This document shows positions 1-34,112 of a stretch of DNA of 34,112 nt, piece by piece. Origin of the DNA: Clostridia bacterium. Lineage in GTDB: Bacteria > Bacillota > Clostridia > Christensenellales > Borkfalkiaceae. Position 1 is the first letter of the stretch. Each line of letters opens with the position of its first letter. Position numbers and translations under genes: made by a program. The notes below the pieces were generated by a model. It did no database searches. It had not been told where the DNA came from and was given only the letters and a program-made list of their open reading frames with translations. The stretch lies in assembly GCA_017448355.1 (NCBI GenBank), contig JAFSLQ010000022.1:1-34112 (forward strand), in the 5' to 3' direction.

Positions 1-1
1 A

Positions 2-1225
2 GGCGACCCCGGCGCGTTTATGGATAGGTCTATATTAGAAGGTAACCCGCTCGCGGTTATCGAAGGTATGATGATAGCAGGCTACGCTATCGGCGCGCAG
101 AACGGCTATTTCTACGTTCGTGCGGAATATCCTATCGCCGTCAACAGGCTTAAACTTGCCATCGCCGAAGCGGAAAAAGAAGGTTTAATCGGCGACAATA
201 TCTTAGGCACGGATTTTTCGTTCAGAGTACATATAAGACTCGGTGCGGGCGCGTTCGTCTGCGGCGAAGAAACGGCGCTACTTAATTCTATTGAAGGTCA
301 GCGCGGTATGCCGCGTCCCCGTCCGCCGTTCCCTGCGGTTAAAGGGCTTTGGCAGAAACCTTCTATCGTCAACAACGTCGAAACGCTTGCTTGTATTCCT
401 TATATATTGCGTGAAGGCGCGGCGAAATTTGCGGCTGTCGGCACGGAAAAGAGTAAGGGCACGAAGGTTTTCGCGCTTGGCGGTAAAGTAAACAACGTAG
501 GACTTGTAGAAGTTCCTATGGGTACTACGCTCCGCGAACTCATTTACGATATCGGCGGCGGAATTCCGAACGGCAAAAAGTTCAAGGCTATCCAGACGGG
601 CGGGCCTTCGGGCGGCTGTCTTACCGAAAAAGACCTTGATGCGGAAATAGATTTCGACAATCTCATAGCGCGCGGCTCGATGATGGGCTCAGGCGGCGCG
701 ATTGTAATGGACGAAGACAACTGTATGGTTGACGTCGCTAAATTCTATATGGAATTTATATGCGACGAATCGTGCGGAAAATGTTCGCCCTGCCGTATCG
801 GTACAAAGCGTATGCTTGAAATTCTCACCAAGATTACCGAAGGCAAAGCAACTATGGACGACCTTGACAAATTACAGGAACTCGCGGCGAGCATTAAAAG
901 CAATTCGCTCTGCGCGCTGGGACAGACTGCACCGAACCCCGTACTTTCCACTCTTGCGCATTTTAAGGACGAATACGTCGCGCATATCGTCGACAAAAAG
1001 TGTCCCGCACACGTCTGTAAGAGCCTTATGACTTACGAAATCGATAAAGACAAGTGTATCGGCTGCGGACTTTGCGAAAGACAATGTCCTGTAAGTGCCA
1101 TTTCTAAGACCGATTACGTAGCGGAAGGACATAAACTTCCGTCGCGCGTTATCGACTCCGAGAAGTGTATAAAGTGCGGCTTATGTATGGCTTCTTGTAA
1201 ATTCAAAGCCATTTCCAAAAAGTAA
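2..1225 (+). CDS. NADH/NADP-dependent [FeFe]-hydrogenase flavoprotein subunit (HndC/HydB, NuoF-like), 5'-truncated
   Basis: The frame is open to the window edge, so the N-terminus (probably including a thioredoxin-like [2Fe-2S] domain) lies outside. The first visible residues, [14 protein letters not shown], are the NuoF FMN/NADH-binding signature; the first ATG at 20 is inside this motif and is not a real start. Next come the Gly-rich block [19 protein letters not shown], an SLBB-like middle, and the [4Fe-4S] motif [13 protein letters not shown] with the distal Cys in [12 protein letters not shown]. The C-terminus holds two ferredoxin clusters, [12 protein letters not shown] and [12 protein letters not shown]. 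Known role of the family: oxidises or reduces NAD(P)H and passes electrons to the hydrogenase subunit, typically in a trimeric electron-bifurcating complex with ferredoxin. The hydrogenase gene follows 15 nt downstream, which fits. Whether NADH or NADPH is used cannot be read from the sequence. Confidence 0.93.
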
Positions 1226-1240
1226 TCGGAGGGACTGAAA

Positions 1241-3007
1241 ATGGCAAAAGTTAATATTAAAATAGAAGGCGTACCCTATCAGGTAGAAGCGGGTATGACC
1301 ATTTTAGAAGCGGCAAAACAATGCGGATATGAAATACCGTCTCTTTGCGCGTTCAATCACGGGGAGTGTTCAAAAGCGTCCTGCCGCGTCTGTCTCGTTG
1401 AAGCGACCGGCGCAAGGGGACTTGTGGCGTCCTGCGTTTATCCCGTTGCGGAAGGTATGGAAATAACCATTTCTTCTCCCAAAGCGACGGCGGCAAGAAG
1501 AATTTCCGTAGAACTTCTTCTTTCAAACCACAATAAGAACTGTCAGCAATGCGACAAAAACGGTAAATGCGAACTTTTACACGTGGCACAGATTACGGGT
1601 GCAAGGGAAGGTGCTTTCGCCGGCGAAAAAACTCCGACTACCGTTGATACTTTGACGCCGACCATTAAAAGAGATACTTCTAAATGTATCCTTTGCGGCA
1701 GATGTATCGAACGTTGCAAAAACGCGCACGGTATCGGCGTTTTGGGCTTTGAAAACAGGGGCTTTAAGACCATCGTCGCCCCCGCGGAAAACAGAAGTTT
1801 CATCAATTCGCCCTGTATTATGTGCGGTCAGTGTATCAACGTTTGTCCGACGGGCGCGCTTATGGAAGCGTCTGAAATCGAAAAGGTTGACGCGGCTATG
1901 GCGGCGGGGAAATACGTGGTTGTTCAGACCGCTCCCGCGGTTCGCGCGGCACTCGGCGAAGAATTCGGTATGAAAATCGGCACTCCCGTAACCGGCAAGA
2001 TGGTTGCGGCACTCCGCAGACTTGGATTTAAAAAGGTGTTCGACACTAATTTCGGCGCCGACCTTACCATTATGGAAGAAGCGACCGAACTTTTAACGAG
2101 AATTAAAACCGGCGGCACGTTGCCGATGATAACGTCTTGTTCGCCGGGCTGGGTTAACTATGCGGAATATTATTACGGCGACCTTCTCGACCACTTGTCG
2201 ACCTGCAAATCTCCGCACGAAATGTTCGGTGCGATTTTGAAGAACTATTATGCAAACAAGATAGGCGTAGACCCCAAAGATATGTACGTAGTATCCATTA
2301 TGCCTTGCTCTTGCAAGAAGTTCGAAAAAGGTCGTCCCGAAATGGAAAGCAACGGCTATCGCGACGTAGACGCGGTTTTAACCACGCGTGAACTCGGCAA
2401 AATCATCAAACGTGCGGGTATATTGTTCGACAGACTTCCCGACGAAGATTTCGATAACGACATCGTACACGATTACACGGGTGCGGGCGTTATATTCGGC
2501 GTAACCGGCGGTGTTATGGAAGCGGCTTTAAGAACCGCATATTTCGTGCTTACGGGTAAAGAACGCGAAGGCGTCGTCTTTAACGAAGTTCGCGGCTTTG
2601 AAAATATAAGAGAAGCGGAATTCGACCTTAACGGGCAGAAGATAAAAGTTGCCGTTACCAGCGGTATGAAAGGCGCGAAAGTGCTTTTAAACCAGATACG
2701 TGAAGGCAAATCGCCCTATACCTTTATCGAAATTATGGGTTGTCCCGGCGGTTGTATTAACGGCGGCGGTCAGCCGTATGTCAGGGAAGTGTTCTTGCCT
2801 AACGAAGACGACGACATTATGGATACCTATAAGCAAAAACGTGCGAACGCGCTTTATAGCGAAGACGAAAGACAGACTATCCGTCAGTCGCACAACAATC
2901 CGCAAATTAAAGACCTTTATAAAGAGTTCTTGGGCGAACCGAATTCGCACCTTGCGCACGAATTATTGCATACGTCTTACAACAAAAACAGAAAGAGATT
3001 CGACTGA
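1241..3007 (+). CDS. [FeFe]-hydrogenase catalytic subunit (HndD/HydA type)
   Basis: This is the cytoplasmic H2-evolving or H2-oxidising subunit, a partner of the upstream flavoprotein. The 588 residues match the long modular hydrogenases (about 570-600). Domains in order: N-terminal [2Fe-2S] (Cys 36, 43, 48, 51); a His-Cys3 [4Fe-4S] motif at about 97-110 (HNKNCQQCDKNGKC); two ferredoxin [4Fe-4S] clusters (CILCGRCIERC from 149, CIMCGQCINVCP from 192); the H-cluster domain with L1 TSCSPGW (298-304), L2 MPCSCKK (354-360) and L3 EIMGCPGGCINGGGQP (497-512); and a short small-subunit-like tail ending in HELLHTSYNKNRK. The ATG has a clear GGAGG 8 nt upstream. L1 carries Ser where the textbook motif has a second Cys (see findings). 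Maturases HydE/F/G are not in the window. Confidence 0.96.
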   Translation: MAKVNIKIEGVPYQVEAGMTILEAAKQCGYEIPSLCAFNHGECSKASCRVCLVEATGARGLVASCVYPVAEGMEITISSPKATAARRISVELLLSNHNKNCQQCDKNGKCELLHVAQITGAREGAFAGEKTPTTVDTLTPTIKRDTSKCILCGRCIERCKNAHGIGVLGFENRGFKTIVAPAENRSFINSPCIMCGQCINVCPTGALMEASEIEKVDAAMAAGKYVVVQTAPAVRAALGEEFGMKIGTPVTGKMVAALRRLGFKKVFDTNFGADLTIMEEATELLTRIKTGGTLPMITSCSPGWVNYAEYYYGDLLDHLSTCKSPHEMFGAILKNYYANKIGVDPKDMYVVSIMPCSCKKFEKGRPEMESNGYRDVDAVLTTRELGKIIKRAGILFDRLPDEDFDNDIVHDYTGAGVIFGVTGGVMEAALRTAYFVLTGKEREGVVFNEVRGFENIREAEFDLNGQKIKVAVTSGMKGAKVLLNQIREGKSPYTFIEIMGCPGGCINGGGQPYVREVFLPNEDDDIMDTYKQKRANALYSEDERQTIRQSHNNPQIKDLYKEFLGEPNSHLAHELLHTSYNKNRKRFD

Positions 3008-3034
3008 TTGTAAAAAATCGAAAAGTAAGTTTTA

Positions 3035-3070
3035 CCCGTTCCGACGAATTACCGTCGGAACGGGTTTTTT
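3035..3070 (+). terminator. Intrinsic terminator after the hydrogenase gene
   Basis: A perfect 12-bp stem (3035-3046 with 3053-3064, CCCGTTCCGACG and its complement) has a 6-nt loop and is followed by six T. It closes the hydrogenase operon. Confidence 0.95.
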
Positions 3071-3106
3071 AAATGCATAACCTGTTTACAGAATTTAAAA
3101 AGCGTA

Positions 3107-3135
3107 TTGACAACGCGATTGACCCGTGTTAAGAT
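3107..3135 (+). promoter_or_regulatory. Sigma-A type promoter for the EF-G paralogue
   Basis: TTGACA at 3107-3112, a 17-nt spacer and TAAGAT at 3130-3135, about 30 nt before the start codon at 3166. It lies just after the hydrogenase terminator, so the EF-G-like gene is an independent unit. Confidence 0.8.
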
Positions 3136-3165
3136 AATTACAAAAGGATAAGGCGGGGAAATTTT

Positions 3166-5223
3166 ATGAGCAATAATTTGATAAGGAACGTTGCGCTAAT
3201 AGGGCATGGCGGCGCGGGCAAAACTTCGCTTGCCGAAGCAATACTGTTTAACGGCGGCGCAATAGACAAACTCGGTAAAGTTGTTTCGGGTAACACCGTT
3301 ATGGACTTTACGGCGGAAGAAATCGAGCGTAAAACTTCGGTGTCGCTCGCTTGTGCGTACACAAACTGGAACGGCGTAAAAATAAACATCGTTGACGTAC
3401 CGGGATTTTACGACTTTGAAGGCGAGTTTGAAGAAGCGGTTCGTGCGGTCGGTTCGGCGATTTTGGTCGCGGACGCGTGCGGTTTTGTGTCGGTAGGTGC
3501 GGAAAAGGCGATAAATTATTGTCTTAAACGACACGTTCCGCTTATTATATTTGTAAACGGTATAGATAAGGAAAATGCGGACTACGTTAAAACGGCGGAC
3601 GCTTTTAAGACAATGTACGGCAGAAAAATAGCGACGATGCACGCGCCGATTATAAGAAACGGCAAGATGCAGGGCTATGTTTCGGTGGTTTCAGGCAAGG
3701 CTTACGAGTTTAAACCCAGCGGCAGAGAAGAAATTCCCGTGCCTCAGGAAATGGAAAGCGACGTTGCCGCGCTTAAAAACGGGCTTATCGAAGCGGCGGC
3801 GGAGACTTCCGACGTGTTGCTTGAAAAATTCTTTGAAAGCGGTTGGCTTTCTAACGACGATATTATCGCGGGAATAAAGCAAGGTTTAAGGTCGGGTGAT
3901 ACGATACCGATTTTAGGCGGTTCGGCGACGCAAAATATCGGCGTTATCAATCTTATGAACGAGATTGTCGACATTATGCCTTCGCCGAGCGAGAGACGAC
4001 CCGTTGCCGCCACGCTTTTGGAAACGGGCGAAAAAATCAAGGTTTTTTGCGACGAGAATTTGCCGTTTGCGGGTCAGATTTTTAAGACGGTCGTCGACCC
4101 GTTTGCGGGCAAACTCAGTTATATCCGCGTATTTACCGGTTTAGTTAAAGTCGGCGACACTGTTTACGACGCGGCGAACGATAAAGAAGAAAAAATCGGC
4201 GCACTGTACCTTTTAAAAGGCAAAAAGCAGGAAAGCGTAAATAGTTTATCGGCAGGAGAAATAGGCGCGATAGGGAAGTTATCGGACGCTTCGACGGGCG
4301 ATACGCTTTGTAACGAAAAACGTAAAATCAAGTTCAGCGAAATCAAGATGCCGCCCGCGGTTTACGCTATGGCTATCCGCGCAAAGCGCACCGAAGAAGA
4401 AGACAAGGTGTTTTCGGGGCTTAACAAATTGCGCGAAGAAGATAAGTCGTTCGTGATAGAAAAGAACGTAGAAACGGGCGAAACGGTGATAAAAGGTCTC
4501 GGCGAAACTCAACTCGACGTGATTTGTCAAAAACTTAAAAACAAATACGGTTGCAGCGCGGAACTTTCCGTTCCCGAAATCGCTTATAAAGAGACCATTA
4601 CCGCCAAAACCGAAGCGGAAGGTAAGCATAAAAAGCAGTCTGGCGGTGCGGGGCAGTTCGGTGTGGTAAATATCCGTTTTGAAGCGGGGGCACAGGACGG
4701 GCTTTTCGAGTTCGTGGACGAAACGGTCGGCGGCTCTGTGCCTAAACCGTTTATTCCGGCAGTTGAAAAGGGATTAAGAGAAGCGATAAAACAAGGGCCG
4801 CTTGCAAACTATCCCGTAGTCAATTTAAAATGCACGTTATTCGACGGCAAATATCACCCCGTCGACTCCAAGGAAGTGGCGTTCGTTTCTGCGGCGCGCC
4901 TTGCCTTTGACGACGCGATGACAAGGGCAAAACCTGTGCTTTTAGAACCGATTTATTCTTACCGCATAACCGTTCCGTCCGATTATCTCGGCGATGTTTT
5001 GGGCGATATAAGTAAGCGCCGCGGCAGGGTTCTCGGTATGGACCCCGACGGCGAACAGCAGACGATTTTCGCCGAAATTCCGCTTGCGGAAATGGCGAAT
5101 TACGCCATGGATTTGCGTAGCATGACGCAGGCGCGCGGCAAATTCAGCGGCGAATTTGCGAGATACGAAACCGTGCCTTTTGAAATTCAGGAAAAAATCA
5201 CGGCGGCAAGAAAGAAACAGTAA
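3166..5223 (+). CDS. Elongation factor G-like translational GTPase (EF-G2 type)
   Basis: A 685-residue, five-domain EF-G family GTPase. The P-loop is GHGGAGKT (13-20), G3 is DVPGF (77-81) and G4 is NGID (131-134). Domain II covers roughly 280-370, and domains III-V follow, including GGAGQFGVV and the C-terminal QTIFAEIPLAEM. It differs from canonical EF-G: the catalytic His of DTPGH is Phe, NKxD has lost its Lys, and the switch I ERGITI motif reads ERKTSVS. These changes resemble the EF-G2 paralogues of Firmicutes and Thermus, whose role in translation is unclear; some bind GTP and ribosomes with weak GTPase activity. It stands alone with its own promoter and terminator, not in the rpsL-rpsG-fusA-tuf operon, so it is unlikely to be the main fusA. 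A ribosome-protection function is possible but nothing specific points to it. Confidence 0.88.
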   Translation: MSNNLIRNVALIGHGGAGKTSLAEAILFNGGAIDKLGKVVSGNTVMDFTAEEIERKTSVSLACAYTNWNGVKINIVDVPGFYDFEGEFEEAVRAVGSAILVADACGFVSVGAEKAINYCLKRHVPLIIFVNGIDKENADYVKTADAFKTMYGRKIATMHAPIIRNGKMQGYVSVVSGKAYEFKPSGREEIPVPQEMESDVAALKNGLIEAAAETSDVLLEKFFESGWLSNDDIIAGIKQGLRSGDTIPILGGSATQNIGVINLMNEIVDIMPSPSERRPVAATLLETGEKIKVFCDENLPFAGQIFKTVVDPFAGKLSYIRVFTGLVKVGDTVYDAANDKEEKIGALYLLKGKKQESVNSLSAGEIGAIGKLSDASTGDTLCNEKRKIKFSEIKMPPAVYAMAIRAKRTEEEDKVFSGLNKLREEDKSFVIEKNVETGETVIKGLGETQLDVICQKLKNKYGCSAELSVPEIAYKETITAKTEAEGKHKKQSGGAGQFGVVNIRFEAGAQDGLFEFVDETVGGSVPKPFIPAVEKGLREAIKQGPLANYPVVNLKCTLFDGKYHPVDSKEVAFVSAARLAFDDAMTRAKPVLLEPIYSYRITVPSDYLGDVLGDISKRRGRVLGMDPDGEQQTIFAEIPLAEMANYAMDLRSMTQARGKFSGEFARYETVPFEIQEKITAARKKQ

Positions 5224-5232
5224 TATAATAAA

Positions 5233-5275
5233 AAATTTCTGCGGCTTGCGTTTTTTACGCAAGCCGCAGAAATTT
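5233..5275 (+). terminator. Long perfect hairpin, likely terminator of the EF-G-like gene
   Basis: An 18-bp perfect stem (5233-5250 with 5258-5275) has a T-rich 7-nt loop and begins 9 nt after the stop codon. There is no long T tract after the stem, only AGTTATTT, so its efficiency is uncertain; it could also protect the mRNA 3' end. Confidence 0.7.
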
Positions 5276-5290
5276 AGTTATTTAAAAAAC

Positions 5291-5319
5291 TTGAAATTTT
5301 TTGAAAGATATAGTACAAT
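5291..5319 (+). promoter_or_regulatory. Promoter for the guanylate kinase-like gene
   Basis: TTGAAA (5291-5296), a 17-nt spacer and TACAAT (5314-5319). It is very similar to the promoter in front of murB (24057-24085). Confidence 0.75.
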
Positions 5320-5375
5320 CTAATAAAGGCAAAATCCTTTGTAAAAACAAAACGAAAAGAGAAAAGGAGCGTGTT

Positions 5376-6191
5376 ATGCTTGTTATTTTTTCGGGCGGTT
5401 CGGGCGTCGGTAAAAATACGGTTATTGCGGAACTTATAAAGTCGGGCGATTTTTTGTTGATGCCGACGTATACGACGAGAGATAAACGCCCTTTGGAGTG
5501 CGAAGGTAATCCTTATTGCTTTTTAACGGACGATGAGTTTAAACAAAAAATCTCCGAAAACGAACTCTATGAGTACGAAAACGTACACGGGCATTATTAC
5601 GGAACTTCTAAACTGTTGCTTAAAAACTCTTTGGCACTCGGCAAAATTCTTTTAAAAGATATTGACGTTTTAGGCACGCAAAATTTAGTTAAAAGCATCG
5701 GACAAGACGTTAAAATCGTAACTTTGTTTTTAAAAGTGGAATCGAAAGACGTCCTTAAAGAAAGGCTTATCGAACGAAAGGAAACGGAAATTGAAAAACG
5801 CCTTTCCCGTTACGAAATGGAAATGTCGTACTGCGATAAATACGATTATATCATAACGAACAACGACTTAAAAGAGACGACAAATATAGTTCTTACAATC
5901 GTGGACGCTGAAAAACGAAATCTGCCTTTCTCGGTAACGACTCCTTTTACCGCTGACGAAGAAAGAGTGGCAGAATACGTCAAAAGATTAAACGGCGGTG
6001 CAACGCTTTCACCCGTAAAAATTGCGTATTGTAACGGCAATCCTTACATTGTCGAAGGGGCGCACGAATATCTTGCGGGATTAATATCCGGTAAGCACGT
6101 CGCAAAAGAGATTGTGAAAGTTTCCGGAGTTTCGTCGGTCGAACAGTCCGCGTGGCAAACGGCGCTTAAAAACGCCGCGAAATCGCTGTAA
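5376..6191 (+). CDS. Guanylate kinase-like P-loop kinase with C-terminal ParB/Srx-like extension
   Basis: The start at 5376 has AAAGGAG 6 nt upstream; the frame extends to a TTG at 5301, but that lies inside the promoter. The protein is 271 residues. Residues 1-185 are guanylate-kinase-like: P-loop GGSGVGKNT (7-15), TTRDKRPLECEGNPYCFL (33-50) matching the GMP-binding TTRxxRxxE segment, HGHYYGT (71-77), and a lid-like ERLIERKETEIEKRL. Normal GMP kinases are about 190-210 residues. The remaining 80 or so (from 193) read like a ParB/sulfiredoxin-type fold: a helix, then SPVKIAYCNGNPYIVEGAHEYLAG with Glu where the ParB His-Arg pair has Arg. A true gmk would normally sit near rpoZ/priA, so this may be a paralogue with another substrate. 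The downstream protease gene overlaps the stop (TAATG). Confidence 0.75.
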   Translation: MLVIFSGGSGVGKNTVIAELIKSGDFLLMPTYTTRDKRPLECEGNPYCFLTDDEFKQKISENELYEYENVHGHYYGTSKLLLKNSLALGKILLKDIDVLGTQNLVKSIGQDVKIVTLFLKVESKDVLKERLIERKETEIEKRLSRYEMEMSYCDKYDYIITNNDLKETTNIVLTIVDAEKRNLPFSVTTPFTADEERVAEYVKRLNGGATLSPVKIAYCNGNPYIVEGAHEYLAGLISGKHVAKEIVKVSGVSSVEQSAWQTALKNAAKSL

Positions 6192-6967
6192 TGAAAACGA
6201 GACTTAAAGAGTTTGCATATTCGTCGCCTATGTGGACGGCGATTGAAATCGCGCTTTTTGCCGTAATTTTGTTTTCGTTGCCGAACGCATTAAAGTCAGG
6301 CGAAACGGCAGAATTTATTCTGCATATAATTTGCCGCGCGTTGGCGGTGATATGCGCCTTTGTTTTAGCAAAAACCTTAAATTTTAAACTTTTTATAAAA
6401 ACAAAAATTTCCCTTGCGGAAATTTTTGTTTTGCTTTTAGGGCTTTTGGTGTGCGTAAACAACTTTCCGATTATCGGCTTTATTAAAGGCAATGTTTATA
6501 TTTTTGAAAACGCAAAAATTTTTCGCTATATTATATATTGTATAATGATAGGTGTGGCGGAAGAATTCGTTTTTCGCGGACTTATAATGCCGCTTGTCGG
6601 CTGGTATTTTAAATCGCGTAAGCGCGCGCCGCTCATTACGGTGGCGATAAGTTCATTGATTTTTTCGCTTTGCCACTTGTTTAATATTTTTTCCCAAGGA
6701 ATAGTCCCGACGCTTTTACAAATAGGGTACACGTTTTTAACGGGCGGACTGTTCGGAATAGTCTTTTTTATCACCGAAAATCTTGTTTTTCCCATATTTT
6801 TACACATCGTCTTCGACTTGGGCGGGCTTATGTTTTCTTCTCCGTTCGGGATAGCCGCGGGAAATATGTGGGACGTTTTAACCATAATAATAACCGCCGC
6901 GCTTTCCGTGTTTGCGACAGCGGTTTATTTTGTTAAAGTTTATAACTACAAGAAAGCGGATAGTTAA
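6191..6967 (+). CDS. CPBP family intramembrane metalloprotease (CAAX protease-like)
   Basis: A 258-residue polytopic membrane protein. The CPBP signature is complete: motif 1 EEFVFRGL (124-131, catalytic Glu pair and Arg), motif 2 His in FSLCHLFN (158-165), and motif 3 FLHIVFDLGG (203-212). Hydrophobic segments lie at about 17-31, 45-64, 75-96, 113-123, 147-165, 180-193 and 225-250. The family includes Rce1-like and bacteriocin-immunity proteases; the substrate cannot be told. Its ATG shares one base with the upstream stop, implying translational coupling. Its own stop overlaps that of the convergent dGTPase gene by 4 nt, leaving no room for a terminator. Confidence 0.88.
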   Translation: MKTRLKEFAYSSPMWTAIEIALFAVILFSLPNALKSGETAEFILHIICRALAVICAFVLAKTLNFKLFIKTKISLAEIFVLLLGLLVCVNNFPIIGFIKGNVYIFENAKIFRYIIYCIMIGVAEEFVFRGLIMPLVGWYFKSRKRAPLITVAISSLIFSLCHLFNIFSQGIVPTLLQIGYTFLTGGLFGIVFFITENLVFPIFLHIVFDLGGLMFSSPFGIAAGNMWDVLTIIITAALSVFATAVYFVKVYNYKKADS

Positions 6968-8154
6968 AAGTAATCTTTATATTCGATTTTATATTCGTGA
7001 CGCGTAAACATCGCGTTAAACAGCGAAATAAAATAATCGTCGGTCATACTTGCGATAAAGTCGGCGACTATGTCGTCCGCGGGATTTTCTTCGTAGGGTA
7101 AGTCGCGTTTATAGTGGCTTTGGTTTACGTAATCGATATGCGCGGAAAATATCGGCGAAGTTTTTTCGCCGTTTCTTAAATTTTCAAGCAGTTTAAAATA
7201 AAGTTTTCGCATAACCGGTGCTAAAATTTCGTCGGTTTTATTTTTTACCGCCTTGCTGTTGTAAATAAGCGCGTAATTTTCGTTCATAGCCGTTTTAAGT
7301 CCGTCGAAATGCGCTTTGTCAAGCATAATATATGGCTTATCTAGACTGTTTTCTATCACGTTTACGGTAAGATTGTTTATAAATTCCGCGTTGAAATCGC
7401 CGATGGCGGTCGGGGTAAAATCGCTCTCTTTTATAACGTTAAGTTTTGCGGCGTCCTGACGGTCTTTGCCTAAGTATGCAATAATGTCGGAAATTCTGAC
7501 GACCGCCGCTTCAAGCGTTGCGGGGGATAGAGATTTGACGTATTCTTTTTTTATGCGGCTGTTTTCAACTCTTTTATCAAATTCGCAAAAATCTTCGACT
7601 TTTATCGGCACAAATTCCGGTTTCGGAAGTTCGCCGTCGTGCGTTAAAATTCCGTCGAGTGTTTGAAGGGTTATGTTATATGGGAAGATTTTGTCAAGAA
7701 CTCTTACCGAGTGTACGTTGTGGAAAAATCTTTTTCCCGTTCTTTCGCTATAAATTTCGTCCAGAACGCGTTCGCCCGCGTGCCCGAAAGGCGTGTGTCC
7801 TATGTCGTGTCCGAGTGCAATCGCTTCTATAAGTTCCTGATTGAGAGAAAGCGCATTGCCGATGGTTCTCGCTATGCGCGAGACAAGTTGCACGTGAAGA
7901 CTTCTTCTGGACACATCGTCGTTTTTTACAAGCGAAAACACCTGCGTTTTATCGGCGTAGCGCGCAAAGTACGGGCAGTTTATAATCTTGTCCGCATCGC
8001 GAACAAAGGGCGGTCTTAAATAGTCGGAAAAGTCGTGCGTGTCGGTTCTTCGCCTTACGGCGTATTCGTCGCGAAAGGCGTAAGGTGATAAGGTTTTATT
8101 CAGAGATTTTTCGCGCAAAATTTCGTTTGCAGATTTCGATAATTTTTCGTACAT
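6964..8154 (-). CDS. dgt: Deoxyguanosinetriphosphate triphosphohydrolase-like HD-domain protein
   Basis: A 396-residue HD phosphohydrolase. N-terminal RDEYAVRRRTDTHDF and RPPFVRDADKIINCPYFARYADKTQVF (48-74) match the dGTPase family pattern in which the active site opens with an RLxxKTQV-like stretch; His 87 and His116-Asp117 (GHDIGHTPFGH) supply the HD metal ligands. A later Asp in VVRISDIIAYLGKD completes the set. Known role: hydrolyses dNTPs, classically dGTP, to deoxynucleoside and triphosphate, affecting dNTP balance and sometimes phage defence. This is the shorter Firmicutes-type form. It is the only minus-strand gene and is convergent with the CPBP protease. AAGG lies 6 nt before the ATG. 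Substrate preference is inference from family. Confidence 0.88.
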   Translation of the reverse strand: MYEKLSKSANEILREKSLNKTLSPYAFRDEYAVRRRTDTHDFSDYLRPPFVRDADKIINCPYFARYADKTQVFSLVKNDDVSRRSLHVQLVSRIARTIGNALSLNQELIEAIALGHDIGHTPFGHAGERVLDEIYSERTGKRFFHNVHSVRVLDKIFPYNITLQTLDGILTHDGELPKPEFVPIKVEDFCEFDKRVENSRIKKEYVKSLSPATLEAAVVRISDIIAYLGKDRQDAAKLNVIKESDFTPTAIGDFNAEFINNLTVNVIENSLDKPYIMLDKAHFDGLKTAMNENYALIYNSKAVKNKTDEILAPVMRKLYFKLLENLRNGEKTSPIFSAHIDYVNQSHYKRDLPYEENPADDIVADFIASMTDDYFISLFNAMFTRHEYKIEYKDYF

Positions 8155-8171
8155 AGTATACCTTAAATAAG

Positions 8172-8200
8172 ATTTTAATCCAAAACAAAATAAAAAGCAA
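8172..8200 (-). promoter_or_regulatory. Promoter for the dGTPase-like gene
   Basis: On the minus strand TTGCTT (8200-8195), a 17-nt spacer and TAAAAT (8177-8172). The expected transcript start is about 8165, so the leader would be only about 10 nt. Confidence 0.6.
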
Positions 8201-8249
8201 GGTAAAAGTGCAATTTTATCAATAAAAGCCGTTTTTGTGTCGTTTAGGT

Positions 8250-8278
8250 TTGACTTATGCAGTTTTTATATATATAAT
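8250..8278 (+). promoter_or_regulatory. Promoter for the DUF1858/zinc-ribbon pair
   Basis: TTGACT (8250-8255), a 17-nt spacer and a perfect TATAAT (8273-8278). It is followed by about 50 nt of leader and AAGGAGAG before the ATG at 8338. Confidence 0.85.
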
Positions 8279-8337
8279 ATAAGAGTATTTTGTCGGGCGT
8301 GAAAAATTTTAAGCCGCGACTATAAAAGGAGAGAATT

Positions 8338-8535
8338 ATGGCAAAAATAACCGAAAACACTACTATTTTCGAAGCAATTCAGATTAACCCCAAAGCGGGC
8401 GAAATTTTAATGAGATACGGTATGCATTGTTTGGGCTGCGCGCTCGCGCACGGTGAAACAATAAGCGAAGCGGCGGACGTTCACGGCGCTGACCTTGTCA
8501 AAATGCTTGAAGAACTTAACGATATCGAAGGCTAA
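8338..8535 (+). CDS. DUF1858 / hybrid-cluster-protein-associated redox disulfide domain protein
   Basis: A complete 65-residue protein of the small DUF1858 family (the 'HCP-associated redox disulfide' group). The signature is MRYGMHCLGCALAHGETI, with the CxxC pair at Cys31 and Cys34 placed at a helix N-terminus. The family is found as a stand-alone protein or fused to redox enzymes in anaerobes; its exact reaction is unknown, and a thiol-redox role in nitrosative or oxidative stress is inferred from its association with hybrid cluster protein. No hcp gene is visible here. Strong RBS (GGAGAG, about 5 nt before ATG). The zinc-ribbon gene follows 6 nt later, presumably co-transcribed. Confidence 0.9.
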   Translation: MAKITENTTIFEAIQINPKAGEILMRYGMHCLGCALAHGETISEAADVHGADLVKMLEELNDIEG

Positions 8536-8541
8536 ATTTTT

Positions 8542-9636
8542 ATGGCTGAAAGGGAATTATCCGAAGGCGGCGCGGCAAGGATAAAGGTTGCAACCGAAAG
8601 CGTTAAATGCGCGGGTTGCGGCGCAAATATGGTGTTCGACGCCGACCTTCAGGTTCTTTATTGTCCGCATTGCGGCAGCAAAAAGGAACTGGAAGTGGGA
8701 CAAACCGCAAAAGAAAAGGACATTTTGGAAGGTCTTTCCGCGGACGCGTTCTGGAAGGCGGATGAAACCGTTGTATTCAGATGCGACAACTGCGGCGCGA
8801 AAATCGTGCTTAATAAGGGTGAGACGGCGACCGTTTGTCCTTTCTGCGGCACGGCGCACGTTGAAAAGACAGAAGAACTTGCAGGTCTTAAACCCGACGC
8901 CGTTTTGCCGTTCGCTTTCGGACAGGATAAGGCACTCGATTACAGCAAAAACTGGGCGAAAAAACGTTTTTTTGCGCCGAGAAAATTCAAAAGGAATTTA
9001 GACGCGGAAAACATAAACGGCGTATATGCGCCTTGTTTTACTTTCGACAGCAGTACCTATTCTACATATAGGGGTAGGATAGGCAAACATTATACGACGA
9101 CGGTAGGTTCGGGTAAAAACCAGCGTACGGTCACCAGAACCGAGTGGAAAAATATCAGCGGAAATTATTCGGATTTTTTCGACGATATCGTGATAACGGC
9201 TGGGGATAAGTGCGGACAAAAGGAACTTGATAACATTTCCCCTTTCGATACCAACGCGGGGATTGAATATAAAGAACAGTATCTTTTGGGGTTTATGGCG
9301 TACCACTATGACCACGAACTTTCGGAGTGCTGGGATAGCGCCAAGAAAAAAATGGACGAACTTATACGTAAGCGTATTCTCGGCAAATATAATTACGACG
9401 TCGTGGACTACTTAAACGTTTCCACCACGCACGAGAAAGTTAAATATAAATACGTTATGATACCCGTATACGTCGGCAATTTTACGTTTAAGGAAAAACT
9501 GTACAATTTCTTTGTGAACGGCACGACGGGAAAAACTTTCGGTAAGTATCCGAAGTCGCCTTTGAAAGTGGGGGGGCTAATACTTCTCGGCGCGATAGCG
9601 TTTGCGGTAATAGCCTATTTTTTAAGTAAAGGATAA
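8542..9636 (+). CDS. Membrane-anchored protein with two TFIIB-type zinc ribbons
   Basis: A 364-residue protein. It has two N-terminal CxxC...CxxC zinc ribbons: Cys 23/26 with 41/44 (CAGCGANM ... YCPHCGSKKE) and Cys 81/84 with 99/102 (CDNCGAK ... CPFCGT). A soluble middle domain (about 110-330) is rich in aromatic and charged residues, with NGVYAPCFTFDSSTYSTYRG. A single C-terminal membrane helix (about 341-361, GGLILLGAIAFAVIAYFL) is followed by only SKG, so it looks tail-anchored with the ribbons in the cytoplasm. Such proteins are widespread in Clostridia as 'TFIIB-type zinc ribbon-containing protein' without known function. It is not a transcription factor by any other evidence. Co-operonic with the DUF1858 gene. 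Confidence 0.85.
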   Translation: MAERELSEGGAARIKVATESVKCAGCGANMVFDADLQVLYCPHCGSKKELEVGQTAKEKDILEGLSADAFWKADETVVFRCDNCGAKIVLNKGETATVCPFCGTAHVEKTEELAGLKPDAVLPFAFGQDKALDYSKNWAKKRFFAPRKFKRNLDAENINGVYAPCFTFDSSTYSTYRGRIGKHYTTTVGSGKNQRTVTRTEWKNISGNYSDFFDDIVITAGDKCGQKELDNISPFDTNAGIEYKEQYLLGFMAYHYDHELSECWDSAKKKMDELIRKRILGKYNYDVVDYLNVSTTHEKVKYKYVMIPVYVGNFTFKEKLYNFFVNGTTGKTFGKYPKSPLKVGGLILLGAIAFAVIAYFLSKG

Positions 9637-9740
9637 CGGCAAAAAACGCGAAATTTTCCGAAAAAAACGGCGCGACAAATTGAAAATTTAAAAAATCGCA
9701 GGCGGTTTAAGGGAATTTTTAAAAAAAATCGGTAAAATTA

Positions 9741-9770
9741 TTGACCGAGAGTATCAAAATATTATATAAT
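9741..9770 (+). promoter_or_regulatory. Promoter for secD-secF
   Basis: TTGACC (9741-9746), an 18-nt spacer and TATAAT (9765-9770), about 50 nt before the start of secD. The A/T-rich stretch 9637-9740 before it holds nothing else I can identify. Confidence 0.8.
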
Positions 9771-9821
9771 TTTAGTTAGCACGAAGGGTGTAAAGGCAAA
9801 GATTTTCGTGCGGAGGCAACA

Positions 9822-11177
9822 ATGAAAAAGTGGAAAGCAACGGTACTTCTTACGATAGTACTCGTAATAACGGCGATTCTTACCGTTATGTCCTTTGCGC
9901 ATTTTCCCGTGGGAACAAAAGATTTTAACGGGTTTTTGGGCGCGATTGAAACGGAATACGATTTAAGCGGCGGCACGGCGTATACTCTTACGCTCGATAA
10001 AGACAACTTAAAGGACGTTGAAAACGTCGACGAAGTTATCGATACGTTGAAATACAGACTTAATCTTTTAGGCTATGAGAACTATTCCGTCAAAGCCTTA
10101 AAGGATGTTGACGACGCGGTTAAAGATTACGATATCCGCATCGAACTGCGCGGCAAACTCTCCGACAGTAATAAAGTAGATAAGACGGCACTTGATAGCG
10201 ATATCGCGGTTGCGGCGGCTTTCGGCGAACTTAAATTCTTCGGCGGCACGGAAAAAAGTCCTACGGAAGAAATTTTAACGAAAGGCGACGCTGTCGCGGA
10301 CGCGTCTTACGGCGGTGCGCAAAGCAGCGGCAATACGACTTACTATATTATCAATATCAAGTTCAGTGATTACGGCTTTAACGAAATCAAAAAACTTATG
10401 GCGGGCGGCACGTACTATCTTCGTATAGACGTTGGCGAAACTTCGCTTACCGGCACGGAAGGAATTTCGATTGCAGCGTCATCCTTTACCAAGGATTATC
10501 AACTCACCACGACGGCGGGCGAATCTATGGCAAGGCAGTTCGCGTTGCAGATTAAGTCCGGCGGACTTGCCTATAAATATAACGTCGGCGACGGCGTGGA
10601 CGTTTCTTCGCCACTCGGTGCAAACGTAGCCGTTAAATCGGTTATCGCAATAGCGATTTTGGTTGTAGCCGTGATTGTCGCTATGTTTATATTAGACAAA
10701 AAATACGGTCTTATCCCGTGTTTATCTATGATACTGTTTATCGACCTGTATTTATTCCTTTTAATCGCGATACCGGGGATAAGGGTTGCCTTCGGCGGCG
10801 TTATCGGTTTTGCGCTTGCGGTGCTTCTTGCGGCGGACGGGTTTATTATCACGTCAAAGCGCATCAAAGAAGAATTTGCACGCGGCAAGACGGTGAAAAG
10901 TGCTCTAAAAGCGGGCTTTACCCGCGCGCTTGCGCCTGTTCTCGGCGAGTCGGCGATTTCTATTGCGGGCGCGCTTATACTTTTTGCGTTAACTCACGGC
11001 GCTGTTAAAAACTTTGCGCTCCTGTTCGCGGTAGGCGCGGCGGTTTCCGCAATCACGACTTTGCTTTTTGCAAGGATGTTCACAAGTTTAATATTGCCCC
11101 TTGCGGACTATAAAGAAAGTTTCTTCGGCTTGAAACGCGCGGAAGACGCGCCTGTTTCTGAGAGTGAGGGGGAATAA
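9822..11177 (+). CDS. secD: Protein translocase subunit SecD (divergent)
   Basis: A 451-residue RND-type Sec accessory protein. One N-terminal membrane helix (about 7-26) is followed by an extracytoplasmic P1-like domain that opens with YDLSGGTAYTL (matching the DLxGG SecD signature), then five C-terminal membrane helices from about 265 to 435. The transmembrane-4 region reads LLAADGFIITSKRIKEE, keeping the Asp and the RIKEE tail of the usual VDANVLIxERIKEE motif. Known role: uses the proton or sodium gradient to pull secreted proteins off SecYEG on the outer face. secF follows after 2 nt. Sequence identity outside these motifs looks low, but the topology and partner gene support the call. 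Confidence 0.87.
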   Translation: MKKWKATVLLTIVLVITAILTVMSFAHFPVGTKDFNGFLGAIETEYDLSGGTAYTLTLDKDNLKDVENVDEVIDTLKYRLNLLGYENYSVKALKDVDDAVKDYDIRIELRGKLSDSNKVDKTALDSDIAVAAAFGELKFFGGTEKSPTEEILTKGDAVADASYGGAQSSGNTTYYIINIKFSDYGFNEIKKLMAGGTYYLRIDVGETSLTGTEGISIAASSFTKDYQLTTTAGESMARQFALQIKSGGLAYKYNVGDGVDVSSPLGANVAVKSVIAIAILVVAVIVAMFILDKKYGLIPCLSMILFIDLYLFLLIAIPGIRVAFGGVIGFALAVLLAADGFIITSKRIKEEFARGKTVKSALKAGFTRALAPVLGESAISIAGALILFALTHGAVKNFALLFAVGAAVSAITTLLFARMFTSLILPLADYKESFFGLKRAEDAPVSESEGE

Positions 11178-11179
11178 TT

Positions 11180-12082
11180 ATGAAGATATTACAAAAAACC
11201 AAAATATGGATAATCGTTGCTCTTATCACCGTTCTTATCGGCGCGATTTTTATTGCCGTATTCGGGCTTAATCAGACGCCCGACTACAAGGCGGCGTATG
11301 AAGTTTCTGTTAACGTTGACCAGAACGTCAAAAATTCCGGAGAACTTGTGAAAAAGACGGCGGAAAATTATTTCAACGAAAAAGGTTATAAATTTTCTTC
11401 TTACGCAATTCAGACAACCGATGACGGTACGACTTATATTTATAAATTCAATAAATCAGGCGACGTTTCGGAAAATGCGTTGAACGAAAAGTTATCTCAG
11501 GCAATTAGCGCAGACGCCGAATTGAACGCTTTGGGGTTAAAAGCGACCGCCGTGTATAAAAAGACGGCGACGACCGCGGACGTTAACGTCGGTATGGTTA
11601 TGTTAGCGTGTGCGCTTAGCCTTTTAGCAGCGTTCTTAATCGCGCTGTTTATGGTTAAACTCGCAAGCGCGGCGACCGTCGTTATAAACGCCGTTTTATC
11701 TTTGATTATATACACGTCGTTAATAGCGATAGTGAGAATTCCCGCGATGCCCGATTTCGTTATCGGTGCGGCGGTAAGCGTGATTTTATCCGCGGTTATG
11801 ACTTTTGTTATTGCTTGCAGGTACAAAGAAACGCTGAAATTAAACGACAAAGCGGATATTAAAGCGGTTGCGGAAAGCGGCGTAAATGCGGGGATAATAA
11901 GGCTTTGTTTTATTGCGGGCGCAAGTATCGTCGCGGCGATTGCGCTTTCGGTAACGGGAAGCGTGTATCTGTTGTTTACGGGACTTAAAATTCTTGTCGC
12001 AACGGTGTCTGCCTTCTTGGTATCGGTCGTTTCTACGCCTGCGCTTTGGCCGGTATTGAAAAACGTCAAAGCAAAAAAATAG
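11180..12082 (+). CDS. secF: Protein translocase subunit SecF (divergent)
   Basis: A 300-residue protein with the SecF layout: an N-terminal membrane helix (about 9-29), an extracytoplasmic domain of about 100 residues, and five membrane helices from about 137 to 295. It was assigned as SecF mainly from topology, size and position 2 nt behind secD. The transmembrane-4 segment, usually NDTVVVFDRIRE, reads ILSAVMTFVIACRYKE, so the conserved Asp residues used in ion coupling are absent. The RYKE end still aligns. Either the ion path differs in this lineage or SecF has become a structural partner of SecD. Confidence 0.75.
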   Translation: MKILQKTKIWIIVALITVLIGAIFIAVFGLNQTPDYKAAYEVSVNVDQNVKNSGELVKKTAENYFNEKGYKFSSYAIQTTDDGTTYIYKFNKSGDVSENALNEKLSQAISADAELNALGLKATAVYKKTATTADVNVGMVMLACALSLLAAFLIALFMVKLASAATVVINAVLSLIIYTSLIAIVRIPAMPDFVIGAAVSVILSAVMTFVIACRYKETLKLNDKADIKAVAESGVNAGIIRLCFIAGASIVAAIALSVTGSVYLLFTGLKILVATVSAFLVSVVSTPALWPVLKNVKAKK

Positions 12083-12101
12083 ACTATAAATAAGCATCGA
12101 A

Positions 12102-12136
12102 AAGGCGGAAGAAACTTTTTTCCGCCTTGTTCTTTT
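12102..12136 (+). terminator. Intrinsic terminator after secF
   Basis: AAGGCGGAA (12102-12110) pairs with TTCCGCCTT (12120-12128); the stem continues inward over three more pairs, and GTTCTTTT follows. It lies between secF and recJ, so recJ transcription is probably separate or depends on read-through; I see no convincing recJ promoter in the 73-nt gap. Confidence 0.85.
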
Positions 12137-12155
12137 ATAAAAGGAATTTTTTAAC

Positions 12156-14111
12156 ATGAAAATCGTTTACCCGAAAGCCTTATCTGAAGAAGAAAATCGA
12201 ATTGTTGGGGAACTTTCGTCGAAATGCGGTATTCTTACGGAGACCGCAAGGCTTTTGTGTGAACGCGGAGTAAATGATTACGACGCGGCAAAACGGTTTT
12301 TAAATCCTGGCAAAGAACACTTTTTAAATCCGTTTGACCTTTCGGGTATGAAAGACGCTACCGAAAGAATACGCGTCGCAAAGGAAAAAGCCGAACGCGT
12401 ATTAGTGTTCGGGGATTACGATGCCGACGGTATCTGCGCCGCGACGATTTTATGCGGCGCGCTTAAAATTTACGGGATAAACGCGGTAACCGCCGTACCC
12501 GAACGCGAAGACGGTTACGGACTTAATCTTCAAATTATAGAAGATTTAAATTTCCGCGATAAAATTGACCTTATCATAACGGTTGACTGCGGGATTTCCG
12601 ACGCGGGAAAAATAGCAAAACTCAAAAAAGACGGGATAGACGTTATAGTTACCGACCATCACGAACCGCCCGAAATTCTGCCCGATTGTATATGTATAAA
12701 CCCAAAAATCAAGGGGCAAGCATATACTTTTGACGGGCTTTGCGGCGGGGGAGTTGCCTATAAACTCAGCGCGGCGTTAATAGGTGATAAGGCGGACGAG
12801 TTTTTAGATTTTGCCGCGCTTGCCACCGTTGCCGACAGTATGGATTTAATCGGCGAAAATCGCGATATCGTTGCGGAAGGCTTAAAAATGATAAACACGC
12901 GACCGCGCGCGGCGTTCCGTGCCTTTTTAGGCGATAACGGAAAAGAAATAACCGCGCAAACGCTTGCTTACGCCGTCGCGCCTCGCGTCAACGCGGGGGG
13001 AAGAATGGGCGATGCCAACGCCGCACTCAAATTATTTTCTTCTAATAACGAACGCGAGATTTTTGACCTTGCGGTAAAACTTAACGTTTATAATGCCGAC
13101 AGGCAGTCGCTTTGCGAAGACGCCTTTAACAACGCTAAACGTTTGATAACGGAGACAAATGCGGACAAGGACGGGATTATTCTTGTTTGCGGTAAGAATT
13201 TAAATGCGGGGATTCTCGGTATTGTTGCCGCAAAACTCGTGGAAATTTACAATAAACCCGTGATAGTTTTTGCTGAAAACGGCGAAATTTATAAAGGTTC
13301 TGCGCGAAGCGTGAACGGAATAAATATTTACGACGCATTGTGTTCGGTCAAGGATTTGTTATTGACTTTCGGCGGGCACGCACAGGCGGCAGGACTTTCG
13401 GTTTCTAAGGAAAATTTTGAACTTTTAAGGCAAAAACTCAACGAGTATGCGGAAAAAAGTTTCGGTGAAATAACCGAAAAAGAAATTTACGTCGATATTA
13501 AGGCAGATACCGAAATTTCCATGCGCCTTGCGGAAGAGATAGAAATGTTAGAACCGTTCGGGGTTGCTAATCGCCGTCCGATTTTTGCAACAAGCGTCGG
13601 CGAAACTGTGGCATCGCCGCTTAAAGAAAATTCTCCGCACTATTCGTTCGGCACGCAAGCGGTTGAGATGTTGGATTTTAACGGCGAAAAAGACGTGGGA
13701 ATGCTGGCGTTTCCCGTAAACAAAACGCTAATTTACGAGTTGAACTTATCGACTTTTAAGAATAAAAAATCCGTCAAAGGTTTTTTAAGGAACATCGTCT
13801 GCGATTATGACGACTTTCAGCCGATATTTCATTTTGCCGACGGACTTTCAGTAAAAAGACAGGATTTTTCTTTCTGGTTTTCCGTAATTTTGACGGGCGT
13901 TGGCTGTTCGGAAAAGGATTTTTTGGATAGCGCTATAAAAGGTATGACGAAAAAGGAAAGGCGGCAGTTTGCGTTTTGTTACGGCGTGTTTAAAGAACTC
14001 GGTTTTTTCTACGTAAAAAACGGGATTTTATTGCGCGACGATTCTGTAAAAAAGCCGCTTGAAAAATCGGCGCTGTACGTTAAAGTGGGGGAAAGACAAT
14101 GTTTGACGTGA
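12156..14111 (+). CDS. recJ: Single-stranded-DNA-specific exonuclease RecJ
   Basis: A 651-residue DHH-family 5'-3' ssDNA exonuclease used in recombination and mismatch or base-excision repair. Motifs: FGDYDADGICAATIL (85-99), VDCGIS (143-148), VTDHHEPPE (165-173), APRVNAGGRMGDA, and the DHHA1 motif GGHAQAAGLSV at about 406-416. The region after 450 is the usual OB-like and C-terminal extension and is less conserved. AAAGGA precedes the ATG by about 10 nt. The 3' end overlaps rel by 13 nt, the first link of the recJ-rel-MBL-hemZ operon; a recJ-relA neighbourhood is common in Firmicutes. Confidence 0.95.
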   Translation: MKIVYPKALSEEENRIVGELSSKCGILTETARLLCERGVNDYDAAKRFLNPGKEHFLNPFDLSGMKDATERIRVAKEKAERVLVFGDYDADGICAATILCGALKIYGINAVTAVPEREDGYGLNLQIIEDLNFRDKIDLIITVDCGISDAGKIAKLKKDGIDVIVTDHHEPPEILPDCICINPKIKGQAYTFDGLCGGGVAYKLSAALIGDKADEFLDFAALATVADSMDLIGENRDIVAEGLKMINTRPRAAFRAFLGDNGKEITAQTLAYAVAPRVNAGGRMGDANAALKLFSSNNEREIFDLAVKLNVYNADRQSLCEDAFNNAKRLITETNADKDGIILVCGKNLNAGILGIVAAKLVEIYNKPVIVFAENGEIYKGSARSVNGINIYDALCSVKDLLLTFGGHAQAAGLSVSKENFELLRQKLNEYAEKSFGEITEKEIYVDIKADTEISMRLAEEIEMLEPFGVANRRPIFATSVGETVASPLKENSPHYSFGTQAVEMLDFNGEKDVGMLAFPVNKTLIYELNLSTFKNKKSVKGFLRNIVCDYDDFQPIFHFADGLSVKRQDFSFWFSVILTGVGCSEKDFLDSAIKGMTKKERRQFAFCYGVFKELGFFYVKNGILLRDDSVKKPLEKSALYVKVGERQCLT

Positions 14112-16231
14112 TAGACAAATTAGAAGCCGCATACACGGGGAAAGACCTTAATTTATGTCTTAAAGCCTACGATTTTGCAAAAAAAGCGCATGAAAATCAA
14201 AAGCGCGCGTCGGGTGAAGAATATTTTATTCACCCATGTACCGTCGCGGGGATTTTAGTCGATTTGGGGCTTGACGCGGCTACCGTTGCGGCAGCGTTTT
14301 TGCACGACGTGATAGAAGATACGCCAATATCCGAAGGCGATATAAAGCAGGAGTTCGGCGATGAAGTGTTAACGCTTGTTTTGGGTGTTACCAAACTTGA
14401 CCGTATAGAGTTTACTTCGCTTGAAGAAGAACAGGCGGAAAATTTCCGAAAACTGTTCGTCGCGATGGCAAAGGATATAAGAGTAATCATTATTAAACTT
14501 GCCGACAGGCTTCATAATATGCGTTCGCTTAACTTCCTTTCAGCAGAACGCCAACAGCGTATGGCGAGAGAAACTCTTGAAATTTATGCGCCGCTTGCGG
14601 GAAGACTTGGAATTTCGCAAATTAAGTGCGAACTCGAAGACCTTTGCTTAAAATATCTCGAACCCGATTTTTACGAGTATCTTTCTATTAACATCGAAGA
14701 ACGCGTCAAAGAAGGCTACTCTCTCACCGACCACGTAGTTGCCGAATTAAATCAGATGCTGACAGATTCCGGTATAAAAGGCGAAGTTTTCGGAAGGAGA
14801 AAGCATCTTTACAGCATTTACCGCAAAATGAAGGAAAAGGGCAAAACGCTTGACCAGATATTCGACCTTGTGGCGATAAGGGTCATCGTAAACACCGTTG
14901 ACGAGTGTTACGAGATTTTCGGTAAAATTCACAACAAATGGAAACCCGTTCCGGGCAGAATAAAAGACTATATCGCGACGCCTAAACCGAATATGTACCG
15001 TTCGCTTCATACGACGGTCGTAACCAACTACGGCAGAGTGTTTGAAATTCAGATAAGAACTTACGAAATGAACCATGCCGCCGAATACGGTATCGCAGCG
15101 CACTGGAAGTATAAAGAGAAAAAAGAAGGCGACGAACTCGATACCAGACTTTCGTGGATACGCGAAGTTATGGAGTGGCAGGGCGGCTTAAAAGACAGTA
15201 AGGAGTTTTTGAACTCTCTTAAAGGCGACGTTTACAGTTCCGAAGTTTTGGTATTCACCCCGAAAGGCGACGTTATAAGTCTTCCGAAAGGCGCGACGCC
15301 CCTTGATTTTGCCTATCACATACACTCGGCGATAGGCAATAAGTGCGTGGGCGCAAAAGTCAATTCAAAGATGGTGCCGCTTTCCAGCGAGTTGCAGGTT
15401 GGCGACGTTGTGGAAGTAATTACTTCGCAAAACTCAAAAGGTCCTTCGTGGGATTGGCTTAAAATAGTAAAAAGCCCGTCGGCGCGCGTTAAGATAAAGC
15501 AGTTTTTTAAGCGCGAAATGAAGGATGAAAACGTCAAAACGGGCAAAAGCATGCTGGACGCGGAAGCAAAACACCGCGGCTACAATATGTCCGATTTGTT
15601 GACGGAAGAATCCTTTTTGGTACTTTCTAACAAAATGTCGTTTTCAAACGTTGACGAAATGTACGCGTCAATAGGCTACGGCGCGGTGTCTGTTAACCAA
15701 GTCATCGTAAAACTTATCGATTTTTACCGCAAAACCCGTCCGCAGGAACATATACGCGATATTCCGACGGGCAGAAAAAGTCAGACGGGCGGCGTAGTCG
15801 TTAAGGGGATGAGTAATCTTTTGGTAAGGTTTGCGGGCTGTTGTAATCCCGTCCCCGGCGACGAGATAATCGGTTTTATTTCGCGCGGGCGCGGCGTAAC
15901 CGTACACAGAAAGGACTGTACCAACTTAAATAACGTAGAAGAAGATAGGCTAATAGAAGTTTCCTGGGAAAACCAGACCGCCGCGGCGTTTAATGCGGAA
16001 ATCAAAGTTATAGGAAACGCGCAGACGGATATTCTTTTCGCGGTGGCAGCGGCGACAAGTGAATTACAACTCGAAATCGTTTCGACAAACGGCAGAACAG
16101 ACGCAAAATCGGGCAGAGTTATAGTGGATTTTACCATAAGACTTAAAGATAAAGCCGCGCTTGACAGATTAATAACGAAATTAAAACAGGATAAACGCGT
16201 AATAGACGTTTTCAGGGCGACAAGCACGTGA
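14099..16231 (+). CDS. rel: Bifunctional (p)ppGpp synthetase/hydrolase Rel
   Basis: A 710-residue long RSH protein, the stringent-response enzyme. Domains: HD hydrolase with intact catalytic HDVIEDT (69-75) and LADRLHNMRSL; synthetase with GRRKHLYSIYRKMK (about 232-245), DLVAIRVIV and FEIQIRTYEMNHAAEYGIAAHW (from about 315, quoted motif core EIQIRT); TGS domain (about 379-453) with LPKGATPLDFAYHIHSAIG; the zinc-finger/RIS region with GCCNPVPGDEIIGFISRGRG near 580; and a C-terminal ACT domain (about 635-710). Both hydrolase and synthetase motifs are present, so it should be bifunctional, as is normal for a Firmicute with one long RSH. It is translationally coupled to recJ upstream and the MBL hydrolase downstream (GTGA overlap). 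Confidence 0.97.
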   Translation: MFDVIDKLEAAYTGKDLNLCLKAYDFAKKAHENQKRASGEEYFIHPCTVAGILVDLGLDAATVAAAFLHDVIEDTPISEGDIKQEFGDEVLTLVLGVTKLDRIEFTSLEEEQAENFRKLFVAMAKDIRVIIIKLADRLHNMRSLNFLSAERQQRMARETLEIYAPLAGRLGISQIKCELEDLCLKYLEPDFYEYLSINIEERVKEGYSLTDHVVAELNQMLTDSGIKGEVFGRRKHLYSIYRKMKEKGKTLDQIFDLVAIRVIVNTVDECYEIFGKIHNKWKPVPGRIKDYIATPKPNMYRSLHTTVVTNYGRVFEIQIRTYEMNHAAEYGIAAHWKYKEKKEGDELDTRLSWIREVMEWQGGLKDSKEFLNSLKGDVYSSEVLVFTPKGDVISLPKGATPLDFAYHIHSAIGNKCVGAKVNSKMVPLSSELQVGDVVEVITSQNSKGPSWDWLKIVKSPSARVKIKQFFKREMKDENVKTGKSMLDAEAKHRGYNMSDLLTEESFLVLSNKMSFSNVDEMYASIGYGAVSVNQVIVKLIDFYRKTRPQEHIRDIPTGRKSQTGGVVVKGMSNLLVRFAGCCNPVPGDEIIGFISRGRGVTVHRKDCTNLNNVEEDRLIEVSWENQTAAAFNAEIKVIGNAQTDILFAVAAATSELQLEIVSTNGRTDAKSGRVIVDFTIRLKDKAALDRLITKLKQDKRVIDVFRATST

Positions 16232-16848
16232 AATTATATCATTTATCGTCAGGTCCGCTCCGCGTAAACACTTATTTTTTGGTGAACGACGCAACGCGCG
16301 AAGCGATATGTATAGACGGCGGAGAAAACTATAAACTTATTAAGCGCACGGAAGAAGAAAACGGGTTTAAGATAAAACACCTTCTTTTGACGCACGCGCA
16401 TTTTGACCACGCGGGGAACGCCGCGGCTATAAAAGCGGACGGCGCGAAGGTGTACGTTTCCGAAAAGGACGCGGCTAAACTTTTATGCGGCGGCACGCTG
16501 GCGGAGAATTTCGGAAGAAGTTTTACGCCCGTCGGCGCGGACGTTATTCTTAACGGCGGCGAAACGCTTAACCTGTGCGGAATGGACGTAGAAGTTATCG
16601 CGACGCCGGGGCATACCGACGGTTCTTTAACTTTTAGAACGGGCGATATGCTTTTTACGGGCGATACGCTTTTTTTCGAGTCGGTTGGCAGAACCGATTT
16701 TCCGACGGGAGACCGCGAAGAACTTATCCGTTCGGTAAAAAAACTTTTCGCGCTTATCGGCGATTATAAAGTGTACCCTGGGCACGAAGATTTTACCACC
16801 CTTTCTCACGAAAGAAAATATAACTTTTTCAGCGACGTAGATATATGA
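16228..16848 (+). CDS. MBL-fold metallo-hydrolase (glyoxalase II-like)
   Basis: A 206-residue single-domain metallo-beta-lactamase fold hydrolase. Metal ligands: THAHFDHAGN (His56, His58, Asp60, His61), TPGHTDGS (His129), GDTLF (Asp146), and the C-terminal His in YPGHEDFTT. The segment SVGRTDFPTGD is typical of the YcbL/hydroxyacylglutathione hydrolase-like subgroup. It is shorter than true glyoxalase II, lacking the substrate-binding C-terminal domain, so the natural thioester substrate is unknown. The start is GTG, overlapping the rel stop in GTGA; the 3' end overlaps hemZ in ATGA. This rel-MBL-hemZ order is common in Clostridia. Confidence 0.92.
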   Translation: MKLYHLSSGPLRVNTYFLVNDATREAICIDGGENYKLIKRTEEENGFKIKHLLLTHAHFDHAGNAAAIKADGAKVYVSEKDAAKLLCGGTLAENFGRSFTPVGADVILNGGETLNLCGMDVEVIATPGHTDGSLTFRTGDMLFTGDTLFFESVGRTDFPTGDREELIRSVKKLFALIGDYKVYPGHEDFTTLSHERKYNFFSDVDI

Positions 16849-18212
16849 TTGAAACCGATTTAACTATATTTTTGCCCGACCTTCTTGAAGTGGAAAACCT
16901 TTTTAAGGAGTACGGTACAATAGATATCCGCCATAAATTTACCGACGGCGGAACTAAAATCGTCAATACGGTCATCGTAAACGGAAAGGCTTACGCCTAC
17001 GGAAGTTACATAGGCGATAGAGACGAAATAACGAGAAAGCGCCTTATTAAACGCTATGCAAAACTTTCCGTTTACAGGACGCTGTCGCACGTTTACGGCG
17101 TTTCGCTCGCCTGGGGCTCGCTCACCGGCATAAGACCGACGAAACTTGCCTATCAGGAAATTGCCGAAAGCGGCGATTTTAAGAATTTTTTTGAGAATAC
17201 TTTGTGTGTTTCAAAAGAAAAAACCGCGCTCACCGCGGAAGTAATCGAGTCGCAAAAAGTCATTTACGAAACGGCGGCGGGCGGCAGCGATTTTTTCGTG
17301 TTCATACCGTTTTGTCCTTCGCGGTGCGAATATTGTTCCTTTATATCAAGAGACGTTCGCGGCGCGGAAAAACTGATGGAAGAATACGTTCCCGCTTTAA
17401 TTCGAGAGATAAACGAGAGTGCAAAGCACGTTAAAAATCTGCGCAGTATTTATGTGGGCGGAGGGACTCCCGTCGCGCTGTCTGACGAAAATCTCGATAG
17501 GGTGTTGTCCGCGATAGACGGTATTAATTCGGGCGTGGAGTTTACCGTGGAAGCGGGACGTCCCGACGCCATTACGCGCGAAAAACTTGATATTTTAAAG
17601 GCGCACGGCGTAACGAGAATAAGCGTAAATCCGCAGACTTTTAACGACGAAACTCTTAAAAGGATAGGCAGAAATCATACGGGTGCGGACGTGATTCGCG
17701 CATTTGAACTTGCAAAGCACGATTTTTCGGTGAATATGGACTTAATCGCGGGACTGCCCGAAGAGACTTCGGAAATTTTTAAGAGTTCGCTCGAAAAAAC
17801 CATTGCGCTAAATCCCGACAATATTACCGTGCATACTCTTTGTGTAAAAAAGGGTTCGCGACTTGCCGAAATTACTAACGGTTTAAGCGCGGGTGACTGC
17901 GAAGCCTGTGTGGAGTTTGCTCACGAAAGGCTAAACGAGTCGGGCTATAACGCGTACTATCTTTACCGTCAGAAATATATGGCGGGAAACCTTGAAAACG
18001 TTGGTTATGCCAAAAGGGGCAAAGAGTGCGTATTCAATATAGATACGATGGAAGAGATAGCAAACGTCGTCGCGTGCGGCGCTAACGCCATTAGTAAGCG
18101 CGTGAAAAATATGGGCGAAAGGATTGAAAGATACGCCGCCCCGAAAGACGTAAAAACGTATCTTAATAAATTAGACGAAATTTTACGGAAAAAAGAAGAA
18201 TTTTTCGGCTGA
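16845..18212 (+). CDS. hemZ: HemZ-type radical SAM protein (coproporphyrinogen III oxidase-like)
   Basis: A 455-residue radical SAM enzyme with the cluster motif CPSRCEYCSF (Cys157, 161, 164), followed by the SAM-site YVGGGTPVAL and VEAGRPDAIT. The N-terminal 150 residues, ending with SLTGIRPTKL, are characteristic of HemZ rather than HemN/HemW; the C-terminus YYLYRQKYMAGNLENVGYAK also fits HemZ. HemZ is annotated as an oxygen-independent coproporphyrinogen dehydrogenase, but many anaerobes carry it without a complete haem pathway, so another substrate is possible. No other haem gene is visible here. It ends the recJ-rel operon, with its start overlapping the MBL gene by 4 nt. Confidence 0.92.
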   Translation: MIETDLTIFLPDLLEVENLFKEYGTIDIRHKFTDGGTKIVNTVIVNGKAYAYGSYIGDRDEITRKRLIKRYAKLSVYRTLSHVYGVSLAWGSLTGIRPTKLAYQEIAESGDFKNFFENTLCVSKEKTALTAEVIESQKVIYETAAGGSDFFVFIPFCPSRCEYCSFISRDVRGAEKLMEEYVPALIREINESAKHVKNLRSIYVGGGTPVALSDENLDRVLSAIDGINSGVEFTVEAGRPDAITREKLDILKAHGVTRISVNPQTFNDETLKRIGRNHTGADVIRAFELAKHDFSVNMDLIAGLPEETSEIFKSSLEKTIALNPDNITVHTLCVKKGSRLAEITNGLSAGDCEACVEFAHERLNESGYNAYYLYRQKYMAGNLENVGYAKRGKECVFNIDTMEEIANVVACGANAISKRVKNMGERIERYAAPKDVKTYLNKLDEILRKKEEFFG

Positions 18213-18249
18213 AAAAGGGTAAAAATTAAAATAAGATAAATAAAAACAG

Positions 18250-18278
18250 TTTACAAAGACAATAAATTTTAGTATAAT
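18250..18278 (+). promoter_or_regulatory. Promoter for rpsO
   Basis: TTTACA (18250-18255), a 17-nt spacer and a perfect TATAAT (18273-18278). The expected transcript starts near 18285 and carries a leader of about 85 nt. Confidence 0.85.
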
Positions 18279-18298
18279 AAAAAGGCTTGATACTTCGC

Positions 18299-18332
18299 GC
18301 AAGGTGTAGGGATTCTCCCCCCGACGCTTTGC
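18299..18332 (+). promoter_or_regulatory. Structured rpsO leader hairpin, candidate S15 autoregulatory site
   Basis: GCAAGGTGT (18299-18307) pairs over 9 bp with ACGCTTTGC (18324-18332), including adjacent G-U and G-C pairs; the apical part can form a further GGG/CCC helix. It lies between the rpsO promoter and its ribosome-binding site AAAGGAGG. S15 is known in several bacteria to repress its own mRNA through leader structures containing a G-U/G-C motif or a three-way junction. The assignment is inference from position and structure, not a match to a defined Rfam family. Confidence 0.5.
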
Positions 18333-18371
18333 CGACAGTGAATTATTCCATTTAAAGGAGGTTAAATAAAA

Positions 18372-18635
18372 ATGGACAAAGCAAAAAAGAACGAAATTAT
18401 CACTAAATTCGCTCGCCACGAAGGCGACACGGGCAGCGCGGAAGTTCAAATCGCGCTCTTAACCGAAAGAATCAATCACTTAAACGAACATCTTTCGGTA
18501 AATAAAAACGACAATCACTCCCGTAGGGGACTTATGAAGATGGTCGGCGAACGCAGAAGTCTGTTAAAGTATCTGCAAGAAATCGATATTGAAAGATACA
18601 GAAAGATTATCGCGGACCTTGAATTAAGAAAATAA
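18372..18635 (+). CDS. rpsO: 30S ribosomal protein S15
   Basis: An 87-residue protein, close to the standard 88-89. Conserved motifs: [23 protein letters not shown], split here as [16 protein letters not shown] and the helix after it, then [22 protein letters not shown] and the ending [13 protein letters not shown]. It binds the central domain of 16S rRNA as a primary assembly protein. It is preceded by AAAGGAGG and followed by its own terminator, then pnp, the classic order in most bacteria. Confidence 0.98.
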
Positions 18636-18644
18636 GGTTTTTTG

Positions 18645-18671
18645 GGGCGGCAAGTTTCGTCGCCCTTTTTT
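18645..18671 (+). terminator. Terminator or attenuator between rpsO and pnp
   Basis: GGGCGGC (18645-18651) pairs with GTCGCCC (18659-18665), with one G-U pair, and six T follow. It would end most rpsO transcripts, leaving pnp to read-through or to an unseen promoter. Confidence 0.9.
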
Positions 18672-18706
18672 GTGATATAGGGGAAAATTCAATAGGAAAC
18701 GTAAAC

Positions 18707-18729
18707 GCGGCGTTTGGGTTATTCGCCGC
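18707..18729 (+). promoter_or_regulatory. Hairpin in the pnp leader
   Basis: GCGGCG (18707-18712) pairs perfectly with CGCCGC (18724-18729), with an 11-nt loop, about 20 nt before the AGGAGA of pnp. In other bacteria the pnp leader hairpin is cut by RNase III and then used by PNPase for autoregulation; this is a candidate for the same control. Confidence 0.4.
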
Positions 18730-18765
18730 TAATAAATAAGAGTAGAACAGGAGAGAAATAATAAA

Positions 18766-20862
18766 ATGAAAGATTACAAAGAATTTAAATTTACCGTAGG
18801 CGGGAGAGAAGTTACGGTAGAAACAGGCAAGTATGCGGAACAGGCAAACGGCGCGTGCGTAGTTCGTTCAGGTGAAACGGCGGTTATGGTGTCCGTATGT
18901 ATGTCGCCGACTCCGAGAGACGGTATGGACTTTTTTCCGCTTCAAGTAGACTACGACGAGAAAATGTATTCTGTCGGTAAAATCCCCGGCGGATTTAAAA
19001 AGAGAGAAGGCAGGGCAAGCGATAAAGCGATTTTGACTTCAAGACTTATCGACCGTCCGCTCCGTCCGCTTTTCCCGAAAGGACTTTATAACGACGTCGT
19101 CGTCATCGCTCAGGCACTTTCGGTCGAACCCGACGTTCAGCCCGAACCCTTGGCTATGATAGGCAGTTCCATCGCGCTCGCTATCTCGGATATTCCGTGG
19201 GCAGGTCCGACAGGCTCTGTCGTTGTGGGACTTGTGGACGGTAAATACGTTATTAACCCCGACTTAAATCAGCGTGCGAATTCCGCAATTCACTTAAACC
19301 TTGCGGGCACAAAGGACGCTATACTTATGATAGAAGCGGGTGCGAACGAAGTGTCGAACGAAGAAATGGTCGGCGCGATAATGTTCGGGCACGAAGAAAT
19401 CAAAAAAATCTGCAAATTCATCGCGGAAGAAATTGTTCCCGTAGTCGGTAAACCTAAAAAAGAAATCGAACTTTATCAAATCCCCGCGGACTTAGACGCG
19501 GCGGTGCGCGAATACGCGGGTGAAAAACTCGACAAAGCGCTCGATACGTTCGACAGAAGCGTTCGTCAGGCTGGACAGGACGCGGTTGAAAAAGATACAC
19601 TTCTCCATTTTGCGGATATATATCCCGGCAAAGAAAAGGAAATAAAGGACAGCCTTTATTACATTACCAAGGAAAAAATTCGCGCTAAAATCTTCGATAA
19701 GGGCATCCGCCCCGACGGCAGAGGCTTAAAGGACGTTCGTCCTATCTGGTGCGAAAGAGGCGTACTCCCGCGCGTTCACGGTTCGGCTGTGTTCACAAGG
19801 GGACAAACTCAAACTCTTACCACTTGTACGCTAGGTATGCTCGACGAAGCGCAAAAACTCGAAGGGCTTGACGAAGAAGATAAAAAGCGTTATATGCATC
19901 AATATAACTTCCCCGGATATTGCACGGGCGAAGCAACGGCATTAAGGTCGCCCGGTCGCCGCGAAATAGGTCACGGCGCGCTTGCGGAAAGGGCGCTTAT
20001 CCCCGTTATCCCGTCGGAAGAAGACTTCCCGTACGCTATCAGGGTAGTAAACGACATTATGTCTTCTAACGGTTCGTCGTCAATGGCGTCGGTATGCGGT
20101 TCGACGATGGCGCTTATGGACGCGGGCGTTCCGATTAAAGCACCCGTCGCCGGCGTCGCTATGGGACTTATCAAAAATGCGGAAACGGGCGAATTCAGGG
20201 TCTTGACCGATATTCAGGGCTTAGAAGATTTCCTCGGCGATATGGACTTTAAGGTTGCGGGTACTGAAAAAGGTATTACCGCTATCCAGATGGATATAAA
20301 AATTAAAGGCATTTCCGAAGAGATTATGCATACGGCAATCAATCAGGCGAACGAAGGCAGAAAGTTTATATTAAACAAGATGTTAGAGTGCGTTCCCGAA
20401 GTTGCGCCCGAACTTTCGCCCTATGCGCCCAAGATTATTTCCTTTAATATTCCCGTCGATAAAATCGGCGACGTTGTCGGAAAACAGGGCAAAGTCATCA
20501 ATAAGATTATCGAAGAAACGGGCGTCAAGATTGATATCGAAGAAGACGGTGCGGTGCACATCGCGACCTACGGCGATATCGCGCAGGCGGAACGTGCAAA
20601 AGCAATCGTCCTTTCTATCGCGAAAGACCCCGAAGTCGGCGATATGTTTATAGCGGAAGTCGTTAGAATTTTACCGAAAGTCGGCGCGTTCTGCGAACTC
20701 GCTCCCGGCAAAGACGGACTTATCCACATTTCTAAACTTTCCGACAAGCGCGTAAACAACGTGGAAGACGTCATCAATATAGGCGACAAAGCCAAAGTCG
20801 AAATTATTAAAATCGGCGAAAAGGGTATCGACCTTAAACTTCTCGAAATAGTTAAAGACTAA
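18766..20862 (+). CDS. pnp: Polyribonucleotide nucleotidyltransferase (PNPase)
   Basis: A 698-residue protein of standard length. It has two RNase PH-like domains (about 1-220 and 315-545) joined by an all-helical linker; the second carries the active-site features FTRGQTQTL, RSPGRREIGHGALAERAL and SNGSSSMASVCGSTMAL. A KH domain (about 560-615, DKIGDVVGKQGKVINKI) and an S1 domain (about 625-695, GAFCELAPGKDGLIHISKL) follow. It degrades RNA 3' to 5' phosphorolytically and takes part in mRNA turnover and quality control as a trimer. It lies after rpsO; the start has AGGAGA 11 nt upstream. Confidence 0.98.
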   Translation: MKDYKEFKFTVGGREVTVETGKYAEQANGACVVRSGETAVMVSVCMSPTPRDGMDFFPLQVDYDEKMYSVGKIPGGFKKREGRASDKAILTSRLIDRPLRPLFPKGLYNDVVVIAQALSVEPDVQPEPLAMIGSSIALAISDIPWAGPTGSVVVGLVDGKYVINPDLNQRANSAIHLNLAGTKDAILMIEAGANEVSNEEMVGAIMFGHEEIKKICKFIAEEIVPVVGKPKKEIELYQIPADLDAAVREYAGEKLDKALDTFDRSVRQAGQDAVEKDTLLHFADIYPGKEKEIKDSLYYITKEKIRAKIFDKGIRPDGRGLKDVRPIWCERGVLPRVHGSAVFTRGQTQTLTTCTLGMLDEAQKLEGLDEEDKKRYMHQYNFPGYCTGEATALRSPGRREIGHGALAERALIPVIPSEEDFPYAIRVVNDIMSSNGSSSMASVCGSTMALMDAGVPIKAPVAGVAMGLIKNAETGEFRVLTDIQGLEDFLGDMDFKVAGTEKGITAIQMDIKIKGISEEIMHTAINQANEGRKFILNKMLECVPEVAPELSPYAPKIISFNIPVDKIGDVVGKQGKVINKIIEETGVKIDIEEDGAVHIATYGDIAQAERAKAIVLSIAKDPEVGDMFIAEVVRILPKVGAFCELAPGKDGLIHISKLSDKRVNNVEDVINIGDKAKVEIIKIGEKGIDLKLLEIVKD

Positions 20863-20878
20863 TTGTAAGCGAATAATC

Positions 20879-20918
20879 AAGCCCGCCGTATCGTAAGATA
20901 TAGCGGGTTTGTTCTTTT
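20879..20918 (+). terminator. Terminator after pnp
   Basis: AAGCCCGC (20879-20886) pairs with GCGGGTTT (20903-20910) with one G-U pair, then GTTCTTTT, the same tail as the secF terminator. Confidence 0.8.
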
Positions 20919-20958
20919 AATAAAGCCGTGCGCATAAAATACCTAAAAGGGGTGTTTT

Positions 20959-21690
20959 ATGAAGATTAAACGGCGCAAAATCACGCTTATAACCAACTTT
21001 TTACTTGTCGCGTCTTTTACGGCGGTGTTTGCGGTAAGTTTTTTCCCGCAAAAGGCGTTACCTATTTACGGCGGCACGGAACTATCCGCCATATATAACG
21101 GCGTTCGCGGCACAAACAAAGTGTCGTTTATGTTCAACGTGTACGAAAATGCGGAAACCGTGCAACAAATCGCAAGGCTTTTAGACGAACGCGGGGTAAA
21201 AGCCACGTTTTTCGTCGGCGGCTGTTGGGCGGACGATAACGAACAAACACTTAATTTTTTAGTCCAAAACGGACACGAAATAGCAAATCACGGATATTTT
21301 CATAAAGACCATAGCACGCTCGATTACGAAAAAAACAAAGAAGAAATATATCTTACGGGCGTAATTGTAAAAGCGCTTTGCGGGGCATCTCCCACGCTTT
21401 TTGCACCGCCTTCCGGAAGTTTTTCGGATAAAACTTTGCAAGCGGCGGCGGATTTAGGGTATCAGGTGATAATGTGGTCGAAAGACACTATCGACTGGCG
21501 GGATAAAGACAAATCAAAAGTCGTCTCGCGCGCGACGAAAAATCTTACCGGCGGCGACCTTATTCTTATGCACCCCAAAAGTCATACTTTCGCCGCACTT
21601 CCCGAAATTATCGACTATTGTTTTGCGCACGGGCTTGAAATTGTTAAGGTCAGCGAAAATATTTCCGCAAAAACCACACAAAATACTTAA
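20959..21690 (+). CDS. YlxY-like polysaccharide deacetylase-fold protein, probably catalytically impaired
   Basis: A 243-residue protein with an N-terminal signal anchor (about 9-29), then a NodB homology domain. The fold is recognised from ATFFVGGCWAD, NGHEIANHGYFHKDH, FAPPSGSF, MWSKDTIDWRD and GDLILMHP. The metal-binding His pair in motif 2 is present (NHGYFHKDH), but motif 1, normally TFDDG, reads FMFNVYE (57-63), so the catalytic base and metal Asp are gone; the Arg of RPPxG is also lost. Position between pnp and an M16 peptidase is that of Bacillus subtilis ylxY, a sporulation-family deacetylase-like protein, which supports the name. It may bind peptidoglycan without cutting it. It is exported or membrane-anchored by prediction only. 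Confidence 0.82.
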   Translation: MKIKRRKITLITNFLLVASFTAVFAVSFFPQKALPIYGGTELSAIYNGVRGTNKVSFMFNVYENAETVQQIARLLDERGVKATFFVGGCWADDNEQTLNFLVQNGHEIANHGYFHKDHSTLDYEKNKEEIYLTGVIVKALCGASPTLFAPPSGSFSDKTLQAAADLGYQVIMWSKDTIDWRDKDKSKVVSRATKNLTGGDLILMHPKSHTFAALPEIIDYCFAHGLEIVKVSENISAKTTQNT

Positions 21691-21734
21691 AAGGGGCAGC
21701 CATGCGGCAAATAAACCCCCAAAACGGAGAACCA

Positions 21735-22979
21735 ATGAATCATCTTAAAGTTTTCGATAACGGATTAAAACTCGTAGTTGCCGAGATGAAGGGACTACTT
21801 TCCGTCTCGTGCGGGGTACTCGTGAAAACGGGTAGCGCCAACGAGAGTGAAAAGGAAAACGGTATTTCGCACTTTATTGAACACACTATGTTTAAGGGTA
21901 CGAAAACGCGTTCGGCATTCGAGATAAGCGATTTTGTCGACAGTATCGGCGGTCAGATAAACGCCTATACTTCTAAACAAATGACCTGTTATTATACCCA
22001 CACTACCAAAGAGCATTTTAAGGACTCGATGGAAGTTTTGTCGGATATATTTTTTAATTCGGTGTTCGATAAAGAAGAACTCGCAAAGGAAAAGGGCGTA
22101 ATAATTGAAGAAATCAATATGAGCGAAGATAGTCCCGAAGACCTTTGCCTTGATTTGTTGTCCGAAAGTTTTTACGGGAAGTCGGGGCTTGGTCAAACCA
22201 TACTCGGCAGCGCGAAGAACGTGCGTTCATTTAACCGTGAAGCGGTTCTTTCGTTTATGGACAAGTATTACACGGCGGATAACGTAGTTATATCGGTCGC
22301 GGGAAACGTAAGTATAGCGGAAGCCGAAAAACTTGCCGAAAAATACTTCGCGGAAAACTTTACAAGGTTAAAAGGCGCACCGCAAAAAGCGATAAAACCG
22401 ACAGCGCCGACGAACTTAAAAAAGATTAAGAAAATAGAACAGTCGCATATAGGCATTTCTTTGCCCGCAATCCCGATGAAAGACGAGCGCCGCGACGCGT
22501 TGAATATCGCGAATATCGTGCTCGGCGGCGGTATGAGTAGCAGATTGTTCCAGAAAGTGCGTGAAGATTTGGGGCTATGTTATAGCGTGTATTCCTATCT
22601 TTCGTGTTACAGGGAAACGGGCGTAGTCGAAATTTACGCGGGTGTTAATACCGAGAGCCGCGAACTCGCGCTATCCGCGATAGTTGACGAAATAAATAAA
22701 TTCAAAAAGGAAGGCATTACCGAAAAGGAATTTGCGCGCGGCAGAGAGCAACTTAAAAGTTCGCTTGTTTTAGGTCAGGAAAGCGTCAGCGGGCAAATGC
22801 AACTGTTCGGGCGAATCGCGTTGTTTTTCGGCGAACTGTTTGATTTTAACGAAAGGCTTAAAAGCATCAACGCAATAACGCGAGAAGACGTTATGAAGGT
22901 AATAGGCGAATTTTTTGATTTGTCGAAAGCGTCTTCCGCGACGGTAGGACCTAAGCGCACCGCACTTAAACTGAACTAA
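21735..22979 (+). CDS. M16 family zinc peptidase (MlpA/YmxG-like)
   Basis: About 414 residues, the usual single-chain size for processing-peptidase-like M16B enzymes. The inverted zinc motif HFIEH lies in NGISHFIEHTMFKGT, and the downstream Glu ligand in KGVIIEEINM; the second half has the inactive-domain signature GGGMSSRLFQKVREDLGLCYS. The start at 21735 (GGAGA 4 nt upstream) puts the usual LxxGLxLVVAEM near the N-terminus; an ATG at 21702 would add 11 residues and also has a G-rich upstream, so the choice is not certain. In Bacillus the equivalent gene follows ylxY after pnpA, as here. The substrate is unknown. Confidence 0.93.
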   Translation: MNHLKVFDNGLKLVVAEMKGLLSVSCGVLVKTGSANESEKENGISHFIEHTMFKGTKTRSAFEISDFVDSIGGQINAYTSKQMTCYYTHTTKEHFKDSMEVLSDIFFNSVFDKEELAKEKGVIIEEINMSEDSPEDLCLDLLSESFYGKSGLGQTILGSAKNVRSFNREAVLSFMDKYYTADNVVISVAGNVSIAEAEKLAEKYFAENFTRLKGAPQKAIKPTAPTNLKKIKKIEQSHIGISLPAIPMKDERRDALNIANIVLGGGMSSRLFQKVREDLGLCYSVYSYLSCYRETGVVEIYAGVNTESRELALSAIVDEINKFKKEGITEKEFARGREQLKSSLVLGQESVSGQMQLFGRIALFFGELFDFNERLKSINAITREDVMKVIGEFFDLSKASSATVGPKRTALKLN

Positions 22980-22992
22980 AAAGATAAAAATT

Positions 22993-23034
22993 AAAAAGAC
23001 TTCTGCGAAAAATCCGCGCGGAAGTCTTTTTTTT
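22993..23034 (+). terminator. Terminator after the M16 peptidase gene
   Basis: AAAAAGACTTC (22993-23003) pairs with GAAGTCTTTTT (23021-23031), and four inner pairs extend the stem; eight or so T follow within and after the 3' arm. Confidence 0.93.
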
Positions 23035-23058
23035 ATTATTTTCCGAATATATTTTACT

Positions 23059-24060
23059 ATGAAAATTTTGCGCGTTATCGCCGCGCTTACGGTTTTAGCG
23101 GCGGCGGTTTTTACGGGTTTAATCGGGAAAAACAAGATAGCGGATAACGGAGTGTCGGTATCGCCGACGGAGTATAAGGGGATACTTACGTTATGGCACA
23201 TAGATACGTTTGAAGGGGGCGTCGGTTCTCGCAAACAGTTTTTGCTGTCCGTCAGCCGAGAATTTGAAAAATCCCACGAAGGCGTACTTGTTATGGCTAT
23301 GGACTACACGGCGGAAAACGCCGAAAAAGCGATGGCGGAAGGTAAGTTTCCCGACCTGATATCTTACGGTGCGGGGGTAAAAGTAAAAAATCTTCAACCT
23401 ATAACCGAAAGACATACCGAAAGCGTGTCAGGCGGCGGTTATAACGGTGAAATTTACGCCCTTTGCTGGTGCAGGGGCGGGTATTGCGTTATAGAAAATC
23501 CTGAGTATAAGGACGCAAAAAATGCCGTTCAAACGCTTATCGTTTCGCAAGGTGAGTATACAAATCCGTTGGTTGCATATTCTATGTCTAAAAAGACGGA
23601 ACAAAATTTTGAAATACTTTCGCCGCTAAATGCATATATTAAGTTTACGGCGGGTAAATCGAAGTGTCTTTTAGGCACTCAGCGCGACATAAACAGGCTT
23701 ATTCTGCGCGGTATGGATTTTATCGCGCGTCCGCTTAACGGGTATAACGATTTGTTTCAGTATATATCCGTCGTTTCTACCGATAGGTTAAAGGCAGCGT
23801 ACGCCCAAAAATTCGCGGCGTTTCTTACTTCCGACAGCGTACAGCGGCAGTTGCACAGGATAGGTATGTTCAGTTGTTATCTGAACGTGGAATACGATAG
23901 TCCCGATATGTCGCTTATGCAAAAAACGAACGCGGAAACCGTTCTTTCGGCATTTTCGTCGAAAGAATTGATAGAAGAAATACAGGCGGCGGCAACGCTG
24001 GCGGCAAAGGGCGATATAAATGAACTTTCAAAAATAAAAAAACTTATCGCCACGCCTTGA
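23059..24060 (+). CDS. Extracellular solute-binding-like protein, orphan
   Basis: A 333-residue protein with an N-terminal hydrophobic segment (about 4-21, LRVIAALTVLAAAVFTGLI) that is a signal peptide or anchor; no lipobox Cys is present. The pattern GILTLWHIDTFEGG and PDLISYGAG, with a later FAAFLTSDSVQRQLHRIGMFS, is that of family 1 sugar-type solute-binding proteins, though it is shorter than the usual 400-450. No ABC permease or ATPase gene is adjacent. The ATG lacks any Shine-Dalgarno match in the 20 nt before it and follows a terminator; I found no clear promoter. Ligand unknown. The stop TGA overlaps the -35 box of the murB promoter. Confidence 0.7.
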   Translation: MKILRVIAALTVLAAAVFTGLIGKNKIADNGVSVSPTEYKGILTLWHIDTFEGGVGSRKQFLLSVSREFEKSHEGVLVMAMDYTAENAEKAMAEGKFPDLISYGAGVKVKNLQPITERHTESVSGGGYNGEIYALCWCRGGYCVIENPEYKDAKNAVQTLIVSQGEYTNPLVAYSMSKKTEQNFEILSPLNAYIKFTAGKSKCLLGTQRDINRLILRGMDFIARPLNGYNDLFQYISVVSTDRLKAAYAQKFAAFLTSDSVQRQLHRIGMFSCYLNVEYDSPDMSLMQKTNAETVLSAFSSKELIEEIQAAATLAAKGDINELSKIKKLIATP

Positions 24061-24085
24061 AAAAAAATTTTAATTATAGTACAAT
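24057..24085 (+). promoter_or_regulatory. Promoter for murB, overlapping the upstream stop codon
   Basis: TTGAAA (24057-24062), a 17-nt spacer and TACAAT (24080-24085). The predicted transcript start near 24092 is within the AAGGAG of murB, so the leader would be under 10 nt. Confidence 0.6.
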
Positions 24086-24099
24086 ATATAAGGAGATAT

Positions 24100-24981
24100 A
24101 TGGGCATAGTCGAATCTTTAAGGCAAATACCCGATATAAACTTCACCGAAGACGTAAATCTCGGATACCGAACGTCTTTCGGGGTTGGTGGAAGAGCAAA
24201 ATATTACGTCTCGCCCGAAAGCGTTTATTCGCTTATGCAATGCATAAACGCGGCGACGAGTTGGGAATTTAAGTATAAGATAATAGGCAACGGCACGAAT
24301 ATTCTCGTGTCCGATAAAGGTTACGACGGACTTATAATCTGCACCAAAAATTTAAACAGCGTGTTTTTAGATAAAGGCGAAATAATCTCGCTTTGCGGCA
24401 CACCGATTACTAGGTTCGTGAACTTTGTGTCGGGTTCGGGGCGAACGGGTGCGGAAGGGCTTTGCGGAATACCCGCGACCGTTGGCGGGGCGATATATCA
24501 GAACGCCGGCGCGTTCGGATACACCGTGTCGGATTTTATTTACGAAGTTACCTGTATTAAGGACGGCAAAACGATTAAGCGCAGAAAAAACGCGTGCGGA
24601 TTCGGGTACAGAAAGAGCGTGTTTCAGGATAGCGGCGAGTTTATCGTTTCGGCAAAGTTCAGGTTTCCCAAGCGCAAAAAGGCAATTAAAAACACTTTTT
24701 TTGAGCGAAGAAACGTCTCACAGCCGAGCGGAAGAACGTGCGGTTCGGTGTTCACTAATCCCCCCAGCGATTATGCGGGAAGATTGATAGAGAGTGCGGG
24801 GCTTAAAGGCGCGAAGGTCGGCGGCGCACAGGTATCTACAAAACACGCTAACTTTATCGTCGCAAGCGAGAACGCCGCCGCGCAGGACGTTTACCTTTTA
24901 ATAAATGAAATAAAGCAAAAAGTATACGACGAGTTCGGCGTACGATTAAAAGAAGAAGTAGAATATTTAGGGGAGTTTTAA
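24100..24981 (+). CDS. murB: UDP-N-acetylenolpyruvoylglucosamine reductase MurB
   Basis: A 293-residue FAD enzyme that reduces UDP-GlcNAc-enolpyruvate to UDP-MurNAc with NADPH in the cytoplasm, an early step of peptidoglycan synthesis. FAD-binding motifs: IGNGTNILVSDKGYDG and GIPATVGGAIYQNAGAFG. The catalytic Ser lies in RTCGSVFTNP near residue 213, and the C-terminal Glu in RLKEEVEYLG. The N-terminal TSFGVGGRAKYY and length mark the type IIb enzyme of Firmicutes. The start has AAGGAG 6 nt upstream. The stop overlaps the start of the PHP gene (TAATG); murB near whiA is conserved in Clostridia. Confidence 0.97.
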   Translation: MGIVESLRQIPDINFTEDVNLGYRTSFGVGGRAKYYVSPESVYSLMQCINAATSWEFKYKIIGNGTNILVSDKGYDGLIICTKNLNSVFLDKGEIISLCGTPITRFVNFVSGSGRTGAEGLCGIPATVGGAIYQNAGAFGYTVSDFIYEVTCIKDGKTIKRRKNACGFGYRKSVFQDSGEFIVSAKFRFPKRKKAIKNTFFERRNVSQPSGRTCGSVFTNPPSDYAGRLIESAGLKGAKVGGAQVSTKHANFIVASENAAAQDVYLLINEIKQKVYDEFGVRLKEEVEYLGEF

Positions 24982-25760
24982 TGCAACTTACCGCAGACTA
25001 TCATACTCATACCGTATTTTCGCACGGTAAGGGCACAATAGAAGATAACGTTAAAGCAGCGCACGATTTGGGACTTAAAGAGATAGGGATAACCGACCAC
25101 GGTTTTTCTCACCCCGCTTTCGGACTGACAAAGCGCAAAATTCCGAAAATGCGCGTTCTTTGTAGCGACGCGGAAAATAAGTTCGGGGTAAAGACCTATC
25201 TCGGCATAGAATCGAATATAATAGGCACAGACGGTTCGACTGATTTAAAAGAGAGTTTGTACGACGAGTTTGATTTGTTTTTGGCGGGGTTTCATAAGTT
25301 CGTGCTGTTTCATCCGGCGGCGTTTTTTAAAGTTTTCACGCCGAATATGATGACTGCGTACTTAAAAAAGGACAAGCCTTCTGCTACACTTATAAAGAAC
25401 AACACCGAAACGTTTATAAACGTTATAAAAACCCGTCCCGTGGATATGATTACGCACCTTAATTTTTTCTGTTTTACGGACGCAAAAGAAGTTGCTAAAG
25501 CGGCGGCGGATTACGGCACGTACATAGAACTTAATTCCAAAAAAGTGCATTTATCGGACGAAGAACTTTACGCTGTGGCAAAAACCGGCGTAAGGTTTTT
25601 AATAAGTTCCGACGCGCACTCGCAGAAAAGAGTAGGCGATATTTCTCTCGTCGAAGAAACGCTTAAACGGGTGAATATAGACACTTCCAGAATAGATAAT
25701 ATTGACGGAAGACTTCCGAAATTCCGTTTTACGGCGTTCAAGGGGGCGGCGGGGCGATGA
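24981..25760 (+). CDS. PHP-domain metal-dependent phosphoesterase
   Basis: A 259-residue stand-alone PHP domain. Metal-binding motifs: DYHTHTVFSHGKG (His8, His10 and later His), ITDHGFSH, a central Glu in LGIESNI, MITHLNFF, and C-terminal LISSDAHSQKRVGD. The layout is that of the YcdX/HisK-like PHP phosphatases, and the same gene often sits between murB and whiA in Clostridia. The substrate is unknown; histidinol phosphatase is unlikely in the absence of other his genes. It overlaps whiA by 4 nt (ATGA). Confidence 0.88.
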   Translation: MQLTADYHTHTVFSHGKGTIEDNVKAAHDLGLKEIGITDHGFSHPAFGLTKRKIPKMRVLCSDAENKFGVKTYLGIESNIIGTDGSTDLKESLYDEFDLFLAGFHKFVLFHPAAFFKVFTPNMMTAYLKKDKPSATLIKNNTETFINVIKTRPVDMITHLNFFCFTDAKEVAKAAADYGTYIELNSKKVHLSDEELYAVAKTGVRFLISSDAHSQKRVGDISLVEETLKRVNIDTSRIDNIDGRLPKFRFTAFKGAAGR

Positions 25761-26698
25761 ACTTCGGCGAAAGTATAAAAGAAGAAATATTTTCTAAACC
25801 CTTAAAAGAAAATCATTGTAAAAAAGCCTTTCTTGCGGGGATAATCCGCGGAAGCGGCGTGCTGTTCGAGGCGGAAAACGGCTACGGACTGTCCTTTAAG
25901 ATAGCGGGCGAGCGCCGCGCTATAATAGTCGCCGATTTAATACGCGAAACGTTTGGTTTTGACGTGCGCGAAATTTCGGTTGAAGAAGACAGACTTAACG
26001 CGAGAGACGTGTTTGAAATATCCTTAACGGGCGAAGAAGCGCGCAAAGTTTTGCTTGACCTTGGTATAATCAAAGAATCGCGGGAAGGTACTTCGGTTTT
26101 AGGATTTTTCGGGGAAATTACCGATAGGGAGTGTTGTTTCCGCGCGTTTTTAAGGGGACTTTTCGTGGTGTCGGGCAGTTGCACCGTGCCAGGCGAAAAT
26201 AGCGGCGAAAAGACGGGCTATCACTTGGAACTGTGTTTTTCACACTCTGTTTCTGCGGAACTTACGGCAAAAGAACTGTTTAAAAGAAACATAAAGAGCA
26301 ATATTACAAGGCGCAAAAGCGATTACGTCTTATACATTAAAAGCGCGGACGGAATAAAAGATTTTATAGCGGCGTTGCCTGCGCCCGTTTCGGTTTTAAA
26401 ACTTACGGATATAATGATAGAGCGGGAAATACTTAACGTCTCTAACAGGCGCAAAAATTGCGACCTTGGCAACGTTAACCGCCAGATAGAAGCGCAGGAA
26501 AAAATACTTGCGGCAATAAACAAGATAGAAAAAGAACGCGGCGTCGACTTTTTAAAGCCAGACCTTAAAGCGACGGCAAACGCGCGTAAAAAGTTCGCGG
26601 ACGATACACTGTCTGAACTTGCCGCGCGGCTTTCAATTACTAAAAGTTGCCTTAATCACCGTTTAAGGAAGATTGCCGAAATAGCCGAAAAACTTTAA
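25757..26698 (+). CDS. whiA: DNA-binding protein WhiA
   Basis: A 313-residue protein, the usual WhiA length. The N-terminal half holds the two degenerate LAGLIDADG-like regions (KKAFLAGIIRGSGVL, RAFLRGLFVVSGS); the C-terminal helix-turn-helix is in TLSELAARLSITKSCLNHRL. Motif NVNRQIEAQEKILAAINKIE is typical. In streptomycetes it controls sporulation septation; in Firmicutes it influences division and chromosome segregation. It is translationally coupled to the PHP gene. The usual partners rapZ and yvcK are not between murB and whiA here. Confidence 0.95.
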   Translation: MNFGESIKEEIFSKPLKENHCKKAFLAGIIRGSGVLFEAENGYGLSFKIAGERRAIIVADLIRETFGFDVREISVEEDRLNARDVFEISLTGEEARKVLLDLGIIKESREGTSVLGFFGEITDRECCFRAFLRGLFVVSGSCTVPGENSGEKTGYHLELCFSHSVSAELTAKELFKRNIKSNITRRKSDYVLYIKSADGIKDFIAALPAPVSVLKLTDIMIEREILNVSNRRKNCDLGNVNRQIEAQEKILAAINKIEKERGVDFLKPDLKATANARKKFADDTLSELAARLSITKSCLNHRLRKIAEIAEKL

Positions 26699-26724
26699 CG
26701 AGAAAATTTACAAAAGGAAGAAAA

Positions 26725-29700
26725 ATGCAGCCTTTCGTACACTTACACCTTCACACCGAATACAGTTTGCTTGACGGACTTGCCACAATCCCGCTTGCCA
26801 TAAAGAAGGCGGCGGAAATGGGTATGCCCGCCTTAGCGATGACCGACCACGGCAACATGTACGGGGCGGTGTCGTTTTACGACGCATGTTCAAAGTACAA
26901 TGCCGACGCCAAAAAAGCAGGCAAAAATACCATTAAGCCTATTTTCGGTACGGAATTTTACGTTTGCGACGATTTGAAAGTCAAAACGCGCACCGCGGAG
27001 ACTGGCGTCGACGAACGCGACCGCCGTCATCTTATTCTGCTTGTAAAAAACGAGCAAGGCTATAAAAACATAGCGCGCTTAAACGCCATCGCTTTCCGCG
27101 ACGGGTTTTATTATAAGCCGAGAATAGACCTTAACACTCTTAAAGAATACAGCGAAGGTTTAATTTGTCTTTCGGCGTGCGTCGCGGGCGATATACCGCA
27201 GGCGATTTTGCACGGTAACTATGAAAAAGCCGAAAAACTTATTCTTTGGTTTAAAGAAGTTTTTAAAGACGATTTTTATCTCGAAATGCAAAATCACGGA
27301 CTGAAAGAAGAACTCGAAGTCAATCAGTATCTGCGCGAGTATTCCAAAAAGTTCGGGGTAAAGACGGTTGTAACGAACGACGTGCATTACATAGATAAAA
27401 GCGACAGCGTTCCGCACGACGTGCTTTTGTGCGTTCAAACGGGCAGCCGTTACGACGACCCCACGCGTATGCGTTTTTCGTCGGACGACTATTACCTTAA
27501 AAGTTACGACGAAATGGCGGCGCTGTTTCCAAACGACCTTAACGCGCTTGCGACTACTATCGAGATAGCGGAAAAATGTAATTTCGAGTTTACGTACGGA
27601 CACTATATGTTCCCGAAATATATTCCCGAGACGGGCGAAACGCCGATAGTTTATATCCGCAATCTTATAAATAAAGGTATAAAAGAAAAATACGGCAAAG
27701 AGACTCCCGCTATAAGAGAGAGAATAGAGAGCGAACTTGCGGTTATAGAAAAGCAAGGGTTTGTCGAATACTTTCTTATCGTTTGGGATTACATAAACGC
27801 CGCGAGAAAGATGGGAATATCCGTCGGCCCTGGGCGCGGGAGCGGCGCGGGGTCTATCGTCGCTTTCCTGATAGGGATTACCGATATCGACCCGTTAAAG
27901 TACGACCTGTATTTTGAAAGATTTTTAAATTACGAGCGTGTGTCCGCGCCCGACTTCGACGTGGACTTCGAAGACAGCAGGCGTGAAGAAGTTATAAATT
28001 ACGTTCGCGGAAAATACGGCGACGACCACGTGTGTCGTATCATCACTTTCGGCACGATGGCGGCAAAAAACGCCATTAAAGACGTGGGAAGGGTTCTCGG
28101 TGTTTCTTATTCCGATTGCGATAAAATTACAAAAGCGATACCTTCTAAACAAAATAAATTCGGCAAAGAAGTGGAAATAAAGCGTCCTAACGTTCTTCAA
28201 AAGGTGTTCGGATTCTATAAACCCAGCGCAAAAGAAGAAAAAGAAGGCTTGACGTCGGAGCATTTTGCCGTTTCGGAACTCGTGGAGATGTACAATGCAA
28301 ATCCCGATATAAAGCGCGCCGCGGATATCGCTATGCGCTTGGAAGATACGCCGCGCCAAAGCGGTATTCACGCTTGCGGGGTAATAATCGGGCACGACGT
28401 GTTGGAGCGGCATATGCCGCTATCCCGCACGAGCGGTGTAGAAGACATCACCAGCCAGTATACGGGCGTAGAACTCGAACATTTGGGCTTTTTGAAGATG
28501 GACTTTTTAGGGCTTGTCAACTTGTCCGATATCAAGCGCTGTATCGAATACGTTAAAGAAAACTACGGGATTACCGTCGATTTTTCGGATAGAGTGTACG
28601 ACGACCCGAAAGTTTACGAACTGATATCCAGCGGTAACACCGAAGCGATATTCCAGATAGAATCGCCGGGCTTTAAAAAGTTCCTTAAAGATTTAAAACC
28701 GACTTGTCTTGAAGACATTATCGCGGCGGTGTCTTTGTACCGTCCGGGACCTATGGACTCTATTCCTAAGTTTGTCGAAAGCAAGCATAATCCCGATAAA
28801 ATAGTCTTTTTGCACCCTATGCTTAAACCTATTTTAGAGCAGACTTACGGCTGTATCGTGTATCAGGAGCAGGTTATGAAAATAGTTCAGGAACTTGCGG
28901 GATATACTCTGGGACAAGCGGATATGGTTCGCCGTATGATGGGCAAAAAGAAAGTCGAAGAAATGGCGAAGGAAGAAATCGTCTTTATAAACGGCAAGCC
29001 TGAAACCACCGACGAGCATGGCAAAGTAAGCCGCGCAATCGACGGTTGCTTAAAGCGCGGCGTGCCGGAAAGCGTCGCGAAGACCATTTGGTCGCAAATG
29101 AAAGACTTTGCTAAATACGCGTTCAATAAATCTCACGCCGCCGCGTATTCCGTTGTAACCTACCAGACGGCATATCTTAAAACCTATTACGAACCGGAAT
29201 TTTTGACGGCTATCTTAAATAACCGCATAACCAAGACCGACGAAGTAAAGCATTATACATTTTACGCCAAGTCCGAAGGTATAGAGATTTTGCCGCCCGA
29301 TATTAACGAGTCGGAAGCATTGTTCTCGGTGAAGAACGGTAAAATCCGCTACGGACTCGGCGCGATTAAAAACATCGGCGTGGGGCTTATTACCGACATA
29401 ATCGAAAACAGGCGCGAAAAGGGTAAATTCCTTTGCTTTGAAGACTTTATCGAGCGTGCCGTGTCCTTTAACGTCAATAAGCGTATGATTGAAAACCTTA
29501 TCTACGCGGGTGCGTTCGATTCGCTTGGTAAAAAGCGTTCGCACCTTATAAACGTTTTTGCCGATTATCTTGACAGGGTTCAGGAGAGAAACAAGGACAA
29601 AGCGAGCAACCAGATTTCGCTTTTTGAAACGGTTTTAAAAGATTTCGACAGGCTGGAAATAATTTATCCCGACATTGACGAATTTGATTCTAAGTATAAA

Positions 29701-30381
29701 CTGCTAAAAGAAAAAGAAGTGTGCGGCGCGTACATAACGGGGCATCCCTTGTCCGACTATGCAGAACTGTTTAAAAAATTCGATTTTTCTACCGCTAAAC
29801 TTGACGAGTACGAAGAAGAGATAATAGAAGCGGAAGGCGACGAGCCGCAGGTTAAGCGTACGTTTACGTCGGTAAGAGAAGGGGACAGGGTGCATTTTGG
29901 CGGCATCATCACTTCCGTTGAAAAAATTATGACAAAGTCCGGCAGTTATATGGGCTTTATAATGGTGGAAGACTTGAACGGTTCAGTAGAGTGTACCGTT
30001 TTCCCGAAGACCTTATCCGACGCGCGCGAGTGTATTGTTGACGACGAACTCGTAGAAATTACGGGCAGAATTCATATTAAAGATAACGTGGCAACGGTGA
30101 ACGTTGATAAAATTTCTAAAATGGAGATAAAAAAAGCGGAGACAAACGGCGATAACGGCAAAGAATTTTTAGCGCTTGTTATGGATAAAAAGGACGACGC
30201 GAAACTCGACAGAATTTTCGATATTCTTGCGTGTTATCCGGGCGAAATCCCCGTATATATGGCAATAGAAGACAAAAAATACGACGCACATTTTTCTATT
30301 AGGCATTGCGAAGGACTGACTCTTGAACTTCGCGGGGAATTGCCCGAAAATAATATAGTATTTTTCAGAAAAAAGAATTAA
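26725..30381 (+). CDS. dnaE: DNA polymerase III subunit alpha (DnaE)
   Basis: A 1218-residue C-family replicative polymerase. The PHP domain at the N-terminus has FVHLHLHTEYSLLDGLA (His6, 8, 10) and AMTDHGNMYGA. The palm domain shows VGPGRGSGAGSIVAF (about 366-380) and the catalytic Asp triad region APDFDVDFEDSRR (about 408-420). Fingers, a (HhH)2 region around 855 with PPDINESEALFSV, and an OB-fold (about 1052-1130) with FGGIITSVEKIMTKSG follow. The order PHP-Pol-HhH-OB and no exonuclease insertion make it DnaE rather than PolC; low-GC Firmicutes usually have both. It lies between whiA and pfkA as in many Clostridia. RBS AAAAGGAAG. Confidence 0.97.
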   Translation: MQPFVHLHLHTEYSLLDGLATIPLAIKKAAEMGMPALAMTDHGNMYGAVSFYDACSKYNADAKKAGKNTIKPIFGTEFYVCDDLKVKTRTAETGVDERDRRHLILLVKNEQGYKNIARLNAIAFRDGFYYKPRIDLNTLKEYSEGLICLSACVAGDIPQAILHGNYEKAEKLILWFKEVFKDDFYLEMQNHGLKEELEVNQYLREYSKKFGVKTVVTNDVHYIDKSDSVPHDVLLCVQTGSRYDDPTRMRFSSDDYYLKSYDEMAALFPNDLNALATTIEIAEKCNFEFTYGHYMFPKYIPETGETPIVYIRNLINKGIKEKYGKETPAIRERIESELAVIEKQGFVEYFLIVWDYINAARKMGISVGPGRGSGAGSIVAFLIGITDIDPLKYDLYFERFLNYERVSAPDFDVDFEDSRREEVINYVRGKYGDDHVCRIITFGTMAAKNAIKDVGRVLGVSYSDCDKITKAIPSKQNKFGKEVEIKRPNVLQKVFGFYKPSAKEEKEGLTSEHFAVSELVEMYNANPDIKRAADIAMRLEDTPRQSGIHACGVIIGHDVLERHMPLSRTSGVEDITSQYTGVELEHLGFLKMDFLGLVNLSDIKRCIEYVKENYGITVDFSDRVYDDPKVYELISSGNTEAIFQIESPGFKKFLKDLKPTCLEDIIAAVSLYRPGPMDSIPKFVESKHNPDKIVFLHPMLKPILEQTYGCIVYQEQVMKIVQELAGYTLGQADMVRRMMGKKKVEEMAKEEIVFINGKPETTDEHGKVSRAIDGCLKRGVPESVAKTIWSQMKDFAKYAFNKSHAAAYSVVTYQTAYLKTYYEPEFLTAILNNRITKTDEVKHYTFYAKSEGIEILPPDINESEALFSVKNGKIRYGLGAIKNIGVGLITDIIENRREKGKFLCFEDFIERAVSFNVNKRMIENLIYAGAFDSLGKKRSHLINVFADYLDRVQERNKDKASNQISLFETVLKDFDRLEIIYPDIDEFDSKYKLLKEKEVCGAYITGHPLSDYAELFKKFDFSTAKLDEYEEEIIEAEGDEPQVKRTFTSVREGDRVHFGGIITSVEKIMTKSGSYMGFIMVEDLNGSVECTVFPKTLSDARECIVDDELVEITGRIHIKDNVATVNVDKISKMEIKKAETNGDNGKEFLALVMDKKDDAKLDRIFDILACYPGEIPVYMAIEDKKYDAHFSIRHCEGLTLELRGELPENNIVFFRKKN

Positions 30382-30417
30382 AACACCGTCAAAAAAATAG
30401 CAATTTTTTGCGATATG

Positions 30418-30426
30418 TGTTAAAAT
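30418..30426 (+). promoter_or_regulatory. Possible extended -10 promoter for pfkA
   Basis: TGTTAAAAT is an extended -10 element (TGnTAAAAT) in the 85-nt gap after dnaE, about 40 nt before pfkA. The -35 region is poor, so this is tentative; pfkA may also be read from upstream. Confidence 0.35.
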
Positions 30427-30466
30427 GTTCTCGGATTGAATTTGAACTTTTATTGATAGGTGAATA

Positions 30467-31429
30467 ATGGAAAGAATAGCGGTATTAACGAGCGGCGGCG
30501 ACGCACCGGGGATGAACGCCTGCGTTAGGGCGGTTGTAAGAACTGCACTCAACAATCATATGGATATTTACGGAGTGGAACGCGGTTATGCGGGGCTTAT
30601 TAAGGGCGAAATAACCCGTCTCGGCACGCGTTCGGTTTCCGATATGATTCATAAGGGCGGCACGTTCTTAAAGACGGCGCGCTGCCCGGATTTTAAAGAC
30701 GTTAAAGTTCAGCAGATGGCGGTGGACGCGCTATCCGCCTACGGGATAGAAGGGCTTGTTGTTATCGGCGGTGACGGAACGTTCCGCGGCGCAAAAGACC
30801 TTTCAGAGAATTTCGGCGTTAAAGTCGTGGGAATACCTGGGACTATCGACAACGACCTTTCGTATACAGATTACACCGTTGGTTTCGATACGGCGGTAAA
30901 TACCGTGCTTTGGGCAATCAATAACCTTCGCGACACTATGCACTCGCACGACAGGGTTTGCCTTTTGGAAGTTATGGGGCGTCATTGCGGCGACATCGCG
31001 CTTTACGCGGGCGTTGCGGGCGGCGCAGAGTACGTTTTAGTTCCCGAAATTCCGTTTAATCTCGACGAAATCGCGTCGGCTATAAAGAAAAGTTACCTTC
31101 GCGGAAAGACTTCTAATATGATAATTTTGGCGGAAGGCGCGGGCAATCGCGACGAGATTGCGGCGTATATACAGGAAAAGAGCGGAATAAACGTTAAAGT
31201 TACCAACTTCGGATATATCCAGCGCGGCGGTTCGCCGAATATGGCGGACAGAATTTTGGCGGCAAGGTTCGGCTATCGCGCCGTGGAAATCTTGCGCGAC
31301 GACGGCGACAGCGCGGCAATCGGTATAAAGAACAACAAGGTTATAACCGTTCCGTTTTCGGAAGTCGCGAACGGTGATAAAAAATTCGACAAACAACTTT
31401 ACGATATCGCTCACGTGCTGAGTTTATAA
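30467..31429 (+). CDS. pfkA: ATP-dependent 6-phosphofructokinase
   Basis: A 320-residue, standard-length bacterial PfkA tetramer subunit that phosphorylates fructose 6-phosphate at the glycolytic commitment step. Motifs: LTSGGDAPGMNACVRAVVR at the N-terminus (phosphoryl-donor loop), VIGGDGTFRGA (Asp103 and Gly104 in the ATP-type form), GIPGTIDNDLSYTDYTVGFD with the catalytic Asp, MGRHCGDIAL, and the PEP/ADP effector-site Arg residues in KTARCP and SYLRGKTSN. Gly at the donor-determining positions predicts ATP specificity. It follows dnaE (common in Clostridia) and precedes the PPi-type enzyme. Confidence 0.96.
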   Translation: MERIAVLTSGGDAPGMNACVRAVVRTALNNHMDIYGVERGYAGLIKGEITRLGTRSVSDMIHKGGTFLKTARCPDFKDVKVQQMAVDALSAYGIEGLVVIGGDGTFRGAKDLSENFGVKVVGIPGTIDNDLSYTDYTVGFDTAVNTVLWAINNLRDTMHSHDRVCLLEVMGRHCGDIALYAGVAGGAEYVLVPEIPFNLDEIASAIKKSYLRGKTSNMIILAEGAGNRDEIAAYIQEKSGINVKVTNFGYIQRGGSPNMADRILAARFGYRAVEILRDDGDSAAIGIKNNKVITVPFSEVANGDKKFDKQLYDIAHVLSL

Positions 31430-31459
31430 AAAGGACAAAAATTTTAAGGAGAATATACT

Positions 31460-32710
31460 ATGAAAGGATTAAAGGGCGCGCTTATTTTTGCGCAATCGGG
31501 CGGACCGACTTCGGTCATCAATTCATCGGCGGCTGGCGTATTTTTGGAAGGCTTGCACTCCGAGCAAATTACTGCGGTATACGGTGCGGCGCACGGTATT
31601 CGCGGCATACTCAACGAAGAAATGTACGATATAAGTAAAGAAGACGAAAAAGAACTTCTTTTACTTAAAAATACTCCTTCTTCGGCGATGGGTTCGGTAA
31701 GATATAAACTTAAAGATGCTGACGTTGACGATACCGATTATAAGAGACTTTTAGAAGTATTCAAAAAATACGATGTAAGATATTTCTTCTATAACGGCGG
31801 AAACGACAGTATGGATACTTGCAACAAAATAAGCAAGTATATGGCGAAATCTGGCTATGATATGAACGTAATCGGCGTTCCGAAGACCATCGATAACGAC
31901 CTTTTCGGTACTGACCATTGCCCGGGCTTTGCAAGCGCGGCGAAGTTTATCGCTACGACTATTATGGAAATCAATCTCGACGCAAAAGTTTACGATACGG
32001 GTATGATTTGCGTAATCGAAGCGATGGGCAGAAACGCGGGCTGGCTTACCGCTTCCGCGGCACTCGCTAACGCAAAGGGCTACGGCGCGGATTTAATCTA
32101 TCTTCCCGAAGTTGCTTTCGACGTAGATAAATTCGTAGAAGACGTCAAAGGTGTTCTTACTAAAAACAACAATAAGTGTATCGTATGTTTGTCCGAAGGT
32201 ATTCACGATAAAAACGGCACGCTTATCGGCGAAGTTTTAGGCAAGGCGGGCGCAAGGGACAGTTTCGGACACGCACAACTCGGCGGCGTCGCGGCAAACC
32301 TTGCTAATATCTTGAAGGAAAAGACGGGCGTAAAGACCCGCGCTATCGAACTTTCGCTTATGCAAAGATGCGCGGCGCATTGCGCAAGCAAGACCGATAT
32401 CGAAGAAACCTTCGAAGCGGGCAAAGCGGCAGTTCGCGCGGCTGTATCCGGCGAAACGGATAAAATGGTTTGCTACGCAAGAAAGGCAGGGGATAAATAC
32501 GAGTGCGAATATAAACTTTTACCCCTTGAACTTGCGGCAAATACCGAAAAGACTGTGCCCTTAGAATGGATAACGAATAACGGCACGGGCATTTCCGAAG
32601 AATTTGTTAAGTATGCGTTGCCGCTTATTCAGGGCGACCCCGAATGTCCTAAGGAAGACGGGCTTCCGAGATTTGCGCGCTTAAAGAAAGTCGCAGTCGA
32701 AAAAAGATAA
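31460..32710 (+). CDS. pfp: Diphosphate-type phosphofructokinase
   Basis: A 416-residue phosphofructokinase related to the PPi-dependent group. Motifs: FAQSGGPTSVINSSAAG at the N-terminus; YNGGNDSMDTC (111-121), with Asp116 replacing the Gly that marks ATP enzymes; VPKTIDNDL (140-148), with the Lys typical of PPi use; and MGRNAGWLTA. The donor pocket thus predicts pyrophosphate rather than ATP, and a reversible reaction. Asn115 takes the place of the first Asp of GGDD, a variation I cannot interpret alone. It starts 30 nt after pfkA, with AAGGAG 8 nt before the ATG, and ends with a long terminator. Confidence 0.9.
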   Translation: MKGLKGALIFAQSGGPTSVINSSAAGVFLEGLHSEQITAVYGAAHGIRGILNEEMYDISKEDEKELLLLKNTPSSAMGSVRYKLKDADVDDTDYKRLLEVFKKYDVRYFFYNGGNDSMDTCNKISKYMAKSGYDMNVIGVPKTIDNDLFGTDHCPGFASAAKFIATTIMEINLDAKVYDTGMICVIEAMGRNAGWLTASAALANAKGYGADLIYLPEVAFDVDKFVEDVKGVLTKNNNKCIVCLSEGIHDKNGTLIGEVLGKAGARDSFGHAQLGGVAANLANILKEKTGVKTRAIELSLMQRCAAHCASKTDIEETFEAGKAAVRAAVSGETDKMVCYARKAGDKYECEYKLLPLELAANTEKTVPLEWITNNGTGISEEFVKYALPLIQGDPECPKEDGLPRFARLKKVAVEKR

Positions 32711-32721
32711 AATCAACAATT

Positions 32722-32759
32722 AAAACCCTTTGCGGGAAAATATTTCCGCAAAGGGTTTT
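32722..32759 (+). terminator. Terminator after the PPi-type phosphofructokinase
   Basis: A 14-bp perfect stem (32722-32735 with 32746-32759), extended by three inner pairs, encloses a short A/T loop; the 3' arm ends in TTTT. The symmetrical A/T flanks could work on either strand. Confidence 0.92.
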
Positions 32760-32783
32760 ATGGTTTAAAAACTCGTTATTACG

Positions 32784-32813
32784 TTGACATAAAGATGTTA
32801 TTTGTGATAAAAT
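32784..32813 (+). promoter_or_regulatory. Strong promoter for the structured leader RNA
   Basis: Consensus TTGACA (32784-32789), an 18-nt spacer and TAAAAT (32808-32813) preceded by the extended -10 TG. Transcription should begin at about 32819-32821, exactly where the first RNA helix starts. Confidence 0.85.
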
Positions 32814-32817
32814 TGAG

Positions 32818-33010
32818 TTGCGACAAAATTTAATATCCGTAGATTAAATAATCTGCAATTATCAAACACATACTTCTCTCGGTAGAAGTGTGCGGTTTCG
32901 CATTACTATAAACGTTTGATAATTAGCGGGTATATAGTTTTGTCGCAAACAAGCGGGATTGTGCATTTTTACGGTGTCGTTCTCGTTTGAGAACGACATT
33001 TTTATTTTTT
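32818..33010 (+). ncRNA. Candidate structured cis-regulatory RNA or small RNA with terminator, class unknown
   Basis: Read directly: P1 TTGCGACAAAA (32818-32828) with TTTTGTCGCAA (32938-32948), 11 bp; P2 32833-32840 with 32926-32933, 8 bp with G-U pairs; P3 32841-32845 with 32850-32854, 5 bp, loop AAAT; P4 AATTATCAAAC (32857-32867) with GTTTGATAATT (32914-32924), 11 bp; P5 32869-32877 with 32884-32892, 9 bp. P2, P3 and P4 meet in a three-way junction with linkers of 0, 2 and 1 nt. About 21 nt (32893-32913) inside P4 stay largely unpaired. A terminator follows at 32975-33010. The 315-nt gap 32711-33025 contains no other gene. I found no match to known riboswitch cores (TPP, SAM, purine, lysine, glycine, FMN, cobalamin, c-di-GMP-I, ZTP, fluoride) or to T-box, tmRNA, SRP or RNase P motifs, working from memory. 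Confidence 0.65.
32975..33010 (+). terminator. Intrinsic terminator just upstream of the lipoprotein gene
   Basis: TGTCGTTCTC (32975-32984) pairs perfectly with GAGAACGACA (32989-32998) over a GTTT loop; TTTTTATTTTTT follows to 33010. The gene's AAAGGAG begins at 33011, so the gene can be expressed only by read-through or regulated antitermination. Confidence 0.92.
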
Positions 33011-33017
33011 AAAGGAG
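33011..33017 (+). promoter_or_regulatory. Ribosome-binding site that fixes the lipoprotein start
   Basis: AAAGGAG lies 8 nt before the ATG at 33026. The longer frame reaching a TTG at 32987 begins within the terminator hairpin and is rejected. Confidence 0.85.
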
Positions 33018-33025
33018 TACTTGTG

Positions 33026-34099
33026 ATGAAAAAACTTTTATTATTGTTAAGTTTGTGTGTAATGAGTGCATGTTGCGTTTTCGGGTTTAACGCCTGTGGA
33101 GATACAAATCCTTCGCATACGCACGAGTATACCGATATGGTTGTAGAACCGACTTGTACGAAAGACGGCTACGTTTTACATTTATGTTCTTGCGGCTATT
33201 ATTTTAAGGAAGATGTTGCCAAAGTTTCACACGATTATGAGTGGACTATAACGCAAGAGCCTACCGAAACGGAAGAAGGCGTTAACACGGGTGTTTGCAA
33301 ACTCTGCGGTGATATTATAACCGAAAATGTTCCCACTTTAAATCACGAACATAAGTACGTTATTTCTTTTGAAAAACCGACTTGTACCGAACAAGGTTAT
33401 ACCTTACATAAATGTGCTTGCGGAGATGAGTTTAAAGATGATTTTGTCAACGCGTTAGGTCATAATTGTACTGAAAGTTTAGTAGAACCTACTTGTGTCG
33501 GACAAGGATATACCGCATACGTTTGTTCAAGATGTGAAGAGATTTTTAAAGATGATTTTACAAATGCGACAGGTCATACTTATACTTACGTTGAAAACAG
33601 TTTTGATGATGCAAATATGACTGCTGAATTTAAATGTAGTAAGTGTGACAAAACGGTATCTAAATCGGTAGAATTTGTTAGCGAACACCTGGAAGGTGGT
33701 TATACTTCTTATATTGCAAAGATTTCTAACGGGATAGGCGGTATTCAGCCGGTAATGTTCAATATATATAACGAAAATTCGGGTTATCATTTAATCGGTA
33801 TTTATAACGGAACTCCGATTAGGGTTAAAGCCTACGATATTATGGATAACAATGTAGAAGAATATAATGCGGCGATTGACTACTTTTTTTATAATAGTAC
33901 TCTTCGTTGGAGCGAAGGTGCACCTGCCAACTGTTCGACTTATGGTATTGCAGTTTTTACTTGTACTGTATGTGATGAAAGGATTGTTATTGCGCTATCT
34001 GGCGAACACTTTGGTTTGGATGAACATCAGGTAAGGATTGTTGACGGGCATATAGAAGAATATTGTACAGATTGTGGACGTTGGATAAAAGTTTCATAA
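33026..34099 (+). CDS. Secreted lipoprotein-like protein with Cys/His repeats
   Basis: A complete 357-residue protein. It has an N-terminal signal (MKK then LLLLLSLCV) and a lipobox-like Cys at 16 (MSAC) or 24 (FNACGD), so a lipoprotein on the outer membrane face is likely. Residues 33-184 are four repeats of about 38 residues of the form EPTCTxxGYxxxxCxCG...F(K/D)DDF...GH, with CxC or CxxC pairs at 54/56, 91/94, 130/132, 167/170 and a half repeat at 204/207. The C-terminal part (about 220-357) has more CxxC pairs (TCTVCDE, CTDCGRW). Such repeats are common in surface proteins of gut Clostridia; function is unknown, and metal binding or disulphide stabilisation is inference. Codons are more A/T-ended (GAT, TGT, TAT) than in neighbouring genes. 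Confidence 0.85.
   Translation: MKKLLLLLSLCVMSACCVFGFNACGDTNPSHTHEYTDMVVEPTCTKDGYVLHLCSCGYYFKEDVAKVSHDYEWTITQEPTETEEGVNTGVCKLCGDIITENVPTLNHEHKYVISFEKPTCTEQGYTLHKCACGDEFKDDFVNALGHNCTESLVEPTCVGQGYTAYVCSRCEEIFKDDFTNATGHTYTYVENSFDDANMTAEFKCSKCDKTVSKSVEFVSEHLEGGYTSYIAKISNGIGGIQPVMFNIYNENSGYHLIGIYNGTPIRVKAYDIMDNNVEEYNAAIDYFFYNSTLRWSEGAPANCSTYGIAVFTCTVCDERIVIALSGEHFGLDEHQVRIVDGHIEEYCTDCGRWIKVS
33122..33679 (+). repeat. Four and a half tandem protein-level Cys/His repeats
   Basis: Repeat units span residues 33-69, 70-107, 109-146 and 147-184, with a half unit to about 218. Units 1, 3 and 4 are closest (EPTCTKDGYVLHLCSCG, KPTCTEQGYTLHKCACG, EPTCVGQGYTAYVCSRC); unit 2 is diverged (EPTETEEGVNTGVCKLCG), having lost the first Cys. 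DNA identity between units is moderate, so the duplication is not recent. Confidence 0.8.
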
Positions 34100-34112
34100 T
34101 AATTTTAAGAAA

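Follow-up and report, generated by a model that had tools for sequence, protein, structure and literature searches.

A predicted transcription-attenuating leader RNA, most likely a riboswitch, upstream of surface-protein genes in Clostridia

The stretch of Clostridia DNA analysed here (the window, 34,112 nt) contains a structured RNA which is probably a cis-acting transcription-attenuation leader belonging to a widespread, uncatalogued RNA family of the class Clostridia, and whose most likely nature is that of a riboswitch. That it works as an attenuator, whatever it responds to, appears highly probable from the sequence comparison. Comparison between copies supports the helices, the position of the promoter, the terminator, the antiterminator and the gene context, and less firmly a pseudoknot, and the conserved unit runs from the promoter through the P1-P2-P3 fold and the tail to the intrinsic terminator, the ribosome site and the gene.

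Architecture of the element in the window

The segment 32818-32948 folds at -46.2 kcal/mol compared to a mean of -21.19 (sd 3.18) for 200 dinucleotide shuffles, none of which equals the native energy (z -7.86, 0/200), and the opposite strand of the same segment is also structured, to a weaker degree (z -5.56). Together with the homologues and the lack of an Rfam match to the element described below, this fold bears out the original prediction that a structured RNA of no described class lies behind a promoter and 5' of a lipoprotein gene. The RNA is real and larger than first drawn, since the extent 32818-32948 given to it leaves out a tail (32949-32972), a terminator hairpin (32973-33000), a ribosome-binding site and the lipoprotein gene, all of which continue the feature.

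All parts lie on the forward strand. The predicted promoter (32784-32813) combines a -35 box TTGACA (32784-32789) with a -10 box TAAAAT (32808-32813) that is preceded by TG, at a spacer of 18, and the predicted transcript start falls on the 5' strand of the closing helix P1 (32818-32830), a strand supported by the minimum-energy fold and by covariation in the family. Its 3' strand (32936-32948) is supported by fold, covariation and the conserved position of the promoter, and the helix, with strands TTGCGACAAAA/TTTTGTCGCAA, is present in the computed fold. The conserved loop letters TTAATA, partly at 32829-32834, and the 5' side of a short second helix, P1b, occupy 32831-32838; in the minimum-energy fold P1b of the window copy has 6 bp (32833-32838/32928-32933). 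An extra hairpin at 32839-32856, with 7 bp in the same fold, creates a three-way junction and is followed by the 5' strand of P2 (32857-32867), which forms a perfect 11-bp arm with the 3' strand at 32914-32924, the latter supported by fold and covariation. Between the two strands of P2 lie the P3 hairpin (32869-32892; 9 bp, 32869-32877/32884-32892), with a conserved GGTA in its loop, and a further loop with the conserved letters TTTCGCATTAC (32893-32913). The candidate switching tail CAAGCGGGATTGTGCATTTTTAC (32949-32972) comes after P1 and leads into the predicted intrinsic terminator (32973-33009), which consists of the hairpin 32973-33000 and a T tract. A ribosome-binding site recognised by its sequence, AAAGGAG (33011-33017), then precedes the putatively regulated gene (33026-34099), which encodes a predicted lipoprotein of 357 aa with no Pfam match.

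All five helices originally drawn are thus present, with sizes that differ in two cases, as the second helix has 6 bp rather than 8 and the small hairpin 7 bp rather than 5 in the minimum-energy fold. The three-way junction, which had been taken to define the architecture, does not carry over to the family and is rejected as its common form: among the other eight sequences of alignment A1, the columns of the hairpin are empty in four, hold two letters in two and hold different letters in another two. The hairpin is therefore an insertion local to the window copy, and the family is better described by a rod of P1, P2 and P3, interrupted by internal loops, together with a 3' strand capable of forming a pseudoknot.

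The upstream neighbour is a phosphofructokinase gene (31460-32710), followed by an 18-nt inverted repeat at 32721-32760. Because that gene ends before the inverted repeat, the element appears to open a transcription unit of its own. Two phosphofructokinase genes (30467-31429 and 31460-32710) are adjacent here, and a gene for DNA polymerase III alpha precedes them.

Distribution and covariation of the family

A DNA search recovered two further copies in the genome of the window at 74-75% identity and matches in 8 of 61 genomes among its relatives, its own included. Within the genus, a first covariance model, built from nine copies and ending at the terminator start, marked 47 places (E <= 1e-3), which are spread over 20 of 44 genomes. 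With a second model of 41 sequences, copies were found at the level of the order (E <= 1e-4) in 65 of 396 genomes and 25 of 142 genera, at the level of the class in 61 of 391 genomes and 38 of 222 genera, and at the level of the phylum in 1 of 398 genomes, namely the genome of the window itself; this last search serves to control for false hits rather than to survey the phylum, because at least 14 of the other genomes belong to the same class. A third model of 104 sequences matched 61 of 291 genomes of the class (E <= 1e-6). The genome tallies from searches of more than 40 genomes are lower bounds owing to stricter filters and the few candidates scored per genome. The third model counts 9 copies in the genome of the window (E <= 1e-3), and six high-copy genomes hold 20, 14, 20, 11, 19 and 13 copies when more candidates are scored (E <= 1e-4). 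The set used at the level of the order comprises 97 distinct elements condensed from 112 hits, after two antisense hits had been dropped.

In the named genome collection, 39 stretches were picked up by pattern, and the model confirmed 38 of them, all in metagenome-assembled genomes with Clostridia or Clostridiales in the title, and many of these come from the guts of ruminants or deer; the sole stretch titled Bacilli (L104) was not confirmed. Plasmids gave no match to the one class-level copy used as query. Two unannotated scaffolds from human faeces that are labelled bacteriophage, MT835845.1 (L150) and MT837627.1 (L151), each hold a class-level copy, and three pattern scans of viral contigs yielded a single stretch (L122), where the model detects no copy. 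Nine distinct tandem pairs with a spacing below 500 nt were observed (L065, L069, L078, L124, L125, L146, L173, L178 and L181), each unit having its own terminator and the pair being followed by one gene or none. Three copies in the genome of the window (G000) lie about 1.2 kb or less from a contig end (end of C15, end of C34 and start of C21), as do several copies in other draft genomes, a placement that may reflect strain-variable or repeated surface genes.

Among 104 copies, each of the 32 base pairs of the rod (12 in P1, 11 in P2 and 9 in P3) shows at least one change on both sides, so that the proposed comparison of homologues came out in favour of the helices. Pairing is kept in 95.6% of cells overall (P1 97.3%, P2 95.2%, P3 93.7%). 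The covariation score reaches 0.748, compared to 0.229 for shuffles (0/500 as high) and no more than 0.103 when the partners are slid, on an alignment that was fitted to the same structure, and at some pairs the two-sided changes are few, with one sequence each for columns 6-212 and 70-126. Outside the helices, the conserved letters are TTAATA after P1, GGTA in the P3 loop and, among order-level copies, TTTTCGCATTACATA after P3; the tail conserves CAAGCG followed by TGCATTTTTAC, and within P1 the letters GCGAC/GTCGC are conserved.

Taken alone, neither the promoter-like site of the window (1 found vs 1.2 expected from shuffles) nor its terminator (1 found vs 0.5 expected) stands out from chance, and the weight of both therefore rests on the family, with mononucleotide shuffles as controls. 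A promoter matching at least 9 of 12 letters is found in 112 of 125 distinct upstream stretches vs 64 of 625 shuffles, and in 103 of the 112 promoter-bearing stretches the end of the -10 box lies 4 nt upstream of model position 1; the spacer is 17 in 107 of these 112 and 18 in the window copy. On the other side, a terminator with a score of at least 22 follows 87 of the 97 order-level copies vs 4 of 485 shuffles, with the models ending where the terminator starts, and a score of at least 20 is attained by 99 of 104 copies in the combined set and by 29 of 29 class-level copies. The ten order-level copies below the threshold include L002, a copy in the genome of the window without a T tract, and some of the ten have hairpins that the scoring rule rejected for mismatches.

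These patterns bear on the suggestion that the element is a palindromic repeat or a miniature mobile element without any function as RNA. The perfect 11-bp inverted ends and the dispersed copies would suit such an origin, but the letters differ between copies while the pairing is kept, the promoter spacing is fixed, and the genome of the window has no long near-identical copies (best 75% identity), which leaves this explanation hardly credible.

A tail with two possible partners

The tail could be shared between two pairings. In the window, 32950-32958 can pair with 32981-32989, which would form an antiterminator, and 32953-32961 (GCGGGAUUG) can pair with 32893-32901 (CGGUUUCGC) in the loop after P3, which would form a pseudoknot. 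For the antiterminator, pairing of the tail with the 5' arm and loop of the terminator is far stronger within copies than after partners are permuted between copies (duplex energy -12.86 vs -8.72, z -15.5, 0/20000, n=99), while the control pairing with the 3' arm of the terminator gives no signal (z +2.2). The difference persists with 39 representatives that are at least 30% apart (z -8.9, 0/20000; controls -0.3 and -1.7). For the pseudoknot, the unreduced sets give z -7.8 with a reversed-loop control of -4.4 and z -5.8 with a control of -2.2, and 42 representatives at least 30% apart give z -7.9 (0/20000; controls -1.3 and -0.5). In these redundancy-reduced tests, as in those with a longer loop, the loop was extended by 3 nt, and it had been reset by hand for L033, L045 and L047 beforehand. 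Under a stricter reduction the pseudoknot, with 9 representatives, is equalled in 62 of 20000 permutations and the antiterminator, with 8, in 8 of 20000; with 4 representatives only, neither is significant.

Swapping strands between nearest neighbours controls for relatedness. In such swaps the antiterminator is better in 21 cases and worse in 9 (p 0.021), a modest result compared to the terminator as positive control (30 better, 2 worse), and for the pseudoknot no signal is seen, with 17 better against 18 worse, and 16 against 16 when the longer loop is used. Column-by-column covariation of the pseudoknot on alignment A9 is uninformative, because the loop after P3 is not aligned by that helix there. 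Single copies are telling: CUCUCG faces CGAGAG in L044, GUUCGC faces GCGAAC in L035, and CCUUAUUUGC faces GCGGUAAGG in L043. An altered loop, in which UUCCC faces GGGAA, was noticed ahead of small proteins at L033:1053-1457 and L045:1088-1456. Since permutations favour both pairings and swaps lend the pseudoknot no signal, the terminator/antiterminator switch is well supported by the comparison and the pseudoknot is likely, not proven. When the window transcript is folded up to 32989 it is predicted to adopt the antiterminator (-60.7 kcal/mol), and at full length the terminator (-65.9 kcal/mol), as expected of a switch that would be poised during transcription; such folds cannot show pseudoknots.

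A plausible course of events, the order of which is inferred, would begin with transcription starting at P1. P1, P2 and P3 would fold into the rod, whose loops would present the conserved letters, and the tail emerging after P1 would serve as the strand for which two partners compete. A bound signal may hold the pseudoknot, so that the tail would be occupied by the loop after P3, the terminator hairpin would be free to form and the surface-protein gene would be off. With no signal, the tail would pair with the 5' arm of the terminator, polymerase would read on and the protein would be made. This OFF direction is favoured with fair confidence.

The same terminator/antiterminator switch could be operated by a single RNA-binding protein, which would hold either the P1-P3 fold or the pseudoknot in place. 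With up to 20 similar leaders per genome, the regulon is large, as would suit one trans-acting protein, and the P1 letters GCGAC/GTCGC could be its recognition site, but the conserved letters are scattered over the internal loops and the pseudoknot strand, a pattern more usual for an aptamer than for a protein site. A protein-dependent attenuator is accordingly considered rather unlikely, and the balance tips somewhat towards a sensor of a small molecule.

Downstream genes, relation to known RNAs and candidate signals

By a simple first-ORF rule, an ORF lies behind 92 of the 97 order-level copies, and many of these ORFs start just past the terminator with a GGAG-like site. Four of the five copies without an ORF lie within 175 nt of a sequence end, and the fifth, L047 in the genome of the window, has none on its strand. 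The original prediction had left the choice between a ligand-sensing leader and a stand-alone small RNA; because a switching tail and a terminator, both missed at the time, are present, the cis-acting leader is the favoured half of it. A free RNA about 190 nt long, equipped with a promoter and terminator of its own and lying beside surface genes by chance or gene transfer, would fit the close framing of the RNA by these two signals, the nine tandem pairs with a terminator per unit and the lack of a gene behind L047. It would have no need of an antiterminator pairing that co-varies with the terminator, however, and the nearly constant ORF, the closeness of most exceptions to a sequence end and the start of many ORFs just past the terminator also speak against it, so that it is deemed improbable.

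For the leader reading, the nature of the downstream genes is of interest, and these encode mostly lipoproteins and BspA-type leucine-rich-repeat proteins. A lipobox is present in 57 of 90 distinct first ORFs vs 0 of 23 other genes of the window, and a lipobox or signal-like segment in 67 of 90 vs 9 of 23. Pfam domains in 78 downstream proteins include LRR_5 (BspA-type) in 33, Flg_new in 12 and TIR in 4; these 78 were scanned out of 92 ORFs, leaving out the second entries of tandem pairs, very short ORFs, some of the longest and near-duplicates. The link to LRR_5 may be partly a matter of base rate, because the domain is abundant in carriers generally, with 70 matches in the genome of the window (G000). 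At the level of the class, the proteins encoded behind copies include ones of the LRR_5, Flg_new, M23 peptidase, GDSL lipase and copper-amine-oxidase-N kinds as well as small proteins with no Pfam match. Among the small proteins, recurring ones with starts resembling MNIKVELLK, MADYKRLYF or ITGI-LTPGN were observed behind L123, L126, L127, L129, L132, L137, L140, L159 and L161, and have no Pfam match where scanned. Other copies precede a Rho_N protein (L033), which the protein behind L045 resembles by eye, and a YspA SLOG protein. The genes behind the copies at L085, L106, L093 and L103 encode TIR-domain proteins, and by eye the N-termini of three of these proteins resemble zinc ribbons. Proteins with a TIR domain often act in immunity or signalling. 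PHROGs gave a match for 1 of 9 downstream proteins.

Rfam 15 (4227 families) gave no hit at the gathering cut-off in the window, and in 20 class-level loci it gave 7 hits, all of them tRNA genes and none on the element; permissive scans of 32700-33060, L002 and L003 returned only matches far below gathering scores. The search of Rfam that had been proposed as a check thus leaves the novelty of the element standing, within the window and these loci. The models of the c-di-GMP-I and -II riboswitches and of the T-box likewise found no match in the window and the 20 class-level loci, and the genes downstream encode surface proteins.

ZTP, fluoride and preQ1 riboswitches are pseudoknotted and terminate transcription. 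The element resembles them in its leader position, conserved loops and intrinsic terminator and in the 3' strand that would be common to pseudoknot and expression platform; unlike them, it is a three-helix rod with no Rfam match and a fixed distance to the promoter, which occurs in up to 20 copies per genome on surface-protein genes. Such a functional resemblance would suit a divergent form of a riboswitch class already in Rfam, but the element has no gathering-score match in the window or the 20 class-level loci and the permissive scans gave none that convinces, which makes this explanation very improbable. As in transcription-attenuating riboswitches, a conserved structured leader is found upstream of genes, and by sequence the terminator and antiterminator appear mutually exclusive, an agreement that is weaker in the nearest-neighbour swaps. 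A riboswitch-like attenuator is hence a known kind of regulator, and it is the family as such that appears new.

With c-di-GMP riboswitches of Clostridia the element has in common that surface proteins would be controlled from the leader, and it differs from them in having no Rfam match and in carriers that mostly lack a GGDEF match. Within the genus, 6 of 44 genomes have a GGDEF match, 4 of them among the 20 carriers, and no match was found in the genome of the window (G000), single absences being weak in draft genomes. Because of this missing match, c-di-GMP is unlikely as the signal and is disfavoured. The arrangement has a parallel in Bacillus thuringiensis, where a c-di-GMP riboswitch lies 5' of the collagen-binding surface protein gene cbpA (PMC7423583).

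In being an uncatalogued structured RNA of bacterial intergenic regions, the element resembles the candidates from human microbiomes, thousands of which are unnamed (PMC8040213), and those of structured-RNA surveys of 26 and 50 genomes (PMC8632094; PMC11109978). None named in these three sources is placed upstream of Clostridia lipoprotein or leucine-rich-repeat genes, and their supplementary tables may hold an unnamed match. The open-licence literature, supplementary files aside, yielded no description of the element, and prior publication is possible.

In its fullest form, the proposal is that of a new Clostridia riboswitch class of up to about 20 copies per genome, in which one small-molecule signal other than c-di-GMP would set the production of BspA-type and lipoprotein surface proteins, and this is given an even chance. 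If this holds, a single RNA class absent from the catalogue would control a large part of the surface proteins in many uncultured gut Clostridia, bacteria about whose regulation next to nothing is known. For a riboswitch, the copy number per genome is high, and the common regulon of surface adhesin-like, TIR-domain and small uncharacterised proteins suggests one signal, perhaps a new messenger in genomes without GGDEF enzymes. The element offers a defined RNA for ligand screening, and its model could be submitted to Rfam.
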